From: Desulfurivibrio alkaliphilus AHT 2
GTDB taxonomy: Bacteria; Desulfobacterota; Desulfobulbia; Desulfobulbales; Desulfurivibrionaceae
Reading direction: 5' to 3'
Length of the DNA stretch: 64,000 bases
NCBI RefSeq assembly: GCF_000092205.1
Contig: NC_014216.1
Coordinates: 2,919,742 to 2,983,741 of the forward strand
Shown: positions 1-64,000 of the stretch, one piece after another
Numbering within the stretch: the stretch's first letter is position 1
Layout: every line of letters starts with the position of its first letter
Position numbers and translations under genes: made by a program
The notes under the pieces: generated by a model
The model's input: only the letters and a program-made list of their open reading frames with translations
Database searches by the model: none
Told to the model about the DNA's origin: nothing

Positions 1-1
1 C

Positions 2-1216
2 GGTGATTTTTGCCGGGGCGACGAAGTGCTGGCGGCCCTGCGACAGGACACCGGCTGCCGGGTCGTCGATGACCGGGTGTTGGTAAAGGAAGCCGCCCGC
101 TTGTCGGGAATGTCGCCTGGCGCCATTGAGCGGGCCTTCTCGGCCAAGGATTCGGTCTTTGAGAAATTTACCCATGAAAAGGGCGGCGCCTTGGCCTGGC
201 TGCGGCGGGCCCTGGCTGAACAACTTGGGTCATCCGGGCTGCTGCTGGCCGGCAATGTGGCGCACCTGTTGCCCCGGGAAATCAGTCATTATTTAAGGGT
301 TTGCCTGATTGCCGAACTGCCGTTCCGGCTGCAGCAGGCCATGGCGGCCGAAAACCTCACAGAAACCGAGGCCCGGCGGCGAATCACCGCCGCCGATACC
401 GCCAAGGCCCATTGGGTTCAGGCCCTGCGGGGCCATGAAGACCCTTGGGCGGCGGAGCTATACGATATGTTGCTGCCCATGGCGGAAACCGGGGTCGAGG
501 AGGCGGCGGCGCTGATCGGCCGGCAGTTGCAGCGGTCGGCGGTGCAGCCCACCGAAGAATCACGGCAGGCCCTGGCGGATTTCCAGCTGGCCGCTCAAGC
601 CGGGGTGGCCTTGGTGGAAGCCGGCCATGACGGCGAGGTGGCGGCCCAACAGGGGCGGCTTACCGTGCGGATCACCAGAAAAGTTCTGATGTTCAACCGT
701 CTGCGGGATGAAGTGCAGGCGATGCTGGGCGAGTTGCCGGGGGTGGCGGAGGTGTCCGTGGAAGTGGACCCCGGGGTGCCCCATGATCGCCAGGCCGAGA
801 TTTATCGCAAGCATGATCGCGGCACCCCTTCCAAGGTACTGCTGGTGGATGACGAGCGGGAGTTTGTCCAGACCCTGTCGGAGCGGTTGCTGTTCCGGGA
901 CGTGGGGGCGGCGGTGGCCCACGACGGCCAATCGGCCTTGGAGATGCTCATCGATGACGAGCCCGAGGTGCTGGTGCTGGATCTGAAAATGCCGGGCATC
1001 GACGGCATTGAGGTCCTGCGCCGGGTGAAAAAGATTCGCCCCGAGGTGGAGGTCATTATCCTCACCGGCCACGGCTCCGAGGATGACCGGCGGACCTGCC
1101 TGGAACTGGGTGCTTTGGCTTACCTGCGCAAGCCGGTGGATATCGACGAGCTTGAGGCCCGCCTGCAGGAGGCCCATCAAAAGGTCCAGGCGAGCCGGGA
1201 GGCCGACCGGGCCTGA
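2..1216 (+). CDS. Cytidylate kinase-like domain fused to a response-regulator receiver (5' end outside window)
   Basis: The reading frame is open from base 2, so the GTG at 26 is not the true start and the N-terminus is missing. The first ~195 residues resemble the cytidylate-kinase-like (Cytidylate_kin2) family, with the visible beginning CRGDEVLAAL falling just after where the P-loop would be. Residues ~205-255 form a linker with an alpha/beta look. From ~269 (counting from the GTG) a CheY-like receiver follows: acidic pair in LLVDDE, phospho-acceptor D319 in VLDLKMPG, T347 in ILTGHG and K369 in LRKPVD. No DNA-binding output follows. The stop overlaps the next gene's ATG by one base, so the two are probably translationally coupled. 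The kinase-like part probably senses or modifies rather than making CDP, but that is inference. Confidence 0.8.
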   Translation, partial: GDFCRGDEVLAALRQDTGCRVVDDRVLVKEAARLSGMSPGAIERAFSAKDSVFEKFTHEKGGALAWLRRALAEQLGSSGLLLAGNVAHLLPREISHYLRVCLIAELPFRLQQAMAAENLTETEARRRITAADTAKAHWVQALRGHEDPWAAELYDMLLPMAETGVEEAAALIGRQLQRSAVQPTEESRQALADFQLAAQAGVALVEAGHDGEVAAQQGRLTVRITRKVLMFNRLRDEVQAMLGELPGVAEVSVEVDPGVPHDRQAEIYRKHDRGTPSKVLLVDDEREFVQTLSERLLFRDVGAAVAHDGQSALEMLIDDEPEVLVLDLKMPGIDGIEVLRRVKKIRPEVEVIILTGHGSEDDRRTCLELGALAYLRKPVDIDELEARLQEAHQKVQASREADRA

Positions 1217-2985
1217 TGATGAGCAGGTGGCGACTGAAAAAACCGGTGTTTTGGGACCAGGGGGCCAGCGGCGACGCCGGCGACCGGCCCCACTTCGACT
1301 TTCGCCGGATCTGGAAACGGGCGGTGGTGCTGATGCTTTGCGTAGCCCTGCTGCCGCTGCTGGCCCTGGCCTGGTTTGACTACCAGGTGACCAGCCAGTA
1401 CAGCGAAAACGAGATTGTGCTGCGCACCGATCGGCTGGTCTCCAACACCAAGCGAACGGTGGCCTTCTTCCTGGAAGAGCGACAGGCGGCGTTGCAGTTC
1501 GTGGTCCGGGAGTACGGCTTTGCCGAGCTCAACGATGACCGGCGCTTGGCCGGGATCCTGGCCAACCTGGGCAGTTCCATCGGCGGTTTTACCGATCTCG
1601 GGCTGTTTAATGCCGAAGGCCGGCAGATTCGCTATATCGGCCCTTACGCCCTGAAAGACCGGGATTACCGCGACGAACCCTGGTTTCGCGAAGTGGTGGC
1701 CGCCGGCAGCCATGTCAGTGACGTCTACCTGGGTTTCAGGGCCGAGCCGCACATGGTGATCGCGGTGAAGCGGGAAAAGGAGGACGGTTCCTTTTTCGTG
1801 CTCCGGGCCACTTTGAATACCGTCTGGTTCAACGAGCAGCTGGCCCACATTCGGGAGAGCAGTTTCGGGGATTCGTTTCTGATTAACCGGGAAGGGGTGA
1901 TTCAGACCCCGACCCTGGCCCATGGTGAGGTGCTGGACCGCTTCCCCCTGGCGATTCCGGCTTATGCCGAGGATACCCGGGTGGCGACCATCGCAGACCG
2001 GCAGGGACGAGCGTTGGTCATGGGCTATGCCTATATCCCCGGTTCCCCGTTTATTCTGCTGGCCATTGGGGAGAAGGCGGAACTGTTGCAGCCCTGGCTT
2101 TCGACCAGGTTGGTGGTGGTCCTTTTTCTGGTTGGCGCGGTGTTGCTGATTGTCCTGGTGACCCTGGGGGTGGCCACCAACCTGGTGGGCGATATCTACC
2201 GGGCCGACCGGGATCGGGCCACGGCCCTGCGCGAGGCGGCTCGGGCCAACAAGCTGGCCTCGCTGGGGCGGCTGGCCGCCGGGGTGGCCCATGAGATCAA
2301 TAACCCTTTGGCCATCATCAACGAAAAGGCGGGGTTACTGGCCGACCTGCTGACCCGGGCCGGTGATGCACCTCCGCCCAAGGAAAAATTGCTGAGCCAG
2401 GTGGAATCTATTCACCGGGCGGTGGCTCGCTGTGCCGGCATTACCCGCCGCCTGCTGGGTTTTGCCCGGCCCGGTGAGATTAAACTGGAACCGGTCGAGC
2501 TGGCCGAGGTGGTGCAAGAGGTTCTGGAGTTTCACGGCAAAGAGGCGGCCCACCGCAATATCACCGTCGGGGTGGAGATTGACCCGGAACTGCCCGTCCT
2601 GACCAGCGATCGTAACAAGCTGCAGCAAATTTTTCTCAACCTGGTGGGCAACGCCTTTGCCGCCATGGAGGACAGGGGGCATCTCTATATCACCGGTAGC
2701 CGCCCGGACACCGAGCGGGTGCTGATCACCGTCACCGATGACGGTTGTGGTATTGCCGAAGCGGATTTGAAGAAGGTGTTCGAGCCCTTTTTCTCCACCA
2801 AAAGCAAGGATGAGGGTACCGGCTTGGGGCTGTTTGTTACTTACGGGCTGGTGCGCGAGCTGCGGGGCACGATCCGGGTGGAAAGCATGGCCGATGCCGG
2901 CACCAGATTTTTCATTACCCTGCCTTTGCAGGGCCAAGATAGGGCCGAAAACGACGAGGAGCAGGATGCGGATTTTACTGGTTGA
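1216..2985 (+). CDS. Membrane sensor histidine kinase with periplasmic Cache-like domain
   Basis: A 589-residue classical sensor kinase. Transmembrane segments lie at about 35-53 and 299-321, enclosing a ~245-residue periplasmic region with dCache-like features (FTDLGLFNAEG, YRDEPWF). A short linker leads to the HisKA domain with H359 in AGVAHEINNPLA. The HATPase_c domain has the N box (QIFLNLVGNA, ~471-480), G1 (DDGCGI, ~508) and G2 (GTGLGLF, ~534), so all catalytic motifs are present. It overlaps the upstream receiver gene by 1 nt and the downstream receiver gene by 20 nt. It is the only intact kinase in this cluster and is the likely phosphate source for the surrounding receivers. The ligand is unknown; Cache domains commonly bind small organic molecules. 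Confidence 0.93.
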   Translation: MMSRWRLKKPVFWDQGASGDAGDRPHFDFRRIWKRAVVLMLCVALLPLLALAWFDYQVTSQYSENEIVLRTDRLVSNTKRTVAFFLEERQAALQFVVREYGFAELNDDRRLAGILANLGSSIGGFTDLGLFNAEGRQIRYIGPYALKDRDYRDEPWFREVVAAGSHVSDVYLGFRAEPHMVIAVKREKEDGSFFVLRATLNTVWFNEQLAHIRESSFGDSFLINREGVIQTPTLAHGEVLDRFPLAIPAYAEDTRVATIADRQGRALVMGYAYIPGSPFILLAIGEKAELLQPWLSTRLVVVLFLVGAVLLIVLVTLGVATNLVGDIYRADRDRATALREAARANKLASLGRLAAGVAHEINNPLAIINEKAGLLADLLTRAGDAPPPKEKLLSQVESIHRAVARCAGITRRLLGFARPGEIKLEPVELAEVVQEVLEFHGKEAAHRNITVGVEIDPELPVLTSDRNKLQQIFLNLVGNAFAAMEDRGHLYITGSRPDTERVLITVTDDGCGIAEADLKKVFEPFFSTKSKDEGTGLGLFVTYGLVRELRGTIRVESMADAGTRFFITLPLQGQDRAENDEEQDADFTG

Positions 2986-3325
2986 CGACGAGGAGGAACT
3001 GGTTTCGGCCCTGGCTGAGAGGTTGCAGCTGAGGGGGCTGGCCGCCGATTGGGCGAGATCCGGCGAGCAAGCCCTGGAACTGGCTCGCAACCAGGCTTAC
3101 GACGTGGCGGTGATTGACCTCAAGATGCCGGGAATTGGCGGGATCGAGTTGAAAAAGCAGCTGGCGGCGGCATTCCCCGCCCTGCGTTTCATCTTTATGA
3201 GCGGCCATGGCTCGCTCAGCACCTTCACCAGCGGCATCGGCGAAATCGGCAGCGCGGATTACTTTTTGCTAAAACCGGTGGATATCAGTCAGCTGATCGA
3301 CCGGCTCCGTGAATTGGCGAAGTGA
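2966..3325 (+). CDS. Single-domain response regulator (receiver only)
   Basis: 119 residues, CheY-like. Acidic residues in LLVDDEEE, phospho-acceptor D51 in VIDLKMPG, S79 in FMSGHG at the Thr/Ser position, and K103 in LLKPVD are all present. The ATG at 2966 is chosen because MRILLVDDE is the usual receiver N-terminus; a longer frame upstream only reads through the kinase gene. GAGGAG lies just before it, and the first 20 nt lie inside the preceding kinase gene. With no output domain it must act by protein contact or by passing phosphate on. Confidence 0.92.
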   Translation: MRILLVDDEEELVSALAERLQLRGLAADWARSGEQALELARNQAYDVAVIDLKMPGIGGIELKKQLAAAFPALRFIFMSGHGSLSTFTSGIGEIGSADYFLLKPVDISQLIDRLRELAK

Positions 3326-3360
3326 CGCTTTATCCCCGGCCGGGGAACAACGGAGGCTGT

Positions 3361-4029
3361 ATGATGACGGATAAACGAGTGGACGGCGACTTGGCAGGGC
3401 CACGGTTTTGCGGTGAGGTAAGCGCGGCGGTCAGCCATGAAATTAAAAACGTGCTGGCCATTATCAAGGAAACCGCCGGGTTGCTGGATGACCGTGCCGG
3501 GCGGGCGCAGGCCGAGGCTCTGCCGCTGGCTCCCGACCAGGTGCGGGAGGCGACCCGGGCTGTGGACCGGCAAGTACGGCGGGCCGATGCCATTGTTCGG
3601 CGCCTTAACCGTTTTGCCCACAGTGTGGATCGGGAGTCGGAGGCGGTGGAGCTGGGCGAGTCGTGCCGGCTGCTGGCCGAACTGGCCGACCGCATGTTGG
3701 CCGGCCGGGGGGCAACCCTGGAGGTGCTGGCGGAGGCGCCGGAGGTGACCGTGCAGACCAGCCACTTTCGCCTGCTGCAGTTTTTATGGCGAGGGTTGTC
3801 GGCCGTATTGGCAGCGGCGGGCAACGGGGCTCGGTTGCAGCTGACGGTGGCTGCCCGGCCTGAAAAGAAGAGCGGTGGCCGGGTGGAACTGCGCTGGCAG
3901 ACGGCGGCGCCAACCCCGGTGGGCGGCCCGGAATTTCCCGGTCCGGCGGAACTTGAATTGCTGGCGCAACTGGCTTGGCAATTTGAATTAAATCCCGATG
4001 AACAGCATTTTGTGTTGCTGCTGCCGTGA
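3361..4029 (+). CDS. Histidine-kinase-like protein with a degenerate ATPase half
   Basis: 222 residues with no membrane segment. H26 sits in a good HisKA phospho-acceptor box (AAVSHEIKNVLAIIKETAG), and the next ~80 residues would form the dimerisation helices. The C-terminal ~110 residues occupy the place of HATPase_c but lack recognisable N, G1 and G2 boxes, so this protein probably cannot bind ATP for autophosphorylation. It could be a phosphotransfer protein receiving phosphate on H26 (Spo0B-like logic), or a decoy. ATG 3361 is preferred over upstream starts because CGGAGG lies 6-7 bases before it. It follows the receiver gene by 35 nt. Confidence 0.8.
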   Translation: MMTDKRVDGDLAGPRFCGEVSAAVSHEIKNVLAIIKETAGLLDDRAGRAQAEALPLAPDQVREATRAVDRQVRRADAIVRRLNRFAHSVDRESEAVELGESCRLLAELADRMLAGRGATLEVLAEAPEVTVQTSHFRLLQFLWRGLSAVLAAAGNGARLQLTVAARPEKKSGGRVELRWQTAAPTPVGGPEFPGPAELELLAQLAWQFELNPDEQHFVLLLP

Positions 4030-4059
4030 TTGTGCGGTGGTCGCAAGGTAGTAATCCAT

Positions 4060-4100
4060 AACCGTTCACCAGGGGTACTAACCTGCCGGTTTAACGGGCC
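4060..4100 (-). repeat. Repeat F1, attached to hairpin element E1
   Basis: About 41 bp (containing CCGTTCACCAGG and TTAACGGGCC) recurs in inverse orientation at 45867-45909 (F2) and 37655-37696 (F3), and in degenerate form at 33018-33062 (F4). It lies on the canonical 3' side of a long hairpin in three of these cases. Its CCGTTCA could pair with the adjacent hairpin arm TGAACGGTTAC, competing with the hairpin's own arm. Confidence 0.6.
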
Positions 4101-4208
4101 GTAACCGTTCAGCAGTGCTGCAGATTCGGGCAAGCAGCCAGGCGCCGCGTACACCGGGTACTCAAGCCTGGCTGATCGCCCGAAGGTGCGGTGCTGCTGA
4201 ACGGTTAC
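4101..4208 (-). repeat. Long inverted-repeat hairpin element E1 (reverse orientation)
   Basis: 108 bp. The outer arms GTAACCGTTCAGCAG and CTGCTGAACGGTTAC are exact complements. The inner stem uses the TTCGGGC/GCCCGAA variant and the AGGC/GCCT variant. Read on the minus strand it starts with the canonical GTAA arm. It lies between the degenerate kinase gene and the receiver gene at 4238, in what otherwise looks like one operon, and unlike most copies it is not at a stop codon. Confidence 0.85.
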
Positions 4209-4237
4209 GTAAATCCATGCCATAAGGAGGATCAGTC

Positions 4238-4666
4238 ATGGCGGAGAAAATTTTATTGATCGATGATGAGGCAGAATTTGTGGAAACCCTGGCCGCTCGG
4301 ATGCGCTCCCGGCAGATGGAGGTGAGTACCGCCACTTCCGCCGTTGAGGCCTTGCAGCGCGAGGATGTGGACTCTTACGACGCCATTGTCCTGGACCTGC
4401 AGATGCCGGGCATGGACGGCCTGGCGGCGCTGGAGGAAATCAAGAAGCGCAACCCTCAGCTCCAGGTGATCCTGCTCACCGGCAAGGCCACGGTGGAGAA
4501 AGGGGTGCAGGCGATGAAAATGGGGGCCATGGATCTACTGGAAAAACCTGCGGATATCGATGAGCTGACCAGGAAAATCAAGGAAGCCGGAGCCCGGAAG
4601 ATGGTGCTGGTCACGGCGGCCAGCGAAAGCCAGATCAAGGAGATTATCGGCAACAAGGCCTGGTAA
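4238..4666 (+). CDS. Single-domain response regulator
   Basis: 142 residues. The receiver has LLIDDEAEF, phospho-acceptor D53 in VLDLQMPG, T81 in LLTGKA and K103 in LEKPADIDEL. A ~25-residue tail after the fold (ending IKEIIGNKAW) has no recognisable output domain. A strong ribosome site (AAGGAGG) lies 7 bases before the ATG. It is the third stand-alone or fused receiver in the cluster and directly precedes the TSUP transporter gene, so it may control that transporter by protein contact; this is inference from position. Confidence 0.9.
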   Translation: MAEKILLIDDEAEFVETLAARMRSRQMEVSTATSAVEALQREDVDSYDAIVLDLQMPGMDGLAALEEIKKRNPQLQVILLTGKATVEKGVQAMKMGAMDLLEKPADIDELTRKIKEAGARKMVLVTAASESQIKEIIGNKAW

Positions 4667-4827
4667 ACGGTTTAGCCAAACATTGGCACAGTTAAGGTGC
4701 GGTCGGCGCTTTTTTTTAGTGACCAGCAAAAACTGACTGATTGCTCAGTTTGGTTGTTGCTGCTCCTGCCCGGCGCCAAGGTCGCAAGTTAAGGGTAGTA
4801 ACCATAATTCAAGGAGGGTTGTTAACC

Positions 4828-6135
4828 ATGAGTGCATTCAAACAAGTCGGCCAGTTCATGATGGCCGGCGCCAGGGCCCACGCCCAGTGGGAAAAAAAGA
4901 TGTCCGACCGGATTCTGGGTGATCGCCGGCGGCTGTTGTTGCTGGGGCTGCTGCTGCTGCCCATCATTCTGGGCGGGGTGGCCTGGGCCGACGAACTGGT
5001 TGGTGCCTTGCCGGCCATCCTCGGCGGTAAGATGGCCTATTCTCCGGCCTTTTATACCCCCACCATCTTTTTTGCCTCCATCGGCGTAGGTCTGGGAGCC
5101 GGCCTGATCACCGGCTGCATCGGCGCCGGCGGCGGCTTCATCATCGCTCCGGCCCTGATGAGCGCCGGGGTCAAGGGGATCATGGCGGTGGGCACCGACC
5201 TGTTTCACATCTTCGCCAAGGCGATCATGGGTAGCGTGCTCCATCGCAAGCTGGGCAACATCTCGGTGGCCCTGGCGGTGACCTTCCTGATCGGCGCCAT
5301 CGGTGGCGCCACCGTGGGCGGGTTGATCAACCGCACCCTGTATGAACTCAACCCGGTGCTCAGTGATGCCTTCATCACCACCGTTTATGTCTTCATGCTG
5401 GGCTTTCTGGGCTTTTACGCCCTGGCTGATTTCCTGCAGTCCCGCAAGGCTTCCACCCTGGCCACCGCCGAAGGGCAGGCGCAAAAGGACACCGAAAGCA
5501 TGACCGCCCTGAGCCAGAAGATTCAAGGGGTTAATATTCCGCCCATGATCCACTTCGATCAGGGCGTGGTGCCCGGCGGGCGCAAGATCTCGGCCCTGTT
5601 TCTGGTCATCAGCGGTGTAGTGGTGGGCCTGGCCGCGGCCATCATGGGGGTGGGCGGTGGTTTTCTCACCTTCCCGATCTTTGTTTACATCCTGGGGGTG
5701 TCCTCTTCCACCACCGTGGGCACCGACATCTTCCAGATTATCTTTACCGCCGGTTACGCCGGCCTGGGACAGTACGCCATTTACGGCTTTATCTTTTACA
5801 CCCTGGCCATGGGCATGCTGCTGGGCTCCCTGATCGGCATCCAGATCGGCTCGGTGGTTACCAAGGTGGTGCCGGGATCAACCATCCGCGGCTTTTACGC
5901 GGTGGCGGTGCTCTCCGGCTTTGTTAACCGGGCCTTTGCTCTGCCCAGCAAGCTGGCGGCTTTGGGGTATCTCGATATCACCGCCCGCACCGGCTATATC
6001 CTGGAGCAGATCGGGATCTATTTATTTTTTGTCGTTATTACAATCTTTTCGATTTGGGTTATCGGTACCTTTGTGGTCAATATCAAGGCCCTGAAGACCG
6101 GGCCGTTGACAACCCATTCCAACGAGCAGGTTTAA
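4828..6135 (+). CDS. TSUP (TauE/SafE) family anion transporter
   Basis: 435 residues with two repeated blocks of hydrophobic helices, each opening with a Gly-rich stretch (GCIGAGGGFIIAPAL near residue 94 and MGVGGGFLTFPIF near residue 275), which are hallmarks of the TSUP/DUF81 family of sulfite, sulfonate or sulfoacetate carriers. A ~40-residue cytoplasmic N-terminus precedes the first helix, and a ~65-residue hydrophilic loop separates the halves. ATG 4828 is chosen because AAGGAGG lies 10 bases upstream; a longer frame from 4741 lacks a site. Its cluster of kinases and receivers suggests regulated anion movement at the inner membrane. The substrate cannot be read from sequence; a sulfur oxyanion is plausible. 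Confidence 0.9.
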   Translation: MSAFKQVGQFMMAGARAHAQWEKKMSDRILGDRRRLLLLGLLLLPIILGGVAWADELVGALPAILGGKMAYSPAFYTPTIFFASIGVGLGAGLITGCIGAGGGFIIAPALMSAGVKGIMAVGTDLFHIFAKAIMGSVLHRKLGNISVALAVTFLIGAIGGATVGGLINRTLYELNPVLSDAFITTVYVFMLGFLGFYALADFLQSRKASTLATAEGQAQKDTESMTALSQKIQGVNIPPMIHFDQGVVPGGRKISALFLVISGVVVGLAAAIMGVGGGFLTFPIFVYILGVSSSTTVGTDIFQIIFTAGYAGLGQYAIYGFIFYTLAMGMLLGSLIGIQIGSVVTKVVPGSTIRGFYAVAVLSGFVNRAFALPSKLAALGYLDITARTGYILEQIGIYLFFVVITIFSIWVIGTFVVNIKALKTGPLTTHSNEQV

Positions 6136-6148
6136 GGAGGGAAGTGCA

Positions 6149-6835
6149 ATGATTGCCAACAAAAAGGAATTCAGCCTGGGACTGGTGTTGTTCATCGGTT
6201 TCTGGGGTGTTTTCGTCGTTCTCATGTCGCCGGTCTTTGCCGGCAGCAACCTGCTGGATTACATGGATAATCTTTATAATTCGATTTCCAAGAATTCAGC
6301 CTACTATATCCCCGGCGCCCAGGAGCGGGTAAGGGCCTACCAGGGCCGGGAAATAACCTTCGCGGTGGCCGCCAAAGACCAGCAACAGGCGGCGCGGACG
6401 GCCAAAAACTTTGAAATGATCGGGGCCCGGGTGGAACAGGAAGGTACCACCCTGCAGGTCAGCGGCGATATGGGCCGCCTGCTGGTCGCGATCCTGGAGG
6501 ATGCCGACCGGATGTATCACAACGACGGCACTGCCATTGCCGCCAGGTACGGCATCCATGAACGCCTGGTGGTTTACGATTGGTGGAACGCCTTGAAAAC
6601 CGGTCAGGATGACCTGAACCGCCAGCACAAGTTCGCCGAGGCCAAGGTCTTCTACGATGCCATGACCCGCGGCGTGGAGCCGGCTTACAACTATTACGAA
6701 ATCGAGGCCGAGCCCATCCGCAACAAGGCGGGGACGGTGGTGCTCTCGCTGGCCGGTTACGTGTTCTATACCCTGTGGTTCGGCTTTGCCATCCTCTTCA
6801 TGTTCGAAGGGTGGGGGATCAAGCTTGAGCACTAA
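6149..6835 (+). CDS. Two-helix membrane protein of unknown function, TSUP partner
   Basis: 228 residues. A hydrophobic helix at ~10-30 and another at ~197-220 enclose a ~165-residue, probably periplasmic domain (YYIPGAQERVRAY, DWWNALKTGQDDL). No known domain is recognised. AAGGAGG lies upstream of the ATG and only 13 bases separate it from the TSUP stop, so it is co-transcribed and probably a partner or periplasmic adaptor of the transporter. The stop is two bases before hairpin element E2. Confidence 0.75.
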   Translation: MIANKKEFSLGLVLFIGFWGVFVVLMSPVFAGSNLLDYMDNLYNSISKNSAYYIPGAQERVRAYQGREITFAVAAKDQQQAARTAKNFEMIGARVEQEGTTLQVSGDMGRLLVAILEDADRMYHNDGTAIAARYGIHERLVVYDWWNALKTGQDDLNRQHKFAEAKVFYDAMTRGVEPAYNYYEIEAEPIRNKAGTVVLSLAGYVFYTLWFGFAILFMFEGWGIKLEH

Positions 6836-6837
6836 AG

Positions 6838-6946
6838 GGAAAACGCGCTGCAGCACCGCATCTTGCGGCGATCAGCCCGGCTTGCGTACCGGGGTACGCG
6901 GCGCCGGGCTGCTTGCCGCAATCTGCGGTACTGCAGCGCGTTTTCC
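6838..6946 (+). repeat. Long hairpin element E2
   Basis: 109 bp with exactly complementary 16-nt outer arms GGAAAACGCGCTGCAG and CTGCAGCGCGTTTTCC. The inner stem uses the TTGCGGC/GCCGCAA type and the apex GCGTACC-GG-GGTACGC. The outer arms differ completely from those of other copies yet still pair. It begins two bases after the upstream stop codon. Confidence 0.88.
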
Positions 6947-6983
6947 GCTTGTTATGGGTTTTGATTTGTGCTTGAAGGAAATC

Positions 6984-9620
6984 ATGAGTCTTTTTTGGCG
7001 TCTCAAGGAATGGTTGGGGTTGGAAGAAAAGCGGCCGGTGTTGTCCGCAGCCGAGCTGAAGGTGGCTTTTCGTCGTCAGTATCGTGAGTTCCGTTCGCTG
7101 CTTACGGCCAACAACAACGCCCTGGAACTGATGGCTGAAATCGACCAGGCTTTGGCCGGCGGGCGTCCCTTCAGCATGGCCTTTGTCCGGGGGCACTGCA
7201 CGGCCCTGGGGGCCAACGTGCTGAAGATGATCAACCTGCTGGTGGCTTTGGGCGGGGAGCGATATGGGCGACTTCGCCCTCCGTTTGCACGGATTACCGG
7301 CGAGCTGGAAGAGATCATGACCCGGGAGCCGAAACTGGCCGGGGACGATTTTATCCTGCCCCTGGCCGCCCTGGATCGCCACCGGGCCGATGAGGCCGGG
7401 GAAAAAATGGCCAACCTGGGCGAGATCCGCAACCGCATCGGCCTGCCTACTCCCGAGGGCTTTGTGATCACCGCCGCCGCCACCCGCCACTTTTTTGCCG
7501 CCAGCAACCTGCAGGTGGAAATCAACCGCCGCCTGACTTCCCTCAATCCCGATCGCTTGGCCGAAGTTTACGCCGTCAGCGCCGCCATTGAGCGCCTGAT
7601 TGTCGAAGCCCCTTTGCCCGCCGACCTGGAAGCGCAGATTCTGGAACACCATGCCCGCCTGGCCGGTGGGAAAAAGCGGGCCATCCTGGTGGCCATGCGC
7701 TCCAGCGCCTTGGGCGAGGACAGCAGCCGCAGTTCCTTTGCCGGCATGTATCGCAGTCGCTTGCAGGTGGATGCCGCCTCCCTGCTCACCGCTTACAAGG
7801 AGATCGTGGCCGGCAAGTATCGGCCCCAGGCCATGATTTATCGCCTGCAGCGAGGCTTTCGGCATCAGGATGTAATCATGTGCGTCGGTTGCCTGACCAT
7901 GGTGGACGGAGCGGTCAGCGGGGTGATGTACAGCCGCCCGCCGGAAGATTTGCGTGGCCGGTGGGTGGAGATCACCGCCGCCCCGGGCTTGGCCGATCAG
8001 GTGGTCAGCGGCCGGGCGGCCGCACGCCGTTACCGGGTGTCCCGAGAGCTGCTAACCGCTCAGCAGCAGGGTGACACTCCTGATGAACTGCTGTCCGAAG
8101 AGCGGTTGGCGGAGCTGGCCGGGATCGCTGTGCGCCTGGAAGAGCATTTCGGCTCCCCCCAGGATATCGAGTGGTCTTTGGGGCGGGATGGCAGGATTTA
8201 CCTGTTGCAGTCCCGGCCCTTGGGGGGAGCTGGTCTAAGCGGTGCCGCCAGTGAGGTCTCGCCCGTCGACAGCCCGGGTCCGGCAGCCGAATCCGTCGCG
8301 CAAACGCCGGGCCGAGCGACGCACGAGGCTGCCGGGAAGGCCGCTTTGCGGGACGAAAGCACTTCGCCGCCGGCCGATATCCTGCTGCGGGGAGGGAACT
8401 GTGTGGCGCCGGGGGTGGCGGCCGGCCCGGTGTACCCGGTGCAGCGCGAGGAGGATCTGCTGCAGTTTCCCCGGGGCGCGGTGCTGCTGGCGGCCCATCC
8501 TTTGCCGGAATGGGCGGTGGTGCTGCCCCGGGCGGCAGCGGTACTCAGTGAAACCGGCGAGAGTGCGGCACATCTTGCCACCGTGGCCCGGGAGTTCGGG
8601 GTGCCGGCCATTTTCGGCCTCCAGGGAGCCCTGGCCAAGCTGGAGCCTGGTAGTGAAGTTACCGTCGATGCCACCGGCTTGCGGGTCCATGCCGGTCGGC
8701 GGCAGGAGCTGCTTAACCAGGTGCCGCCGCCGCCGAAGCTGATGATCGGTAGTCCGGTGCATGAGGTTTTGCGCCACGCCGCCGCCCTGATCACGCCGCT
8801 GAATTTGATCGACCCCGCCTCACCGTTCTTTCGCCCCGAGAATTGCCGCACCCTGCATGATATTACCCGCTACTGCCACGAAAAGGCGGTGGCGGAAATG
8901 TTCGCCTTCGGCGCCCGCCAGGGTTTTGCCGCCGGGGCGGCCAAGCAGTTGGTGGATCAGTCGCCCTTCACCTGGTGGGTCATTGACCTGGAAGACGGTT
9001 TTGCCCCCGAGCATGACCCCCAAGAGTCCTTCATTCGCCTGGAGCATATTCGCTCGGCCCCCATGCTGGCCCTGTGGCGGGGCATGACCGCTTTCCCCTG
9101 GCAAGGGCCGCCGCCGGTGAACCTGCGGGGCTTTGGCTCCATCCTCTTCCGCTCCACCATGAATCCCGATCTCGAACCAGCGGTGCGCTCCAACCTTAAC
9201 GCCCGGAGCTATTTTTTGATTTCCCGCAATTTCTGTAACCTCAGTATCCGCCTGGGCTACCATTTCGCCTTGGTGGAAAGCCACATTTCGGAGTTGCTCA
9301 CGGAAAACTACGTCAGTTTCCAGTTCAAGGGGGGGGCGGCCGACGATCGTCGGCGCCTGCTGCGGCTGGATTTGATCGGCGAGGTGCTGAGCCGTCACGA
9401 TTTCCGGGTTGCCCGCAAGGAAGACGCCCTGACCGCCCGGCTGGAAAAGGTGGAGGCGCCGTTTCTGTTGGAGCGCCTGAAGGTGTTGGGTTATCTGCTG
9501 ATCCACACCCGGCAGATCGATATGGTCATGGCGGATCGGGCCATGGTGGCCCATTACCGGCAAAAAATCAACCGTGAGCTGACGTCGTTGCTGGCCCAGC
9601 CGGTGGTGAAAAATGTTTGA
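6984..9620 (+). CDS. PEP synthase-like / PEP-utilising phosphotransferase protein
   Basis: 878 residues. A PPDK_N-type ATP-grasp region (~145-425) shows VAMRSSALGEDSSRSSFAG and ends in DIEWSLGRDGRIYLLQSRP. A swivelling phosphohistidine domain follows (~475-575) with SETGESAAHLATVAREFG, where the His corresponds to the catalytic His of PEP synthase. The C-terminal ~300 residues are not a recognisable PEP/pyruvate TIM barrel, so it is unlikely to be the gluconeogenic enzyme; rifampicin phosphotransferase and pyrophosphorylated-target kinases share this layout. ATG 6984 has AAGGA upstream; an in-frame ATG at 6954 is possible. Element E2 lies just upstream, and the stop overlaps the next receiver gene by 8 nt. 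Confidence 0.82.
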   Translation: MSLFWRLKEWLGLEEKRPVLSAAELKVAFRRQYREFRSLLTANNNALELMAEIDQALAGGRPFSMAFVRGHCTALGANVLKMINLLVALGGERYGRLRPPFARITGELEEIMTREPKLAGDDFILPLAALDRHRADEAGEKMANLGEIRNRIGLPTPEGFVITAAATRHFFAASNLQVEINRRLTSLNPDRLAEVYAVSAAIERLIVEAPLPADLEAQILEHHARLAGGKKRAILVAMRSSALGEDSSRSSFAGMYRSRLQVDAASLLTAYKEIVAGKYRPQAMIYRLQRGFRHQDVIMCVGCLTMVDGAVSGVMYSRPPEDLRGRWVEITAAPGLADQVVSGRAAARRYRVSRELLTAQQQGDTPDELLSEERLAELAGIAVRLEEHFGSPQDIEWSLGRDGRIYLLQSRPLGGAGLSGAASEVSPVDSPGPAAESVAQTPGRATHEAAGKAALRDESTSPPADILLRGGNCVAPGVAAGPVYPVQREEDLLQFPRGAVLLAAHPLPEWAVVLPRAAAVLSETGESAAHLATVAREFGVPAIFGLQGALAKLEPGSEVTVDATGLRVHAGRRQELLNQVPPPPKLMIGSPVHEVLRHAAALITPLNLIDPASPFFRPENCRTLHDITRYCHEKAVAEMFAFGARQGFAAGAAKQLVDQSPFTWWVIDLEDGFAPEHDPQESFIRLEHIRSAPMLALWRGMTAFPWQGPPPVNLRGFGSILFRSTMNPDLEPAVRSNLNARSYFLISRNFCNLSIRLGYHFALVESHISELLTENYVSFQFKGGAADDRRRLLRLDLIGEVLSRHDFRVARKEDALTARLEKVEAPFLLERLKVLGYLLIHTRQIDMVMADRAMVAHYRQKINRELTSLLAQPVVKNV

Positions 9621-9996
9621 GCCCCTGCAACTGCTGATTGTCGATGATGAGCCGGATTTCCGCGAAGCCCTGGCCCAGCGCCTGCGCTTTCGCGGTTTCG
9701 GCGTGCGCACCGCCGCAGGCTGCCACCAGGCCCTGGCGGCCCTGGCCGAGCAGCCGGTGGAAGTGGTGATCCTGGATGTGATGCTGCCCGATGTTGACGG
9801 CCTAGACTGTCTGGTACGGATCAAAAAACGGTGGCCGAACACCGGGGTAATCATGCTCAGCGGCCATGCCTCCATCAGCGCCGGGATGCAGGGAATTGCC
9901 GCCGGAGCCAGCGAATACTGCCTGAAGCCGGTTGAACTTGGCGAACTGGTGGAGAAAATTCACATCGCCCACGCCGAGGCCAGGGCGCGGGGTTGA
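9613..9996 (+). CDS. Single-domain response regulator
   Basis: 127 residues. LLIVDDEPDF, phospho-acceptor D55 in VILDVMLPD, S83 in MLSGHA and K105 in CLKPVE are present, so the receiver is intact. It overlaps the end of the PEP-synthase-like gene by 8 nt (ATGTTTGA), which implies tight coupling and suggests the receiver controls that enzyme. It closes the signalling cluster and is followed by a terminator. Confidence 0.9.
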   Translation: MFEPLQLLIVDDEPDFREALAQRLRFRGFGVRTAAGCHQALAALAEQPVEVVILDVMLPDVDGLDCLVRIKKRWPNTGVIMLSGHASISAGMQGIAAGASEYCLKPVELGELVEKIHIAHAEARARG

Positions 9997-10002
9997 GTAC
10001 GG

Positions 10003-10038
10003 CCCCTGGAACTGTGCTTCAGGGTAACGTTTTTTTTT
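10003..10038 (+). terminator. Rho-independent terminator of the signalling cluster
   Basis: A stem formed by CCCTGGAA and TTCAGGG (one bulged G) with a short loop is followed after five bases by a run of nine T. It lies just after the last receiver stop codon. Confidence 0.6.
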
Positions 10039-10480
10039 ACAATTTTTTTAGCCCCCTTGAGTCATAGCGGAAGCACCTCTCTTTCCTGAAGATAACACTT
10101 TGTTTTTTCAGTCTTTAGCTCTCTCCTTTCATCCCCCCCTGATGGCCTGTTTTGGGCCGAAAAAAAACTGATTCCAGGAAGAGTTCCTGTAAAAAACCTC
10201 TTGACAGCCAATTATGGGGAGCATTAAGAACACCCCCATGCCGCCCATTGGCCTCCTCCGGTGAAGAGATGTTCGGTCGGTGACCGGTGGTCGGCATAAT
10301 GCACTGGATATGGTATGTCGGTTTTTTGGCTGCCATCTTGAATGTTGCCTGGAGGGGGTGACATCAATACCACGCGGATATCCGAATTACTGGCGCCTCA
10401 TCACCCCTTTTTTTGATGACGGCGTTTTTTAATGGCTTTTTATTTTTCTCCATACTTTTTCAACTGCAAGGGGGTCTGTC
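10039..10480 (+). other. AT-richer intergenic region, no convincing gene
   Basis: This ~440-base stretch is clearly richer in A/T and T-runs than the surrounding genes. It contains TTGACA at 10201 with TTAAGA 17 bases downstream, a weak sigma-70 promoter candidate for the CBS/DASS genes about 250 bases further on. A 73-codon frame on the minus strand has no ribosome site or family resemblance and is not annotated. A long 5' leader or small RNA is possible but unsupported. Confidence 0.4.
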
Positions 10481-11020
10481 ATGACCGCGGAGTCTGAAGG
10501 TAAAGAACATTTTCTGGTGAAAGGCTTGCTCATCCCGATGAAGCGCTTTCCCCATATCGACGAGGATCTCAACCTGCACGAGGCGGTGCGGGCGTTACAG
10601 GAGTACACCTGCGGCGAGTACGAGCGGATGCGTTACTCCGAGATGCTGGTGGTGGACGCCAAGCAGCAACTGGTGGGGCGGGTCAACTTGCAGAGCATCC
10701 TCAAGGGGCTTGACCCTAACCTGGGCCAGGTGATCGACGGTTTTGAAGGCAAGCGGGGGGAGTTCCCCAACCTGGCCATCCTGTGGGGGGATTCTTTTTT
10801 CGAGACCTGCAACCGCCGTTTCGGCAACAACGTCAAGGATTTCATGGTTCCGTTGCCGCCGCCGGTCAAGGAGCAGGAGTCGGCCTTCAAGGCCCTCTCC
10901 ATCATGCTGACCCACAACGAAACCGTGCTGCCGGTGCTGGCCGAAGATGGTTCCTACGTGGTGGGGGTAATCCGCCTGGAAGAAATTTTCAACGCCATTG
11001 TCAAGCGTTGTGATACCTGA
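10481..11020 (+). CDS. CBS-domain protein
   Basis: 179 residues, soluble. Two CBS-like halves are visible: residues ~13-70 (KGLLIPMKRFPHIDEDLNLHEAVRAL, then MLVVDAKQQLVGRVNLQSIL) and ~115-178 (VKDFMVPLPPPVKEQES, then VLPVLAEDGSYVVGVIRLEEIF). CBS pairs bind adenine nucleotides and regulate attached or neighbouring transporters and enzymes. AAGGGGG lies before the ATG. It is separated by 49 bases from the DASS symporter gene and is probably its cytosolic regulator; that link is inferred from adjacency. Confidence 0.88.
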   Translation: MTAESEGKEHFLVKGLLIPMKRFPHIDEDLNLHEAVRALQEYTCGEYERMRYSEMLVVDAKQQLVGRVNLQSILKGLDPNLGQVIDGFEGKRGEFPNLAILWGDSFFETCNRRFGNNVKDFMVPLPPPVKEQESAFKALSIMLTHNETVLPVLAEDGSYVVGVIRLEEIFNAIVKRCDT

Positions 11021-11069
11021 TTTTTGTTTTTTTTTATTTTCAAATTAGACCTTGTAAGGACGTGTAAAA

Positions 11070-12590
11070 ATGGCTGAAGAGAGAAGTTCGCAAGGAGCGG
11101 CGGCGGTCGACGATGATAAGGTCGGCCTGGCGGCCGAGATTAAGGAAATCAACTGGAAGAAGTGGATTTTCATGTTTGTGGGGATCGGGCTGTTCAGTGT
11201 GGTCTATTTTTCCCCGCCCTGGCCCAGCGCCTTCGATCCCATGGGCAAGGAGTTTGTCTTGAGCCCCCAGGGCAAGGCGGCCCTGGCCCTCTTTTTGCTG
11301 GCCGGCACCTGGTGGGTCTTTGAGGTACTGCCCATCGGGGTGACCGGGATCACCATCGGGGTGGTCCAGGCGCTGTTTTTCATCCGCCCGGCCAGTGATG
11401 CCTTCAAAGACTTCATGGACCCCTCGGTGCTCTTTATCTTCGGCTCCCTGGTGATCGGGGCGGTCTTTACCAAGGTGGGAATCACCAAGCGGCTGGCTTA
11501 CAAGATGCTGGATATTGTTGGTGAGCGCACCAGCATGATTTATCTGGGCTGTTTTGTGGTCACCGCCCTGTTGACCCACCTGATGGCCCATACCGCGGTG
11601 GCCGCCACCATGTACCCGCTGCTGCTCTCCATTTACGCCCTCTACGGGGAAGGGGACCGGCCCACCAAGTTCGGCAAGGGGCTTTTTATGGGCATGGCGT
11701 TTGTGGCCGGGGCCGGTAGTATCATCACCCTGCTGGGCGCGGCCCGCGGTATTGTCGCCCTGGGCTTTTTCCAGGAGATTGTCGGCCGTGAGATCTCCTT
11801 CTTTGAACTGACGTTTTATATGTTCCCGGTGGGCTGGTTGATGGTCTTCCTGCTCTGGGGCTTTTTCATGATCTTCTTCAAGCCGGAAAAGGCGGTAATT
11901 CCGGGCTTGCGCGAGAAGGCGCGGGAGCTCAACGCCGCCATGGGGCCGCTGACCCGCCATGAGAAGCTGGCCGGCATCATTGTGCTGGGGGTTATTGCTT
12001 TCCTCTCCCTCCAGTCTTTCGTCCCGGCCCTCCAGCCTTTCAACAAGGCGGCCATCCTGCTGGTTTCCACCATTCTGTTCTTTGTTCTCGGTATTCTTGA
12101 TATCAACGACCTGGAAGCGGTGCCCTGGAATATCATCCTGCTTTTTGCCGGCGCCATGAGCATGGGCTTCTGTCTCTGGCAGACCGGGGCCGCCGAGTGG
12201 CTGGCCATCAACTGGCTGGGCTTCTTCCAGGATGCGCATTGGTTTGTCTTCGTGATGGCCATGGCCTTCTTCGTGCTGCTGATGACCAACTTCATCATGA
12301 ACGTGGCGGCCATCGCCATCTCGGTGCCGGTTTCCCTGGTGGTGGCGCCCTATCTGGGGGTGGCCCCGGAGGTGATTGTTTTCGCCGCCCTGGTCACCGC
12401 CGGCATGCCCTTTCTGCTGCTGGTGGGCGCGGCTCCCAACGCCATCGCCTACAACTCCAAGCAGTTTACCAGCGGTGAGTTTTTCGCCTACGGGATTCCG
12501 GCCTCGATTCTGCTGATGGCGGTGGTCGGTCTGGCGGTGATTTTGATCTGGCCGTTGATGGGCATGCCAATCACGGTCCCCACCCCGTAA
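11070..12590 (+). CDS. DASS (SLC13) family sodium:anion symporter
   Basis: 506 residues with about 11-12 hydrophobic helices and a ~35-residue soluble N-terminus. The family signature region appears as LLMTNFIMNVAAIAISVPV near residue 405, where typical members have a TNF-SNTA core; the first-half equivalent is LLTHLMAHTAVAATMYPLLL near residue 165. DASS carriers move sulfate, succinate, citrate or related dianions with Na+. In this context sulfate or a dicarboxylate is likely, but specificity cannot be read. An AAGGA site precedes the ATG. The TAA stop is part of hairpin element E3. Confidence 0.9.
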   Translation: MAEERSSQGAAAVDDDKVGLAAEIKEINWKKWIFMFVGIGLFSVVYFSPPWPSAFDPMGKEFVLSPQGKAALALFLLAGTWWVFEVLPIGVTGITIGVVQALFFIRPASDAFKDFMDPSVLFIFGSLVIGAVFTKVGITKRLAYKMLDIVGERTSMIYLGCFVVTALLTHLMAHTAVAATMYPLLLSIYALYGEGDRPTKFGKGLFMGMAFVAGAGSIITLLGAARGIVALGFFQEIVGREISFFELTFYMFPVGWLMVFLLWGFFMIFFKPEKAVIPGLREKARELNAAMGPLTRHEKLAGIIVLGVIAFLSLQSFVPALQPFNKAAILLVSTILFFVLGILDINDLEAVPWNIILLFAGAMSMGFCLWQTGAAEWLAINWLGFFQDAHWFVFVMAMAFFVLLMTNFIMNVAAIAISVPVSLVVAPYLGVAPEVIVFAALVTAGMPFLLLVGAAPNAIAYNSKQFTSGEFFAYGIPASILLMAVVGLAVILIWPLMGMPITVPTP

Positions 12591-12695
12591 GCGATCACAG
12601 GGCACCGCATCTTGCGGCGATCGAGCCGGCTCACGTACTGAGGTACGCTTCGCCGACTCGCTTGCCGCAACCTGCGGCACCCTGTGACCGCTTAC
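12587..12695 (+). repeat. Long hairpin element E3
   Basis: 109 bp. Outer arms GTAAGCGATCACAGGG and CCCTGTGACCGCTTAC pair at 15 of 16 positions. The inner part has the canonical GCACCGCATCTTGCGGCGATC left arm. The TAA of its opening GTAA is the stop codon of the DASS symporter gene. Confidence 0.88.
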
Positions 12696-12767
12696 CCCCG
12701 TGGACCCTGTATTAGTCATTGCTGAACGATTCTCCATATTTAATGAAAAACACCTGAGGGAAAGGCT

Positions 12768-13151
12768 ATGAAATACGACCAGGAGATCAGCGCCCTTTTT
12801 GATGCCTGGAATGAGGCGATCCAGAGCGGCGACCCCGACCGGGTTACCGCCCTCTATGCCTTCAACGGCATCCTGTTGCCCACCGTCTCCAACCAGGTGC
12901 GCCACAATCATGCCGAGATCCGGGATTATTTTGTCCACTTCCTGGCCAAGAAACCCAAGGGGACCATCAACGAAAGCAATATCCGGGTTTATAACGATAT
13001 CGCCATCAACTCCGGGGTTTACACCTTCGACTTTAGCCCCCCGGATGGTGAACCCTTCAGCGTTACCGGTCGTTTTACCTACGTCTACCAGTGGTTCGGC
13101 GATCATTGGTTGATCATCGAGCACCACTCTTCCATGATGCCGGAGAAATAG
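12768..13151 (+). CDS. SnoaL/CaMKII-association-domain-like protein
   Basis: 127 residues resembling the NTF2-fold SgcJ/EcaC or CaMKII association-domain group: an N-terminal helix FDAWNEAIQSGDPDRVTALY, then IRDYFVHFLAKKP, and C-terminal strands FTYVYQWFGDHWLIIEHHSS. Such proteins are small cytosolic ligand-binding or oligomerisation domains; no catalytic role can be assigned. GAGGGAAAGG lies just before the ATG. It ends eight bases before mrpE and is probably co-transcribed with the antiporter operon. Confidence 0.8.
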   Translation: MKYDQEISALFDAWNEAIQSGDPDRVTALYAFNGILLPTVSNQVRHNHAEIRDYFVHFLAKKPKGTINESNIRVYNDIAINSGVYTFDFSPPDGEPFSVTGRFTYVYQWFGDHWLIIEHHSSMMPEK

Positions 13152-13159
13152 GCCGCGTT

Positions 13160-13663
13160 ATGTCCGCCGTGATCACTTTCATAGTGATGTTCGCTTTCTG
13201 GATTGTCATGTCCGGGAAGTTTGACCTTTTTCACCTGACCATGGGCTTGCTCTCCAGCGGCCTGGTCACCTGGCTGTCCCATGACCTGCTCTTTTCCGGG
13301 CATACCAAGAAGCTCGGTGACCTGCTGGTGGAAATCGGTCGCTTTCTCTGTTACGTGGTCTGGCTTTCCTGGCAGATCGTGCTGGCCAATATCCATATTG
13401 CCGGCCTGGCGCTCTCGCCACAGGCCCGGGAGATCATGAACCCGCACGTGATCAGCTTCAAGACCGTGCTGAAGACCGATTTTGCCCGTTTTGTGCTGGC
13501 CAATTCCATCACCCTCACCCCGGGCACGGTGACCATCCGGATTCAGGACGACACCTTCTACGTCCATGCCATCACCACCCAGTCGGCCGGGGACCTGGCC
13601 GGGGACGGACCCGGTGAGATGGAGCGCTGGGTGGCCTGGGTCTTTGAAGAGGGGGCGCGCTGA
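13160..13663 (+). CDS. mrpE: Na+/H+ antiporter subunit E
   Basis: 167 residues, MnhE/MrpE family, with two or three N-terminal hydrophobic segments (VITFIVMFAFWIVMSG, MGLLSSGLVTWLSH) and the family block ARFVLANSITLTPGTVTI near residue 115. ATG 13160 is chosen as the usual N-terminus; upstream frame extension overlaps the preceding gene. Subunit E is a small membrane component needed for Mrp assembly. It is the first gene of a ten-gene antiporter operon and is separated from mrpF by one base. Confidence 0.93.
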   Translation: MSAVITFIVMFAFWIVMSGKFDLFHLTMGLLSSGLVTWLSHDLLFSGHTKKLGDLLVEIGRFLCYVVWLSWQIVLANIHIAGLALSPQAREIMNPHVISFKTVLKTDFARFVLANSITLTPGTVTIRIQDDTFYVHAITTQSAGDLAGDGPGEMERWVAWVFEEGAR

Positions 13664-13664
13664 G

Positions 13665-14024
13665 ATGGAGCAGTTTCTGATCAGTATCGGGGTGGCGTTG
13701 CTGTTGCTGATGCTCATGAGCCTCTTTCGGGTGGTGGCCGGTCCCACGGTGATCGACCGGATCCTGGGGGTAAATGTCATCGGGATCAAGACCGTGGTCC
13801 TGATCATCATCGTCGGCATCCTTGACGGCCGGGTGGAGATGTTCATCGATATCGCCCTGGCTTACGCCCTGATGAACTTTATCACCACCATCGCCGCCGC
13901 CCGTTTTTACCAGCGGCAGAGCCAGCCCGCCGCCGCTGATGCCGAAGAGGCCAAAACCGCCCCGTCGGCCCCGCCCACGGCGGAAAATGCCAAGCCGGCG
14001 GGCAAGGAGGGTTCCCATGCTTAA
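13665..14024 (+). CDS. mrpF: Na+/H+ antiporter subunit F
   Basis: 119 residues. The three-helix MrpF core (LLLLMLMSLFRVVAGPTVIDR, then DRILGVNVIGIKTVVLI, then DIALAYALMNFITTIAAARF) is typical of this family. The last ~30 residues form an unusual hydrophilic Ala/Pro/Lys-rich tail (AAADAEEAKTAPSAPP) absent from the compact MrpF of Bacillus. It overlaps mrpG by 8 nt. Confidence 0.93.
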   Translation: MEQFLISIGVALLLLMLMSLFRVVAGPTVIDRILGVNVIGIKTVVLIIIVGILDGRVEMFIDIALAYALMNFITTIAAARFYQRQSQPAAADAEEAKTAPSAPPTAENAKPAGKEGSHA

Positions 14025-14394
14025 TGCGGTGGTGATTATCCTGATGATCAGTGGCTTTCTGCTTTTTTTCGCCACCACCGTCGGCCTGCTCCGGTTTCCC
14101 GATTTTTACACCCGGGTGCATGCCGCGGGCAAGGGAGACACGCTCTCCACCGCCCTGTTGCTGGCCGGCCTGATCATCTATTACCTGCAGGATTTCAGCG
14201 GTGAGGCGCTACTGACCGCCGTTAAGCTGTCGCTGATCGTCTTTTTCGTCTTCCTGGCCAGCCCCACCGCCACCCACGCCATTATCGACGCGGGTTACGA
14301 GGCCAAGGTTCCCTACTGGACCAAGCGCAAACCGTCGGGCGAGGCCGAACCTTACGACGGGGCGGAACGGCGTCGGGAAGACCGGCAGATTTAA
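14017..14394 (+). CDS. mrpG: Na+/H+ antiporter subunit G
   Basis: 125 residues, MnhG/MrpG family: three helices with the family block LLRFPDFYTRVHAAGKGDT near residue 25 and SPTATHAIIDAGY near 85. A charged C-terminal tail follows (PYDGAERRREDRQI). AAGGAGG precedes the ATG 14017, which lies inside the end of mrpF, implying coupled translation. Confidence 0.93.
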   Translation: MLNAVVIILMISGFLLFFATTVGLLRFPDFYTRVHAAGKGDTLSTALLLAGLIIYYLQDFSGEALLTAVKLSLIVFFVFLASPTATHAIIDAGYEAKVPYWTKRKPSGEAEPYDGAERRREDRQI

Positions 14395-14414
14395 ACGTTT
14401 AGAGGAATTCCGTA

Positions 14415-14678
14415 ATGACCTGGGACGCAAGCCTGCTCTGGCAGTTTGATCTGCTGATTTTGCTGATGATGGTGATTTGCGCCATCGCCGCCCTGTCGCT
14501 GAAAGACCTGGTCAGTTGCGCGGTGGTCACCGGCGCCTACAGCTTTCTGATCTGCCTGATGTGGACGGAAATGCTGGCGGTGGACGTGGCCTTTACCGAG
14601 GCGGCGGTGGGCGCCGGGATCAGTACGGTTATCATCCTGGGCACCGCCCAGTACGTTAAGCGGAGGAGCAAGGATTGA
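14415..14678 (+). CDS. MbhD-like (DUF4040) membrane subunit
   Basis: 87 residues with three hydrophobic helices. It matches the DUF4040/MbhD module that forms part of the C-terminal region of MrpA in Bacillus but is a separate protein in membrane-bound hydrogenase-type and many anaerobe Mrp operons; typical block SLKDLVSCAVVTGAYSFLI and the acidic FTEAAVGAGIST. AGAGGA precedes the ATG. Its stop TGA overlaps the TTG start of the next gene. Confidence 0.85.
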   Translation: MTWDASLLWQFDLLILLMMVICAIAALSLKDLVSCAVVTGAYSFLICLMWTEMLAVDVAFTEAAVGAGISTVIILGTAQYVKRRSKD

Positions 14679-15424
14679 AGCGCCTTACCCTGGTCATCCT
14701 GGCGATCTGCGCCGTGATCATGCTGGCGGCGGCGGTGGACCTGCCCGACTGGGCCGACCCTGCATCGCCGGCCAGCACTCACCTGTCGCCGGACTTTCTG
14801 GAGCAGGGCTACGGTGAGACCGCCACGCCCAATATCGTTACCGTGGTGCTGGCCGATTACCGGAGCTACGATACCATGTTTGAGGCGGTGGTGGTCTTTG
14901 CCGCCGCCCTTATCGTCCTGGTGGTCCTGCGTCATACCCCGCGCAAGCGGCGCAAGATGCTGCAGCACCGGCCGGTGCGGGAAGGGCGGGACACCGTGTT
15001 GCGGGGCGCGGCCCAGTTGATTATTCCGGTGATGCAGATCTTCGCCCTCTATGTGGTGGGACATGGCCATTACAGTCCCGGCGGCGGTTTCCAGGGCGGG
15101 GTTATTTTCGGGGCCAGCTTTATCCTGCTGGCGCTTTGCTACAACCTGAAGTTCACCATCGAGCGTTTTCGCGAGCAGGCGGTGCTGGTTTGCGTGGCCG
15201 GCGGGGTCTTGCTCTATGCCGGGGTAGGGGCCGTCTGCCTGGCCATGGGCTGGAATTTCCTGGGGTATGCCGGTTTGGCCGGGATTCTTGGCGTGGGCGA
15301 GGTCATGGCCCGCTCCCACGGTATTCTGGCGGTGGAAGTGGGGGTCGGCATTACCGTCTTTTCGGTGATGATGTCGCTCTACTACGACCTGGCCTCGGGC
15401 GGAGATCTGGATGAAGGTTTATAG
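14675..15424 (+). CDS. mrpB: MbhE/MrpB-type antiporter subunit
   Basis: 249 residues. The N-terminal ~100 residues resemble MbhE (one signal-anchor helix, extracytoplasmic stretch, then VVVFAAALIVLVVLR), and residues ~110-245 are a MnhB domain (VGHGHYSPGGGFQGGVI, GVGITVFSVMMSLYYDLA). The start is TTG at 14675, overlapping the previous stop; GGAGGAGCAAGG immediately upstream supports this non-ATG start. The fused layout replaces the corresponding C-terminal part of MrpA plus MrpB. Confidence 0.88.
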   Translation: MKRLTLVILAICAVIMLAAAVDLPDWADPASPASTHLSPDFLEQGYGETATPNIVTVVLADYRSYDTMFEAVVVFAAALIVLVVLRHTPRKRRKMLQHRPVREGRDTVLRGAAQLIIPVMQIFALYVVGHGHYSPGGGFQGGVIFGASFILLALCYNLKFTIERFREQAVLVCVAGGVLLYAGVGAVCLAMGWNFLGYAGLAGILGVGEVMARSHGILAVEVGVGITVFSVMMSLYYDLASGGDLDEGL

Positions 15425-15429
15425 TTAAT

Positions 15430-15819
15430 ATGGACGAAATATTTCATTTCATAATCGGCAAGTACAATTACTGGGCCTCGCTGGTGCTGCTCTTTATCGG
15501 GTTGTATGGCATGATCGCCAAGAACAACCTGATGAAGAAGATCATCGGCATGGTTATCTTCCAGACCGCCATTCTGCTTTTCTTTGTCTCCATCGGAGCC
15601 AAGCGTGGTGCTACGGTGCCCATCATTGAGTTCGGGCCGGACAAGCAGCCGCTGCTGGAGGCGTCCGCCTATGCCAATCCGTTGCCGCACGTGCTTATTC
15701 TCACCGCCATTGTAGTGGGGGTGGCCACCCTGGGGGTGGCCCTGGCCGTTCTCCAGAAGATCCAGCGGGTGCACGGCACCATCGAAGAGGATGAAGTCCT
15801 GGAGGATCAGCGCCAATGA
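15430..15819 (+). CDS. mrpC: Na+/H+ antiporter subunit C (NuoK-like)
   Basis: 129 residues, MnhC/NuoK family: three helices (YWASLVLLFIGLYGMI, IIGMVIFQTAILLFFVSIG, VLILTAIVVGVATLGVALAV) with the family-typical DPLPHVLILTAIVVG region seen here as ANPLPHVLILTAIVVG. It lies five bases after the MrpB-like gene and overlaps the next gene by 4 nt (ATGA). Confidence 0.93.
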   Translation: MDEIFHFIIGKYNYWASLVLLFIGLYGMIAKNNLMKKIIGMVIFQTAILLFFVSIGAKRGATVPIIEFGPDKQPLLEASAYANPLPHVLILTAIVVGVATLGVALAVLQKIQRVHGTIEEDEVLEDQRQ

Positions 15820-17348
15820 TGATTGACCAGGCTCCGGCCCTTATTATCATATTCCCCCTCTTTATCTCCCTGGTGCTGACCCTGGCCGGGTCGCTGGGCC
15901 CGCGGGTGGCTTACGGCCTGTTGCTCTGCGGGATGGCCGGCTCGCTGCTCTTTTCCCTGTTGGCCTTGGGGCAGGTGGTGGCGGACAATCAGGCCATCCA
16001 TTACCGGATGGGCGACTGGCCGCCGCCCATGGGCATTGAGCTGGTGATCGACCACTTGAGCGGGATCGTGCTGGTGCTGGTCTCCGCCTGCGCGTTGCTC
16101 ACCGCCGTTTACTCCCTGCGCACCGCCGCCGAGGACAACCCCGACCGGCTGCACCATTATTACGCCCTGTTTGCCCTGCTGGTCACCGGGCTTTTGGGCA
16201 TGACCGCCAGCGGTGACGTCTTTAACCTTTACGTCCTGCTGGAGATCTCGGCCCTTTCCAGCTACGGCCTGCTGGCCCGCGGTCGGGGTCCGGCCTACTA
16301 CGCCACCTTCAAATACCTGATTGTCGGCACCATCGGCGCCTGCTTCTACCTGCTGGGGATTGGTTACCTATATATCATGACCGGCTCGCTCAACATGCTG
16401 GACCTGGCGGAGATCATCAGCCGGCCGGAGTTGCAGGAGTCGGTGAGCATCAAGATCGGCTTTTCCCTGATGATTCTCGGGGTCTGGATCAAGATGGCGC
16501 TCTTTCCCCTGCACGCCTGGCTGCCCAACGCCTACAGCAAGGCCGGCATCACCACCGCCTGCCTGATCGCCCCGCTGATGACCAAGGTCAGTGTTTACAT
16601 CATGCTGCGAATCATGTTCACCGTCTTTTCCGTGGACTATATCTTCGACTCCATCGCCTGGAGTCAGGTGGTGATTTATCTTGCCTCGGCGGCGGCGTTG
16701 ATCGGCATGATAAGCGCCCTGGCCCAACGGGATTTGCGGATGATGCTCTGCTATATCGTGGTGGCCGAGATCGGTTACATGACCGGCGGGGCCTGGGTGG
16801 CCAACGCCGCCGGCTACACCGGCGCGGTCTATCATATCCTGGCCGACGGCCTGATGACCCTTTGCCTCTTCATGGCGGTGGGGGCGGTGATCTACCGCAC
16901 CGGCCTGACCTCCATGGCGGCCATGCAGGGGATCTTTCAGCGCATGCCCATCACCGCCGTGGTGCTGGTGATCGGGGCTGCTTCCATTATCGGTATTCCG
17001 CCCACCTGCGGCTTTTTCTCCAAATTTTACCTGATCCAGGGGGCGGCCCAGGCCGGCGCCTGGGTGTTTGTCGCGGCCCTGCTGATCGCCAGCCTGGTGG
17101 CGGCGGTGATGTTTTTCAAGCTGCTGGAGATCGCCTTTTTCGGTGACCCGCAAGCCCTGGAGCAGGAAGCGGCCTCCGGCCACGGCCATGGCGAGCATGG
17201 CGGGCAGCCGGTGGTGGCTCGCCACGAGGCGCCCCTGAGCATGCTGATCCCCATGGTTATTACCGCCGCCGGGTTGATTGTGCTGGGGCTGTATACCAAG
17301 GAAGTGGTCGAGTTTTTTATCGGCTGGTCGATCCCGGCCGGATTTTAA
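15816..17348 (+). CDS. mrpD: Antiporter subunit D (first of three large NuoN/L-like subunits)
   Basis: 510 residues, ~14 transmembrane helices, proton-pumping NADH-quinone oxidoreductase membrane-subunit family. Key charged helix features are visible: the TM5 Glu in VFNLYVLLEISALSSYGL and the Lys/His helix with MALFPLHAWLPNAYSKAG. A His-rich loop (GHGHGEHGG) lies near residue 455. Its 4-nt overlap with mrpC matches the conserved C-D order, so it is the true MrpD counterpart. Confidence 0.92.
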   Translation: MMIDQAPALIIIFPLFISLVLTLAGSLGPRVAYGLLLCGMAGSLLFSLLALGQVVADNQAIHYRMGDWPPPMGIELVIDHLSGIVLVLVSACALLTAVYSLRTAAEDNPDRLHHYYALFALLVTGLLGMTASGDVFNLYVLLEISALSSYGLLARGRGPAYYATFKYLIVGTIGACFYLLGIGYLYIMTGSLNMLDLAEIISRPELQESVSIKIGFSLMILGVWIKMALFPLHAWLPNAYSKAGITTACLIAPLMTKVSVYIMLRIMFTVFSVDYIFDSIAWSQVVIYLASAAALIGMISALAQRDLRMMLCYIVVAEIGYMTGGAWVANAAGYTGAVYHILADGLMTLCLFMAVGAVIYRTGLTSMAAMQGIFQRMPITAVVLVIGAASIIGIPPTCGFFSKFYLIQGAAQAGAWVFVAALLIASLVAAVMFFKLLEIAFFGDPQALEQEAASGHGHGEHGGQPVVARHEAPLSMLIPMVITAAGLIVLGLYTKEVVEFFIGWSIPAGF

Positions 17349-17386
17349 CGGCGGTTTGCTGAACTGCGAGGTAACCATAGGTTAAG

Positions 17387-18871
17387 ATGTTTTCACCCTC
17401 ATTTTATCAAATAGCCCCGGTGATCGCCCTTTGCGCCTCCCTGGCCGCCGTGCCCCTGATCGCCGTCAGCGGCCCCCGGCCCAACCTGCGGGAATTTTGG
17501 ACCTTCCTGGCCGCCGGGGTTAAATTCGCCATGGTCTTTTCCCTGGCCGGCTGGGTCCTGGCCGGCAATGTGGTGGAGGTGGAACTGATCCGGGTGCTGC
17601 CCGAGCTTTCCATCGCTCTGCGGGTGGACAGCTTCGGCATGGTGTTTGCCCTGGTTTCCTCCTTTCTCTGGATCGTCGCCGCCACCTACACCATCGGCTA
17701 TATGCGGGGGCTCAACGAGCACGCCCAGACCCGCTTCATGGTCTGTTTCGCGCTGTCGCTCTGCGCCGCCATCGGCGTGGCCTTCTCCGCCAACCTTTTG
17801 ACCATGTATCTCTTCTACGAGATGCTCTCCCTCTCTACCTATCCCCTGGTGGCCCATCATCAGGACCGCGAGGCCCTGGGCGGGGCCCGCAAGTATCTTG
17901 CCTTCCTGCTGGGCGGCTCGGTGGGCCTGGTGCTGCCGGCTTTGATTGTCATCTTTGCCCTTGCCGGCACCCTGGAGTTCGCCACCGGCATCAACAGCGG
18001 TATCATCCCCGGGGCCACTCCGGACGTCCTGGTGGTGATTCTCTTTTTCGCCTGCCTTTTCGGCTTTGCCAAAAACGGCATTATGCCCATGCATGCCTGG
18101 CTGCCCGGCGCCATGGTGGCACCCACCCCGGTTTCCGCCCTGCTGCATGCGGTGGCGGTGGTCAAGGTCGGGGTTTTCTGCACCACCCGAGTGATGCTCT
18201 ACGTCTTCGGCATCGATCTGATGGACGAGTTGAACCTGGGAATCGTCACCGCCTATATCGTCTCCTTTACCATTGTCACCGCCTCCATCATCGCCCTGAC
18301 CAAAGACAACCTCAAGGCCCGGCTGGCCTACTCCACGGTGAGCCAGCTTTCCTATATCGTGCTGGGGGTGGCGCTGCTGGCCCCGACGGCGGTGGAGGGC
18401 GGCCTGATTCATATCGTCAACCACGCCTTTGCCAAGATCACCCTCTTTTTCTGCGCCGGGGCCATCTACGTGGCCACCCATAAGAAAAATATTTCCGAAC
18501 TGGGGGGCCTGGGCCGGGTGATGCCCTTTACCTTCGGGGCCTTCGCCCTGGCTTCGCTTTCCATGATCGGCGCCCCGCCGGTGGGCGGCTTCATCAGCAA
18601 GTGGTACCTGCTGGTGGGGGCTCTCGATGCCGGACAGATCGCGATTATCGTGGTGCTGCTGGCCTCCACCATGCTCAACGTGGCCTACTTCGCACCGGTG
18701 GTTTATCACGCCTTTTTCGGCAAGCCCCCGGCCGGTGAAGTATTGCCGACGGGGATCAGGGAAGCGCCGCTGATCATGGTGGCGCCGATTCTGCTGGCCG
18801 CTGCCATTTCGTTGTTTATAGGGATTTATCCTGATCTCATGATGCAGTTTGTGAAAATGGTGACCCCATGA
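17387..18871 (+). CDS. Second D-type antiporter subunit
   Basis: 494 residues with ~14 helices. TM5 Glu in NLLTMYLFYEMLSLSTYPLV and the lateral-helix block GIMPMHAWLPGAMVAPTP mark the NuoL/M/N-like family; the HAVAVVKVGVF segment carries the conserved Lys. It resembles the monovalent cation/H+ antiporter D subunits found next to MrpD in anaerobe operons. AGGTTAAG precedes the ATG weakly. It overlaps the next small gene by 4 nt. Confidence 0.9.
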   Translation: MFSPSFYQIAPVIALCASLAAVPLIAVSGPRPNLREFWTFLAAGVKFAMVFSLAGWVLAGNVVEVELIRVLPELSIALRVDSFGMVFALVSSFLWIVAATYTIGYMRGLNEHAQTRFMVCFALSLCAAIGVAFSANLLTMYLFYEMLSLSTYPLVAHHQDREALGGARKYLAFLLGGSVGLVLPALIVIFALAGTLEFATGINSGIIPGATPDVLVVILFFACLFGFAKNGIMPMHAWLPGAMVAPTPVSALLHAVAVVKVGVFCTTRVMLYVFGIDLMDELNLGIVTAYIVSFTIVTASIIALTKDNLKARLAYSTVSQLSYIVLGVALLAPTAVEGGLIHIVNHAFAKITLFFCAGAIYVATHKKNISELGGLGRVMPFTFGAFALASLSMIGAPPVGGFISKWYLLVGALDAGQIAIIVVLLASTMLNVAYFAPVVYHAFFGKPPAGEVLPTGIREAPLIMVAPILLAAAISLFIGIYPDLMMQFVKMVTP

Positions 18872-19122
18872 TGCTGGTGCGAATGATCGATTATTTGCGG
18901 GACCGGCCTCTGCTGGTGCGCCGCTGCTGTTACCTGGTGGTGGCCCTGGTGCTGCTCTGGGACGCCCTGCTGCTGGACAAGAGTTACGCCCATATCGCCC
19001 TGGAGCACTTGCCCGGCTTCTGGTCGCTGTTTGGTCTGATCGGCTGCGTGCTGCTGATTGCGGTGGCCAAAGGGCTGGGGGCGTTGGGGCTGCTGACCCG
19101 TGAAGATTACTACGACCGTTAA
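18868..19122 (+). CDS. Small two-helix membrane protein of the antiporter operon
   Basis: 84 residues with hydrophobic segments at ~22-36 (CCYLVVALVLLWDALLL) and ~48-70 (LPGFWSLFGLIGCVLLIAVAKGL). No named domain is recognised, but its 4-nt overlap with the upstream subunit gene and its position between two large subunits make it a likely accessory subunit of the complex. Small proteins of this type recur in such operons. Confidence 0.75.
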   Translation: MMLVRMIDYLRDRPLLVRRCCYLVVALVLLWDALLLDKSYAHIALEHLPGFWSLFGLIGCVLLIAVAKGLGALGLLTREDYYDR

Positions 19123-19160
19123 AGCGTTTTTAGCAAACTTGAAACGTTAAGGAGTCCGAG

Positions 19161-20951
19161 GTGACGGAATTTTGGTTTCATCCAGCGCTGGTGCTGATTA
19201 TCGGGGCACTGGTCTTGCCTTTGGTAAAGGGGGTGGCGCGCAAGCCCTTTTTGCTGCTGGTGCCGGTTCTTGCCTTTGCCGCCGTGCTGCAGATGGAGCA
19301 GGGAGTTTACGGGGTCTTCCCGTTTCTCAACTGGGAATTGACCTTCGGCCGGGTGGACAGCTTGAGCCTGGTCTTTGCCTATATCATGACCCTGATGTGC
19401 ATCATCGGCACCCTTTACGGTCTGCATGTCGACAACGATTATGAGCATATCTCGGCCTGGTTCTACGTGGCCGGTTCCCTGGGGGTGATTTTTGCCGGTG
19501 ACCTGCTGGTGCTTTTTCTCTTCTGGGAGGTCATGGCCTTTTCTTCCACCTTCCTGGTCTGGTTCCGGGGCACCCCCGGCGCCCTGGCCGCCGGTTACCG
19601 CTACCTGCTGGTCCACACCGCCGGCGGTCTGGCCCTGCTGGCCGGGATTGTGCTCCACTACCAGGCCACCGGCGATTTAAGCTTCACTCAGTTTGATGTC
19701 ACCAACCCCACCTTGCCGGTCTGGCTGATCATGATCGGGGTGATCCTCAACGCCGCCGTGCCGCCGCTGCACGCCTGGTTGCCCGACGCCTACAGCCGGG
19801 CCACGGTGAGCGGGGCGGTGTTTATGTGCGCCTTTACCACCAAGACCGCGGTTTACGCCCTCTGCCGTGGTTTTGCCGGGATGGAGATCCTGATTGTGCT
19901 GGGGGTGATCATGACCCTTTACGGGGTCATCTACGCCCTGCTCAGCAATGATGTGCGCCGGCTGCTCTCTTACCATATCATCAGCCAGGTGGGCTTCATG
20001 GTGGCCGGAGTGGGGGTCGGCACGGCTTTGGCGATCAACGGCGCCATCGCCCATGCCTTTGCCCATATCCTGTATAAGGCCCTGCTCTTCATGGGGGTCG
20101 GCTCCGTCCTCTACATGACCGGTAAGAGCAAGGCCAGCGAGCTGGGCGGGCTGTACAAGAAGATGCCCATGGCCCTGTTTTTTACGGTGATCGGCGGGCT
20201 GTCGATTTCCGGCTTCCCGCTGCTCAGCGGTTTTGTCAGCAAGAGCATGGTGGTGGCCGGCTCTTTCGACGCCTCCCATTACTGGGCGGCTTACCTGATG
20301 CTGCTGGCCTCGGTGGGCACCTTCCTCTCGGTGGGGATCAAGATCCCCTATGTGGTCTGGTTTGGCGAGAACAAGTGTTCCCGGGAAACCTGGGACAAGG
20401 CCGCCGACCCGCCTCTGCACATGCAGCTGGCCATGGGGATTGCCGCCTTTCTCTGCCTCTATATCGGGGTCTACACCCCTTATCTCTACAACATGCTCCC
20501 CAATGAGGCGCCGTTTAACCCCTACACCGCCTATCACCTGGCGGAGGTGATCCAGATTCTGCTCTTCACCGCGGTGGGTTTTTACCTCTTTGTTAAAATA
20601 ATGGCGCCCAAGCCCAAGCTCAGCCTGGATATGGACTGGTTTTACCGGATGGGCGGTCGGCTGCTGCTGCTGGCCATGCAGAAAGGGATGACCAGGGTCA
20701 ATGACTGGGGCCAGTCCTTCCTGGGCGAAGAGGTGCCCCGCCGGCTTAACCGCTTTTTCATCGACGGCCCGGCCCGCCTTTGCCTGCTGGTGGTCAAGCC
20801 GCTGTGGCAAATGACCGGAGCCAAAATCGAAGGCCCCGACGGCGCTGAGCAACGCTTTCTGGAAACCTTCAGCCGTTCCCTGTTCACCATTGGTTCCACC
20901 GCCATTTTCACCGTGGCCATGCTGATGGTGCTGCTGTTTTTCGTGACCTGA
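19161..20951 (+). CDS. Third D-type antiporter subunit, extended C-terminus
   Basis: 596 residues starting at GTG 19161 with AAGGAGT upstream. The core contains the TM5 Glu in LLVLFLFWEVMAFSSTF, VPPLHAWLPDAYSRATV and FTTKTAVYALCRG (conserved Lys). The C-terminus is ~100 residues longer than MrpD, with an amphipathic stretch and a final helix (STAIFTVAMLMVLLFFV), reminiscent of the lateral-helix extension of NuoL/MrpA. It may take the place of the missing MrpA. The stop is two bases before element E4. Confidence 0.9.
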   Translation: MTEFWFHPALVLIIGALVLPLVKGVARKPFLLLVPVLAFAAVLQMEQGVYGVFPFLNWELTFGRVDSLSLVFAYIMTLMCIIGTLYGLHVDNDYEHISAWFYVAGSLGVIFAGDLLVLFLFWEVMAFSSTFLVWFRGTPGALAAGYRYLLVHTAGGLALLAGIVLHYQATGDLSFTQFDVTNPTLPVWLIMIGVILNAAVPPLHAWLPDAYSRATVSGAVFMCAFTTKTAVYALCRGFAGMEILIVLGVIMTLYGVIYALLSNDVRRLLSYHIISQVGFMVAGVGVGTALAINGAIAHAFAHILYKALLFMGVGSVLYMTGKSKASELGGLYKKMPMALFFTVIGGLSISGFPLLSGFVSKSMVVAGSFDASHYWAAYLMLLASVGTFLSVGIKIPYVVWFGENKCSRETWDKAADPPLHMQLAMGIAAFLCLYIGVYTPYLYNMLPNEAPFNPYTAYHLAEVIQILLFTAVGFYLFVKIMAPKPKLSLDMDWFYRMGGRLLLLAMQKGMTRVNDWGQSFLGEEVPRRLNRFFIDGPARLCLLVVKPLWQMTGAKIEGPDGAEQRFLETFSRSLFTIGSTAIFTVAMLMVLLFFVT

Positions 20952-20953
20952 AG

Positions 20954-21061
20954 GTAATCGTTCAGCAGCACCGCATCTTCGGGCGATCAACCCGGCTTAC
21001 GTACAGGGTGTACGCTGCGCCTGGCTGCTTGCCCGAACCTGCGGCACTGCTGAACGATTAC
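20954..21061 (+). repeat. Long hairpin element E4
   Basis: 108 bp. Outer arms GTAATCGTTCAGCAG and CTGCTGAACGATTAC are exact complements. The inner stem is of the TTCGGGC/GCCCGAA variant. It starts two bases after the stop of the third antiporter subunit and ends before the ABC importer genes. Confidence 0.88.
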
Positions 21062-21128
21062 CCTGTTCCCTTCTGGTCGCTCACATGCAGACTTGTGCCC
21101 ATTTCCCGGGGCGGGTATTTTCTCCTCC

Positions 21129-22109
21129 ATGAATCGACGTCAATTTGTCAAACTGGGCCTGGGCGCGGCCCTGGCCGGCGGGCTGGGCGGCGCTTTGACC
21201 GCTTGCGGCCGGCGCGGCGGCGATGGTCGGCCGCGGTTACGGTTGGGCTATCTGCCCATTACCGATCATCTGCTGCTGTTGGCCCACGACTATTACGATT
21301 TCCAGCAGGTTGAACTCGTCCCGGTCAAGTTTTCCTCCTGGCCGGAAGCGGCCGAGGCCTTGCGGGCCGGGGCCGTGGACGCCGCTTTTCTGCTAACCCC
21401 GCTGGGCCTGGCCCTGCGCCACCAGCGAACCCCGGTGCAGGCGGTGTTGCTGGGCCACCGTAACGGCAGCGTGCTGACCCTGGCGGCCCGGGATGATATT
21501 GACTCCCCGGCCGGGCTGGTCGGCAAACGGATCGCCATTCCCAGCCGTTTCTCCAGCCATTACCTGCTGCTGCGCCGGCTACTCGATGACGCCGGCCTGC
21601 CCCCCGAAGCGGTGGAATATATCGACATGGCCCCGCCGGAGATGGTCCAGTCCCTGGCCGCCGGCCGCCTGGACGGCTTCATCGTGGCCGAACCTTTCGG
21701 GGCCCAGGCCGAGATGCAGGGGGTGGGGCGGGTTTTCACCCTCTCCAAGGATATCTGGCCCGGTCATATCTGCTGCGTACTCAATCTGCGGGAACCCTTC
21801 CTCCAAAAAAATCCGGAGGCGGCGCAGGAGTTGGTGGCTGGGCTGATCGCCACCGGCCGGGCCATCGAGCAGGATCGTCTTCGGGCCGCCCGCCAATCGG
21901 TGGCCTACCTGGGGCAGGCCCCTGAGGTGATCGAGTTTGTCTTGACCAGGCCGCCGGATCGGGTAACTTATCATGATCTTTTGCCGCAAAGGGCCGATTT
22001 CGCCGCCACCCAGGAACAGATGGCTCGGGTCGGCCAGCGGGAAGCGGCCGCGGTCAACCTGGACAATTACCTGGAGCCGGCCCTGGCGGCTGCCGCAGCC
22101 GGGATTTAA
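21129..22109 (+). CDS. ABC importer substrate-binding lipoprotein (nitrate/sulfonate/taurine type)
   Basis: 326 residues. The N-terminus MNRRQFVKLGLG has a twin-arginine-like signal and the lipobox LTAC, so it is probably a Tat-exported lipoprotein. The mature part is an NMT1/SsuA-type binding protein (LRLGYLPITDHLLLLAH, DGFIVAEPFGAQAEM, HICCVLNLREPF). ATG 21129 is chosen because it starts exactly at the signal; a longer frame from 21093 adds unlikely residues. It is followed by the permease and ATPase genes. The ligand is unknown, with sulfonates, nitrate or a thiamine precursor possible. Confidence 0.88.
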   Translation: MNRRQFVKLGLGAALAGGLGGALTACGRRGGDGRPRLRLGYLPITDHLLLLAHDYYDFQQVELVPVKFSSWPEAAEALRAGAVDAAFLLTPLGLALRHQRTPVQAVLLGHRNGSVLTLAARDDIDSPAGLVGKRIAIPSRFSSHYLLLRRLLDDAGLPPEAVEYIDMAPPEMVQSLAAGRLDGFIVAEPFGAQAEMQGVGRVFTLSKDIWPGHICCVLNLREPFLQKNPEAAQELVAGLIATGRAIEQDRLRAARQSVAYLGQAPEVIEFVLTRPPDRVTYHDLLPQRADFAATQEQMARVGQREAAAVNLDNYLEPALAAAAAGI

Positions 22110-22188
22110 GAATAACTTTTGCCGGCTAATCTCTATACGATTTTCGAAGACAGATGCTCATGTTTGACTTACGCAGTGAATTTCCCGC

Positions 22189-22980
22189 ATGATGTCGGTT
22201 TCTCCTCATTCCCGCCGGCCTGATTTGGCCGGTGAACGCTTTTGGTCGCCGCTGTTGGCGGTGCTGGTTTTCTTGCTGCTCTGGGAAGTGGCGGCCCGCC
22301 TTTACGCCAACCCTTACCTGTTGCCCGGACCCTGGCAGGTGGGGCTGGGACTGGTGGAGGTTTGGCGCAGCGGCAAGCTTTTCGAGCATATCGCCGTCAG
22401 CCTCTACCGCTTCGGGGCCGCCTACCTGTTGGCGGTGGTACTGGCCGTGCCGCTGGGGTTGGTGCTGGGCTGGTTTACCCGCCTGCACCGGGCGCTCGAC
22501 CCCCTGATCCAATTGCTGCGGCCGATCTCCCCGGTGGCCTGGTTCCCGTTGGCCGTACTATGGTTTAAAATCGGCGATTTGCCGGCCATTTTCATCATCT
22601 TTATTGCCAGTTTTTTCCCCATTCTGCTCTCCACCATCGCGGCGGTGCGCAACGTGGAGTCCACTTACCTGAAAGTGGCGCTCAACTTCGGCTCCAGTAA
22701 GTGGAGCCTGCTGCACAAGGTGGTGATTCCCGCCGCCTTCCCCTATATCATGGTGGGGCTGCATATCGCCCTGGGGGTGGGCTGGATTCACTTGGTGGCC
22801 GGAGAGATGTTGGGGGCCCAGTCGGGCCTGGGCTATTTTATCCTTGATGCCCGCAATTTCCTGCGCACCGATCTGGTGATCGTCGGCATGCTGCTGGTGG
22901 GCGCCCTGGGGTTGCTGCTGGATCGCTTGATGGCCGCAGCGGAGAAGAAAGTACGCCGCCGTTGGGGGATCGTTTCATGA
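22189..22980 (+). CDS. ABC importer permease
   Basis: 263 residues with six predicted membrane segments, BPD_transp_1/SsuC-TauC family. The EAA-like loop is visible as ALNFGSSKWSLLHKVVIPAAFPYIMVG near residue 165, the contact site for the ATPase. The start ATGATG at 22189 has no strong ribosome site. It overlaps the ATPase gene by 4 nt. Confidence 0.92.
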   Translation: MMSVSPHSRRPDLAGERFWSPLLAVLVFLLLWEVAARLYANPYLLPGPWQVGLGLVEVWRSGKLFEHIAVSLYRFGAAYLLAVVLAVPLGLVLGWFTRLHRALDPLIQLLRPISPVAWFPLAVLWFKIGDLPAIFIIFIASFFPILLSTIAAVRNVESTYLKVALNFGSSKWSLLHKVVIPAAFPYIMVGLHIALGVGWIHLVAGEMLGAQSGLGYFILDARNFLRTDLVIVGMLLVGALGLLLDRLMAAAEKKVRRRWGIVS

Positions 22981-23723
22981 AGATTGTCGCCCGGGGTGTG
23001 GGAAAGCATTTTCATGATAAGCGGGGGCAGGATCTGCCGGTGCTGCAGGGGCTTGACCTGACGGTGGGCGGTGGTGAGCTGCTTTGCCTGCTGGGGCCCA
23101 ACGGTTGCGGCAAGACCACCTTTCTGAACCTGCTGGCCGGTTTTGAGCCGCCCGATGAGGGTGAGATCGCCATCGACGGCCGCCTGGTAACCGGCCCCAG
23201 CCCAGAGTACGTGATGATCATGCAGAGCTACGATCTCTTCCCCTGGCGGACGGTGCTGGGTAATGTCGAATACGGGTTGGAGGTCCGGGGCTGGAAACGG
23301 GAGAAGCGTCAGCAGAAGGCCCGCGAACTGATTGCCCTGGTCGGGCTCAGTGGCTGCGAAGAGCAGCACCCCCGCGAGCTTTCCGGCGGCATGCGCCAGC
23401 GGGTGGCCATTGCCCGGGCCCTGGCGGTGGAGCCCCAGGTACTCTTCATGGATGAACCTTTCGGCGCCCTGGACGCGCTGACCCGTAGCCGGATGCAGCA
23501 AGAGCTGCTCAAACTCTGGCGTCGCCGGGGCATGACCATTGTCTTTGTTACCCACGACATCCAGGAGGCGATCACCCTGGCCGACCGGGTAGCGGTGCTC
23601 CCCTCCGCCCCCGGTCCCTTCCGGGCCGTCATCCAGGTTGAGCTGCCCCGCCCCCGCCATCCCCGTGATCCCGCCGCCCTGCCGCTGCGCGACCGCCTGG
23701 AGCAACTCCTGCAACCGACGTAA
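22977..23723 (+). CDS. ABC importer ATPase
   Basis: 248 residues, SsuB/TauB/NrtD type. Walker A GPNGCGKTT, Q-loop MIMQSYDLFPWR, signature LSGGMRQRVAIARAL, Walker B VLFMDEPFGALD and the H-loop VTHDIQEA are intact. ATG 22977 overlaps the permease stop (ATGA). The stop TAA is supplied by hairpin element E5. Confidence 0.94.
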   Translation: MKIVARGVGKHFHDKRGQDLPVLQGLDLTVGGGELLCLLGPNGCGKTTFLNLLAGFEPPDEGEIAIDGRLVTGPSPEYVMIMQSYDLFPWRTVLGNVEYGLEVRGWKREKRQQKARELIALVGLSGCEEQHPRELSGGMRQRVAIARALAVEPQVLFMDEPFGALDALTRSRMQQELLKLWRRRGMTIVFVTHDIQEAITLADRVAVLPSAPGPFRAVIQVELPRPRHPRDPAALPLRDRLEQLLQPT

Positions 23724-23818
23724 GCGATCACCGGGCACCGTATCTTGCGGCGATCAACCCGGCTTACCTACCTAGGTACGCTTCGCCGTCTCGCCTGCGG
23801 TGCCCGATGATCGCTTAT
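23720..23818 (+). repeat. Long hairpin element E5 (shortened)
   Basis: 99 bp. The left arm GTAAGCGATCACCGGGCACC and the right arm GGTGCCCGATGATCGCTTAT pair with one wobble and one mismatch. About ten bases of the usual inner right arm (CTTGCCGCAA) are missing. Its TAA is the stop of the ABC ATPase gene. Confidence 0.82.
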
Positions 23819-23823
23819 CAAGT

Positions 23824-23860
23824 ATCAAGCCTGGAGATCAGTTACCAGCCGAAGCTTGAT
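23824..23860 (-). other. Imperfect stem-loop downstream of the porin gene
   Basis: ATCAAGC and GCTTGAT enclose an inner CTGG/CCAG pair. It is convergent between element E5 and the porin stop at 23900 and lacks a T-run, so a terminator role is uncertain. Confidence 0.35.
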
Positions 23861-23899
23861 GTGCCGGACGACACACTAAGAGTATCGCGGAGTTAACAG

Positions 23900-24838
23900 C
23901 TAAAAATCGTAACGGAAACCCACGGTGAGCACATTGTCGGGGTCAATGGCATCGCCATTGCCGTACTCGATGAATACCCGCATCGGGCGGCTGAATTTGT
24001 AGTTGGCGCCCAGGGCGAAGTAGCTGTCTTCATTCCAGTCGCGCCCGGCGGTGGCGTACAGATCGCCTTGGCCGTAGTTGTAGATGCCGCCAATGGCGTA
24101 ATGGTAGTCATCGTCGCCGGCGTCTTTCAGGTGTTCAACCATCAGCCGCAAGCTAAGATCTTTCATAACCTGGTAGGAGGCGGAGGCGCCGATCAGGGTT
24201 TCTGTGAAGGCGGCGGCTGCATCTTCGTTGCTAAACAAGCTTCCCAGGCCCAAGGTTAAGTCGCCGATATGGTAAGTACCGGCCAGTTGGAAAACCAGCT
24301 CTTCATCGCCGGAAACGCTCTCGCTCTCTTCGTAATGGCGCACCTGGCCATGCAGTTGCAGGCCGCTGAAGACCGGGCTTGAGTAAGCTACCGAATTAGC
24401 GCGGGAAGCGGTGCCGCCCTGACCCATGGCAACAAAGCCCTCCTGCTCGTAAATATCGAACAGATGGGAAACCGACTGCAGGTAGATGGAGTCAAAGTTA
24501 CCCACCATCAATTGGCCCAAAGCGCTGTGCTTGACGCCGACGTAGGTATTGCGCCGATCATTGAACACTTGGTCGCGCTCCCGCTGGCTGGCATCGTAAC
24601 GGAACTCCGCTCGGGCAAAGACACTCAAGGAATCATCCACCTGGTGCGAGGCCCGCAGGCCGAGGCGGGAACCATCGCCGGCGATGCGACCGTCGCTGGT
24701 GTTTTCGTAAAAGAGATAGAGCCGGCTATACAGATCAATTTTGGTGCCATCCTGATCGTGAAGCGTCAACGCTTGCGCCGGGTTACTGGCAATGATTGCC
24801 ATGGTCAATGCTGCTGCTGATACTAATGCCTTTTTCAT
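23900..24838 (-). CDS. Outer-membrane porin
   Basis: 312 residues. The signal peptide MKKALVSAAALTMAIIASNPAQA ends before ALTLHDQDGT. The rest alternates short hydrophobic strands and turns ending in VGFRYDF with a C-terminal Phe, the usual outer-membrane insertion signal. Repeated features such as RLGLRASHQVDD and AGRDWNEDSYFALGANY fit the 16-strand Gram-negative porin (Porin_4) group. The start at 24838 has AAGGAGAGAAAG upstream on the minus strand. Role: passive diffusion of small solutes. Confidence 0.88.
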   Translation of the reverse strand: MKKALVSAAALTMAIIASNPAQALTLHDQDGTKIDLYSRLYLFYENTSDGRIAGDGSRLGLRASHQVDDSLSVFARAEFRYDASQRERDQVFNDRRNTYVGVKHSALGQLMVGNFDSIYLQSVSHLFDIYEQEGFVAMGQGGTASRANSVAYSSPVFSGLQLHGQVRHYEESESVSGDEELVFQLAGTYHIGDLTLGLGSLFSNEDAAAAFTETLIGASASYQVMKDLSLRLMVEHLKDAGDDDYHYAIGGIYNYGQGDLYATAGRDWNEDSYFALGANYKFSRPMRVFIEYGNGDAIDPDNVLTVGFRYDF

Positions 24839-25207
24839 CTTTCTCTCCTTGGTGTGTTTGATAAACAACGATATTACGATGGATTCGCACAGTAGCTCAG
24901 TTGCCAAAAGTAGTAATATGGCATGGCTAAGGTTAAAGTTGTTGTTAGTTAGAAGGCTGCCAAAAAGTTAGACGGGCCTGATAATAACAAAACAAAACTA
25001 AAGCACAAGCATTTTGTTTAGATAACCCTAAGAATTTATCGCAAAGCCTAACAACACCTGGCCCCTGGTCAGCTTAAGAAGGGCCAGTAAGGGGGAAGCA
25101 AACAATACTGATTAGAAGATGTTAATCGGGGTAGGGCAAGTGGTTGGCAAACGGATGGATGGACAGGCAGTGGGAAGAGTCGGGAAGAGGTGGTGAAAAC
25201 AAAAGCG
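24839..25207. other. AT-rich intergenic region, porin promoter side
   Basis: This ~370-base region upstream of the porin gene is distinctly A/T-richer than the surroundings (AACAAAACAAAAC and related runs) and holds no credible gene on either strand. It must contain the porin promoter, but no clear -35/-10 pair could be fixed with confidence. Confidence 0.45.
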
Positions 25208-25245
25208 CCCCCAAACAGGCCGTTAAGAAACCGGCTGTTTGGGGG
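25193..25245 (-). terminator. Rho-independent terminator of htpG
   Basis: On the minus strand an 11-bp stem (CCCCCAAACAG with CTGTTTGGGGG) with an extra inner C/G-rich part is followed by TTTTGTTTT. It lies ~25 bases beyond the htpG stop. Confidence 0.85.
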
Positions 25246-25270
25246 CGGCTTGCAGGCAGGGGAGTGCCGG

Positions 25271-27166
25271 TTATTTGCCCACCAGGCGGGTGAGGATCTC
25301 GTAGTTGCGGTTGACCATGGTTCGGGGTTCGCTGAGCAGGCCGGCCTGGATCATGGCGTTGTCGTAGATCTGTTCGGTGATCTGCCGGGCCAGTTCGGCG
25401 TCGCTTTGGCGCAGGCGGTTTAAGCCGCTGATCAGACCGTGGCCGGGGTTGATCTCCAGGTTCTTGCCGCCGAAATCGGGCAGCTGCTGGCCCGAGGCCC
25501 GCATCACCCGCTCCATGCTGCTGGTGAGAAAGCCGTCGGGGTTGACCACCATGGCCGGGCTGTCGGTGAGCCGCTTGGACGCCTTGACCTCCTTGACCTT
25601 TTCCCCCAGCACCTCCTTGATCCAGGCCGTCAGCTCTTTGGCCTCTTCCGGGGGCAGGGTTTCCTTGGCTGCCTGGGCTGCGTCTTGCCGCTCCGCTTCT
25701 TGCTCATGGCCCAGCTCGCCCAGGTCCAGGTCATCGCGATCGGCGGAAACCAGCTTATGTTCCTCGAACTCGCCGATGTGGTTGAGGGCGAAATCATCCA
25801 TCGGGTCCAGGGTGTAAAGTACTTCCAGGTCTCGGCTTTTGAAGGCCTCCAGGTAAGGGCCGGTTTCCACCGCCTCACGGCTGGGGCCGCTGATATAATA
25901 AATATCCTTCTGGGCCTCGGCCATGCGGCCGACATATTCCGCCAGCGAGGTCAACTTGCCCGGCTCGGTCTTCGAGGACTCAAAGCGCAGCAGGCCGGCC
26001 AGCTCCTTACGGTAATTGAAATCGGAGATTGCACCCTCTTTCAGGAACATGCCAAAGGAGTGCCAGAACTTTTCGTAGGTTTCCGGCTCGTTTTTGGCCA
26101 GCTCGGCCAGATATTTCAGCAGCCGTTTGCTGATCACCCGGTTAATCTTGGCCACTAAAGCGCTGTCCTGCAGGGCCTGGCGGGAGATATTCAGCGGCAG
26201 ATCCTCGCTGTCGATCACCCCTTTAACAAAACGCAGCCACTCGGGCAGGATGTTCTTGCTGTGCTGCTCGATCAAGACCCGCTGGCAGTAGAGGTTGACC
26301 CCCGGCTCCAGGCGGCCGAAACCCAGGCGCTCGACGTTTTCCTTGGGAAAGAATAGCAGGGCCTTGACCGCCAGCGGCGCATCGGCGCTGAAGTGCAGCC
26401 GGGCCAGTGGTTCATCGAAGGCGTTGGCGATATACTTGTAAAATTCCTGGTACTCCTCTTCCTTGATCTCGCTTTTGTTGCGGGTCCAGATGGCCTGGAC
26501 GGTGTTCACCGGCTCCTCGGCCACCTTGATGGGAAAGGGAACAAAGCTGGAATAACGGCGGATGATCTGCTTGATCCGCTCCTCGTCGGCAAACTCCTTG
26601 GCATCTTCTTTCAGGTGCAGAATGATCCGGGTGCCGCGCCGGATGCCGGGGCAGGGGCCGATGGTGTAGGTGCCGGTGCCGTCGGAAACCCATTCATGGC
26701 CGGCATCATCGGGCCGGAAACTGCGGGATTGGACCCGGACCTTGTCGGCCGCCATGAAGGCGGCGTAGAAGCCGACTCCGAATTGGCCGATGAGCTGGGT
26801 GTCTTGGCGCTGGTTTTCCGTCAGGTTGGCCAGAAAGGTGCGGGAGCCGGAGTGGGCGATGGTGCCCAGGTTGTGTTCCAGCTCGCCCCGGTCCATGCCG
26901 ATGCCGGTGTCGGTGATGGTCAGGGTGTGCTTTTCCTGGTCCACCTTGATTTTGATCTCCAGCGGCAGGTGGTCGTCGAAGATCTCCTCGCCCTGGCTGG
27001 CCACCTTCTGGTGCCGGAATTTCTCCAGGGCGTCGGCGGCGTTGCTGATCAGTTCACGCAGAAAAATCTCTCGCTCGGTGTAGAGCGAGTGGATGACAAT
27101 ATCCAGCATCTTTTTGACTTCGGCCTGAAACTCGCGGGTTTCCTGGGTGGCGGTGTCGGTGCTCAT
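25271..27166 (-). CDS. htpG: Chaperone HtpG (bacterial Hsp90)
   Basis: 631 residues. The GHKL ATPase N-domain shows FLRELISNAADALEKFR, DTGIGMDRGEL, GQFGVGFYAAFMAADKV and the G-rich IAHSGSRTF. The middle domain contains the catalytic Arg loop (DSEDLPLNISRQ), and the C-terminal dimerisation domain ends at LVGK. The start at 27166 is set by MSTDTATQETREFQAEVKKML; the frame continues upstream but an AGAGG site lies just before this ATG. It acts as a cytosolic folding chaperone under heat or other stress. It is a monocistronic gene divergent from the ferredoxin gene. Confidence 0.96.
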   Translation of the reverse strand: MSTDTATQETREFQAEVKKMLDIVIHSLYTEREIFLRELISNAADALEKFRHQKVASQGEEIFDDHLPLEIKIKVDQEKHTLTITDTGIGMDRGELEHNLGTIAHSGSRTFLANLTENQRQDTQLIGQFGVGFYAAFMAADKVRVQSRSFRPDDAGHEWVSDGTGTYTIGPCPGIRRGTRIILHLKEDAKEFADEERIKQIIRRYSSFVPFPIKVAEEPVNTVQAIWTRNKSEIKEEEYQEFYKYIANAFDEPLARLHFSADAPLAVKALLFFPKENVERLGFGRLEPGVNLYCQRVLIEQHSKNILPEWLRFVKGVIDSEDLPLNISRQALQDSALVAKINRVISKRLLKYLAELAKNEPETYEKFWHSFGMFLKEGAISDFNYRKELAGLLRFESSKTEPGKLTSLAEYVGRMAEAQKDIYYISGPSREAVETGPYLEAFKSRDLEVLYTLDPMDDFALNHIGEFEEHKLVSADRDDLDLGELGHEQEAERQDAAQAAKETLPPEEAKELTAWIKEVLGEKVKEVKASKRLTDSPAMVVNPDGFLTSSMERVMRASGQQLPDFGGKNLEINPGHGLISGLNRLRQSDAELARQITEQIYDNAMIQAGLLSEPRTMVNRNYEILTRLVGK

Positions 27167-27327
27167 CTTTTTACCTCTCTTTAACATCTCATTGTTATAC
27201 AATACTCCTAGTGCCCGGCGGTGGCGCAGGCAGGATGATCGGGAAGTTAAGCTAAGCATCATCCTCCGGTTGTCAAGGTGTGGCCCAGGTCGGCCCGGCT
27301 CGGCGAAAAAGGTACAAAGAGGAAAAA

Positions 27328-27519
27328 ATGAGCAAGAAAGTGGAGTTGGATCAGGAAGAGTGCATCGGTTGTGAAAGCTGTGTGGAGCTCTGCCCCGAGG
27401 TTTTCGGCTTTGCCCCGGAGGTCGGCAAGGCCTATGTTCTGGAAGGTGCCGACGGTGATTCCGCCTGCGTAGAGGAAGCCGCTACGGCTTGCCCGGTGGC
27501 CTGCATCAGTGTCGGCTAG
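27328..27519 (+). CDS. Single-cluster [4Fe-4S] ferredoxin
   Basis: 63 residues. C12, C15 and C18 (CIGCESC) and C55 (ACPVACI) are the expected cluster ligands; C22 and C47 probably form the disulfide known in Desulfovibrio ferredoxins. Its size and acidity match these soluble low-potential electron carriers. C59 is an additional cysteine. AAAGAGG lies before ATG 27328. Its last 14 bases overlap the convergent hydrolase gene. Confidence 0.93.
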   Translation: MSKKVELDQEECIGCESCVELCPEVFGFAPEVGKAYVLEGADGDSACVEEAATACPVACISVG

Positions 27520-28237
27520 AAGAATGGCGGCAGGGGGTGGCGGCGCCCGGAGCCGGTTTGGCCACGGGGGCTTGTTTTTTAAGCGGCTTGGCGATGAAGG
27601 CGCCGGTTTGGAGAAAGGCCGCGGCTAAAGTGGCCACCTCGCGGTTGAAGAGCATGGGCAGGTGGGCGGTATGCACGGTGAAGCGGGCGGCTGCGCCTTT
27701 AAGGAAGGTTTCCTCCAGGGCCACGGTGCCGTCGTGGGGCTTGGGCATGCCCGGGAAAAACAGGCCGATCCCCAAGCCATGGTCGCCGGCGATCACCCCC
27801 AGGGGGCGCTGGTGCTGCCAGCGCGGTACGGCGGTCAGCAGGAGGGGGGCGGAGGCGCCCAGCAGCATTTTACTTAAGGGGTGCCGGGCCAGGCGGCGGG
27901 CAATATGGCTGCCGGTAAAAGGGGTGCCCAAGGTCAGGACCCGCCCCGGGGCCGGCAGGCGGTGGCGGCAAAGGGTAAGTTCGATGATCCGGCCGCCCAG
28001 GCTGTGGCCCAGCAGGTGTATCACCGGGTGCCGAGGGGCCAGTTGGCCGACGAAATCCGCCAGGTTGTCGGCATTGTGCCCCGGGCTGTGGCGCAGAGAA
28101 GAGTAAGGGAAACGGTAGCAGACAAACCCGTCGGCCCGCAGCCGCCGGGCCAGCAAGCCCATCTCCAGGCCGGTCATCCAGATCCCGTGGACCAGAATCA
28201 CGGCCGGTTGCCGGTCGTTGTCCGCAGCAAGGCGCAT
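27506..28237 (-). CDS. Alpha/beta-hydrolase (esterase/lipase-like)
   Basis: 243 residues. VILVHGIWMTGLEM near residue 12 (oxyanion region) and the nucleophile elbow LLGHSLGGRII (Ser in GHSLGG) are clear; likely acid and base residues lie in AGDHGLGIG and HTAHLPMLFN. The C-terminal 25 residues are a Lys/Pro/Ala tail. ATG 28237 is chosen because GGGAGGA precedes it. It is convergent with the ferredoxin gene, overlapping it by 14 nt at the 3' ends. The substrate is unknown. Confidence 0.82.
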   Translation of the reverse strand: MRLAADNDRQPAVILVHGIWMTGLEMGLLARRLRADGFVCYRFPYSSLRHSPGHNADNLADFVGQLAPRHPVIHLLGHSLGGRIIELTLCRHRLPAPGRVLTLGTPFTGSHIARRLARHPLSKMLLGASAPLLLTAVPRWQHQRPLGVIAGDHGLGIGLFFPGMPKPHDGTVALEETFLKGAAARFTVHTAHLPMLFNREVATLAAAFLQTGAFIAKPLKKQAPVAKPAPGAATPCRHSSSRH

Positions 28238-28264
28238 GGCGCTTTGTCCTCCCAGGAAAATGCA

Positions 28265-28340
28265 CAAAAAAAGACGGCGGAGCCGCCTTTATCCAGCAGG
28301 CCGTTAGTAAACGGGCTGCAGAAGAAGGGGTTCCGCCGTC
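28265..28340 (-). terminator. Terminator after the Spy/ZraP-like gene
   Basis: Arms GACGGCGGA and TTCCGCCGTC close a long stem with a large imperfect interior; on the minus strand it runs into TTTTTTTT. It separates the small periplasmic protein gene from the hydrolase gene. Confidence 0.7.
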
Positions 28341-28365
28341 AGCAAAACATAACCGGCGGGGGAAA

Positions 28366-28791
28366 TCAAGAGCGGGGACCGGCTCCCCGACCGCCGCGGC
28401 CGCCCATGCCGGTCGGTCCGCCGCAGGTGCCGAACCGGCCGGCGCGGGCAATCCCGGCCTCGCTGGCCTGGGCGCGCATCTGGTTGCGCAGGTCGAAGAC
28501 CTCTTCGCTGAGGGCCTTGGCCCGGGCCTCGTCACCGGCGTTGATGGCGGCCTGTAACTGTGCCTGCTTGGTTTGGATTGTTCGGCGCAGTTCCCGGGTT
28601 GCTTCGTAAAAAGCCTCCCGGGCCTGCAGGGTTTCTTCGTCCAGGGCTACGCAGTTGGGGCCGTCGCAGTAGCCTGCCGCCATCCCGTAGCCGCCCGGAC
28701 CGTAACCGGCGCCAGGACGGGCCTCGGCCAGCTGGTAACCGGTGAATCCCAGAGCCGCTACCATTGCCAGGGTCATAAGGGTCTTTTTCAT
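28366..28791 (-). CDS. Periplasmic Spy/ZraP-like protein
   Basis: 141 residues. A signal peptide (MKKTLMTLAMVAALGFTGYQLAEA) is followed by a Gly/Tyr-rich stretch, then a helical hairpin (ETLQAREAFYEATRELRRTI and ALSEEVFDLRNQMRAQ) typical of the LTXXQ/CpxP/ZraP fold of periplasmic metal-responsive or chaperone proteins. Cysteines in YCDGPNC and FGTCGG could bind metal. A strong AAAGGAG site precedes the ATG. The C-terminus is Gly/Arg-rich. Confidence 0.8.
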   Translation of the reverse strand: MKKTLMTLAMVAALGFTGYQLAEARPGAGYGPGGYGMAAGYCDGPNCVALDEETLQAREAFYEATRELRRTIQTKQAQLQAAINAGDEARAKALSEEVFDLRNQMRAQASEAGIARAGRFGTCGGPTGMGGRGGRGAGPRS

Positions 28792-29018
28792 GATCGTTCT
28801 CCTTTTGGGGTTTGGTTGGTAAGTTTTGATGACCTTTGCCCTGGGATTAATACAATAAGTGTGCCAAAAGAAGTTTTTCTTTTTATCCCCTTGTTGTTGC
28901 AGAGTTGTGCGCTGATAATAGTGCTCGGCCGGGTGCCGGCGGTCAGCCTGTTTTGGGCTTGATGGATAAATTTTACTCAACCATCGCCCGGCCGGTTGGG
29001 TACTTTTTAACCGGCCGG

Positions 29019-30956
29019 CTAAAACATCTCTTCCACGGCCCCCAGTGCCACCACTTCCTGGGTGTGCATCAGGCGGTCGATATCCAGCAGGATGGTCACG
29101 CCCTCCTTGAGCTTGGCCATGCCCAGGATCATGTGTTGATCCACGCCGGTGCCGAAAGAAGGGGCGTCTTCCACCTGGTTGTCCTTGACGTTGACCACTT
29201 CCGAAACCGAATCGACGATGATCCCGGTTAAGGTGGAGCCGCGCACCCCGGAGATTTCCACTATAATGATACAGGTGCGTTCGTTGTAGGCGGCCTCTTC
29301 CATGCCGAATTTCAACCTCAGATCCATCACCGGGATCACCCGGTCGCGCAGGTTGATAACGCCCTTGAAAAAAGAGGGCATGTGCGGCAGCTCATGGATA
29401 TCCATCAGGCCGATGATCTCTTTGACATCCAGGATGCCGATGCCGTAACGTTCGCTGCCCAGGCTGAAGACCAGATACTTGCCTTCCCGGCTGCTAAGCT
29501 GCTGCTTTTCTTTGAACTCTTCCATCTTCAAAGCGCCGCTGCGCTGGCCGTTTTCCCCGCCGGCGGGGCGAGCTCCTCCCTGGCCGCAGGCCTTGGAGGC
29601 GAAGCGGGTCTCGATGAAGGCGTCAAGGTCGATGGTGCGGCCGATTTCCATTCTGTTGACCATATAATCCTGGATGGTCTCCAGGTCTTCCTTCACCGGG
29701 TAAAGGTCATGGTAGACAATGCCGGCGGGATCGGAGAGCACATTTTTCAGCAGGGCCGGCTCCAGCCCAATGCTTTTTTCCGGATCGAGGAAATCCACGG
29801 CGATTTGGGCTGAGCGGTCGATATCTTCCTTAATGGATTTGCCGGCCTTGACCACCAGGTCGGTGAATTCCTGGACCGCTTCCGGGTACTGGGCAATGAT
29901 TTCATCGCGGAAGACCACCACGCAGCAGGGGTGGTGGTCCCAGATTTCGCTGGACAAAAATTGTTTCTCGGCAATGCCGGCGGCGATGGCCCGGCTGCCG
30001 ATGGGCTCGGCCACCAGAAAACCGCTGGCTTCGGGGTTGTCTTTCAAAAACTGGGGCATGGCCACCGGTGGGGCCACGTCGAACAGCACATTCACCGCTT
30101 CCTTGCCGGCTACCCCGGGTTTCAGCCCCATCTGGGTGAAGTACATGTGGGCCAGCATGTTGTGAATGGACATCTTGTGGGGGATGTAAAAGGTTTTGTG
30201 CTTGAAAAACTGCTGGTAAGGCTTGATGTACTTGCCCTGGCGGTTGCGCACGCAGATGCTGCCGTTGCGGTGGGCAAAGAGCACCAGCTTCAGGGGCACG
30301 TCGTAGCTGAACAGGTCCATGGCCGCCGGTGCCAAAATAAAGGCGCCGTCCACCTCGAAACTTTCCAGGGCGCCCTGAACCGGATTCCAACTCCCCATAC
30401 ACTTGGTTTCCAGGGTAAAGTGGGCCGGCGTTTCCCGGCCGGTATCGATCCAGTGTTTGAGCACCCCCAGGGCCAGGTGATCGGTGATCTGGATATGGGC
30501 CATTTTCAGGTTGACCTTACCTTCGCTGGAGACCTTGGGGCCCTCATCCACCTTGGGCACCTCCTCCTGTTCCAGGCCGAAGGCCTTTTCCATGGCGCTT
30601 TTCAGTTCGGGGGGGGTAAAGGGTTTGGCCACTACCCCGCTGGCGCCGCCCTCCAGGGCTTTGGCTACGTATTCCTTGTCGCCGTGGCCGGTGGCCATAA
30701 GAAAGGGGATATCCTTAAGCTGTTCCTGGCTGCGCAGCCATTGCACCAGTTCCAGGCCGTCCATGTTGGGCATGGACCAGTCGCTGATAACCAGGCCGAT
30801 ATCCTGATCGGCTTGCAGCTTTTCCACCGCGTCCTGGCCGTCCACCGCTTCGACAATATTATTGAAGCCTACCTGGCCCAGGATTTTGGCCTCCATTTTA
30901 CGCATGGTGCCGGCGTCTTCAACAAGCAGGATCTTGATGTTGGGGTCGATGGCCAT
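29019..30956 (-). CDS. Receiver - substrate-binding-protein domain - CheW fusion
   Basis: 645 residues. Residues 1-125 are a receiver with D59 (VISDWSMPN), T/S region LMATGHG and K111. Residues ~148-455 look like a soluble NMT1/SsuA-type binding-protein domain without a signal peptide: FAHRNGSICVRN, SGFLVAEPIGSRA and HHPCCVVVFRDE mirror the ABC binding protein at 21129. Residues ~490-645 are a CheW domain (EGKYLVFSLGSERYGIGI, GVINLRDRVIPVMDLR). This is a CheV-like scaffold with an inserted ligand domain. AAAGGAG precedes the ATG. No other chemotaxis genes are present in the window. Confidence 0.88.
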   Translation of the reverse strand: MAIDPNIKILLVEDAGTMRKMEAKILGQVGFNNIVEAVDGQDAVEKLQADQDIGLVISDWSMPNMDGLELVQWLRSQEQLKDIPFLMATGHGDKEYVAKALEGGASGVVAKPFTPPELKSAMEKAFGLEQEEVPKVDEGPKVSSEGKVNLKMAHIQITDHLALGVLKHWIDTGRETPAHFTLETKCMGSWNPVQGALESFEVDGAFILAPAAMDLFSYDVPLKLVLFAHRNGSICVRNRQGKYIKPYQQFFKHKTFYIPHKMSIHNMLAHMYFTQMGLKPGVAGKEAVNVLFDVAPPVAMPQFLKDNPEASGFLVAEPIGSRAIAAGIAEKQFLSSEIWDHHPCCVVVFRDEIIAQYPEAVQEFTDLVVKAGKSIKEDIDRSAQIAVDFLDPEKSIGLEPALLKNVLSDPAGIVYHDLYPVKEDLETIQDYMVNRMEIGRTIDLDAFIETRFASKACGQGGARPAGGENGQRSGALKMEEFKEKQQLSSREGKYLVFSLGSERYGIGILDVKEIIGLMDIHELPHMPSFFKGVINLRDRVIPVMDLRLKFGMEEAAYNERTCIIIVEISGVRGSTLTGIIVDSVSEVVNVKDNQVEDAPSFGTGVDQHMILGMAKLKEGVTILLDIDRLMHTQEVVALGAVEEMF

Positions 30957-31253
30957 GATTGCTCCTTTGGTCTGGCGGGTTGGTGGTTGTTGTCCGTCAG
31001 GTTCGGCGATGCCCGGTGCTTTTTGGCTCCGGGGGCGGTTCCCCCGGGCTGTTGGTGCAACATATAATAGGTTACTATAGACTAAGCCGCAGCGACCGGC
31101 AAGGGGTTGCAGCCATGGTTGCAGTGAGCGGATGACAACGAATTTCCTGGTGCATTGGCGGGCGCAGTCCTGCTATAGTGTTACGGTTTATAAACGATAA
31201 GGAGCCGGGAACCCTTTCCGGCGGCTTGCACCACAAACCTAGGAGGCCGGGTT
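30957..31253. other. Intergenic region between divergent genes
   Basis: 297 bases separate the start of the REC-SBP-CheW gene (minus) from the small membrane protein gene (plus). A consensus TATAAT lies at 31063-31068 with no good -35 partner, and a TATAGT box lies at ~31175. No gene is seen here. Confidence 0.4.
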
Positions 31254-31538
31254 ATGCGTCGGGAAATGCCTCGCACCACCGTGCCGCAGGTTGCGGCCCG
31301 TATGCCGCGCTGGTTGATCCAGCCGGTACGGATCATTATTTTTACCGGTTTTCTGCTGGCCGCGCTTTTTATCTTCACCGCGCCTTCTCTTACCCTGATT
31401 CAGGTGCTGCTGATCACCGTGCAGGTGGTTTTTTCACTGGCTGTCCTGGCCGAATGCGGACGAAGCGCTGAACACTACCGGGTAGTGGATGAAGCCCAAG
31501 AGGCGGCCCGTAAACGCGAACAGGATGGCATGTTTTGA
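31254..31538 (+). CDS. Small two-helix membrane protein
   Basis: 94 residues. An Arg-rich N-terminus precedes two hydrophobic helices (~25-44, IIIFTGFLLAALFIF, and ~46-66, LIQVLLITVQVVFSLAVL) and a charged C-terminal helix (VVDEAQEAARKREQD). No family is recognised. A good AGGAGG site precedes ATG 31254, supporting that it is real. Confidence 0.65.
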   Translation: MRREMPRTTVPQVAARMPRWLIQPVRIIIFTGFLLAALFIFTAPSLTLIQVLLITVQVVFSLAVLAECGRSAEHYRVVDEAQEAARKREQDGMF

Positions 31539-31572
31539 CACTACCCCTTGCTCGTGTTAATCTGCCTCGCCG

Positions 31573-31677
31573 AAAGCGGCCACGGGGCACCGCCGAAAGC
31601 GGCGGTCGAGCCGTCTGGCGTACTGATGTATGCTTCGCCGTCTCGCTTGCCGCAACCTGCGGCACCCGGCTGCGCAA
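31573..31677 (+). repeat. Long hairpin element E6 (decayed)
   Basis: The inner right arm CTTGCCGCAACCTGCGGCAC and the apical part are recognisable, but the outer right arm no longer complements the left arm AAGCGGCCACGGGGC, and the left inner arm is changed. It is a degenerate member of the family lying 5' of hemL. Confidence 0.7.
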
Positions 31678-31715
31678 CCTGAAACCCCAGCCAACGATGT
31701 AAAGAAGGAGAAACC

Positions 31716-33017
31716 ATGAATACCAAGCGTTCACAGGAGCTTTTTGCCAAGGCCTGCCGGCACATTCCCGGCGGGGTCAACAGCCCGGTGCGGGCCTGTA
31801 AATCGGTGGGCTGCGACCCGGTTTTCATTGAACGGGCCGCCGGTTCCAAGGTTTATGATGCCGACGGCAACGAATATGTGGACTTTGTCTGCTCCTGGGG
31901 GCCGATGATTCTGGGGCATAACCACCCGGCGGTGGTGGCGGCCATCAGGGAAACCCTGGAGAGCGGCACCAGCTTTGGGGCGCCCACTTCCAAAGAAATT
32001 GAACTGGCCGAGCTGGTGACCTCGGCGCTGCCGGCGGTGGAAAAAGTGCGCTTTGTCAGCTCCGGCACCGAGGCCACCATGAGCGCCGTCCGCCTGGCCC
32101 GGGGGTTCACCGGGCGCAGCAAGGTGATCAAGTTCGACGGTTGCTACCATGGCCATGCCGACAGCTTTTTGATCAAGGCCGGCAGCGGCGTGGTTACCCT
32201 GGGGATTCCCGGCAGCCCCGGGGTGCCCGAGGATATTGTCAAAAACACCATCTCCATTCCCTACAATGATCCCGCCACCCTGGAAAAGACCCTGCGGGAC
32301 GACAAGCTGGATATTGCCTGCGTGATCGTTGAGCCGGTGGCCGGCAATATGGGGGTGGTGGCGCCGGCCCCGGGTTTTTTGGCAACCCTGCGCCAACTGA
32401 CCGCGGAGTTGGGGATTGTCCTGATCTTCGATGAGGTGATCACCGGCTTCCGGCTCTCGCTGGGCGGAGCCCAGGAGTATTATGGTGTTCAACCCGATCT
32501 GACCTGTCTGGGCAAGGTCATCGGCGGCGGGCTGCCGGTGGGGGCTTACGGGGGTAAAAAAGAGATCATGGATCACATCGCTCCCGACGGCCCGGTATAT
32601 CAGGCCGGCACCCTTTCCGGCAATCCCCTGGCCATGGCTGCCGGCGCCGCCACCCTGCGGGAGCTGGCCCAGCCCGGTTTTTATGAGCAACTGGAAACCA
32701 AGGCCGCCGGGTTTGCCGGGGAACTGGCCGCCCTGGCGGACAAATATCTGCCGGGCCAGACCACGCTCAACCGGGTGGGCTCCATGATGACCACCTTTTT
32801 TACCCCCGGTCCGGTTACCGATCACGCCTCCGCCACCCGCTCCGACACCGACCGTTATGCCGCCCATTACCGCAACATGCGCAGTCAGGGCATCTGGCTG
32901 GCCCCGGCCCAATTTGAAGCGGCCTTCATTTCCGCGGCCCAAAGTGAGGCCGACCTGGCCCTGGCGCTGGAAAAAACCGAGTGGTCATTCAAGCAACTGG
33001 CCGCTGCCGACAAATAA
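31716..33017 (+). CDS. hemL: Glutamate-1-semialdehyde 2,1-aminomutase
   Basis: 433 residues, full length for this PLP enzyme that makes 5-aminolevulinate, acting after HemA (44116) in the C5 pathway. The Schiff-base lysine is K267 in [18 protein letters not shown] contacts [16 protein letters not shown] and FDEVITGFR are intact, as is [19 protein letters not shown] precedes the ATG. It is preceded by decayed element E6 and followed by repeat F4. Confidence 0.96.
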
Positions 33018-33062
33018 GCAACCGTTCACCACGATCGGGGTGGCCTGGCTTAGTGGGCCGTA
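33018..33062 (-). repeat. Repeat F4, degenerate, after hemL
   Basis: CAACCGTTCACCA and GTGGGCCGTAA match the F1 repeat at 4060 in the same orientation with a diverged middle. It starts at the hemL stop but lacks an attached hairpin element. Confidence 0.45.
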
Positions 33063-33090
33063 ATCTCCCGCAGCGCCGCCGTTGTGGTTT

Positions 33091-33131
33091 TGCCGCCAGT
33101 CATGCGTACTCCTAGTGCGCATGACTGGCGG
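33091..33131. repeat. Perfect 15-bp inverted repeat after hemL
   Basis: GCCGCCAGTCATGCG and CGCATGACTGGCGGC enclose an 11-base loop. There is no T-run directly after it, so it is more a stable stem-loop than a standard terminator; it may end or protect the hemL mRNA. Confidence 0.55.
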
Positions 33132-33178
33132 CTCGCTTTAAAATGGGGTGCAACTGTAACGATTAGCAAAAAAAGCCG

Positions 33179-33207
33179 TTGACTTTACCCGGCGGCCTTG
33201 ATAGATA
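33179..33207 (+). promoter_or_regulatory. Candidate sigma-70 promoter of the atp (F0) genes
   Basis: TTGACT at 33179 and TAGATA at 33202 are separated by 17 bases, about 70 bases upstream of the first F0 gene. The -35 fits well and the -10 moderately. Confidence 0.4.
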
Positions 33208-33277
33208 CGAAACACTTTACGATTTTATGAGGGGCGATTCATTATCGCACCATGGTGGTCCGGGGGCGGGTTAACAG

Positions 33278-33502
33278 ATGGCCGGCGAACGACAGGAAGT
33301 ATGGAAGTTGCTGACCATTTTCGGGACCATCGGGATGACCATGGTCTTTTCGGTCTTCATCGGGTTGGGGATCGGTTATTTCCTCGATCACAAGGTTTTT
33401 GACGGGCGCACGGCCCCTTGGCTGACCCTGATTTTTCTCGGCTTCGGGATTGCTGCTGCCTTCAAAAACCTCTATGTTCTGAGCCAGAGAAAGGATTTAT
33501 GA
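33278..33502 (+). CDS. AtpZ/AtpQ-type small F0 accessory protein
   Basis: 74 residues with two helices (LLTIFGTIGMTMVFSVFIGLG and APWLTLIFLGFGIAAAF). It matches the AtpZ/AtpI-family pattern G-YFLD-----TAPW---I found at the head of many ATP synthase F0 operons, thought to help c-ring assembly or cation supply. It overlaps atpI by 4 nt. Confidence 0.85.
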   Translation: MAGERQEVWKLLTIFGTIGMTMVFSVFIGLGIGYFLDHKVFDGRTAPWLTLIFLGFGIAAAFKNLYVLSQRKDL

Positions 33503-33918
33503 CCACGGCAACACAGGCGGAACTGATGACGGGCGGAACAGAGGGGGCCGATATTCCCATTCGCAGGGTAGAGTTGATCAGCTACCTGGTGCTGCTGGCC
33601 ATGGCCCTGATCGGCTGGCTGCTGCTTTCACCGTTGGCCGGTATTTCCGTACTGATCGGTGGCTTTGTGGTTATTTTAAGCTTTCAATGGTTGAAAAGGG
33701 ATGCCGTCCGGCTCTCCCTTAATCCCACCAAACAGGCCAAGATTCGCTTTATGCTCAAATGTTTGGGGCGGCTTGTGGTGCTGGGCTTGCTCTTTTACTA
33801 TCTGGTTCGCTATCAACAGCTTCATATCCCGGGCTTTCTGGTGGGTCTGGCCACGGTCCAGATCGGTATCGTGCTGGCCACCATCAGCAAGATGAAACGA
33901 CTTTTGAAGGAGGCGTAG
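33499..33918 (+). CDS. atpI: ATP synthase subunit I
   Basis: 139 residues with four hydrophobic helices and a hydrophilic N-terminus; block GISVLIGGFVVILSFQW and a basic C-terminus (SKMKRLLKEA) fit AtpI, the c-ring assembly chaperone. ATG 33499 overlaps the upstream stop (ATGA). AAGGAGGCG near its end serves atpB. Confidence 0.85.
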   Translation: MTTATQAELMTGGTEGADIPIRRVELISYLVLLAMALIGWLLLSPLAGISVLIGGFVVILSFQWLKRDAVRLSLNPTKQAKIRFMLKCLGRLVVLGLLFYYLVRYQQLHIPGFLVGLATVQIGIVLATISKMKRLLKEA

Positions 33919-33927
33919 CAGGCAGCC

Positions 33928-34665
33928 ATGGAACATCCAATTCTGTTTCTCAACCTGATTCTGGAAAATCTTCTGGGGCTGCCGGTGCCTCACGATATGC
34001 CTGAGCCCGGTAATTTCTGGGACATGACCCAGCTGCTGGCTCCCCATGTCACCTACACCCTGCTGGTAATGTTGTTTCTCATCATCCTGCCGCGCCTCAC
34101 CATGGGCAGCAAGCTGGAGATTATCCCCGGCCATGGTCAGAACTTCTGGGAAGTGGTGGTGGGCGGCATCGAAGATTTCATGGCCGAACACATGGGTCGC
34201 GAAGGTGCTCGCATGATGTTCCCCATGCTGGCCACCTTCGGGCTGTTTATCCTGATCAGCAACCTCATCGGCCTGATCCCCGGCATGTTCTCGCCCACCG
34301 CCAATCTCAATATCACCCTGGCCATGACCCTGATTGTGTTCACCACCACCCATATCCTGGGGGTCAAGTACCATGGCGCGGCTTATGTCAAACACTTTTT
34401 CGGGCCCATGCCGGCGTTGATTCCTCTGATGCTGCCCATTGAGTTGATCAGCCACTTTGCCCGTATTCTTTCGCTGTCCATTCGTCTTTTCGGTAACATC
34501 ATGGCCAAGGAAACCCTGCTGGCCATCCTCTTTATCCTGGCCGGCGCCTATTTTGCGCCGCTGCCCATCATGGTGCTGGGGGTGCTGGTTTCCTTTGTGC
34601 AGGCGGCGGTGTTTGTCCTGCTCAGCGTGCTGTACTTTGCCATGGCCATGGAAGAGGCTCATTAG
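33928..34665 (+). CDS. atpB: ATP synthase subunit a
   Basis: 245 residues. The essential stator Arg is R186 in ILSLSIRLFGN; surrounding blocks NLIGLIPG and LPIELISHFARI are typical. Together with subunit c it forms the ion path of F0. The stop TAG shares its last base with hairpin element E7, which separates atpB from atpE. Genes for F1 and subunit b are not in this window. Confidence 0.95.
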   Translation: MEHPILFLNLILENLLGLPVPHDMPEPGNFWDMTQLLAPHVTYTLLVMLFLIILPRLTMGSKLEIIPGHGQNFWEVVVGGIEDFMAEHMGREGARMMFPMLATFGLFILISNLIGLIPGMFSPTANLNITLAMTLIVFTTTHILGVKYHGAAYVKHFFGPMPALIPLMLPIELISHFARILSLSIRLFGNIMAKETLLAILFILAGAYFAPLPIMVLGVLVSFVQAAVFVLLSVLYFAMAMEEAH

Positions 34666-34772
34666 TAAACGTCCAGCAGCACCGCATCTTGCGGCGATCG
34701 GCCCGGCTTGCGTACCTGGGGTACGCGGCGCCGGTCCGCTTGCCGCAACCTGCGGCACTGCTGAACGTTTAC
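34665..34772 (+). repeat. Long hairpin element E7 between atpB and atpE
   Basis: 108 bp. Arms GTAAACGTCCAGCAG and CTGCTGAACGTTTAC pair with one mismatch. It carries the canonical inner stem and apex. It begins on the last base of the atpB stop and ends ~90 bases before atpE. Confidence 0.88.
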
Positions 34773-34849
34773 GGGGAATAATAAGGTTTGATGCGGGTTG
34801 CTATTTTGCATTGAAGAAGGCCAATCTTCACTACACAACACCATTTTAA

Positions 34850-35212
<363 letters not shown>

Positions 35213-35216
35213 TCGC

Positions 35217-35248
35217 CCGCTGAAAAGCCAGGGATGGCTTTTCAGCGG
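35217..35248 (+). other. 14-bp perfect stem-loop directly after atpE
   Basis: CCGCTGAAAAGCCA and TGGCTTTTCAGCGG flank a 4-base loop. No T-run follows, and the true terminator is ~60 bases further on. It may protect the 3' end of atpE mRNA, whose protein is needed in high copy. Confidence 0.65.
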
Positions 35249-35310
35249 ACTGGTAAGGATTAGTAGCGGTAAAAAGATCTGCCGTGACTTAAGGCGGCAA
35301 ATCTGGATCA

Positions 35311-35357
35311 AAGCGGTAAGCTTCCTCCCTGGCGGGAGGAAGCTTACCGCTTTTTTT
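35311..35357 (+). terminator. Strong rho-independent terminator of the F0 operon
   Basis: A near-20-bp stem (AAGCGGTAAGCTTCCTCCC with GGGAGGAAGCTTACCGCTT) with a tiny loop runs into seven T. This is the clearest terminator in the window. Confidence 0.92.
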
Positions 35358-35398
35358 GTGGAAGCGCTGGCGCGGCAAGCGTGTTAATTTGCATTGGA

Positions 35399-36148
35399 AT
35401 GAGCATGAAGGAGCGCGCAATACCATCAACCGGGGTGGTGATTGAACCTCGACGGGAAGCGGGGGAGCCGGAGTTGAGCGGGCCGGGGCTGTTGCCGGTA
35501 AATCCCGCCGAGGCCCGCATGGCCGCTGCCATGGCCCGGGAAGCTGGGTGGCGGCGGTACTCTTTTTTCCCCGGCGCCCTCCATGCGACCCCGACCGGTG
35601 GAGCCTGGCTGGCCGGGCCGGCGGTTGGCGCGCCGGTGGCGGTGATGGCCCTGGAAAAGCTGGTGGCCCTGGGGGCTACGGCGGTGATTTCCGTCGGCTG
35701 GTGCGGGGCCCTGGCCCCCGGGGTCGAGGTGGGGGATATTGTGTTGCCTGACACCGCCTTGAGCGAAGAAGGTACTTCGGCCCATTACCCCTTTGCCGGG
35801 CAATCCGTTGCCGCCGATCCCGCATTGAACCTGAAACTTCAACGGCTGTTGGTTGGGGCCGGTTTCACCGTGCATGGCGGGCCGGTCTGGACCACCGACG
35901 CCCCCTACCGCGAAACCTGGGCCAAGGTGGCCCGTTACCGCCGTCGGGGAATTTTGGCCGTGGAGATGGAGTTTGCCGCCCTGGCGGCAGTGGCCGCTTA
36001 CCGTGGGGTGCCGCTGGCCTCGGTGCTGCTGGTTTCGGATCTGGTGCGGGAGGAGCAGGCCTGGGAGCCGGCCTTTCGGGGGCGTGATTTTCGCCGTCGG
36101 GCGCGCCGGTTGCTGCTGCTGTTACATGAATTTATAACCGTTGAGTGA
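35399..36148 (+). CDS. Nucleoside phosphorylase-like protein
   Basis: 249 residues from ATG 35399; GTG 35381 and ATG 35405 are alternatives because no clear ribosome site exists. PNP_UDP_1 features: VISVGWCGALAPGVEVGDIVLP (phosphate/ribose loop), the base-site region GPVWTTDAPYRE, and the ribose-binding Glu in LAVEMEFAAL. Purine or uridine phosphorylase-like activity in nucleoside salvage is likely; substrate not assigned. It overlaps or abuts rimO. Confidence 0.82.
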   Translation: MSMKERAIPSTGVVIEPRREAGEPELSGPGLLPVNPAEARMAAAMAREAGWRRYSFFPGALHATPTGGAWLAGPAVGAPVAVMALEKLVALGATAVISVGWCGALAPGVEVGDIVLPDTALSEEGTSAHYPFAGQSVAADPALNLKLQRLLVGAGFTVHGGPVWTTDAPYRETWAKVARYRRRGILAVEMEFAALAAVAAYRGVPLASVLLVSDLVREEQAWEPAFRGRDFRRRARRLLLLLHEFITVE

Positions 36149-36159
36149 GTTTTTTTAGC

Positions 36160-37551
36160 ATGAAAACCATACATTTAACCAGTCTCGGCTGCCCCAAGAA
36201 CCTGGTGGACTCCGAGCTTATGCTGGGGCAACTGGTGGAAGAGGGCCTGCGCCCGGTATCCGAGCCCGGCGAGGCCGATGTGCTGCTGGTAAATACCTGC
36301 GGTTTCATTCAATCGGCGGTGGAGGAGGGGATCGATACCATTCTGGGGCTGATCGAGCAGAAAAAATCCCCGGCGGTGCGGGTGGTGGTCTGTGGCTGCC
36401 TGGTGCAGCGCTACGGTTCCGGCCTGGTCGAGGAATTACCGGAGGTTGATCTCTTTCTGGGCACCGAAGAGGTGAGCAGCATCGCCGCCCGGCTGCGTGC
36501 CCTGGAGGAAGGTCGGGCGGCGCCGGAGTCTGGCTCTGTGCCGGCCGGTGCTCCGGCGGCCGACAGCCTGCGTTATCGCCCGGTTGACGACCTCCAGCGT
36601 TTTCTGCCCAACGCCACGCTTCCTCGCCGCCTGACCACCCCCGCCCATCGCGCCTATTTGAAAATTACCGAGGGTTGCGGCAACCGCTGTTCCTACTGCA
36701 TGATTCCCGCCATCCGCGGCCCACTGCGCAGCCGCCGGCCGGCGGACATCCTGCATGAGGCCCGGGCCCTGGCCGCCGCCGGGGTAAAGGAGCTGACCCT
36801 GGTGGCCCAGGACCTTACCGCCTACGGCCTGGATCTGGGGCCCGGCGGCCCCCGCCTGCCCGATTTGCTGGCCCAACTGCACCGGGAATTACCGGCCGCC
36901 CAGGTACCATGGATCCGCCTGCTCTACCTCTACCCCTCCCGGGTTAACGACGAGCTGCTGGAACTGGTGGCGGCCAACCCCCGCATCCTGCCCTATTTCG
37001 ACCTGCCTTTCCAGCATGTCGCCGACCCGGTGCTCAAGGCCATGAACCGCCCCTATGGCGAGGCGCTGGTTCGGGAACTGGTGGACCGGGTTCGCCGGCT
37101 GGTCCCCCGAGCTGTAATCCGCAGCACTTTTATGGTTGGCTTTCCCGGCGAACGGGAAGAGGACGTCGAGGCCCTGGCCGCTTTCCTGCGCGATTGCCGG
37201 TTGGAGCACGTGGGAATGTTTACTTACTGCAACGAAGAGGGCAGTGCCGCCGCCACCCTGCCGGGGCAGGTGCCGGAAGAACTCAAGGAGCAACGGTTCC
37301 AGCGCCTGATGGCCCTGCAGGCGGAGATTTCGCTGGCGGCCAACCAGGCCCGGGTGGGGCAGGTGGAAGAGGTGCTGGTGGAAGGGGTGAGCAGCGAAAC
37401 CGAGCTGCTGCTGGAAGGGCGCGCCTGGTTTCAGGCCCCGGAAATCGACGGCTGCGTGTACATCAACGAGGGTAACTGCCGGGCCGGAGAACTGGTCCGG
37501 GTGCTGATCAGCGAGGCCCACCCGTACGATCTGGTGGGCGGCATCGTGTAA
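36160..37551 (+). CDS. rimO: Ribosomal protein S12 methylthiotransferase
   Basis: 463 residues. The N-terminal UPF0004 domain carries C11 (SLGCPKN), C47 (NTCGF) and C80 region (VVCGC); the radical-SAM site is GCGNRCSYCMIP; a TRAM-like C-terminal domain ends with RAGELVRVLISEAHPYDL. RimO methylthiolates an aspartate of ribosomal protein S12. ATG 36160 is preferred over GTG 36145 because MKTIHLTSLGCPKN is canonical. The residues ~130-150 hold a small insertion rich in Ala/Pro. The stop TAA belongs to element E8. Confidence 0.94.
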   Translation: MKTIHLTSLGCPKNLVDSELMLGQLVEEGLRPVSEPGEADVLLVNTCGFIQSAVEEGIDTILGLIEQKKSPAVRVVVCGCLVQRYGSGLVEELPEVDLFLGTEEVSSIAARLRALEEGRAAPESGSVPAGAPAADSLRYRPVDDLQRFLPNATLPRRLTTPAHRAYLKITEGCGNRCSYCMIPAIRGPLRSRRPADILHEARALAAAGVKELTLVAQDLTAYGLDLGPGGPRLPDLLAQLHRELPAAQVPWIRLLYLYPSRVNDELLELVAANPRILPYFDLPFQHVADPVLKAMNRPYGEALVRELVDRVRRLVPRAVIRSTFMVGFPGEREEDVEALAAFLRDCRLEHVGMFTYCNEEGSAAATLPGQVPEELKEQRFQRLMALQAEISLAANQARVGQVEEVLVEGVSSETELLLEGRAWFQAPEIDGCVYINEGNCRAGELVRVLISEAHPYDLVGGIV

Positions 37552-37654
37552 CCGTTCAGCAGCACCACATCTTGCGGCGATCGAGCCGGCTCACGTACTG
37601 AGGTACGCATCGCCGTCTCGCTTGCCGCAACCTGCGGCACTGCTGAACGGTTAC
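37548..37654 (+). repeat. Long hairpin element E8
   Basis: 107 bp with exact outer arms GTAACCGTTCAGCAG and CTGCTGAACGGTTAC and the TTGCGGC/GCCGCAA inner stem. Its GTAA contains the rimO stop codon. Repeat F3 follows at once on the canonical 3' side. Confidence 0.88.
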
Positions 37655-37696
37655 GGCCCGTTAAAACGGTAAGTTAGTGCCCTTGGTGAACGATTG
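37655..37696 (+). repeat. Repeat F3, attached to element E8
   Basis: GGCCCGTTAAAACGGTAAG and GTGAACGATTG match F2 at 45867 with a few changes. It ends eight bases before the HU/IHF gene stop. Confidence 0.6.
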
Positions 37697-37704
37697 CGGT
37701 ATCG

Positions 37705-37980
37705 TCAGCGATTGAGCTTTTCCCGCAGTTCCTTGCCGACCTTGAAAAAAGGCAGTCTTTTGGGCGGAACTTTGATTTTTTCTCCGGTTTTGGGGTTGCG
37801 GCCGTAGTACGATTCGTACTCCTTGACCACAAAACTGCCAAAGCCTCGAATCTCGATGTTTTCCCCCCTGGCCATGGCCGCCGTCATGGCTTCCAGGATG
37901 GTTCCGGTTACGGCTCCGGCCTCGCGGATCGGCAGTTCGGTGTTGCGTGCCAAGGCTTCGATCAATTCCGACTTGTTCAT
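37705..37980 (-). CDS. HU/IHF-family DNA-binding protein
   Basis: 91 residues. The bacterial histone-like fold is complete: N-terminal helices MNKSELIEALARNTELP, then IEIRGFGSFVVKEY and the beta-arm RNPKTGEKIKVPPKRLPFF with the DNA-intercalating Pro in the NPKTG region. Ile/Arg arrangement in GENIEIRGFGSF fits IHF-beta-type proteins. AAGGAGGTATGACC precedes the ATG. It bends DNA in nucleoid organisation and gene control. Confidence 0.93.
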   Translation of the reverse strand: MNKSELIEALARNTELPIREAGAVTGTILEAMTAAMARGENIEIRGFGSFVVKEYESYYGRNPKTGEKIKVPPKRLPFFKVGKELREKLNR

Positions 37981-38125
37981 TGGTCATACCTCCTTGCTGC
38001 CGGCCCTGGAACAGTGACGGTGCCCCGTCAGGCTCATGAAATAATATCAAGCTTTATAATATATCTATCTTTTTCGAGGGGTGAATGCAAAAGATATTTA
38101 TCGTGGGGCAAGTGTCGCCGGTGGT

Positions 38126-38848
38126 TTATTTGTTCCCCGGCCGGAAAAGCAACTGGAGATCCTCGGGGCTGAGCCGGCGGTAGCGGCCGGTGGGCAGGGA
38201 GCCCAGGCGCAGGCCGCCATAGGCCACTCTTTTTAGTTGCAGCACCGGATGGTTGATGGCGGCAAACATCTTGCGGACCTGACGTTTGCGACCCTCATGG
38301 ATGATGACCTCCAGGGTGGTGCTCTCCTGGTTGCGGCGCAACTCCCGGATGCGGGCCGGCCAGGTGCGGCGGCCTTCCAGCATAATGCCCCGGCGCAGTT
38401 GCTGCAGGGCCTCCCGGTTGGGGCGGCCTTTTACGGTGGCATGGTAGGTGCGGTTGATCTGGCGGCTGGGGTGGAGAATGTTCTGGGCCAGTTCGCCGTC
38501 GTTGGTCAGCAGCAGGGCCCCTTCGGTGTCCAGGTCCAGGCGGCCCACCGGGAAGAGGCGTAAGCCCGGCTCGTTGATCAGGGAGGTGACGATGGGGCGA
38601 CCCTGGGGGTCGGCCATGGTGGTTACGTAACCGGCGGGTTTGTTGAGCAGTACGGTGAGTTTCCGGCTCGGCGGCAGCACCGGTTGGCCGTCGAAGGTAA
38701 CCTGCTGGCGCTCCGGGTCGATGGTCAGGCCCATCTGGGCCACCGGCCGGCCGTCCACCTGCACCCGTCCCTGGGCGATGTACTCCTCAGCCTTGCGCCG
38801 GGAGGCGATGCCGGCCCGGGCCAGAAATTTTTGCAGCCGCTCCGCCAT
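38126..38848 (-). CDS. rluB: RluB-family 23S rRNA pseudouridine synthase
   Basis: 240 residues. An S4 RNA-binding domain (ERLQKFLARAGIASRRKAEE) precedes the RsuA/RluB catalytic domain with the catalytic Asp in VGRLDLDTEGALLL. Conserved blocks VLLNKPAGYVTTM, RTYHATVKG and EGRKRQVRKMF are intact. RluB modifies 23S rRNA near helix 89-90; RluE/RluF-type specificity cannot be excluded. The gene lies three bases upstream of, and in the same direction as, a gene starting at 39286. Confidence 0.92.
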   Translation of the reverse strand: MAERLQKFLARAGIASRRKAEEYIAQGRVQVDGRPVAQMGLTIDPERQQVTFDGQPVLPPSRKLTVLLNKPAGYVTTMADPQGRPIVTSLINEPGLRLFPVGRLDLDTEGALLLTNDGELAQNILHPSRQINRTYHATVKGRPNREALQQLRRGIMLEGRRTWPARIRELRRNQESTTLEVIIHEGRKRQVRKMFAAINHPVLQLKRVAYGGLRLGSLPTGRYRRLSPEDLQLLFRPGNK

Positions 38849-38851
38849 TTA

Positions 38852-39286
38852 TCAGTGGTAGTCGCCCCGGCGGTACTTGGCGGTTTCCAGGTAGGAAACG
38901 GCAGCCACTTCTTCCAGGATTCTGGCCAGGGGGTCCTGCGCTGGCAGTTCGCCTTTCAGTTCCAGCATGGCGGCCACTTCGTTTTCCAGGGCGTTGATGT
39001 AAGGTTCCAGCTCTTCACTTTGCACCGCCGGATTGCTTAAGGCGTTGCTGAAGGCCTCCAGGGTGGCGATGGTGTTTTGCGAAACCTCCAGGCTTTCCAA
39101 ACGCAAATGGGCCGGCACCGGGCCGCTGCTTGCCGTGGTCTGCTGGACGCCGGTGGCCGGTTCGGTATTGCCGGCACCCTGCAAGTGGCTTTGCAGGATG
39201 GCGGCAAAATCGGCACTGCTGCCGGGGCCGGTGCTTTTGCCGCTGCCGGGGATGTTTTGCTGCTGCAGGATATCGCTGATTTTCAT
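38852..39286 (-). CDS. Hypothetical cytosolic protein
   Basis: 144 residues from ATG 39286 (GAGG upstream). The N-terminal ~65 residues are Gln/Gly/Ser-rich and look disordered; residues ~70-140 are predicted helices (VSQNTIATLEAFSNAL, ALENEVAAMLELKG). No domain is recognised. It ends three bases before rluB, so the two are likely co-transcribed. Confidence 0.7.
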   Translation of the reverse strand: MKISDILQQQNIPGSGKSTGPGSSADFAAILQSHLQGAGNTEPATGVQQTTASSGPVPAHLRLESLEVSQNTIATLEAFSNALSNPAVQSEELEPYINALENEVAAMLELKGELPAQDPLARILEEVAAVSYLETAKYRRGDYH

Positions 39287-39381
39287 CGGTTTGCCTCGGG
39301 GGTTCTGGTTCCACGCCAACACCGTTGTTCGTCAATATACCTCATCGGTCAACACCCCGTCAAACATGAACAAAACCTGCC

Positions 39382-39490
39382 GTAAGCGGCCACGGGGCAC
39401 CCCATCTTGCGGCGATCAGCCCGGCTTGCGTACTGATGTACGCGGCACCGGTCTGCTTGCCGCAACCTGGGGCACGCCGTGGCCGCTTAC
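39382..39490 (+). repeat. Long hairpin element E9
   Basis: 109 bp. Outer arms GTAAGCGGCCACGG and CCGTGGCCGCTTAC are exact complements. Inner arms CACCCCATC and CTGGGGCA show a double compensatory change relative to the usual CACCGCATC and CTGCGGCA. It lies in the plus orientation between two minus-strand genes, the one full copy whose GTAA end is not beside a stop codon besides E1. Confidence 0.88.
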
Positions 39491-39514
39491 TGTTTTAAGG
39501 CAGGCAACATGGGG

Positions 39515-39600
39515 CAGGGCAACGTCAAAGTCGCTTGGGGCTGGACGGGGTTCGCGGCCCCCACCCCGGTGCCACAACCAGTGACTTTGACGTTGCCCTG
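39515..39600 (-). repeat. 18-bp inverted repeat after the ubiD-like gene
   Basis: CAGGGCAACGTCAAAGTC and GACTTTGACGTTGCCCTG are exact complements, separated by 50 G/C-rich bases that themselves can pair (GGGG and CCCC tracts). It is directly downstream of the ubiD-family stop and unrelated in sequence to the E elements. A terminator or mRNA-protecting structure is likely. Confidence 0.7.
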
Positions 39601-39613
39601 TATCAGGGGGTGC

Positions 39614-41389
39614 TTAATATCCTGGTAGGATTTTGCCGATCTTGCTGTCCACCAGGGCCTTGGTGGCCGGGTCCACTTCCAGTACCGGCGGGTACCAGGG
39701 CTTCATCCGGCAGTCGAAGACCACCGGGGGGGTGAGGCCCTGGTGGAAGCGGCGTACGGTTTCACAGCCGGCGGCGTGAATATCGGCCGCCGGTTCAAAG
39801 CGGGTGAAAAAGGTCCAGATAAATTCCTGCAGGTTGACCGTGGCCCCTGCCAGGTCGTCGACCAGGAGCACCACCGGCCACTCCGCCAGGTCGGCATGGG
39901 CCGCCAGGCGGGCGGGTAGCTCTTGCTCCTGCTCATAGCTTTGCCCCTGGACCACCAGGGTGCCCGGCAGCATGGCCTTGGCACGCTCACAGCCTTGGGG
40001 CAGGGTGCCATGGAAGTCCTCGGGTAACACCCGTTTGGGCTCCCGGCCCAGCCCCAGCAGCATCGCCTTGGAGCCTGAATTGACCGAGGGGCCGGTGTAA
40101 TCCAGGGTGTCCTGGGAGACGTTGGCAAAGACAAACAGGTCGGTGCGCCAATCCACCCGTTCCAAAACGTGGCGCCACAGGGCCGGGAAATCGGCCACGT
40201 CCAGTTCGCCGTCGGTGACGATTAAAAATTTGGTCAACGACAACTGCCCCTCTCCCAGGATCCGCAGGCCGGAGGCAAAGGCTTCGCGAGGGTAGCGGTC
40301 GGTGACCCGGGCGGCGGCCAGGCAGTGAAAGCCGGCTTCACCAAAGGTTTTCAACTGGCGCACGCCGCTCATCACCAGCGGGAACAGCGGCGAGAGCAGT
40401 TCCTGGAGAAAATCGCCGATGAAAAAATCCTCCTGCTTGGGCCGGCCCACCACGGTGGCGGGATAAATGGCATCTTTGCGATGGTAGAGCCGCTGGGCCT
40501 GGAAGATCGGGTAGTCGTGGGTCAGGGAGTTGTAGCCGTAGTGGTCGCCGAAGGGCCCTTCCGGGCGGCGCACATGGGGTGGCACTACCCCTTTGACGGC
40601 AAATTCGGCGTTGGCCACCAGGGGGTGACCGCCGGCCGGATCGGCCGCCATGGGCAGTTTTTTCCCCAGCAGCAGCGAGGCCAGCAGCAGCTCGGGAATG
40701 TTTTCCGGCAACGGCGCAATCGCCGCCAGCATCAGGGCCGGCGGACCACCGATGTACAAGGTCATGGGCAGTGCCTCGTTGCGTTTTTCCGCCTCGTGGT
40801 AGTGATAGCCGCCTCCCTTGTGGATCTGCCAGTGAATGCCGGTGGTGGTGTCGTCATGGCGCTGGATCCGGTACATGCCCAGGTTGTGTCCCCGGCCCAA
40901 GGGGTCTTCGGTGTAAACCAGAGGCAGGGTAACAAAGGGGCCGCCGTCGCTGTGCCAGGAGGTGAGCATGGGCAAATCGGTGAGCCTGGGAGGGGTCTGC
41001 CTGGTTTCGAGAATCGGGGCCCGGCTGTTTCTTTTCAGCCCGATACCGGCCGCCTGGCGCAGCAGGCCACGTTTTTGCCACAGCTTACCTAAGGTCGGCG
41101 GCAGCATGGTTTCCACGGTATGCACCAGTTCCTGGACAAATTTAATCGGTCGGCGGCCAAAGGCCAGTTCCATGCGCCGGGCCGAGCCGAAGAGGTTGGT
41201 CACCACCGGGAAAGCGCTGCCTTTGACCTTGCTGAAAAACAGGGCCGGGCCACCGCCGGCGATCACCCGGCGGTGGATTTCGGCAATTTCCAGATAAGGA
41301 TCAACCTCGGTTTCGATGGTAACGATTTCCTTTTCCCGGCGGAGTATTTCAATAAACTGTCGCAGATCGTGGATAACTGGCTCGCTCAT
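39614..41389 (-). CDS. ubiD: UbiD-family decarboxylase
   Basis: 591 residues, longer than E. coli UbiD (~495). Features: MYRIQRHDDTTTGIHWQIHKGG (metal/prFMN region) and RRPEGPFGDHYGY with the catalytic Glu-Asp pattern, plus SGVRQLKTFGEAGFHCLA. UbiD enzymes decarboxylate 4-hydroxybenzoate-type or menaquinone precursors using prenylated FMN. ATG 41389 has AGGAG upstream. No ubiX partner is in the window. Its role in menaquinone synthesis is likely but not proven. Confidence 0.88.
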   Translation of the reverse strand: MSEPVIHDLRQFIEILRREKEIVTIETEVDPYLEIAEIHRRVIAGGGPALFFSKVKGSAFPVVTNLFGSARRMELAFGRRPIKFVQELVHTVETMLPPTLGKLWQKRGLLRQAAGIGLKRNSRAPILETRQTPPRLTDLPMLTSWHSDGGPFVTLPLVYTEDPLGRGHNLGMYRIQRHDDTTTGIHWQIHKGGGYHYHEAEKRNEALPMTLYIGGPPALMLAAIAPLPENIPELLLASLLLGKKLPMAADPAGGHPLVANAEFAVKGVVPPHVRRPEGPFGDHYGYNSLTHDYPIFQAQRLYHRKDAIYPATVVGRPKQEDFFIGDFLQELLSPLFPLVMSGVRQLKTFGEAGFHCLAAARVTDRYPREAFASGLRILGEGQLSLTKFLIVTDGELDVADFPALWRHVLERVDWRTDLFVFANVSQDTLDYTGPSVNSGSKAMLLGLGREPKRVLPEDFHGTLPQGCERAKAMLPGTLVVQGQSYEQEQELPARLAAHADLAEWPVVLLVDDLAGATVNLQEFIWTFFTRFEPAADIHAAGCETVRRFHQGLTPPVVFDCRMKPWYPPVLEVDPATKALVDSKIGKILPGY

Positions 41390-41556
41390 GGTATTTTTTT
41401 CTCCTGGTCGGGGTTGGGAGTTGTATCTTGCGCCGGCCTGCAAAAATGGGTAGTGTGCTAGCCTTCTATATCACCCTGCGTCGGCTTCGTCCGGTTCACC
41501 GCCTGTTGCCAACCAGGTCGCACGGCCGGGTGAAGGGCTTTTGGACGCGGTCCGGG

Positions 41557-41802
41557 TTATGGCTGGTTGTCGCTGGTGAACAACCGGTGGTACTCTTCAT
41601 CGTTCAAATGTTTTTGCATCATCGCCGTTAAAAAATCAAGAACGGCGGCGATCTCCCGGTCGCTGAGGCGGGGGATCAGGGCGGCCAGCAGTTCGGGCCG
41701 GGAAAAGCGCTGGATCAGGGCGGCCAGTGAAGCCTCGTCGGTGGGCCGGTCCAGCCCGAAACAAATTTGTTCAAGGGGGAGGGTGGGACGAGGGTTGTCC
41801 AT
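41557..41802 (-). CDS. Small conserved hypothetical protein
   Basis: 81 residues, soluble and acidic (FSRPELLAALIPRLSDREIAAVLDFL and MMQKHLNDEEYHRLF). A strong CAGGAG precedes the ATG. No named family is recognised. It diverges from the PilZ gene at 41853. Confidence 0.6.
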   Translation of the reverse strand: MDNPRPTLPLEQICFGLDRPTDEASLAALIQRFSRPELLAALIPRLSDREIAAVLDFLTAMMQKHLNDEEYHRLFTSDNQP

Positions 41803-41852
41803 TCTGTTGTCTCCTGTGGTGGTCGGGGGTTACGGCGCCGAAAAAACAGCTT

Positions 41853-42593
41853 ATGGTCAAAAAAGACACCTCTGCGGAAGACAAGGCGTTGCTCAATGGT
41901 TGGGCCGATTTCGGGGACGGGGTCCATGCTACCCGATCTCCGCAAATTATCCAACAGGCACTGAACGCTATTATCCGCCAGCATATTTTTTGCATTGTGG
42001 TGGCCAAGGGTTACGAGTCCGGCAAGGTGGTGCTGCTGGAGTATGACCAGCACCGGATCGTGCTGGACCGTCCCAACGACTGGCCGGCAGAGATGTCATC
42101 CCAGCCCCTGAGGATCCTGTTCAAGGACCGGACGCAGTTGTGGAATAAGTTTGTCGTCGAGTTGCTGGAGGTGACCGACGATAGCCTGATCACCACCATG
42201 CCATCCAAGTATGTCCGGCTGCAGCGCCGGGACAATTACCGGGTGGACGCGCCCCGGGGCAGTCGGGTGCTCTTTCGGCACCGCGGGGAGCTAAAGGATT
42301 TCGGTATCGAGAACATCAGCGCCAACGGGGGGATGTTTGTCAGCCCCAGCCGCAAAGTCTACCTGCCCTTGGGCGATTTGCTCACCGATATGATCATGCG
42401 CTTTCCCGTCACCGACGAGAAAGAGGCGGAGGTGAAAATCGGGGAAGGCCGGGTGGTGCGGAGTTGCGATAATGATCGCCGGGAACTTTGTTTCGGGGTG
42501 CAGTTTTTGATCAAGGGACCGGAAGAGAAAGAGTTGCTGCAATATGTCCGGTTGCGGGAAAGGGAGATGCTTCGCAAAGGGATGGCGGATTAG
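41853..42593 (+). CDS. YcgR-like PilZ c-di-GMP-binding protein
   Basis: 246 residues. Residues ~1-115 form a YcgR/N-PilZ-type domain. The PilZ domain carries the RxxxR arginines (LQRRDNYRVDAP) and IENISANGGMF (the N/DxSxxG motif), so c-di-GMP binding is expected. Chain end is RLREREMLRKGMAD. No clear ribosome site precedes ATG 41853, and the frame continues 42 codons further upstream. Cytosolic effector, possibly of motility or surface behaviour. Confidence 0.85.
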   Translation: MVKKDTSAEDKALLNGWADFGDGVHATRSPQIIQQALNAIIRQHIFCIVVAKGYESGKVVLLEYDQHRIVLDRPNDWPAEMSSQPLRILFKDRTQLWNKFVVELLEVTDDSLITTMPSKYVRLQRRDNYRVDAPRGSRVLFRHRGELKDFGIENISANGGMFVSPSRKVYLPLGDLLTDMIMRFPVTDEKEAEVKIGEGRVVRSCDNDRRELCFGVQFLIKGPEEKELLQYVRLREREMLRKGMAD

Positions 42594-42610
42594 TGGAAGA
42601 GGTTAGATTG

Positions 42611-43282
42611 ATGGGGTTTTTCCCGGTTTGTTTGCAACTTGAAAAAAGACGCTGTGTGGTGGTCGGCGGTGGTGAGGTGGCCTGGCGAAAAGTAGAGGGC
42701 CTGTTGGCCTGTGGTGCCGCGGTGAAGGTGATCAGCCCGCAGTTGCAGGAGAATCTGGCCCGGTACCGGGAGGCGGAAGAGATTGACTGGCTGGCCCGGG
42801 AGTACCGGGAGGGTGATCTGGCCGGCGCCTTTCTGGTGATCGCCGCCACCGACGACCAGGAGGTGCAGGCCCGGGTTCACGCCGAGGCCGAGCAGGGCAA
42901 CCTGTTGCTCAATGTGGCCGATGTGCCTAAGTGGTGCAACCTGATCCTGCCGGCGGTGGTCCGGCGGGGTGAGATGACCATTGCGATTTCCACCGGCGGT
43001 GCCAGCCCGGCCCTGGCCGGCAAATTGCGGCGGCAGCTGGAGGGCAGTTTCGGGCGGGAGTATGAGATTCTGCTCCGACTGCTGGCCGCCCTGCGGCCCC
43101 TGGTGCTGGCCCGCGGCGGTGACCACCGGGAAAATAAACGCCTTTTCAAGGCCCTGGTGGCTCCGGATCTGGCCGCCTGGATCCGTGAGGAGCGCTGGGA
43201 TCTGTTAAAAGAACATGTCCACAACACTTTGGGTGGGGATGAAGTGCTGGCCTGCGTAAACGAATTGCAACGCGGGTACTGA
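42611..43282 (+). CDS. Precorrin-2 dehydrogenase / ferrochelatase-type (SirC-like) protein
   Basis: 223 residues. An NAD-binding Rossmann start (CVVVGGGEVAWRKVEGLL), the STGGASPALAG block and IAATDDQEVQARV fit the Met8p/SirC/CysG N-terminal family that oxidises precorrin-2 to sirohydrochlorin, needed for siroheme (sulfite reductase) and the alternative heme path. GAAGAGG precedes ATG 42611. It heads an operon with ccsA and hemA. Confidence 0.9.
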   Translation: MGFFPVCLQLEKRRCVVVGGGEVAWRKVEGLLACGAAVKVISPQLQENLARYREAEEIDWLAREYREGDLAGAFLVIAATDDQEVQARVHAEAEQGNLLLNVADVPKWCNLILPAVVRRGEMTIAISTGGASPALAGKLRRQLEGSFGREYEILLRLLAALRPLVLARGGDHRENKRLFKALVAPDLAAWIREERWDLLKEHVHNTLGGDEVLACVNELQRGY

Positions 43283-43310
43283 TTAGCCAAGTTTTCTGAG
43301 GGTGCAAGCT

Positions 43311-44126
43311 ATGGAGATCCTTTTTCAGGCGGTTTTTGCCCTGTACCTCGGGGCGACCATCACTGCCCTGGTCTGTTTTTTCAATCTTAACCAGCGGTTG
43401 CGCCTCATGGCCCGCGGTCTGCTGGGGACGGCGGCGGGGTTGCATACCGTTTACCTGCTGGTGCGCTATTTTGCCGCCGGCCATACCCCGGTGGCCAGCA
43501 GTCATGAGGCGGTCTCATTTTTTGCCTGGTCCCTGACCATGGCCTATCTGGCCTTTCGCTGGCGTTACCGGGTTAAAAACTTTGCCGCCTTTGTCCTTCC
43601 CCTGATTACCCTGCTGATGCTGGTGGCCCTTTTTTCCCCCGCCCGCCTGGTGGAGTTGCCGCCGGCCATGCAGAGCTGGTGGTTGCCGGTGCACGGGATG
43701 ATCGCCCTGATGGCCAACGCCTTTCTGGCCCTGGCCTTCTGCGGCGGGGTGATGTATCTGCTGCAGGAGCGGGAGATCAAGCGCAAGCGGATGGGTTTTT
43801 TCTCCGAGCGGCTGCCCTCGCTGGAAGCCCTGGACAACCTCAACCAGCACTGCCTGAGCATCGGCTTTCCCCTGTTGACCCTGGGGATCGTCACCGGCTC
43901 ACTCTGGGCCCGCCAGGCCTGGGGAACATACTGGCAGTGGGACCCCAAAGAGGTTTGGTCGTTGATCACCTGGCTGATCTACGCCTCCATGATCCACCAG
44001 CGCTTTACCGTGGGCTGGCGGCGGCGGCGGGCGGCGATCATGGCCATCGTCGGCTTTGCCGCGGTGCTGTTCACCCTGTGGGGCGTCAATTTGTTCCTGG
44101 GAGGGGTGCACACCTATGCTGGCTGA
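43311..44126 (+). CDS. ccsA: Cytochrome c biogenesis protein CcsA-type
   Basis: 271 residues with about eight helices. The WWD-like heme-handling block AWGTYWQWDPKEVWSLITWL and the periplasmic His residues around SHEAVSFF mark the CcsA/ResC/CcmC superfamily. It delivers heme for cytochrome c maturation on the periplasmic side. ATG 43311 has GAGGG upstream. The 11-nt overlap with hemA implies coupling of heme use and synthesis. Confidence 0.9.
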   Translation: MEILFQAVFALYLGATITALVCFFNLNQRLRLMARGLLGTAAGLHTVYLLVRYFAAGHTPVASSHEAVSFFAWSLTMAYLAFRWRYRVKNFAAFVLPLITLLMLVALFSPARLVELPPAMQSWWLPVHGMIALMANAFLALAFCGGVMYLLQEREIKRKRMGFFSERLPSLEALDNLNQHCLSIGFPLLTLGIVTGSLWARQAWGTYWQWDPKEVWSLITWLIYASMIHQRFTVGWRRRRAAIMAIVGFAAVLFTLWGVNLFLGGVHTYAG

Positions 44127-45411
44127 GAAAATTTCCTGCCTGGGGGTGAACCACCAGACCGCGCCGGTGGAGATTCGGGAAAAGATGGCCTTTTCCGGTG
44201 ATTGCCTCAACCCCCTGGTGCAGATTAAAGAAATCCCCGGTTGTGATGAGTGCTGTTTTCTCTCCACCTGCAACCGGGTGGAGGTGTTGCTGGTGGCGGA
44301 GCCCGAAGCGGCCACCATCGCCGCGGTGCGGGATTTTTTGTTTGCCGGCAGCGGCTTGAGTGCCGCCGAGGCGGAAAAATACTCGTACCTGCGCACCGGT
44401 GAGGCGGCGATCAATCATGTCTTTCGGGTGGCCTCCAGCCTGGATTCCATGGTCCTGGGTGAGCCCCAGATCCTGGGGCAGCTCAAGGACGCTTACCGGC
44501 TGGCCATGGAGCATAAGGCCACCGGCCCGATTTTGCATCGCCTGCTGAGCAAATCCTTTTCGGTGGCCAAGCGCATACGCACCGAAACCAGCATCGGCAG
44601 CAGTGCCGTTTCCATCAGCTTTGCTGCGGTGCAGTTGGCCCGCAAGATTTTGGGCGATCTCACCGGCAAAACGGTGCTGCTGGCCGGGGCCGGGGAAATG
44701 GCTGAACTGGCCGCCGAGCACCTGCTGGCCCAGGGGATCGGCAAGGTGGTGGTGGCCAATCGTACCCTGGAGCGGGCGGTGAACCTGGCCCGGCGTTTCA
44801 ACGGCGAGGCCGCCTCCCTGGCCGAGCTGGTGCCGAGGCTGGCCGAGGCCGATATTCTGATCAGCTCCACCGGTTCCCCGGAGTTGATTTTGCGCCGGGA
44901 TGATATGGCGCCGCTGATGCGGCAGCGCTACAACCGCCCCATTTTCCTGATCGACATTGCCGTGCCCCGTGACCTGGATCCGGGGCTGAACGATCTGGAT
45001 AACATTTATCTCTACGATATCGACGACTTGCAGCAAGTGGTGGAGGTCAACAAAGGGGAGCGGCGCCGAGAGGCGGACCGGGCCGAGCGGATCGTCGAGG
45101 AGGAGGCCATCAAGTTTCTCCAGTGGCTGGAGAACATGGAGTTGGCCCCGACCATCACCGAACTGCGCCGCCGGGCCGATGAGCTGCGCCGGGCGGAACT
45201 TAGCCGGACCCTGGCGGCCCTGCCCGGGCTGACGGCGGAACAGCAGGGAGCGGTGGAAAAAATGAGCGGCGCCCTGGTCAATAAATTGCTGCACCACCCC
45301 ATGCTGTTTCTCAAGAGCGCTGAGCGCCCCGAGGACCGGAGAAGAAATCTGCTGCTGTTACGCAAGGTGTTCGGCCTGGATAACGGCGATAATGGTGATG
45401 CTGGCCCGTGA
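44116..45411 (+). CDS. hemA: Glutamyl-tRNA reductase
   Basis: 431 residues. The catalytic Cys is C52 in LSTCNRVE; DSMVLGEPQILGQLKDAY and the NADPH-binding VLLAGAGEMAELAAEHL are typical; the C-terminal dimerisation helices include LLHHPMLFLKS. It makes glutamate-1-semialdehyde for HemL (31716). GGGAGGGG precedes ATG 44116, inside the end of ccsA. Confidence 0.96.
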   Translation: MLAEKISCLGVNHQTAPVEIREKMAFSGDCLNPLVQIKEIPGCDECCFLSTCNRVEVLLVAEPEAATIAAVRDFLFAGSGLSAAEAEKYSYLRTGEAAINHVFRVASSLDSMVLGEPQILGQLKDAYRLAMEHKATGPILHRLLSKSFSVAKRIRTETSIGSSAVSISFAAVQLARKILGDLTGKTVLLAGAGEMAELAAEHLLAQGIGKVVVANRTLERAVNLARRFNGEAASLAELVPRLAEADILISSTGSPELILRRDDMAPLMRQRYNRPIFLIDIAVPRDLDPGLNDLDNIYLYDIDDLQQVVEVNKGERRREADRAERIVEEEAIKFLQWLENMELAPTITELRRRADELRRAELSRTLAALPGLTAEQQGAVEKMSGALVNKLLHHPMLFLKSAERPEDRRRNLLLLRKVFGLDNGDNGDAGP

Positions 45412-45464
45412 GCGGCCACACTGATGCGCCCGTCTGCTGAGCGGCGGCGAAAATTTTTACGTCG

Positions 45465-45493
45465 TTGACAAACCGGCGCCGGTCGGATAAGTT
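45465..45493 (+). promoter_or_regulatory. Promoter of rpmH
   Basis: A perfect TTGACA at 45465 and a moderate TAAGTT at 45488 are separated by 17 bases, just over 100 bases upstream of rpmH in the hemA-rpmH gap. Confidence 0.6.
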
Positions 45494-45599
45494 TCCCCGT
45501 TTATCGCTTTTTTGATCATGTTTGTTCTGGTGTGCCTGGGGGCAGTCAACCCTTTGGCCGGCACCGGCATTTTTAACGATTGCCAGAGGAAGATTTATC

Positions 45600-45737
45600 A
45601 TGAGTAAGAGAACCTACCAACCAAGTAATACCAAGCGGCACCGGACCCATGGCTTTCGGGTGCGGATGAGCACCAAAAACGGCCGGGCCGTGATCAACCG
45701 CCGGCGGGCCAAAGGTCGCAAGCGGCTGGCGGTATAA
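45600..45737 (+). CDS. rpmH: Ribosomal protein L34
   Basis: 45 residues, very basic, with the full L34 pattern ([32 protein letters not shown]). AGAGGAA precedes ATG 45600; an upstream in-frame extension exists but is not conserved for this protein. First gene of the rpmH-rnpA-yidD-yidC-jag-mnmE block typical of the chromosome near the origin. Confidence 0.96.
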
Positions 45738-45758
45738 GCCCGGCGGCCGCATGGCATC

Positions 45759-45866
45759 GTAACCGCTCAGCCGCACCGCATCTTCGGGCGATCAGCCAGG
45801 CTTACGTACAGGGGGTACGCCGCGCCTGGCCGCTTGCCCGAACCTGCGGCACGGCTGAGCGGTTAC
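45759..45866 (+). repeat. Long hairpin element E10 between rpmH and rnpA
   Basis: 108 bp. Outer arms GTAACCGCTCAGCCG and CGGCTGAGCGGTTAC are exact complements; the inner stem is the TTCGGGC/GCCCGAA variant with AGGC/GCCT. It starts 21 bases after the rpmH stop and is followed by repeat F2. Confidence 0.88.
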
Positions 45867-45909
45867 GGCCCGTTAAACCGGTAAGTTAATACCCCTGGCG
45901 AACGCTTAC
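45867..45909 (+). repeat. Repeat F2, attached to element E10
   Basis: GGCCCGTTAAACCGGTAAG through GGCGAACGC is the inverse of F1 at 4060. It ends exactly at the rnpA start codon and leaves no ribosome-binding site in view. Confidence 0.6.
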
Positions 45910-46287
45910 ATGGCATCCTATACCCTGCCCAAGTCCGCTTTGATTAGAAAACCCGGCGAGTACCGGCGAATTTACGCCCAGGGTCGACGGGTGCGGGGGG
46001 ATAGTTTCGCCTTGGTCTACCGCGAGGCCGACCATGCCGTCGGTCCCCGGCTGGGCATCAGCGTCTCCGGGGTTAAATCGGCGGTGCGCCGCAACCGGAT
46101 CAAGCGGATTATCCGCGAGCTTTTCCGCCTGAACCGGACGGAGTTGTCTCCCTCCCTGGAGCTGGTGTTCACTGTGCGGCGGGGGTTCAGGCCGGATTCC
46201 CCGGCGGCGGTGGCGGCTGCGTTGCGGCGGCCGACTGCGGGGCGGCGGGAACTGGCCGGTTTGAGCCGGGAACCGGGGGCGAGTTGA
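45910..46287 (+). CDS. rnpA: Ribonuclease P protein component
   Basis: 125 residues. [14 protein letters not shown] is the hallmark RNA-binding helix; [15 protein letters not shown] precedes it. It assists RNase P RNA in tRNA 5' maturation. The ATG follows directly on repeat F2, with no visible ribosome site; the C-terminal ~30 residues are a variable Arg/Pro/Ala tail. It overlaps yidD by one base. Confidence 0.93.
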
Positions 46288-46592
46288 TGATGGCCGAAAA
46301 CTCCGCCAACAGCCCTGTCGGCCAGCCCCCCGAAGTGAAATCTCACTCCGGGAGTCCTGTCCCTGGTGGTTTGCGGGCCTTACCGCGTCGCGGCTGCCTG
46401 CTTCTCGTGCGTTTTTACCAACTGGTCATCTCTCCGCTTTTTCCACCCAGTTGCCGTTTTGTCCCCACCTGCTCCGAGTACGCCCTGGAGGCGATTACCA
46501 GGTACGGGGTTTTACGCGGCTGCTACCTGGCGTTTAGGCGAATCCTGCGCTGCCATCCTTTCAACCCCGGCGGTTTTGACCCGGTTAAGTAA
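46287..46592 (+). CDS. yidD: Membrane protein insertion efficiency factor YidD
   Basis: 101 residues. The core [28 protein letters not shown], then [13 protein letters not shown], contains the three conserved Cys and the HPFNPGG motif. A ~30-residue non-conserved hydrophilic N-terminus precedes it. ATG 46287 shares a base with the rnpA stop. Confidence 0.93.
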
Positions 46593-46613
46593 CTCTTAAG
46601 GAATCCCTCGGTT

Positions 46614-48296
46614 ATGGATAATTATCGTGCTCTGATCGCCATTGTGTTGTCCATGGCGGTTTTGTTGATTTACCAGTTTCTCTTCATGCCGCCTCCCGCG
46701 CCGGTGACCGACGCACCCGGCGAGGCCGAGAGGGTTGCCGCCGAGCGGTCGCCGGCCGCCGAAGCCCTCTCCCCGGCCGATTTGGCCGACCCGGCCTTGG
46801 TGGAAGAGGCGCAAAGACCGGTGGATGTTGCCAGCCTGCTCGACCCTGCCGATCGGGCCCGGGAGATCCGGGTGAAAACCGGCCTCTACACGGCGGTGAT
46901 CTCCGAAGCCGGCGGGGTCTTGCAAAGTTTTACGCTCAACGAATTCAGGGAGACGGTGGACCCCGGTTCCCCGCCCAAGGATCTGATCCGGGTGGAGCCC
47001 GATGATGGCCTGCCGCTGCTTTTTTCCTGGGGGGTGGAGCCGTCCCGGGCTGAAATGCTGCACTATACCGCCGACCGCGAGCGGCTGGTGGTGGGGCAGG
47101 GGCAGGAGCGCACCCTGACCCTGCGGGCCCAGTCGCCACTGGGGCTGGAGTTCATCCGCACTTACACCTTCCGCGATGGCGACTACCTGATCGATGTGGC
47201 AGTGGAAGTGGTTAACCGGGGCGAGGTGCCCCTGCAGGGGGCGCCTTACCTGACCCTGGTTAACCGGCCCTTTGTGGCAACCGGCGACCCTCTGGAACAT
47301 TTCCTCTTCACCGGCCCGGCGGCTTTAGTGGACAACGAGGTGCAGCAGGTCAAGGTCAAGGATCTGGCCGGTGAACGGGCCGGCCGCAGCTTCACCGGCC
47401 GGGTTCGCTGGGCCGGTTACCATGACTCCTATTTTCTTACCAGTATCATCCCCCTGGCCACCGACCAGGCCACGGCCCACTTTTCCTCCCGCCGCGATGA
47501 ACTGGTAACCACCGTGCTGGCTTCTGCGGCGGATATTATTCCCGCCGGCGGGGCGCACCGTTATGATTATATGGTCTATTTCGGGCCTAAAAAGCTGACC
47601 CTGCTCAATGAGCTGGGGCACGATCTGGCCCGCGCGGTCAATTTCGGTTGGTTCGATTTCCTGGCCCGGCCGACCTTCTATCTGCTTCACTTTCTCTACG
47701 GCCTGGTGGGTAACTACGGGGTGGCCATCATCCTGGTGACGATTATCATCAAGGCTGCCTTCTGGCCGCTGACCCAGAAGGGTTTGAAGTCCATGAAGGT
47801 GATGCAGAAGATCCAGCCCAAAATGACAAAATTGCGGGAAAAATACAAGGATGACCGGCAGCGCCAGCAGCAGGAGATGCTCAAGCTTTACCAGACCTAC
47901 AAGGTCAACCCCCTGGGGGGATGCTTGCCCATGCTGCTGCAGATTCCGGTCTTCTTCGCCCTTTACAAGGTGCTGCTGCAGTCCATCGAGTTGCGCCATG
48001 CCCCTTTTATGCTCTGGATCAACGATCTTTCCGCGCCGGACCGGCTCTACATCGGCTTTGATATTCCCTGGCTGGGCGGGATCCCGGTTTTGACCCTGCT
48101 GATGGCCCTGAGCATGTTCGTACAGCAGAAAATGACCCCCATTTCCGATCCCATGCAGGCGCGGATCATGCTTTTTCTGCCGGTGGTTTTCTTTTTCCTG
48201 TTTCTTAATTTTGCCTCGGGGCTGGTCCTTTACTGGTTCATCAACAACGTCTTGACCATTGCCCAGCAGTATATGATTTATCGCCAGAAAGACTAG
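46614..48296 (+). CDS. yidC: Membrane insertase YidC
   Basis: 560 residues, Gram-negative type with an N-terminal anchor helix (ALIAIVLSMAVLLIYQFLF), a large periplasmic P1 domain (~70-330) and the conserved five-helix core with the catalytic-groove Arg/Lys segment (WPLTQKGLKSMKVMQKI) and NPLGGCLPMLLQIPVF. It inserts inner-membrane proteins with or without SecYEG. AAGGAA precedes the ATG. Confidence 0.95.
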   Translation: MDNYRALIAIVLSMAVLLIYQFLFMPPPAPVTDAPGEAERVAAERSPAAEALSPADLADPALVEEAQRPVDVASLLDPADRAREIRVKTGLYTAVISEAGGVLQSFTLNEFRETVDPGSPPKDLIRVEPDDGLPLLFSWGVEPSRAEMLHYTADRERLVVGQGQERTLTLRAQSPLGLEFIRTYTFRDGDYLIDVAVEVVNRGEVPLQGAPYLTLVNRPFVATGDPLEHFLFTGPAALVDNEVQQVKVKDLAGERAGRSFTGRVRWAGYHDSYFLTSIIPLATDQATAHFSSRRDELVTTVLASAADIIPAGGAHRYDYMVYFGPKKLTLLNELGHDLARAVNFGWFDFLARPTFYLLHFLYGLVGNYGVAIILVTIIIKAAFWPLTQKGLKSMKVMQKIQPKMTKLREKYKDDRQRQQQEMLKLYQTYKVNPLGGCLPMLLQIPVFFALYKVLLQSIELRHAPFMLWINDLSAPDRLYIGFDIPWLGGIPVLTLLMALSMFVQQKMTPISDPMQARIMLFLPVVFFFLFLNFASGLVLYWFINNVLTIAQQYMIYRQKD

Positions 48297-48309
48297 AGGA
48301 CGGCTTGCG

Positions 48310-49230
48310 ATGAGTGCATTGATGGAATATAAGGGCGCCGATGTTGAACAGGCCATTGCCGGTGCCTGCAGTGCTTTGGGGGTTGCCCGTGAGGCCTTGG
48401 AAATTCAGGTGATCAGCACCGGCTCGGCGGGCATCTTCGGCCTGGGGCGGCGTCAGGCCGTAGTCCGGGTGCGTTTGCGGCCGGATTCGGGCATGGCGGA
48501 TGAGAGCGCCGTGGGCAATGGGGCGACCAAGGCGACTGTGGCCAAGGCGACTGTGGCCAAGGAGACTGTGGCCAAGGTGATGGAGGCCAAGGCTGCCGCT
48601 CAAGCCGAGCGGCGGGAGGACACCGCCGAGCAGCCCGAACCGGTCGACCAGGAACAAGCCGCTCCCGCTGCCGCTGCCAAGGCATCGGCCCCGGCGCCGG
48701 CCGAGGCGGGGTCGCGCAGTCCGGTGGAGCCTTTGAATGATGCTGAATTGGCGGCGGTGCAAAGCACCATCGCCCGGCTTTTGGAGTTGAGTGTCGGCCC
48801 GGCGGCGGTTCATTTGCAGCAGGACGAGAACGGCGGTAAGCTGCTGGCCGATTTGCAGGTGGATGGCGATGCCTCCCGGAGGGAACAATTGGTCGGCCCC
48901 CAAGGGCAAACCCTGGAGGCCCTGCAGTATCTGTTGCGCAAGATGGTAAGCAAGCAACTGGGCAAAAGGGTGGCGCTGGAGCTGGATGCCGCCGGGTTTA
49001 GAGCCGAACGGCGGGAGTCTTTGCAGGCCCGGGCCCGCGAGTTGGCCGCAGAGGTGAAAAGTACCGGTAAAACCAGGACCATGGCGGCCATGGGCCCGGC
49101 GGAACGGCGCCTTGTCCACTTGGCGCTGCAGGATGACCCCGAGGTGCGCAGCCGCAGTGTAGGGGAGGGGGTGTTCAAGAAAGTGCTGGTGCATCCCCCG
49201 GGTAAAGGTCGGCGGCGCCGCAAACGCTAA
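48310..49230 (+). CDS. jag: Jag/KhpB-type RNA-binding protein
   Basis: 306 residues: Jag_N domain (1-60, with FGLGRRQAVVRVR), a low-complexity linker (~70-145) holding a 15-bp repeat, a KH domain (~150-215, LVGPQGQTLEALQYLL) and an R3H domain (~235-295, MGPAERRLVHLAL). It binds RNA and is usually co-encoded with yidC. The basic end is KGRRRRKR. Confidence 0.9.
   Translation: MSALMEYKGADVEQAIAGACSALGVAREALEIQVISTGSAGIFGLGRRQAVVRVRLRPDSGMADESAVGNGATKATVAKATVAKETVAKVMEAKAAAQAERREDTAEQPEPVDQEQAAPAAAAKASAPAPAEAGSRSPVEPLNDAELAAVQSTIARLLELSVGPAAVHLQQDENGGKLLADLQVDGDASRREQLVGPQGQTLEALQYLLRKMVSKQLGKRVALELDAAGFRAERRESLQARARELAAEVKSTGKTRTMAAMGPAERRLVHLALQDDPEVRSRSVGEGVFKKVLVHPPGKGRRRRKR
48529..48588 (+). 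repeat. 15-bp in-frame tandem repeat inside jag
   Basis: Four consecutive copies of AAGGCGACTGTGGCC (third and fourth diverged) encode KATVA-type pentapeptides in the linker of Jag. A copy-number change would alter linker length without frameshift. Confidence 0.8.
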
Positions 49231-49233
49231 CTC

Positions 49234-49281
49234 GTAAGCGGCTGCGCGGCTCTCCAGCTGGCGGCGATCAGCCCGGCTTGA
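49234..49281 (+). repeat. Truncated hairpin element E13
   Basis: Only the left half of the element family is present: GTAAGCGG and later GCGGCGATCAGCCCGGCTTG. The right arm is replaced by a short palindrome (next entry). It starts three bases after the jag stop. Confidence 0.65.
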
Positions 49282-49284
49282 TGA

Positions 49285-49309
49285 GGGGACAGTTTTGAAA
49301 ACTGTCCCC
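49285..49309. repeat. 25-bp palindrome at the break of element E13
   Basis: GGGGACAGTTTT and AAAACTGTCCCC with a single central base are exact complements. It sits where the apical part of E13 should be. Confidence 0.75.
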
Positions 49310-49362
49310 GATTACGCCGGGCTGTCTGCTGCCTCTTCTCTTGAGGATTATTTTATTGTTGG

Positions 49363-49387
49363 CCGGGTTTTCCCGGTTTTTGTTTTT
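49363..49387 (+). terminator. Terminator-like hairpin directly before mnmE
   Basis: CCGGG, four T, CCCGG, then TTTTTGTTTTT, ending one base before the mnmE ATG. There is no ribosome site between. The stem is only five base pairs. Confidence 0.5.
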
Positions 49388-50812
49388 ATGGAATCATTTG
49401 CCGACTTTGATCAGGCCACCATTGCCGCCATTGCCACCCCGCCCGGGGCCGGGGGGATCGGGATTATCCGGATCAGCGGGAGCCGTGCCCGGGAGATACT
49501 GTTGCAACTCTTTCGCCCGGCCCGGGGGGAGGTTGCATCCGGGCGCAGTCATCAGTTGCGTTACGGCTGGATTGTCGAGCCCGAGAGCGGGCGGCCGCTT
49601 GATGAAGTGATGGCGGTTTATATGGCTGCGCCGGCCACCTATACCCGCGAAGACGTGGTGGAAATCCACGGCCATGGCGGCTATGTGGTGCTGCGGGAGA
49701 TTCTGGGCCTGATTCTGGCCCGGGAAGGGGTACGGGCCGCCGAGGCCGGGGAGTTTACCAAGCGGGCCTTTCTTAACGGCCGCATCGATTTAACCCGGGC
49801 CGAAGCGGTGCTGGATGTGCTTAACGCCGGCACCCGGGAAGGGCTGAACCTGGCCATGAGCCAGTTGCAGGGCGGGTTGCAGCAGCAGCTTGAACCGGTG
49901 CGCCGGGCCCTGCTGGAGGTGCTGGCGGTGGTGGAGGTGGCCATCGACTTTCCCGATGAAGATGCCGAAATCATCGATACGGCCGCGTTAGGCCGCCGCC
50001 TGGAGCTTGAGGTGCGCCAGCCCCTGCAGGAACTGCTGGAACGGGCCGACCGGGGCCGGATTTTCCGCGAGGGCGCCACGGTGGTTATCCTGGGCCGCCC
50101 CAACGTGGGAAAATCCAGCCTGCTCAACGCCCTGCTGCAGGATGAACGGGCCATTGTCACGGCCATTCCCGGCACCACCCGGGATACCATCGAAGAGTGC
50201 CTCAATATCCACGGGATGCCGTTGCGGATTGTCGACACCGCCGGCATCAGGGAGACCACGGAAGAGGTCGAAGGCATCGGCATTGAGCGCTCCCGCCGCC
50301 GGGTGGCCGAGGCCGACCTGGTGCTGCTGCTGGTGGAGGCCGGCAGCGAGCCGAGCTCGGAAGATATGGCCCTGTTTGACAGTGTGCGGGAGAAGAAGGT
50401 GCTGGTGGTGGTCAACAAGCTTGATCTGCTGGGCGACGCTTCCCCGGCCGCCGCAGAGGCGGCCCTGGCGGCCTGGCGCCACCGCTTCCCCGGCCGCGAG
50501 CTGACCGGGATTTCGGCCCGTGCTCGGGTCGGATTGGAGCAACTGGAGGATCTGGTCTTTCGCCTGATCAGCGGTGATGAGCCCCGCGATCCCGGCTATG
50601 CCTGCGTACCCAACGCCCGCCACCGGGCCGCCCTGGCCAGGACCCTGCCGGCGCTGGAGCGAGTTCAGCAAGGGCTGGCGGCGGGGCTGGCGCCGGAACT
50701 GCTGGCGGTGGAGCTCCAGGCGTGCCTGGGCAGTCTCGGCGAGATCATCGGGGAGGTCGGCAGCGAGGAGTTGCTGGACACCATCTTTTCAAGCTTTTGT
50801 ATCGGGAAATAG
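49388..50812 (+). CDS. mnmE: tRNA modification GTPase MnmE
   Basis: 474 residues. The N-terminal tetrahydrofolate-binding domain starts with DQATIAAIATPPGAGGIGIIRISG; G1 is GRPNVGKSSLLNALL, G2/G3 include TTRDTIEE and DTAGIRETTEEVE, G4 NKLDLLG; the C-terminal FCIGK holds the conserved Cys. With MnmG it modifies U34 of tRNAs. ATG 49388 is chosen by conservation; the frame is open back to TTG 49295, but that segment spans the hairpins. No ribosome site is visible. Confidence 0.92.
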   Translation: MESFADFDQATIAAIATPPGAGGIGIIRISGSRAREILLQLFRPARGEVASGRSHQLRYGWIVEPESGRPLDEVMAVYMAAPATYTREDVVEIHGHGGYVVLREILGLILAREGVRAAEAGEFTKRAFLNGRIDLTRAEAVLDVLNAGTREGLNLAMSQLQGGLQQQLEPVRRALLEVLAVVEVAIDFPDEDAEIIDTAALGRRLELEVRQPLQELLERADRGRIFREGATVVILGRPNVGKSSLLNALLQDERAIVTAIPGTTRDTIEECLNIHGMPLRIVDTAGIRETTEEVEGIGIERSRRRVAEADLVLLLVEAGSEPSSEDMALFDSVREKKVLVVVNKLDLLGDASPAAAEAALAAWRHRFPGRELTGISARARVGLEQLEDLVFRLISGDEPRDPGYACVPNARHRAALARTLPALERVQQGLAAGLAPELLAVELQACLGSLGEIIGEVGSEELLDTIFSSFCIGK

Positions 50813-50819
50813 TAATCGC

Positions 50820-50981
50820 TCAGTCGATGGGAGAGAACTGGCTTTTGTCGGCCCCGCAAATCGGACAGCTCCAGTTTTCCGGCAGCTCGGCAAAGGCCGT
50901 GCCCGGCTCGATGCCGTTTTCGCGATCACCCGTCTCCGGGTCGTAAATATAGCCGCAAACGTTACATTCATACTTTTGCAT
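50820..50981 (-). CDS. Rubredoxin
   Basis: 53 residues, found by reading the minus strand; too short for a length-filtered gene search. It starts [18 protein letters not shown] and has a second CPICG knuckle in WSCPICGAD, giving the four iron-binding Cys (6, 9, 39, 42) of a canonical rubredoxin. AAGGAGGTGAGATC precedes the ATG. It is a one-electron carrier common in anaerobes for oxygen or peroxide detoxification. It is convergent with mnmE and diverges from hpt. Confidence 0.95.
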
Positions 50982-50997
50982 GATCTCACCTCCTTAT

Positions 50998-51018
50998 ATT
51001 ATGAACTTTGTTCATAAT
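50998..51018. promoter_or_regulatory. Perfect 9-3-9 operator-like palindrome upstream of the rubredoxin gene
   Basis: ATTATGAAC, TTT, GTTCATAAT are exact inverted copies lying between the divergent rubredoxin and hpt genes, ~17 bases upstream of the rubredoxin start codon. The size fits a dimeric helix-turn-helix repressor; the TTATGAA-type sequence is loosely like PerR/MarR-type boxes. No regulator gene is nearby. Confidence 0.55.
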
Positions 51019-51091
51019 GCGCCAGGGCGAGGGCGAGCGTCAAGCAAAAATCACTTACCAACTAAAAGCGCCGGAGCGCAGAGGGTTGAGA

Positions 51092-51634
51092 ATGGGATTG
51101 ATGCCCCCGGGAGAAACATTGTTCAGCGCCCAGCAGATCGCTTTGCGGATTGCGGCCCTTGGCAGGCAAATTTCCGCCGATTATCAAGGGCGCGAGCTCC
51201 TGGTGGTGGGGGTCTTGAATGGTGCCTTCATTTTTACCGCCGACCTGGTGCGGGCCTTGTCGGTGCCGGTGACGGTGGATTTCATCCGGGCCGCCAGCTA
51301 CGGGCAGGGATCATCTTCCAGCGGGACGGTGCGGCTGAGCAAAGAGGTGGAGCAGCCTTTGGCCGGCCGCCATCTCCTGCTGGTGGAAGATATTGTGGAC
51401 AGCGGCCGGACCCTGGCTTGTTTGCGCGACCACTTGCGGCAGCGGGGGGCGGCCTCACTGCGGGTCTGTGCCTTGATTGACAAAACCGAGCGCCGGGAGG
51501 TGGAGGTGGCGGTGGATTACCCGGGGTTTGTGGTCCCCCACGGCTTTCTGATCGGCTACGGCCTCGATTACGGCGAACAGCACCGCCAGTATCCGGCCAT
51601 TTACCGGCTTAGTGAGGAACATCTGGAAAAATGA
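51092..51634 (+). CDS. hpt: Hypoxanthine phosphoribosyltransferase
   Basis: 180 residues. The PRPP-binding loop LLVEDIVDSGRTL is intact; VVGVLNGAFIFTADLVRAL and the hinge region VDFIRAASYGQGSS precede it, and VVPHGFLIGYGLDYGEQHRQ is the base site. It salvages hypoxanthine or guanine. ATG 51092 has AGAGGG upstream; an earlier in-frame ATG at 51017 would overlap the palindrome and lacks a site. It overlaps bioA by 4 nt. Confidence 0.94.
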   Translation: MGLMPPGETLFSAQQIALRIAALGRQISADYQGRELLVVGVLNGAFIFTADLVRALSVPVTVDFIRAASYGQGSSSSGTVRLSKEVEQPLAGRHLLLVEDIVDSGRTLACLRDHLRQRGAASLRVCALIDKTERREVEVAVDYPGFVVPHGFLIGYGLDYGEQHRQYPAIYRLSEEHLEK

Positions 51635-53112
51635 ATGATGATTGCTTGATGCAGCAGGACCGGAACTTCCTCTGGCACCCCTTCACCCAGATGCACGATT
51701 ACGCCCACCGTGATCTGCTGCTGGTCGACCGGGCCCAAGGGATAAGGTTGTACGACCGGCAGGGGCGGGAGTATTTCGATACCATCTCTTCCTGGTGGTG
51801 CATTGTCCATGGCCACAGCCATCCCACCATGCAGCACTATGTTCGGGAGCAGCTTGCGCGGCTGGATCAGGTGCTGCTGGCGGGGATCAGTCATGAGCCG
51901 GCGATCCGGCTGGCGGCCAAGCTGGTGGAGCTTACCCCGCCGGGCTTGAGCAAGGTTTTTTATTCCGATAACGGTTCCACCGCCTGTGAGGTGGCGGTGA
52001 AGATGTCGCTGCAGTACTGGCAGCAGAGCGGGCAACCCCAGCGGCGGGAGCTGGTGGCGCTGGAGCGCGGTTATCATGGCGACACCATCGGCACCATGAG
52101 TCTAGGGGGAGTGCCGGAGTTCCACCAGGCCTTTGCCCACTTGATGTTTCCCTCCCACCGGCTGCCGCCCCCCAATTGTTACCGCTGTCCGGCCGGGCAA
52201 TTGCCGCCGCTGAAGATTGCCGGTGGTGCCGGCGCCGGCCTGGCGACCGGCGAAGCTGACTCGCCGGCACCGCCGTCGGCGGCGGGTGCGCCGGACCGGG
52301 ATGAACCCTTCGGGGTGGCCGGAGAGGTGTTGCGCTGCGACTGCCAGTGCCTTGAGCCGCTGGCCCAGTTGCTGGCCGCCGAGGGGGAACGGATCGCCGC
52401 TTTGATCCTGGAACCCAGAATCCTTGCCGCCGGGGGGATGATTATCTATCCCGCCACTTGGCTGCGGCGGGCTGCCGAGTTGACCAGAAGCTACGGGGTG
52501 CACCTGATCTTTGACGAAGTGGCGGTGGGTTTTGGCCGCAGTGGCACCATGTTTGCCCTGGAGTCCGCCGGGGTGACGCCGGATTTCCTCTGCCTCTCCA
52601 AAGGGCTGACCGGCGGCATGCTGCCCATGGCGGTGACCATGACCAGCGATGAGATTTACCAGGCTTTTTATGGCGAGTACGGCGAGAATCGGACTTTTTT
52701 CCACGGCCACACCTTCTCCGGTAACCCCTTGGCGGCAGCGGCGGCCTTGGGCTCGCTGGCGGTGTTTGCCCAGGAACAGACCATGGCCGGCCTGCCCGCC
52801 AAAATGGCTCATCTGGATCGCTGCCTGGAACGGTTCAAGGAGTTGCCCTGGGTGGGCGATCTGCGCCGCCTGGGGATGATTGCCGCCCTGGAACTGGTGG
52901 AGGATCGGGCCACTAAACGCCCCTATCCGGCCAGCCGGCGGGTGGGCTGGCCCATCTTCCTGGCCGGCCTGGAACAGGGTCTGCTGCTGCGCCCCTTGGG
53001 CAACATCGTCTACCTCTGGCTGCCGTTAAGCACCACCCGGGAAGAAATCAGCACCATTACCGAAAAAATGTGGCAAGTTCTGAGCAATCCGGCCAATATA
53101 GCCGGTGCATGA
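51631..53112 (+). CDS. bioA: Adenosylmethionine-8-amino-7-oxononanoate aminotransferase
   Basis: 493 residues, ~60 longer than E. coli BioA. SSWWCIVHGHSHPTMQHYV, VFYSDNGSTACEVAVKMSLQYW, FDEVAVGFGRSGTMFA and the PLP lysine in LCLSKGLTGGMLPMAVT are typical of biotin synthesis. The extra length is a Gly/Ala/Pro-rich insert near residues 185-235 with several Cys (ending LRCDCQCLEPL), replacing a shorter loop. ATGA overlap with hpt. No other bio genes are in the window. Confidence 0.92.
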   Translation: MNDDCLMQQDRNFLWHPFTQMHDYAHRDLLLVDRAQGIRLYDRQGREYFDTISSWWCIVHGHSHPTMQHYVREQLARLDQVLLAGISHEPAIRLAAKLVELTPPGLSKVFYSDNGSTACEVAVKMSLQYWQQSGQPQRRELVALERGYHGDTIGTMSLGGVPEFHQAFAHLMFPSHRLPPPNCYRCPAGQLPPLKIAGGAGAGLATGEADSPAPPSAAGAPDRDEPFGVAGEVLRCDCQCLEPLAQLLAAEGERIAALILEPRILAAGGMIIYPATWLRRAAELTRSYGVHLIFDEVAVGFGRSGTMFALESAGVTPDFLCLSKGLTGGMLPMAVTMTSDEIYQAFYGEYGENRTFFHGHTFSGNPLAAAAALGSLAVFAQEQTMAGLPAKMAHLDRCLERFKELPWVGDLRRLGMIAALELVEDRATKRPYPASRRVGWPIFLAGLEQGLLLRPLGNIVYLWLPLSTTREEISTITEKMWQVLSNPANIAGA

Positions 53113-53170
53113 CAGCCCTGGGCAAACGGGCCGAAATAAAGGAGTAAGCAAGGCTGTACAACCATCGCGG

Positions 53171-53200
53171 TCCCGCCGGCGGCATAAGCGTCGGCGGGCT
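53171..53200 (+). other. Short G/C stem-loop before tRNA-Arg
   Basis: CCCGCCGGCG and CGTCGGCGGG with a short A/T loop lie between bioA and the tRNA. No T-run follows, so a terminator is only possible. Confidence 0.35.
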
Positions 53201-53202
53201 TG

Positions 53203-53279
53203 GCGCCCGTAGCTCAGCTGGATAGAGCACCGGCCTTCGAAGCCGGGAGTCGCAGGTTCGAATCCTGCCGGGCGCACCA
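53203..53279 (+). tRNA. tRNA-Arg (anticodon TCG)
   Basis: Acceptor arms GCGCCCG and CGGGCGC close the cloverleaf; the anticodon stem CCGGC/GCCGG encloses loop CTTCGAA with anticodon TCG at 53237-53239; T-arm GCAGG-TTCGAAT-CCTGC; the encoded 3' CCA is present. It reads CGA and related Arg codons. Confidence 0.96.
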
Positions 53280-53363
53280 GGAAAAAACGCCGCCGGAACA
53301 CCACGGCGGCTCTGATATTGTTGCGTATACCCCATTTTTTTATCCTGTCACCCGGAGGCGGCC

Positions 53364-54503
53364 ATGAGTTCTGACAATGTGGTTTTCCTTGAGGTTGTTG
53401 AGTGGTTTGACCACGATGGGGTTGAACTGGCCCATCGCATCCCCGAGCGGGGCTCGGGGGAAATCAAATTCGGCGCCCAGTTGATTGTCCGGGAGACCCA
53501 GGCGGCCACCTTTTTTTACAAGGGCAAGGCCTGTGACACCTTCGGCCCCGGCCGCCACACCCTGACCACCGCCAATATCCCGATTTTAACCAAGATCCTG
53601 GCCGCTCCCTGGGCCATGACCAGCCCCCTGCGCACCGAGATTTACTTTACCAACCTCAAGATCTTTCCCAACCTGAAATGGGGCACCCGCGATCCGGTGG
53701 CCTTCCGGGACAGCGAGTTGGGCCTGATTCGCTTGCGGGCCCACGGGGTGTTTAATCTGCAGATCGTGCAGCCGGCCCTCTTTATCAGCACCCTGGTCGG
53801 TACCATGCAGCGCTACAGCAGCGCCGAGATTGAAGAATATCTCAAGCGGGTGATCGTCTCCCGCTTCAACGACCATCTGGGCAGTGAACTGGACACTCTT
53901 TTTAATTTGCCCGGCCGTTACGAAGAGCTCTCCGCCGGCCTGCAGGAACGCTTGCAGGAGGACTTTTCCCACCTGGGCCTGGCCTTGAACCGGCTCTACA
54001 TCACCTCCATCACGCCGCCCCCCGAGGTTCAGAAGACCATCGACGACAAGAGCCGGCTGGGGGTAATCAGTGACCTGGACCGGCTGGTGAAGCTCAAGGC
54101 GGCTCAGGCCATGGAAAAGGCCGCCGAATCCCAGGGGGCCGCCGGCAACGGGCTGGGGATGGGCATGGGGTTGATGCTGCCCTCAATGTTTTCCTCCGCC
54201 CTGCAGCCGCAGGCGGCTCACCAGGGGAGTGGCGCCGCCACCGCCGCCCCGTCGCAGAGCAACTGTGCCGAATGCCGGGGGGTGATTCCCGCCGAGGCCC
54301 GGTTTTGTCATCATTGCGGGCACCAGCAGGTGGTCCTGCAGCAGTGCCAGCACTGTGGCAAGAACCTGACCCCCAACGCCCGCTTCTGTCCTCAGTGCGG
54401 CCAGCCCAGCGATACCGCGCCCCCGGCGCCGGTCTGCGGCCGCTGCCAGGCGGAAAATCTGCCCGGCTCAATGTTCTGCAATCAATGCGGAGAACGCCTC
54501 TAA
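53364..54503 (+). CDS. SPFH-domain protein with C-terminal double zinc ribbon
   Basis: 379 residues. The first ~250 residues are an SPFH/band-7-type domain (GSGEIKFGAQLIVRETQ, GRHTLTTANIPIL, LRTEIYFTNLK) without a membrane anchor. A Gly/Met/Ala linker leads to three Cys-pair ribbons (NCAECRG...FCHHCG, QCQHCGKN...FCPQCG, VCGRCQAEN...FCNQCG). Proteins of this type (sometimes called virion-core-like) are widespread but uncharacterised. GGAGGC precedes the ATG. It forms a pair with the next gene. Confidence 0.85.
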   Translation: MSSDNVVFLEVVEWFDHDGVELAHRIPERGSGEIKFGAQLIVRETQAATFFYKGKACDTFGPGRHTLTTANIPILTKILAAPWAMTSPLRTEIYFTNLKIFPNLKWGTRDPVAFRDSELGLIRLRAHGVFNLQIVQPALFISTLVGTMQRYSSAEIEEYLKRVIVSRFNDHLGSELDTLFNLPGRYEELSAGLQERLQEDFSHLGLALNRLYITSITPPPEVQKTIDDKSRLGVISDLDRLVKLKAAQAMEKAAESQGAAGNGLGMGMGLMLPSMFSSALQPQAAHQGSGAATAAPSQSNCAECRGVIPAEARFCHHCGHQQVVLQQCQHCGKNLTPNARFCPQCGQPSDTAPPAPVCGRCQAENLPGSMFCNQCGERL

Positions 54504-54572
54504 CAGCCTGTTGCAAAAAGGGCTTAATGCAAGCCGGTCCGGCCAACTGCCGGGGGAGGTTGCCTTTAATCC

Positions 54573-55790
54573 ATGGAACTGGTTCTGGAATGCCGCCAGT
54601 GCGGCGGTCCCATTGCCCTGCAGGAGACCGATCATCTGGTGACCTGCGGCTATTGCAACGTCAGCACCTACCTGGCCGGCAGCGACTATTTTCGGCTGAC
54701 CCTGCCGGCCCGGCCCGGGTTTGACGAGTTGCTCCAGGTGCCCTACCTGCATTTCCGGGGCTGTTTGTACTCCTGCACGGAAAAGGGGGTGGCGGGCAGG
54801 ATCGGCAACCACTCCCTGCCGGGGGTTACACTTCCTTTCCTGCCGCCCAACCTCAGTGTGCGGACCCAGGCGCTGCCAATGCGCTTTGCCGCGCCCTCCA
54901 CCGGCAACTTTCTGGGTAATCGGTTAACCACGGATAAGGTGCTCGCCTGGCTGGGCCGCAACATGAGCCCGGTGGCCGGCACCGTTTTTCACCAGGCCCT
55001 GATCGGGGAAAGCGTGCAACTGGTTTACCTGCCCATTGCCCGCCGGGGTCGCAAGTTTTTCGATGCCGTTGCCGGTACCCCGTTGCCGGGAACGGCGGAT
55101 GAGGCGGAGGAGGACGTCGCCGCCTTGCGGGAACCGGAGCCGGCCTGGCGCTTGCACCAGTTGGCCACCATCTGCCCCGGTTGCGGCTGGAACCTGGAGG
55201 GACCGCGGGACACCAATGTCCTTTTCTGCCGTAATTGTGTCAGTGCCTGGTGGTTCCGGGATGGTCGTTTTAACCCCTTGGTATACACGCTGGTGCCTTC
55301 CCGCCGCCGGGAGGTGCTTTACCTGCCGTTCTGGCGTATTGAGGCGGCGGGGTCGCCGTTGCCCCTGGCCAGCCATGCCGACCTGATCCGCCTCACCAAC
55401 CAGCCCAGGGTGGTCCAGCCCGACTGGGAGGGGCTGCCTTTACGGTTCTGGGCTCCGGCCTTCAAGATCAGGCCGGATCTTTATCTGCAGCTGGCGGCCC
55501 GGCTTACCCTGGCCAAGCCGGAGTTCGATCAGGTCGAGGCGCTACCGGCCGGTGAGCTGCCCTCGGTTACCCTCCCCCAGGGGGAGGCGATCCAGAGCCT
55601 GGTGCCCATCCTGGCCAATTTAACCGTTAACCGCCGCGAGGTATATCCCGCCTTGCCGGAACTGGCTTTTGCCATCGGTGACGTTCGGCTCTACCTGCTG
55701 CCCTTTTTAACATCCGGTTACGAACTGCATCAGGAGCAGACCGGAGTGCTGGTCAACCGTCGGGCCCTGGAGTACGGTCGCGCCCTGTAA
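54573..55790 (+). CDS. Zinc-ribbon protein paired with the SPFH protein
   Basis: 405 residues. An N-terminal CxxC-x14-CxxC ribbon (LECRQCGG, VTCGYCN) and a second one mid-chain (ICPGCGWN, LFCRNC) are clear; the rest has no recognised family but is rich in aromatic and Pro residues (VLYLPFWRIEAA, LPFLPPNLSV). A GGGGGAGG site precedes the ATG. The 69-base gap to the SPFH gene suggests one operon. No function is assigned. Confidence 0.75.
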   Translation: MELVLECRQCGGPIALQETDHLVTCGYCNVSTYLAGSDYFRLTLPARPGFDELLQVPYLHFRGCLYSCTEKGVAGRIGNHSLPGVTLPFLPPNLSVRTQALPMRFAAPSTGNFLGNRLTTDKVLAWLGRNMSPVAGTVFHQALIGESVQLVYLPIARRGRKFFDAVAGTPLPGTADEAEEDVAALREPEPAWRLHQLATICPGCGWNLEGPRDTNVLFCRNCVSAWWFRDGRFNPLVYTLVPSRRREVLYLPFWRIEAAGSPLPLASHADLIRLTNQPRVVQPDWEGLPLRFWAPAFKIRPDLYLQLAARLTLAKPEFDQVEALPAGELPSVTLPQGEAIQSLVPILANLTVNRREVYPALPELAFAIGDVRLYLLPFLTSGYELHQEQTGVLVNRRALEYGRAL

Positions 55791-55808
55791 CCGCCCGTTG
55801 CCGGAGGG

Positions 55809-58505
55809 TTAGTCGGCCAAAAGTTGTTGCATTACCCGTTGCAGGTCGGCCAGCATGATCGGCTTGTTCAGCCGGGCGGCAAAGCCGTGCGCCTGGTAGT
55901 CGGCCAGCACCGGGTTGTCGGCGTAGCCGCTGGCCACCACCACCCGGGCCTTGGGGTCCAGCGCGTGCAGCTTTTGCACCGCTTCCTGACCGCCCATGCC
56001 GCCGGGGATGGTCAGGTCCATGATTACCAGGTCGAAGGGGTTGTTGGCGTCGCGGGCGGCCCGGTATGCCTCCAGGGCCTGCTTGCCGTCCGTCACGGTG
56101 CTGACCTGGTGCCCCAGGTGTTCCAGGGTCTGCTGCAGCACCCGGCGGACCATCTCTTCATCATCCATGACCAGAATCCTGGCTTGCCGCTGCTGCTCCG
56201 GTGCGGTGGCAGGTTTTGTAGGCGGCAGGCTTTGCCGGCTGGCGGGTAACAAAATGGTAAAGGTGGTGCCGGTGCCAGGCTCGGAGGCAATCTCGATATA
56301 GCCGTCGTGTTTGCTGACAATGGAATGGCAAATGGCCAGTCCCAGGCCGCTGCCGTTCTCCTTGGTGGTGTAGTAGGGGTCGAAAATCAGTTCCTGGTCT
56401 TTCTGGGGAATCCCCGGTCCGTTGTCGCTGATGGTGATGGCGACAAATTTGCCCGGCCGGCGCGGCCCTGGCGCCTCGTTTTCGGCCAGGTTGCAAGCGC
56501 CGATCAGCAGCCGCCCGTTTTCGCCCATGGCCTGGCGGGCGTTGAGCACGATATTCTGGATCACCTGGCTGATTTGCCCCTGGTCGATTTCCGCCAGCCA
56601 GAGGTCGTCGGCAATCTGGTACTCGCAGCTAACCCCGCTGCCCCGCAGCACGAAGGCGGCGGAATCTTTGATTACCGCCACCAGGGAGGCGAGCTTGCGG
56701 ATGGGGTCGCCGCCGCGGGCGAAGGTCAGCAGTTGCTGGGTCAGCCCCTGGGCGCGCAGGCCGGCTTTTTTGGAGTCGGCCAGCAGGTTGAGCAGTTGCT
56801 CGGCGTCAGGTTGCTCTTTTTTCAGTAAAAAGCGGGCCAGGTCGATATTGCCCATGACGGCGGTGAGCAGGTTGTTGAAATCATGGGCAATGCCTGCGGC
56901 CAGCAGCCCCACCGACTCCAGCTTTTTGACCTTGAGCAGCTCTTTTTCCAGGCGTTGATGCTCGGTCATGTCCCGGAACACCAGCACCACGCCGATAATC
57001 TCACCTTCCTGGTCGTGGATCGGGGCCCCGCTGTCGGCGATGGGCCGCCGGCTGCCGTCCTTGCCGATCAGCACGGTATGGTTTTCAAGGGCAATAGTCC
57101 TCCTGCTGGCCAACACCTGGTCCACCGGATTTTGGCAGCTCTCTCCCGTCCGTTCGTTAATGATTTGAAAAACCTCCGGCAACGGGCGCCCGGCGGCTTC
57201 TTCGGCACTCCAGCCGGTGAGCTGGCTGGCCAGGTTGTTGAGCAGCATGATGCGCCCTTGGCGGTCGGTGGTGATTACCCCGTCACCGATGCTCTGCAGG
57301 GTAATGGCCAGCCGTTCTTTCTCGTTGGCCAAGGCCTGTTCGGCCATCTTCCGGTCATGGATATCACGTACCACCGCAATTACAAACTGCTGGTCGTTGA
57401 AGCTGGCCAGCCGCAGCGATACCTCCGACCAGAAGAGCTCGCCGTTTTTTCTCCGGGCATGCCACTCAAAGCGTTGCGGGCCCTGGTTGATGGCGGCAGT
57501 GATTTTGCGACCTGCCTCCTCCATGGTGTAGGGTGGCACGTTGGCGCTGACATCGGCCACCGTCAAGCTCAGTGCTTCCTCGTAACTGAAGCCGTACATT
57601 GCCAGCATCGCCCGGTTTACGTCGGTGATTCTGCCGCTGGGGGATTCATGGATGAAAATGGCGTCACTGGGGGCGTTGAAAATGGTGCGATAACGCGCCT
57701 CGCTGACCTGCAGGCTGGCCAGTTGCCGGCTGTTTTCCTCCGACAGCCGATGCAGCTGCCGGTTGCGTATTTCCAACTCGTTGATCTGGCGGGCCACACT
57801 TTCCTGCAGGTGGTTGAAGGCGGCGGCCAGCAGCCCGATCTCGTCGCGGCTGTCTGTTTTTATCGCCTGGCTGTAATCGCCGCCGATGATCCGCCGGGTG
57901 GCGGTCAGCAGTCCGTTGATTTTGCGGCTTGCCAGATGGCCGCCCCAGAGCAGCAGCAGCAGGGCCAGGGGCAGGGTAAGAGCGGTGATCAGCAGGCTCT
58001 GGTAAAGAACCTGGCTGCGCAAGCCGGCCAGACCGGCCAGCGACAACCCGAAGCGCACCGTCCCGACCCGGGTTTCCCCGGCCAGGGTGAGGTCCATTTG
58101 GGCATGGTAGGTCAGATCATCAAGGGCTGTCAGCACCGAGCTGTCCGGCGCGGGGAGGCGGGTGTCGTCCCCGGCGGCGGCCAGGATCTCACCACGCAGA
58201 TTTTCCACCACAATATAGTTGATTTCGGTGTCGGGCGAGAGCACCAGTTGCTGGACGATGCTGTTGATTTCGCTGTGATCGCGCTGGAATACCCGAGCGG
58301 CCAGGGAGGCGTTCAGCAGGGGTTGCAGGGCGTCCAATTGTGCCTTGGTTTGCGCCTCCAGGGCATCGGTGGCCAGGCGGTGGCTGTTGGCCAGGACCAC
58401 CCCCAGCGTGCAGGCGATGGTCAACATCACCACCAGCACCACTTTGAAGCGCAGCGAGCGCCACCAGGCCAGGCCGGTGAGGTTGTCCAGGGTTGCCAGG
58501 GGCAT
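55809..58505 (-). CDS. Hybrid sensor histidine kinase (HAMP-PAS-PAS-HisKA-HATPase-REC)
   Basis: 898 residues. TM1 ~20-40 and TM2 ~170-190 flank a periplasmic part; HAMP ~190-245; PAS ~270-385; PAS ~395-515; HisKA H541 in LLAAGIAHDFNNLLTA; HATPase with DNGPGIPQ and GSGLGLAI; a C-terminal receiver with D830 in VIMDLTIPGG and K881 in LNKP. No regulator with DNA-binding domain is adjacent. It lies 18 bases from, and on the same strand as, the binding protein at 58524, which probably delivers the ligand. Confidence 0.93.
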   Translation of the reverse strand: MPLATLDNLTGLAWWRSLRFKVVLVVMLTIACTLGVVLANSHRLATDALEAQTKAQLDALQPLLNASLAARVFQRDHSEINSIVQQLVLSPDTEINYIVVENLRGEILAAAGDDTRLPAPDSSVLTALDDLTYHAQMDLTLAGETRVGTVRFGLSLAGLAGLRSQVLYQSLLITALTLPLALLLLLWGGHLASRKINGLLTATRRIIGGDYSQAIKTDSRDEIGLLAAAFNHLQESVARQINELEIRNRQLHRLSEENSRQLASLQVSEARYRTIFNAPSDAIFIHESPSGRITDVNRAMLAMYGFSYEEALSLTVADVSANVPPYTMEEAGRKITAAINQGPQRFEWHARRKNGELFWSEVSLRLASFNDQQFVIAVVRDIHDRKMAEQALANEKERLAITLQSIGDGVITTDRQGRIMLLNNLASQLTGWSAEEAAGRPLPEVFQIINERTGESCQNPVDQVLASRRTIALENHTVLIGKDGSRRPIADSGAPIHDQEGEIIGVVLVFRDMTEHQRLEKELLKVKKLESVGLLAAGIAHDFNNLLTAVMGNIDLARFLLKKEQPDAEQLLNLLADSKKAGLRAQGLTQQLLTFARGGDPIRKLASLVAVIKDSAAFVLRGSGVSCEYQIADDLWLAEIDQGQISQVIQNIVLNARQAMGENGRLLIGACNLAENEAPGPRRPGKFVAITISDNGPGIPQKDQELIFDPYYTTKENGSGLGLAICHSIVSKHDGYIEIASEPGTGTTFTILLPASRQSLPPTKPATAPEQQRQARILVMDDEEMVRRVLQQTLEHLGHQVSTVTDGKQALEAYRAARDANNPFDLVIMDLTIPGGMGGQEAVQKLHALDPKARVVVASGYADNPVLADYQAHGFAARLNKPIMLADLQRVMQQLLAD

Positions 58506-58523
58506 GGTTCAAGCCTTACACAA

Positions 58524-59378
58524 TCAGGGGGTTAGTGTTGCGTCCGGCAACAGGACGTGGACAAAGGGGTCGCTTAAGGCCATGGCCTGCTCGTCGGGGG
58601 GCAGGAAGGAGTGGTATTGGCTCTGCACAAAAAACTTTCGGCCAGCCGGGGTGTCGCCGAAGGCCAGCAGTGACCGGCGTAAATCTTCAACCTCTGCCGC
58701 CGCCATGGTTGGCGGGGCCATGACCAGGAAAGAGTGGGGGGTGGGTGGCGGCGCCCGAAAAAGTTCGTGGAGTTGCCGGCGCTGTTCTTCGTTAACATAA
58801 GCCCACTGGTCCCAGAGCAGGGTCGGGGTAGCGCCGGCTTCCACCTCGCCGTGCAGCAGGGCGCTGACCACGTTGGAAAAGGTAGCGGTTTCAATCACTT
58901 CCACGTCAACACCCAGGGTCAGTCCCTCTTCGGCCAGGGCCTGCTTGGCCAGCATACAGGTCACGGAACGCCAGTTACCCACCGCCATTTTGCCGCCGCG
59001 CAACTCTTTAAGAGTTTTAATTCCCGCAGCGCGGGGCACCAGAATGACGGTGGCCGTCTGCTGGCCGGACATCACCACCAGTTGCCAGCCGTCGCGCTGC
59101 TGGGCCAGGCGGCCCATGTGGGGCGCGGTAATTACCAGGTCGTAATCGCCATGGGCGGTGCGTTCCACAAAACTCATAAAGTCTGGGGCGGAGAGCATCT
59201 CGATTTCCCGGGCCAGGGTCTTTTCCAGGTAGCGCTGCAAAGGCGTGAGCTGGGAGACCATCTGGCTGGGTGAGATATAGGGAAAAACCCCCAGGCGTAC
59301 CGGTTCCGCCAGGGCCGCCGAAGCAGCGGCCAGGCAAGAGATCATGATGAAAAAAATAATTTTTAGCATCTGTGGCAA
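58524..59378 (-). CDS. PhnD-like periplasmic binding protein
   Basis: 284 residues. A signal peptide (IIFFIMISCLAAASAALA) precedes VRLGVFPYISPSQMVSQLTPLQRYLEKTL and DYDLVITAPHMGRLAQQ, typical of phosphate/phosphonate PhnD and of kinase-partner proteins. TTG 59378 has GAAGGA seven bases upstream; the internal ATG 59369 has no site at suitable distance, so TTG is likely the start. Co-directional with the kinase gene, it suggests a two-component ligand-sensing system rather than an importer; no permease or ATPase is near. Confidence 0.85.
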   Translation of the reverse strand: MPQMLKIIFFIMISCLAAASAALAEPVRLGVFPYISPSQMVSQLTPLQRYLEKTLAREIEMLSAPDFMSFVERTAHGDYDLVITAPHMGRLAQQRDGWQLVVMSGQQTATVILVPRAAGIKTLKELRGGKMAVGNWRSVTCMLAKQALAEEGLTLGVDVEVIETATFSNVVSALLHGEVEAGATPTLLWDQWAYVNEEQRRQLHELFRAPPPTPHSFLVMAPPTMAAAEVEDLRRSLLAFGDTPAGRKFFVQSQYHSFLPPDEQAMALSDPFVHVLLPDATLTP

Positions 59379-59516
59379 AAGCAGATCCTTCGGGTGGTTG
59401 CTGAGTAAAAGCTGTGGCTGCTACTGTGGTGGTGTTTGGCAGGCTAGCAATAAAATTTTACCGATAGCGCTTTTAAAGTGCAATGTAAAGTCATCTCGCC
59501 CAGTGTTTTTTTGCGA

Positions 59517-60977
59517 CTAACCAGGAACCTTTGTGGTTGCCCCGTCGGGCTTGGCCTGGACCCTGCCGGTGGTGATGACGTCTTCTCCGGAGATTTCGCG
59601 CCGACTCTCCAGCGCCCGCTCGATTTGCCGCTGATCCCGAGCCCGCAGGGTGCCGCCCACCCAGCGATCCATCACCGTGGCCGCCACCAGATCACCGGTA
59701 ACATTAACCGCCGTCCGGCTCATGTCCAGAATGCGATCCACCCCGATGATCAGGGCAATGCCGGCGGAGGGGATGCCGATGGAAGTGAGCAGCATGGCCA
59801 GGATGACAATCCCGATTCCCGGGGTGCCGGGTGAGCCCACCGAGGCCCCCACCGCCAGTACCACGATCAGCAGCAGGCTGGTAAGGCCCACCTCGACGGC
59901 GAAAACCTGGGCTAAAAAGAGGGTGGCCACCACCTGGTACAGGGCGGTCCCGGCCATATTAACGGTGGTGCCCAGGGGAATAACAAATTGCGCGATGGAG
60001 GAGCGCACCCCCAGTTTGTCTTCGGCGGTTTTCAGGGTCAGCGGCATCACCGCCGCCGAGCTGGAGGTGGAAAAGGCCAGCAGTTGCGCATCCCGTACGG
60101 CTCGGAGAAAAAACAGCGGCGACTGCCTTCTGACCAGACGCAAAATCAGCAGGTACATGCACATCACCACCAGCAGCCCCGACAGCACCGTGGCCACGTA
60201 GAGTCCCATTCCCAGCAGGGCGTCCAGGCCCAGTCGGGTGGTAATCTGGGTAATCAGGCCAAATACTGCCAGGGGGGCCAGAAACATTGCCCAGCGCACC
60301 ACCACCATGGTGACCTCCTGGATGGAGCCCAGCAATTCCAGCAGCGGCTTGGCCTGCTTGGGCTGCATACTGACCAGGGCCACACCGCCGATAATCGCCA
60401 GCAGCACCACCTGGGCCATGTCCCTCTCCAGGCCGGCCTGCAGGGGATTGGTGGGCAGAAAATCGGCGATGCGGCCGGGCAGGGTTTCCAGGGTGATGCC
60501 CTCCGGGGCGGTGGGTAGAGCCGTGGCGGCACTGCCCAGGGCGGCCTGTACCATGGCGCTGTCGAGATAGATCCCCGGCTTGATCAGCAGGGCGGCGGCG
60601 ATTCCGATGAGGATGGCCATGACGGTGGTGGCCAGAAAGAACAGCCCCACCCGCACCCCCAGTTTGCGCAGGTGAGTCATGTCTTCGCTGGCCGCCATGC
60701 CGCGAATGATCGAGGCGATCACCAGGGGGATGACAATCATCTGGATCAGGGCTAGAAAGACGTGGCCGGGCAGGGCCAGCCAGTTGGTGATGACCCTGGC
60801 GGTGGCGGGGGGAACGTTGCCGCCGGGACCCAGCAGGATGCCGGCGGCAAGACCGGCGAACATGGCCAGCAGCACCTGCAGCCAGAGGCGCCGCCGGATG
60901 AAGCCGTGCAGCCGGACGGCCTGGTATTTCAGGTTCCGTGGCTGCAGTACGGTTAGGGGATCGTTGATCACAGACAT
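59517..60977 (-). CDS. Dicarboxylate/amino acid:cation symporter (DAACS)
   Basis: 486 residues with eight helices and two hairpins: HP1 STSSSAAVMPLTL, TM7 TVNMAGTALYQ and HP2 GSPGTPGIGIVI. The usual TM7 motif is NMDGT; here Asp is replaced by Ala (codon GCC), a residue linked to a Na+ site in GltPh. It probably imports glutamate, aspartate or C4-dicarboxylates. The start ATG 60977 is preferred to TTG 60989. A ~40-residue hydrophilic tail ends the protein. Confidence 0.9.
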   Translation of the reverse strand: MSVINDPLTVLQPRNLKYQAVRLHGFIRRRLWLQVLLAMFAGLAAGILLGPGGNVPPATARVITNWLALPGHVFLALIQMIVIPLVIASIIRGMAASEDMTHLRKLGVRVGLFFLATTVMAILIGIAAALLIKPGIYLDSAMVQAALGSAATALPTAPEGITLETLPGRIADFLPTNPLQAGLERDMAQVVLLAIIGGVALVSMQPKQAKPLLELLGSIQEVTMVVVRWAMFLAPLAVFGLITQITTRLGLDALLGMGLYVATVLSGLLVVMCMYLLILRLVRRQSPLFFLRAVRDAQLLAFSTSSSAAVMPLTLKTAEDKLGVRSSIAQFVIPLGTTVNMAGTALYQVVATLFLAQVFAVEVGLTSLLLIVVLAVGASVGSPGTPGIGIVILAMLLTSIGIPSAGIALIIGVDRILDMSRTAVNVTGDLVAATVMDRWVGGTLRARDQRQIERALESRREISGEDVITTGRVQAKPDGATTKVPG

Positions 60978-61054
60978 CTTAAACACCAAGTTTAGCGGCT
61001 GGCGAAGTGATTATCAACTTGAAAAAATCGCGGCCGTGCGTGCCCCTGGCAGAA

Positions 61055-61075
61055 CTTGCCGCAAGATGCGGTGCC
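61055..61075 (-). repeat. Relic E14 of the hairpin family
   Basis: On the minus strand GGCACCGCATCTTGCGGCAA matches the canonical left inner arm, without the rest of the element. It lies upstream of the DAACS gene. Confidence 0.5.
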
Positions 61076-61169
61076 ATATGATTGCCCGACTTTGTCGGGC
61101 TTGCGGATCATGGTGTTAATTTGGTATGCTTTGTTTGTTTCAGTCATGGATTAACAACAAGGAGAGAGC

Positions 61170-61778
61170 GTGAATAGCGTGAATAAGGAAGGAGAGCTTA
61201 ACCTGAAGTCGGCCGGTAGAGGCAGCTTGGCTTTTTTACAGGGTTTTTTGCGACACCCGGAACAGGTGGCGTCGATAATTCCCAGTTCCCGGTTTCTGGA
61301 GCGGCGGCTGGTCGACTGTGCCTGTATCCGCCATGCCTCCCTGGTGGTTGAACTGGGACCCGGCACCGGCGGCACGACCCAGGCCATGCTTAAAGCCATG
61401 CGGCCGGATGCCAAGTTGCTGAGCATCGAAATCACCCCGGAATTTGTGGAGTTGCTGCGCCGGCATCCCGACCCCCGCCTTAACGTGCAGCTGGGCAGCG
61501 CCGAGCATGTCCGGGAGATTCTCCATCAACAGCAATTGCCCCCCCCCGATGTGGTGGTGTCCGGTATTCCCTTCTCCACCATGCCGCTGACCATGGGGCG
61601 CCGGATCATTGGGGCGGTCTGGGATTCATTGCCCCCCGGCGGGCTCTTTGTCGCCTATCAGGTGCGGGATCGGGTGGCCCTGCTGAGCCGCAAACTGCTG
61701 GGCCAGCCGGAAGTGGAACTGGAACTGTTCAATGTGCCGCCCATGCGCTTTTTTCGTTGGCGCAAGCCGGAGGCCTGA
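61170..61778 (+). CDS. SAM-dependent methyltransferase (phospholipid N-methyltransferase-like)
   Basis: 202 residues. The SAM motif VVELGPGTGGTT and motif II SIEITPEFVELL, with VVVSGIPFSTMPLTMGRRI in the position of the substrate loop, resemble bacterial phosphatidylethanolamine N-methyltransferases (PmtA) and related rRNA-dimethylase-fold enzymes. The GTG start at 61170 has AAGGAGAG upstream. Role in phosphatidylcholine formation is possible but unproven. Confidence 0.82.
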   Translation: MNSVNKEGELNLKSAGRGSLAFLQGFLRHPEQVASIIPSSRFLERRLVDCACIRHASLVVELGPGTGGTTQAMLKAMRPDAKLLSIEITPEFVELLRRHPDPRLNVQLGSAEHVREILHQQQLPPPDVVVSGIPFSTMPLTMGRRIIGAVWDSLPPGGLFVAYQVRDRVALLSRKLLGQPEVELELFNVPPMRFFRWRKPEA

Positions 61779-61805
61779 AACCAGCAGGAGAGGTAATCAA
61801 CAGAC

Positions 61806-62861
61806 ATGCTTGCCATGTTGCGGCTCTGGCACCGGCGTTATTTCAGCGACCCCCAGGCGGTGATCCTGACCTTCCTGCTGCTGATCGGCACCCTGGTGCT
61901 GCTCTTTTTCGGCCGGATGCTGGCCCCACTGCTCACCGCCATCATCATTGCCTATCTGCTGGAAGGTCCCATTGCCTGGATGGAGGACAAGGGGGTGCGG
62001 CGGATCGTTGGGGTCAGTTTTGTGCTGCTGCTGTTCGTCGTGCTGGCCCTGGTGGGCTCTTTTGCCATTTTTCCCCTGCTCTGGGCCCAGATTGCCGATC
62101 TGTTCAAAGAGTTGCCGCATTACATCGCCCGGGGGCAGCAGGTGCTGCTGGCCCTGCCCGAGCGCTATCCGGCGATCAGCGAAGATCAGGTCCGGGAAAT
62201 AGTCAACACCGTCCGTACCCAGGTGGGCACCCTTGGCCAGCGGATGCTGGCCATTTCCCTGGCCTCGGTGGCCAACCTGATCACCCTGCTGGTCTACCTG
62301 GTCCTGGTGCCTTTTCTGGTCTTTTTTCTGCTCAAAGACAAAAAAATCATCCTGGAATGGGTCAGCCTGCGGCTGCCCCGGGAACGCAGCGCCGCCCAGT
62401 ACCTGTGGCATGACCTGGATGTGCAGATGGGCAACTACGTACGGGGCAAGTTCTGGGAGATCCTGATCGTCGGGGTGGTGACCTATCTCTGCTTTGCCCT
62501 GCTGGGGGTCGATTACGCCCTGCTGCTGGCCACCCTGACCGGCTTGTCGGTGCTGATCCCCTACGTCGGGGCGGTGGTGGTCACCATTCCGGTGGCCCTG
62601 ATCGGTTATTTCCAGTGGGGTATGGGCAGTGAACTGTTCTGGCTGCTGGTAATTTACGGGGTCATCCAAGGCCTGGACGGCAATGTGCTCAACCCGCTAC
62701 TTTTTGCCAAGGTGGTCAACCTCCACCCGGTGGCGATCATCGCCGCCATCCTGGTTTTCGGCGGCCTCTGGGGGTTCTGGGGCATCTTCTTTGCCATCCC
62801 CCTGGCCACCCTGGTCAACGCGGTCATTATCTGCTGGCCCCGCACCCCCGACCCTGTGTAA
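61806..62861 (+). CDS. AI-2E/PerM family transporter
   Basis: 351 residues, eight helices, with the family pattern: FFGRMLAPLLTAIIIAYLLEGPIAWM at the start and VIQGLDGNVLNPLLFAKVVNLHPVAIIAAIL near the end. Members include AI-2 exporters and Na+/H+ antiporters. AGGAGAGG precedes the ATG. The TAA stop lies in element E11. Given the alkaliphile-like antiporter content, a cation role is an alternative. Confidence 0.9.
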   Translation: MLAMLRLWHRRYFSDPQAVILTFLLLIGTLVLLFFGRMLAPLLTAIIIAYLLEGPIAWMEDKGVRRIVGVSFVLLLFVVLALVGSFAIFPLLWAQIADLFKELPHYIARGQQVLLALPERYPAISEDQVREIVNTVRTQVGTLGQRMLAISLASVANLITLLVYLVLVPFLVFFLLKDKKIILEWVSLRLPRERSAAQYLWHDLDVQMGNYVRGKFWEILIVGVVTYLCFALLGVDYALLLATLTGLSVLIPYVGAVVVTIPVALIGYFQWGMGSELFWLLVIYGVIQGLDGNVLNPLLFAKVVNLHPVAIIAAILVFGGLWGFWGIFFAIPLATLVNAVIICWPRTPDPV

Positions 62862-62965
62862 ACGAACAGCAGCACCGCATCTTTGGGCGATCAGCCAAGC
62901 TTGCGTACCCGGGGTACGCGGCGCTTGACTGCTTGCCCAAATATACGGCACTGCTGCTCGTTTAC
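62858..62965 (+). repeat. Long hairpin element E11
   Basis: 108 bp. Outer arms GTAAACGAACAGCAG and CTGCTGCTCGTTTAC pair with one mismatch. The inner stem is the TTTGGGC/GCCCAAA type and AAGC/GCTT, further paired changes. Its GTAA is the stop of the AI-2E family gene. Confidence 0.88.
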
Positions 62966-63034
62966 ACTGACGCTATTTTTCAGGGTATACGGGAAGGCAT
63001 AAAGAGCGGTGAACTTGCTGCAGACGGGGGGAAG

Positions 63035-63142
63035 GTAAACTTGCAGCAGTGCCGCAGGTTCGGGCAAGCAGCCCGGCGCCGCGTACCCCAGGTACGCAAG
63101 CCGGGCTGATCGCCCGAAGATGCGGTGCTGCTGCAAGTTTAC
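63035..63142 (-). repeat. Long hairpin element E12 (reverse orientation)
   Basis: 108 bp. Exact outer arms GTAAACTTGCAGCAG and CTGCTGCAAGTTTAC. On the minus strand its GTAA contains the stop of the actin-like gene, the same arrangement as plus-strand copies. It lies ~70 bases from E11, tail to tail. Confidence 0.88.
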
Positions 63143-64000
63143 CCAAACATGAGGCCTATTTCGGGCCAGTGCGCTGGTGGTACTTCCAGGGCCAGTTTCA
63201 AGGCCCCTTTGGCCCCGATTCGTTCCGGGTCATCTACGCAGGTGATTCGCACATCGCCGTAATCGTGCAGGGCGTTTGCCAGCATCCGATCCAGGCCGCG
63301 GATGCGGGAGCCGCAACCGGCCAGGTAGATGTTTTTCAAGGTCTCTTCCTGATCTTCGGGGTCGAAAGAGGCGATTAAAGTTTCCACCTGCTCCACGATA
63401 TTGGGCACCATGCTCTCGCAGACCGTGCGGATCTCTTCGGTGATGTCGAAACGCGCTGGTTTGCCTTCCACCCGCAGGGTAACCTCCACCGGCCGTTCCG
63501 GTTCCCCGACAAAGGCGTGTTCCTCTTTGATCCGGCAGGCCAAAGAGCGGGTGATCTGGGCCCCGGGGTGGCGCCGCAAAATGGCGGCCTCCAGCCGTTC
63601 ATCCAGGTAATCGCCCCCCTTGAAGGTGGTAACCTGATCTTCGGGGGCCGGTACCGAGCCTTTCATGCCGCAGACATCCACCGTGCCGGCCCCGATATCG
63701 ACGATGATGCAGCGGTTGAGCTTGCCCAGCGCGTAGGCGACCATGAAGGGTTCGGAAACCACCAGGGCGGTATCCATCACCTCGCGGGCCACCTTGAGCA
63801 GCACCTCCTTGTTCATCAGCGAGGCCCGGGCCGGAACCCCGATGATCCCGCTGACCCGTTCCCCGTTGCTGTTTTCTTTGATCTTGTCCACCAGGTGGTG
63901 GATCAGTTCCCGGGCCGCCTGGTAGTCCCGTTCGCTGGCATCGCGGATTACCCCTTCCGCCAGAGGGTGGCAAAGATCGAGGAAGTTGCGTTTTTCCAGG
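63139..64000 (-). CDS. Actin-like ATPase (MreB/MamK-type), 5' end outside window
   Basis: The frame is open to the window edge, so the N-terminus is missing. Visible parts include the phosphate-2 motif IIVDIGAGTVDVCG, the adenosine motif YLAGCGSRIRGLDRML and the connecting segment SGIIGVPARASLMNKE. The upstream readable part (LDLCHPLAEGVIRDASERDYQ) also fits the family. MamK/MreB-like filament or EutJ-type chaperone roles are possible; no magnetosome or microcompartment genes are adjacent. The stop lies within element E12. Confidence 0.82.
   Translation of the reverse strand, partial: LEKRNFLDLCHPLAEGVIRDASERDYQAARELIHHLVDKIKENSNGERVSGIIGVPARASLMNKEVLLKVAREVMDTALVVSEPFMVAYALGKLNRCIIVDIGAGTVDVCGMKGSVPAPEDQVTTFKGGDYLDERLEAAILRRHPGAQITRSLACRIKEEHAFVGEPERPVEVTLRVEGKPARFDITEEIRTVCESMVPNIVEQVETLIASFDPEDQEETLKNIYLAGCGSRIRGLDRMLANALHDYGDVRITCVDDPERIGAKGALKLALEVPPAHWPEIGLMFG

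Follow-up and report, generated by a model that had tools for sequence, protein, structure and literature searches.

A receiver, solute-binding protein and CheW fusion in Desulfurivibrio alkaliphilus: a candidate coupling protein of chemotaxis with a built-in cytosolic ligand sensor

Background

The chemotaxis protein CheV joins a CheW domain and a phosphorylatable receiver (REC) in one cytosolic protein of two domains, in the order CheW-REC and with no ligand domain; its phosphorylated Asp, D238, lies after the CheW part, and phosphorylation controls receptor binding (PMC12691637). Sensing in the cytosol by solute-binding proteins (SBPs) of the transporter type has precedents as well. NasS, of the NasS-NasT pair, is an NrtA-family binding protein without signal peptide that acts in the cytosol as a nitrate sensor, is reported to conserve all the nitrate ligands and, as a separate protein, controls a receiver-domain partner, the RNA-binding ANTAR regulator NasT (PMC3795266). 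The C-terminal regulatory domain of CmpC, which also provides a precedent for cytosolic sensing of this type (PMC11349869), is like that of NrtC a cytosolic NrtA/CmpA-like domain attached to an ABC ATPase, and is thought to regulate transport rather than chemotaxis. The nitrate ligands of NrtA itself are Trp102, Gln155, His196, Lys269 and Gly240 (PMC13204499). Finally, in indirect chemosensing a periplasmic binding protein works together with an MCP, the ligand being met outside the cell and signalled via the MCP.

Here we analyse a stretch of 64,000 nucleotides (the window) from the chromosome of D. alkaliphilus, a soda-lake bacterium, in which one gene encodes a receiver, an SBP clamshell of the type normally used by importers, and a CheW domain. 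This REC-SBP-CheW combination was not found in the literature searched, which was chiefly open-access. The preliminary description of the locus had called the protein CheV-like, which holds in so far as CheW and an intact receiver are present in one cytosolic protein, for which array docking and phosphorylation feedback would be expected, but does not hold for the arrangement of the parts: the receiver is N-terminal, a binding domain of 310 residues follows, and CheW is C-terminal, so that by domain order and by its extra domain the fusion is not a CheV. With NasS it shares a cytosolic NrtA-like domain working with a receiver, whereas the counterparts of Gln155 and Lys269 are replaced, the receiver is part of the same chain and the output is CheW. 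The domain of CmpC/NrtC, which lies near in the fold search, resembles it in being cytosolic and joined to another module, although that module is a different one. The solved Staphylococcus aureus protein 3un6 and an exported binding protein encoded at position 21129 of the window share its fold and have a pocket of the same Trp/His/Cys-Cys type, yet both are importer parts with neither REC nor CheW, and the latter has an export signal. As in the systems of binding protein and MCP, a transporter-type binding protein would serve as the chemotaxis sensor, but in the fusion it is inside the cell and joined to an adaptor.

Results and discussion

Gene, domain architecture and predicted fold

The fusion gene occupies positions 29019-30956 on the minus strand (read from 30956 down to 29019) as a single ORF of 645 codons plus the stop codon, with no internal stops, and a Shine-Dalgarno-like AAAGGAG (30962-30968, minus strand) precedes its ATG by 5 nt. 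A Pfam search of the protein bore out the three modules first described, with all matches exceeding the curated cut-offs: Response_reg at residues 9-122 (30591-30932; E = 3e-25), NMT1_2 (PF13379) at residues 146-378 (E = 1e-21; 78.2 bits against a cut-off of 24.7) and CheW (PF01584) at residues 493-633 (29058-29480; E = 7e-36), the last with an NLRD motif. Neither an MCP signalling domain nor an ANTAR domain was found in the same search. The solute-binding (NMT1_2/NrtA-like) domain as a whole extends over residues 146-456 (29589-30521) and is flanked by two variable linkers, residues 126-145 (30522-30581) and 457-490 (29487-29588), all these features being on the minus strand. No signal sequence was seen in the translation, in which the SBP domain is internal and C-terminal to the receiver, in agreement with the absence of a signal peptide noted previously.

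An AlphaFold2 model based on 56 members of the family (mean pLDDT 87.4, pTM 0.78) was weak mainly at about residues 460-490, in the low-confidence linker before CheW. The SBP part of the model forms a clamshell, for which Foldseek against the PDB returned 3un6 (target TM 0.91) and further NrtA (2g29), the CmpC regulatory domain, CmpA and TauA, while the other parts matched CheW (8c5v/2qdl) and CheY. On this model the central region is an SBP fold, and a non-SBP fold could be discarded. The label of an SsuA/NMT1-type domain between the modules was thus correct as to a complete SBP (Pfam NMT1_2 and the model), but SsuA-type describes no more than the superfamily, and among solved structures its nearest relatives are 3un6, NrtA and the cytosolic regulatory domains of CmpC/NrtC. 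A frameshift joining separate genes is ruled out by the uninterrupted ORF and by 74 homologues with intact architecture (see below).

Downstream of the fusion, also on the minus strand (28366-28980), lies a gene for a small protein that is Gly-rich at its ends and apparently has a signal peptide; it has no Pfam match, and by eye it has the look of a ZraP/Spy-like metal-stress protein.

Distribution and phylogeny of the family

Close homologues of the full protein occur in 15 of the 247 sampled genomes of the phylum, nearly all of them full length and with 47-92% identity. A genome scan of a species-representative collection yielded 189 relatives of the SBP part, and among the best 80 loci, which were examined for their architecture, the order REC-SBP-CheW was intact in 74, four had REC-SBP without CheW (L092, L097, L115, L116) and two were split fusions (L074, L111). 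The motifs at residues 153-160 and 229-237 were used as scan patterns, so that their conservation in the scan set is partly built in; both are conserved also in the homologue set gathered without the patterns. Because it recurs in 15 of 247 genomes and is intact in 74 of the best 80 loci, the fusion is no assembly accident. Fusion loci are mostly from Desulfobacterota, the others being MAGs labelled Ignavibacteria, Melioribacteraceae, KSB1, Latescibacterota, Acidobacteria, Anaerolineae and Thiotrichales, for which mis-binning is possible. The cultured hosts comprise D. alkaliphilus, D. dismutans, Desulfacinum and Desulfonema magnum, and D. dismutans AMeS2 (L037) carries an orthologue 92% identical to the window fusion.

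In an unrooted maximum-likelihood tree of 79 SBP domains, the REC-fused domains formed one clade, all lying on one side of a branch with support 100/100, and the cytosolic domains, including three free-standing ones without signal peptide, were split from all the exported ones (100/99). A single move into the cytosol and a single fusion would be the simplest reading of this unrooted tree. The proteins of the REC-SBP group may have lost CheW or not yet gained it. In two loci (L092:6539-8948 and L115) the gene of a free cytosolic SBP precedes that of a REC-SBP protein lacking CheW, and the two may form a sensor pair with a different output. The design of the fusion is old and conserved.

Links to chemotaxis and motility

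The host has a second REC-SBP-CheW fusion, a paralogue of 711 aa (L036:2704-4839; chromosome ~782.6-784.7 kb), placed in a che operon with the order CheW, several MCPs, fusion, MCP, CheR, CheB, CheA, CheD and more; no che genes lie beside the window fusion. The two proteins are 60% identical over REC-SBP and 65% identical in their SBP parts, against 45% in their CheW tails. The tail of the paralogue is 78% identical to the CheW of its own operon, as if it had been exchanged or converted, and that of the window fusion comes nearest to the CheW encoded next to the host's second CheA (53% versus 45%). Since the CheW tails are nearest to the CheW proteins of different operons though the SBP parts are similar, comparison of these sequences suggests that the two fusions are each fitted to a different CheA system. 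The stretch before the host che operon contains a transposase-like gene (L035:8938-10230), of IS256 type by eye.

Genes for MCP, CheA, CheR, CheB or CheD also adjoin the fusion in other genomes (L064, L068, L081, L094, L096, L102, L103), and a CheX-family phosphatase gene does so in L096 and L157, which fits a phosphorylated receiver. In the genome G016 an exported SBP of the same Cys-Cys (CC) type (L170:7782-8897), with no transporter genes adjoining, lies in a che operon with the order CheR, CheW-CheW, SBP, MCP, PstS-like, CheA, CheB, the gene arrangement of a binding protein that signals through an MCP. More than one route thus connects this SBP subfamily with chemotaxis.

CheA and FlhA are present in all 15 sampled fusion genomes, the background for CheA in the phylum being 177 of 244 (a comparison uncorrected for relatedness). 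D. dismutans AMeS2 has flagella and is motile (PMC12142623). The genome paper of D. alkaliphilus describes it as non-motile (PMC5016858) and a later paper as motile (PMC12142623), and it carries FlhA and flagellin-domain genes (chromosome 2009920 and 1661636). No flagellar sigma-28-like promoter was found upstream of the window fusion. In the family, three of the upstream regions of 56 members contain strict matches; mononucleotide shuffles give an expectation of 0.02. Sequences of this type upstream of the fusion in L056, L095 and L105 (TAAA, 15-16 nt, GCCGATA) hint at flagellar co-regulation in some hosts.

The binding pocket and other neighbouring genes

Pocket positions were matched to those of NrtA with a HMMER alignment and a joint alignment. 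W190 (30387-30389; minus strand, as are the following) aligns with Trp102, S233 of the motif H.NGS (30258-30260) with Gln155, H265 (30162-30164) with His196, C345 of the HPCC motif (residues 342-345; 29922-29933) with Lys269, and A316 with Gly240. Relative to the NrtA site, Trp and His are kept, and Gln155 is replaced by Ser and Lys269 by Cys in every family member, W190, S233, H265, C344 and C345 being invariant in the 56 members. The set Trp/Ser/His/Cys-Cys is also found in exported binding proteins of the ABC type from the window (21129), from L077/L112/L114, from Desulfobacterota and from several plasmids, and 3un6 departs from it only at Ser, having Asn instead. Given the identical residues in these exported proteins, the pocket of a defined subfamily of ABC binding proteins is retained in the fused domain.

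The invariant Cys pair, together with the many histidines, among them the invariant one of the pocket, might bind metal or react with sulfur species and make of the fusion a metal or thiol/redox sensor. The zinc with which 3un6 was solved would agree with this, as would the sulfur-related neighbours in a few loci (a DsrC-NifS fusion in L071, a rhodanese in L093) and the relative near cysK on plasmid pANL. However, such neighbours are few and absent from the host locus, and the occurrence of the Cys pair in exported binding proteins gives it the look of an ancestral pocket feature and not of a cytosolic switch, so that we consider a metal or redox sensor rather unlikely.

Other genes recur beside the fusion. 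A class V aminotransferase (NifS-like) protein is encoded upstream in L071, L100 and L107, with an N-terminal DsrC-like domain according to Pfam in L071, the other two being alike by eye. In six loci, among them MAGs of different phyla, a DUF169-like protein of ~290 aa is encoded next to the fusion, downstream in L081, L083, L098 and L105 and upstream in L094 and L161, two of these proteins being confirmed with PF02596; as an obligate partner it was rejected, the D. alkaliphilus genome having none.

Kinship with ABC transport

Motifs parallel to those of the ABC binding protein at 21129 had been pointed out at the outset, which proved correct: 34% identity over ~295 aa (E = 3e-34), with six motifs in common (ITDH, H.NGS, S.H, (A/P)P..M, VAEP and H.CC). 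This exported protein and the two fusions are the three PF13379 genes of the D. alkaliphilus genome. Its gene (21129-22109, plus strand; alternative TTG start at 21093) is accompanied on the same strand by those of an ABC permease (22189-22980) and an ABC ATPase (22962-23723), whose functions were read from sequence. The transporter lies ~5 kb from the window fusion on the opposite strand, and no ABC permease or ATPase adjoins the latter.

In three related loci (L077, from Desulfonema magnum, L112 and L114) the genes immediately downstream of the fusion encode, in order, an ABC ATPase, an exported SBP of the same pocket and a permease. Such an arrangement, and the presence of the CmpC and NrtC regulatory domains, which are cytosolic, among the nearest solved structures, would suit a flow of information in the reverse direction: REC and CheW would supply the input and the SBP would act on the importer as a regulatory domain in the cytosol, so that the fusion conveys the chemotaxis or phosphorylation state to the ABC transporter. 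Most loci, however, have no transporter of this type adjoining, and in several che genes are found instead; we regard this reverse flow as unlikely.

In G036, CheX and a free-standing cytosolic SBP come after the fusion. As hints to the ligand, the plasmid operon neighbours of related binding proteins are mixed (cysK, acyl-CoA-dehydrogenase-like genes and cooS). A Ruminococcus albus plasmid (L132:5821-10559) carries the gene of a related ABC binding protein with those of permease, ATPase and cooS (CO dehydrogenase) behind it.

Conservation of the three domains

Examination of the 56 family members showed residues E13, D14, D59, T89 and K111 of the receiver to be invariant (56/56). The mean frequency of the top residue was 0.71 in the SBP core, 0.64 in REC and 0.60 in CheW, the SBP being the best conserved, and both linkers varied freely. 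A cytosolic SBP in which Gln155 and Lys269 of NrtA are replaced could be thought to bind ligand no longer and to serve as spacer or scaffold between REC and CheW. A spacer would nevertheless drift like the linkers, whereas the pocket is invariant in the most conserved of the three domains, and the replaced residues match those of exported ABC binding proteins, which makes a mere spacer quite improbable. A cytosolic nitrate/nitrite sensor for chemotaxis, amounting to a NasS domain wired to CheW, might be suggested by the cytosolic NrtA-like sensor NasS, by the relatedness of NrtA in sequence and fold and by nitrate reduction in the host (PMC5516251), but it is very improbable given that two of the four side-chain nitrate ligands are changed in every member and that NasS reportedly retains them all (PMC3795266). 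With Gln155 and Lys269 replaced, nitrate is unsupported as a ligand: judged from the aligned residues, a nitrate-type site is unlikely, and the ligand is probably not nitrate.

Proposed function

On balance we lean towards the view that the fusion is a coupling protein of the chemotaxis system that itself carries a cytosolic ligand sensor and would report an imported metabolite to CheA under feedback by the receiver. The CheW domain would dock into the CheA-receptor array, and the clamshell would bind a small cytosolic molecule, most likely what a CC-type ABC importer such as that at 21129-23723 takes up, or a closely related compound. Closing of the clamshell would alter the coupling between receptors and CheA and thereby bias the output through CheY, this being the presumed direction of the signal, and the N-terminal receiver, phosphorylated by CheA, would give feedback or set engagement, as in CheV. 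We take this mechanism to be the most economical one. Each half has a precedent, CheV for REC and CheW, and NasS and the CmpC domain for sensing by a cytosolic SBP. The anatomy of the fusion is well supported and the mechanism moderately supported. To the broader proposal, that the adaptor layer, rather than a receptor, is where the level of an imported metabolite is fed into the array, in a widespread and ancient class of proteins with feedback from CheA via the attached receiver, we would give an even chance.

Conclusions

The usual view is that chemotaxis receives its inputs through receptors. If our reading is true, a coupling protein that has a ligand-binding clamshell built in would constitute a second entry point, and cells could steer by the cytosolic level of something that they import. 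The fusion would also extend the small set of transporter binding proteins that have been turned into intracellular sensors, formed by NasS and CmpC/NrtC, and as a conserved family with cultured hosts it is amenable to direct tests. Our results suggest that some bacteria steer by the contents of the cell and not solely by its surroundings.
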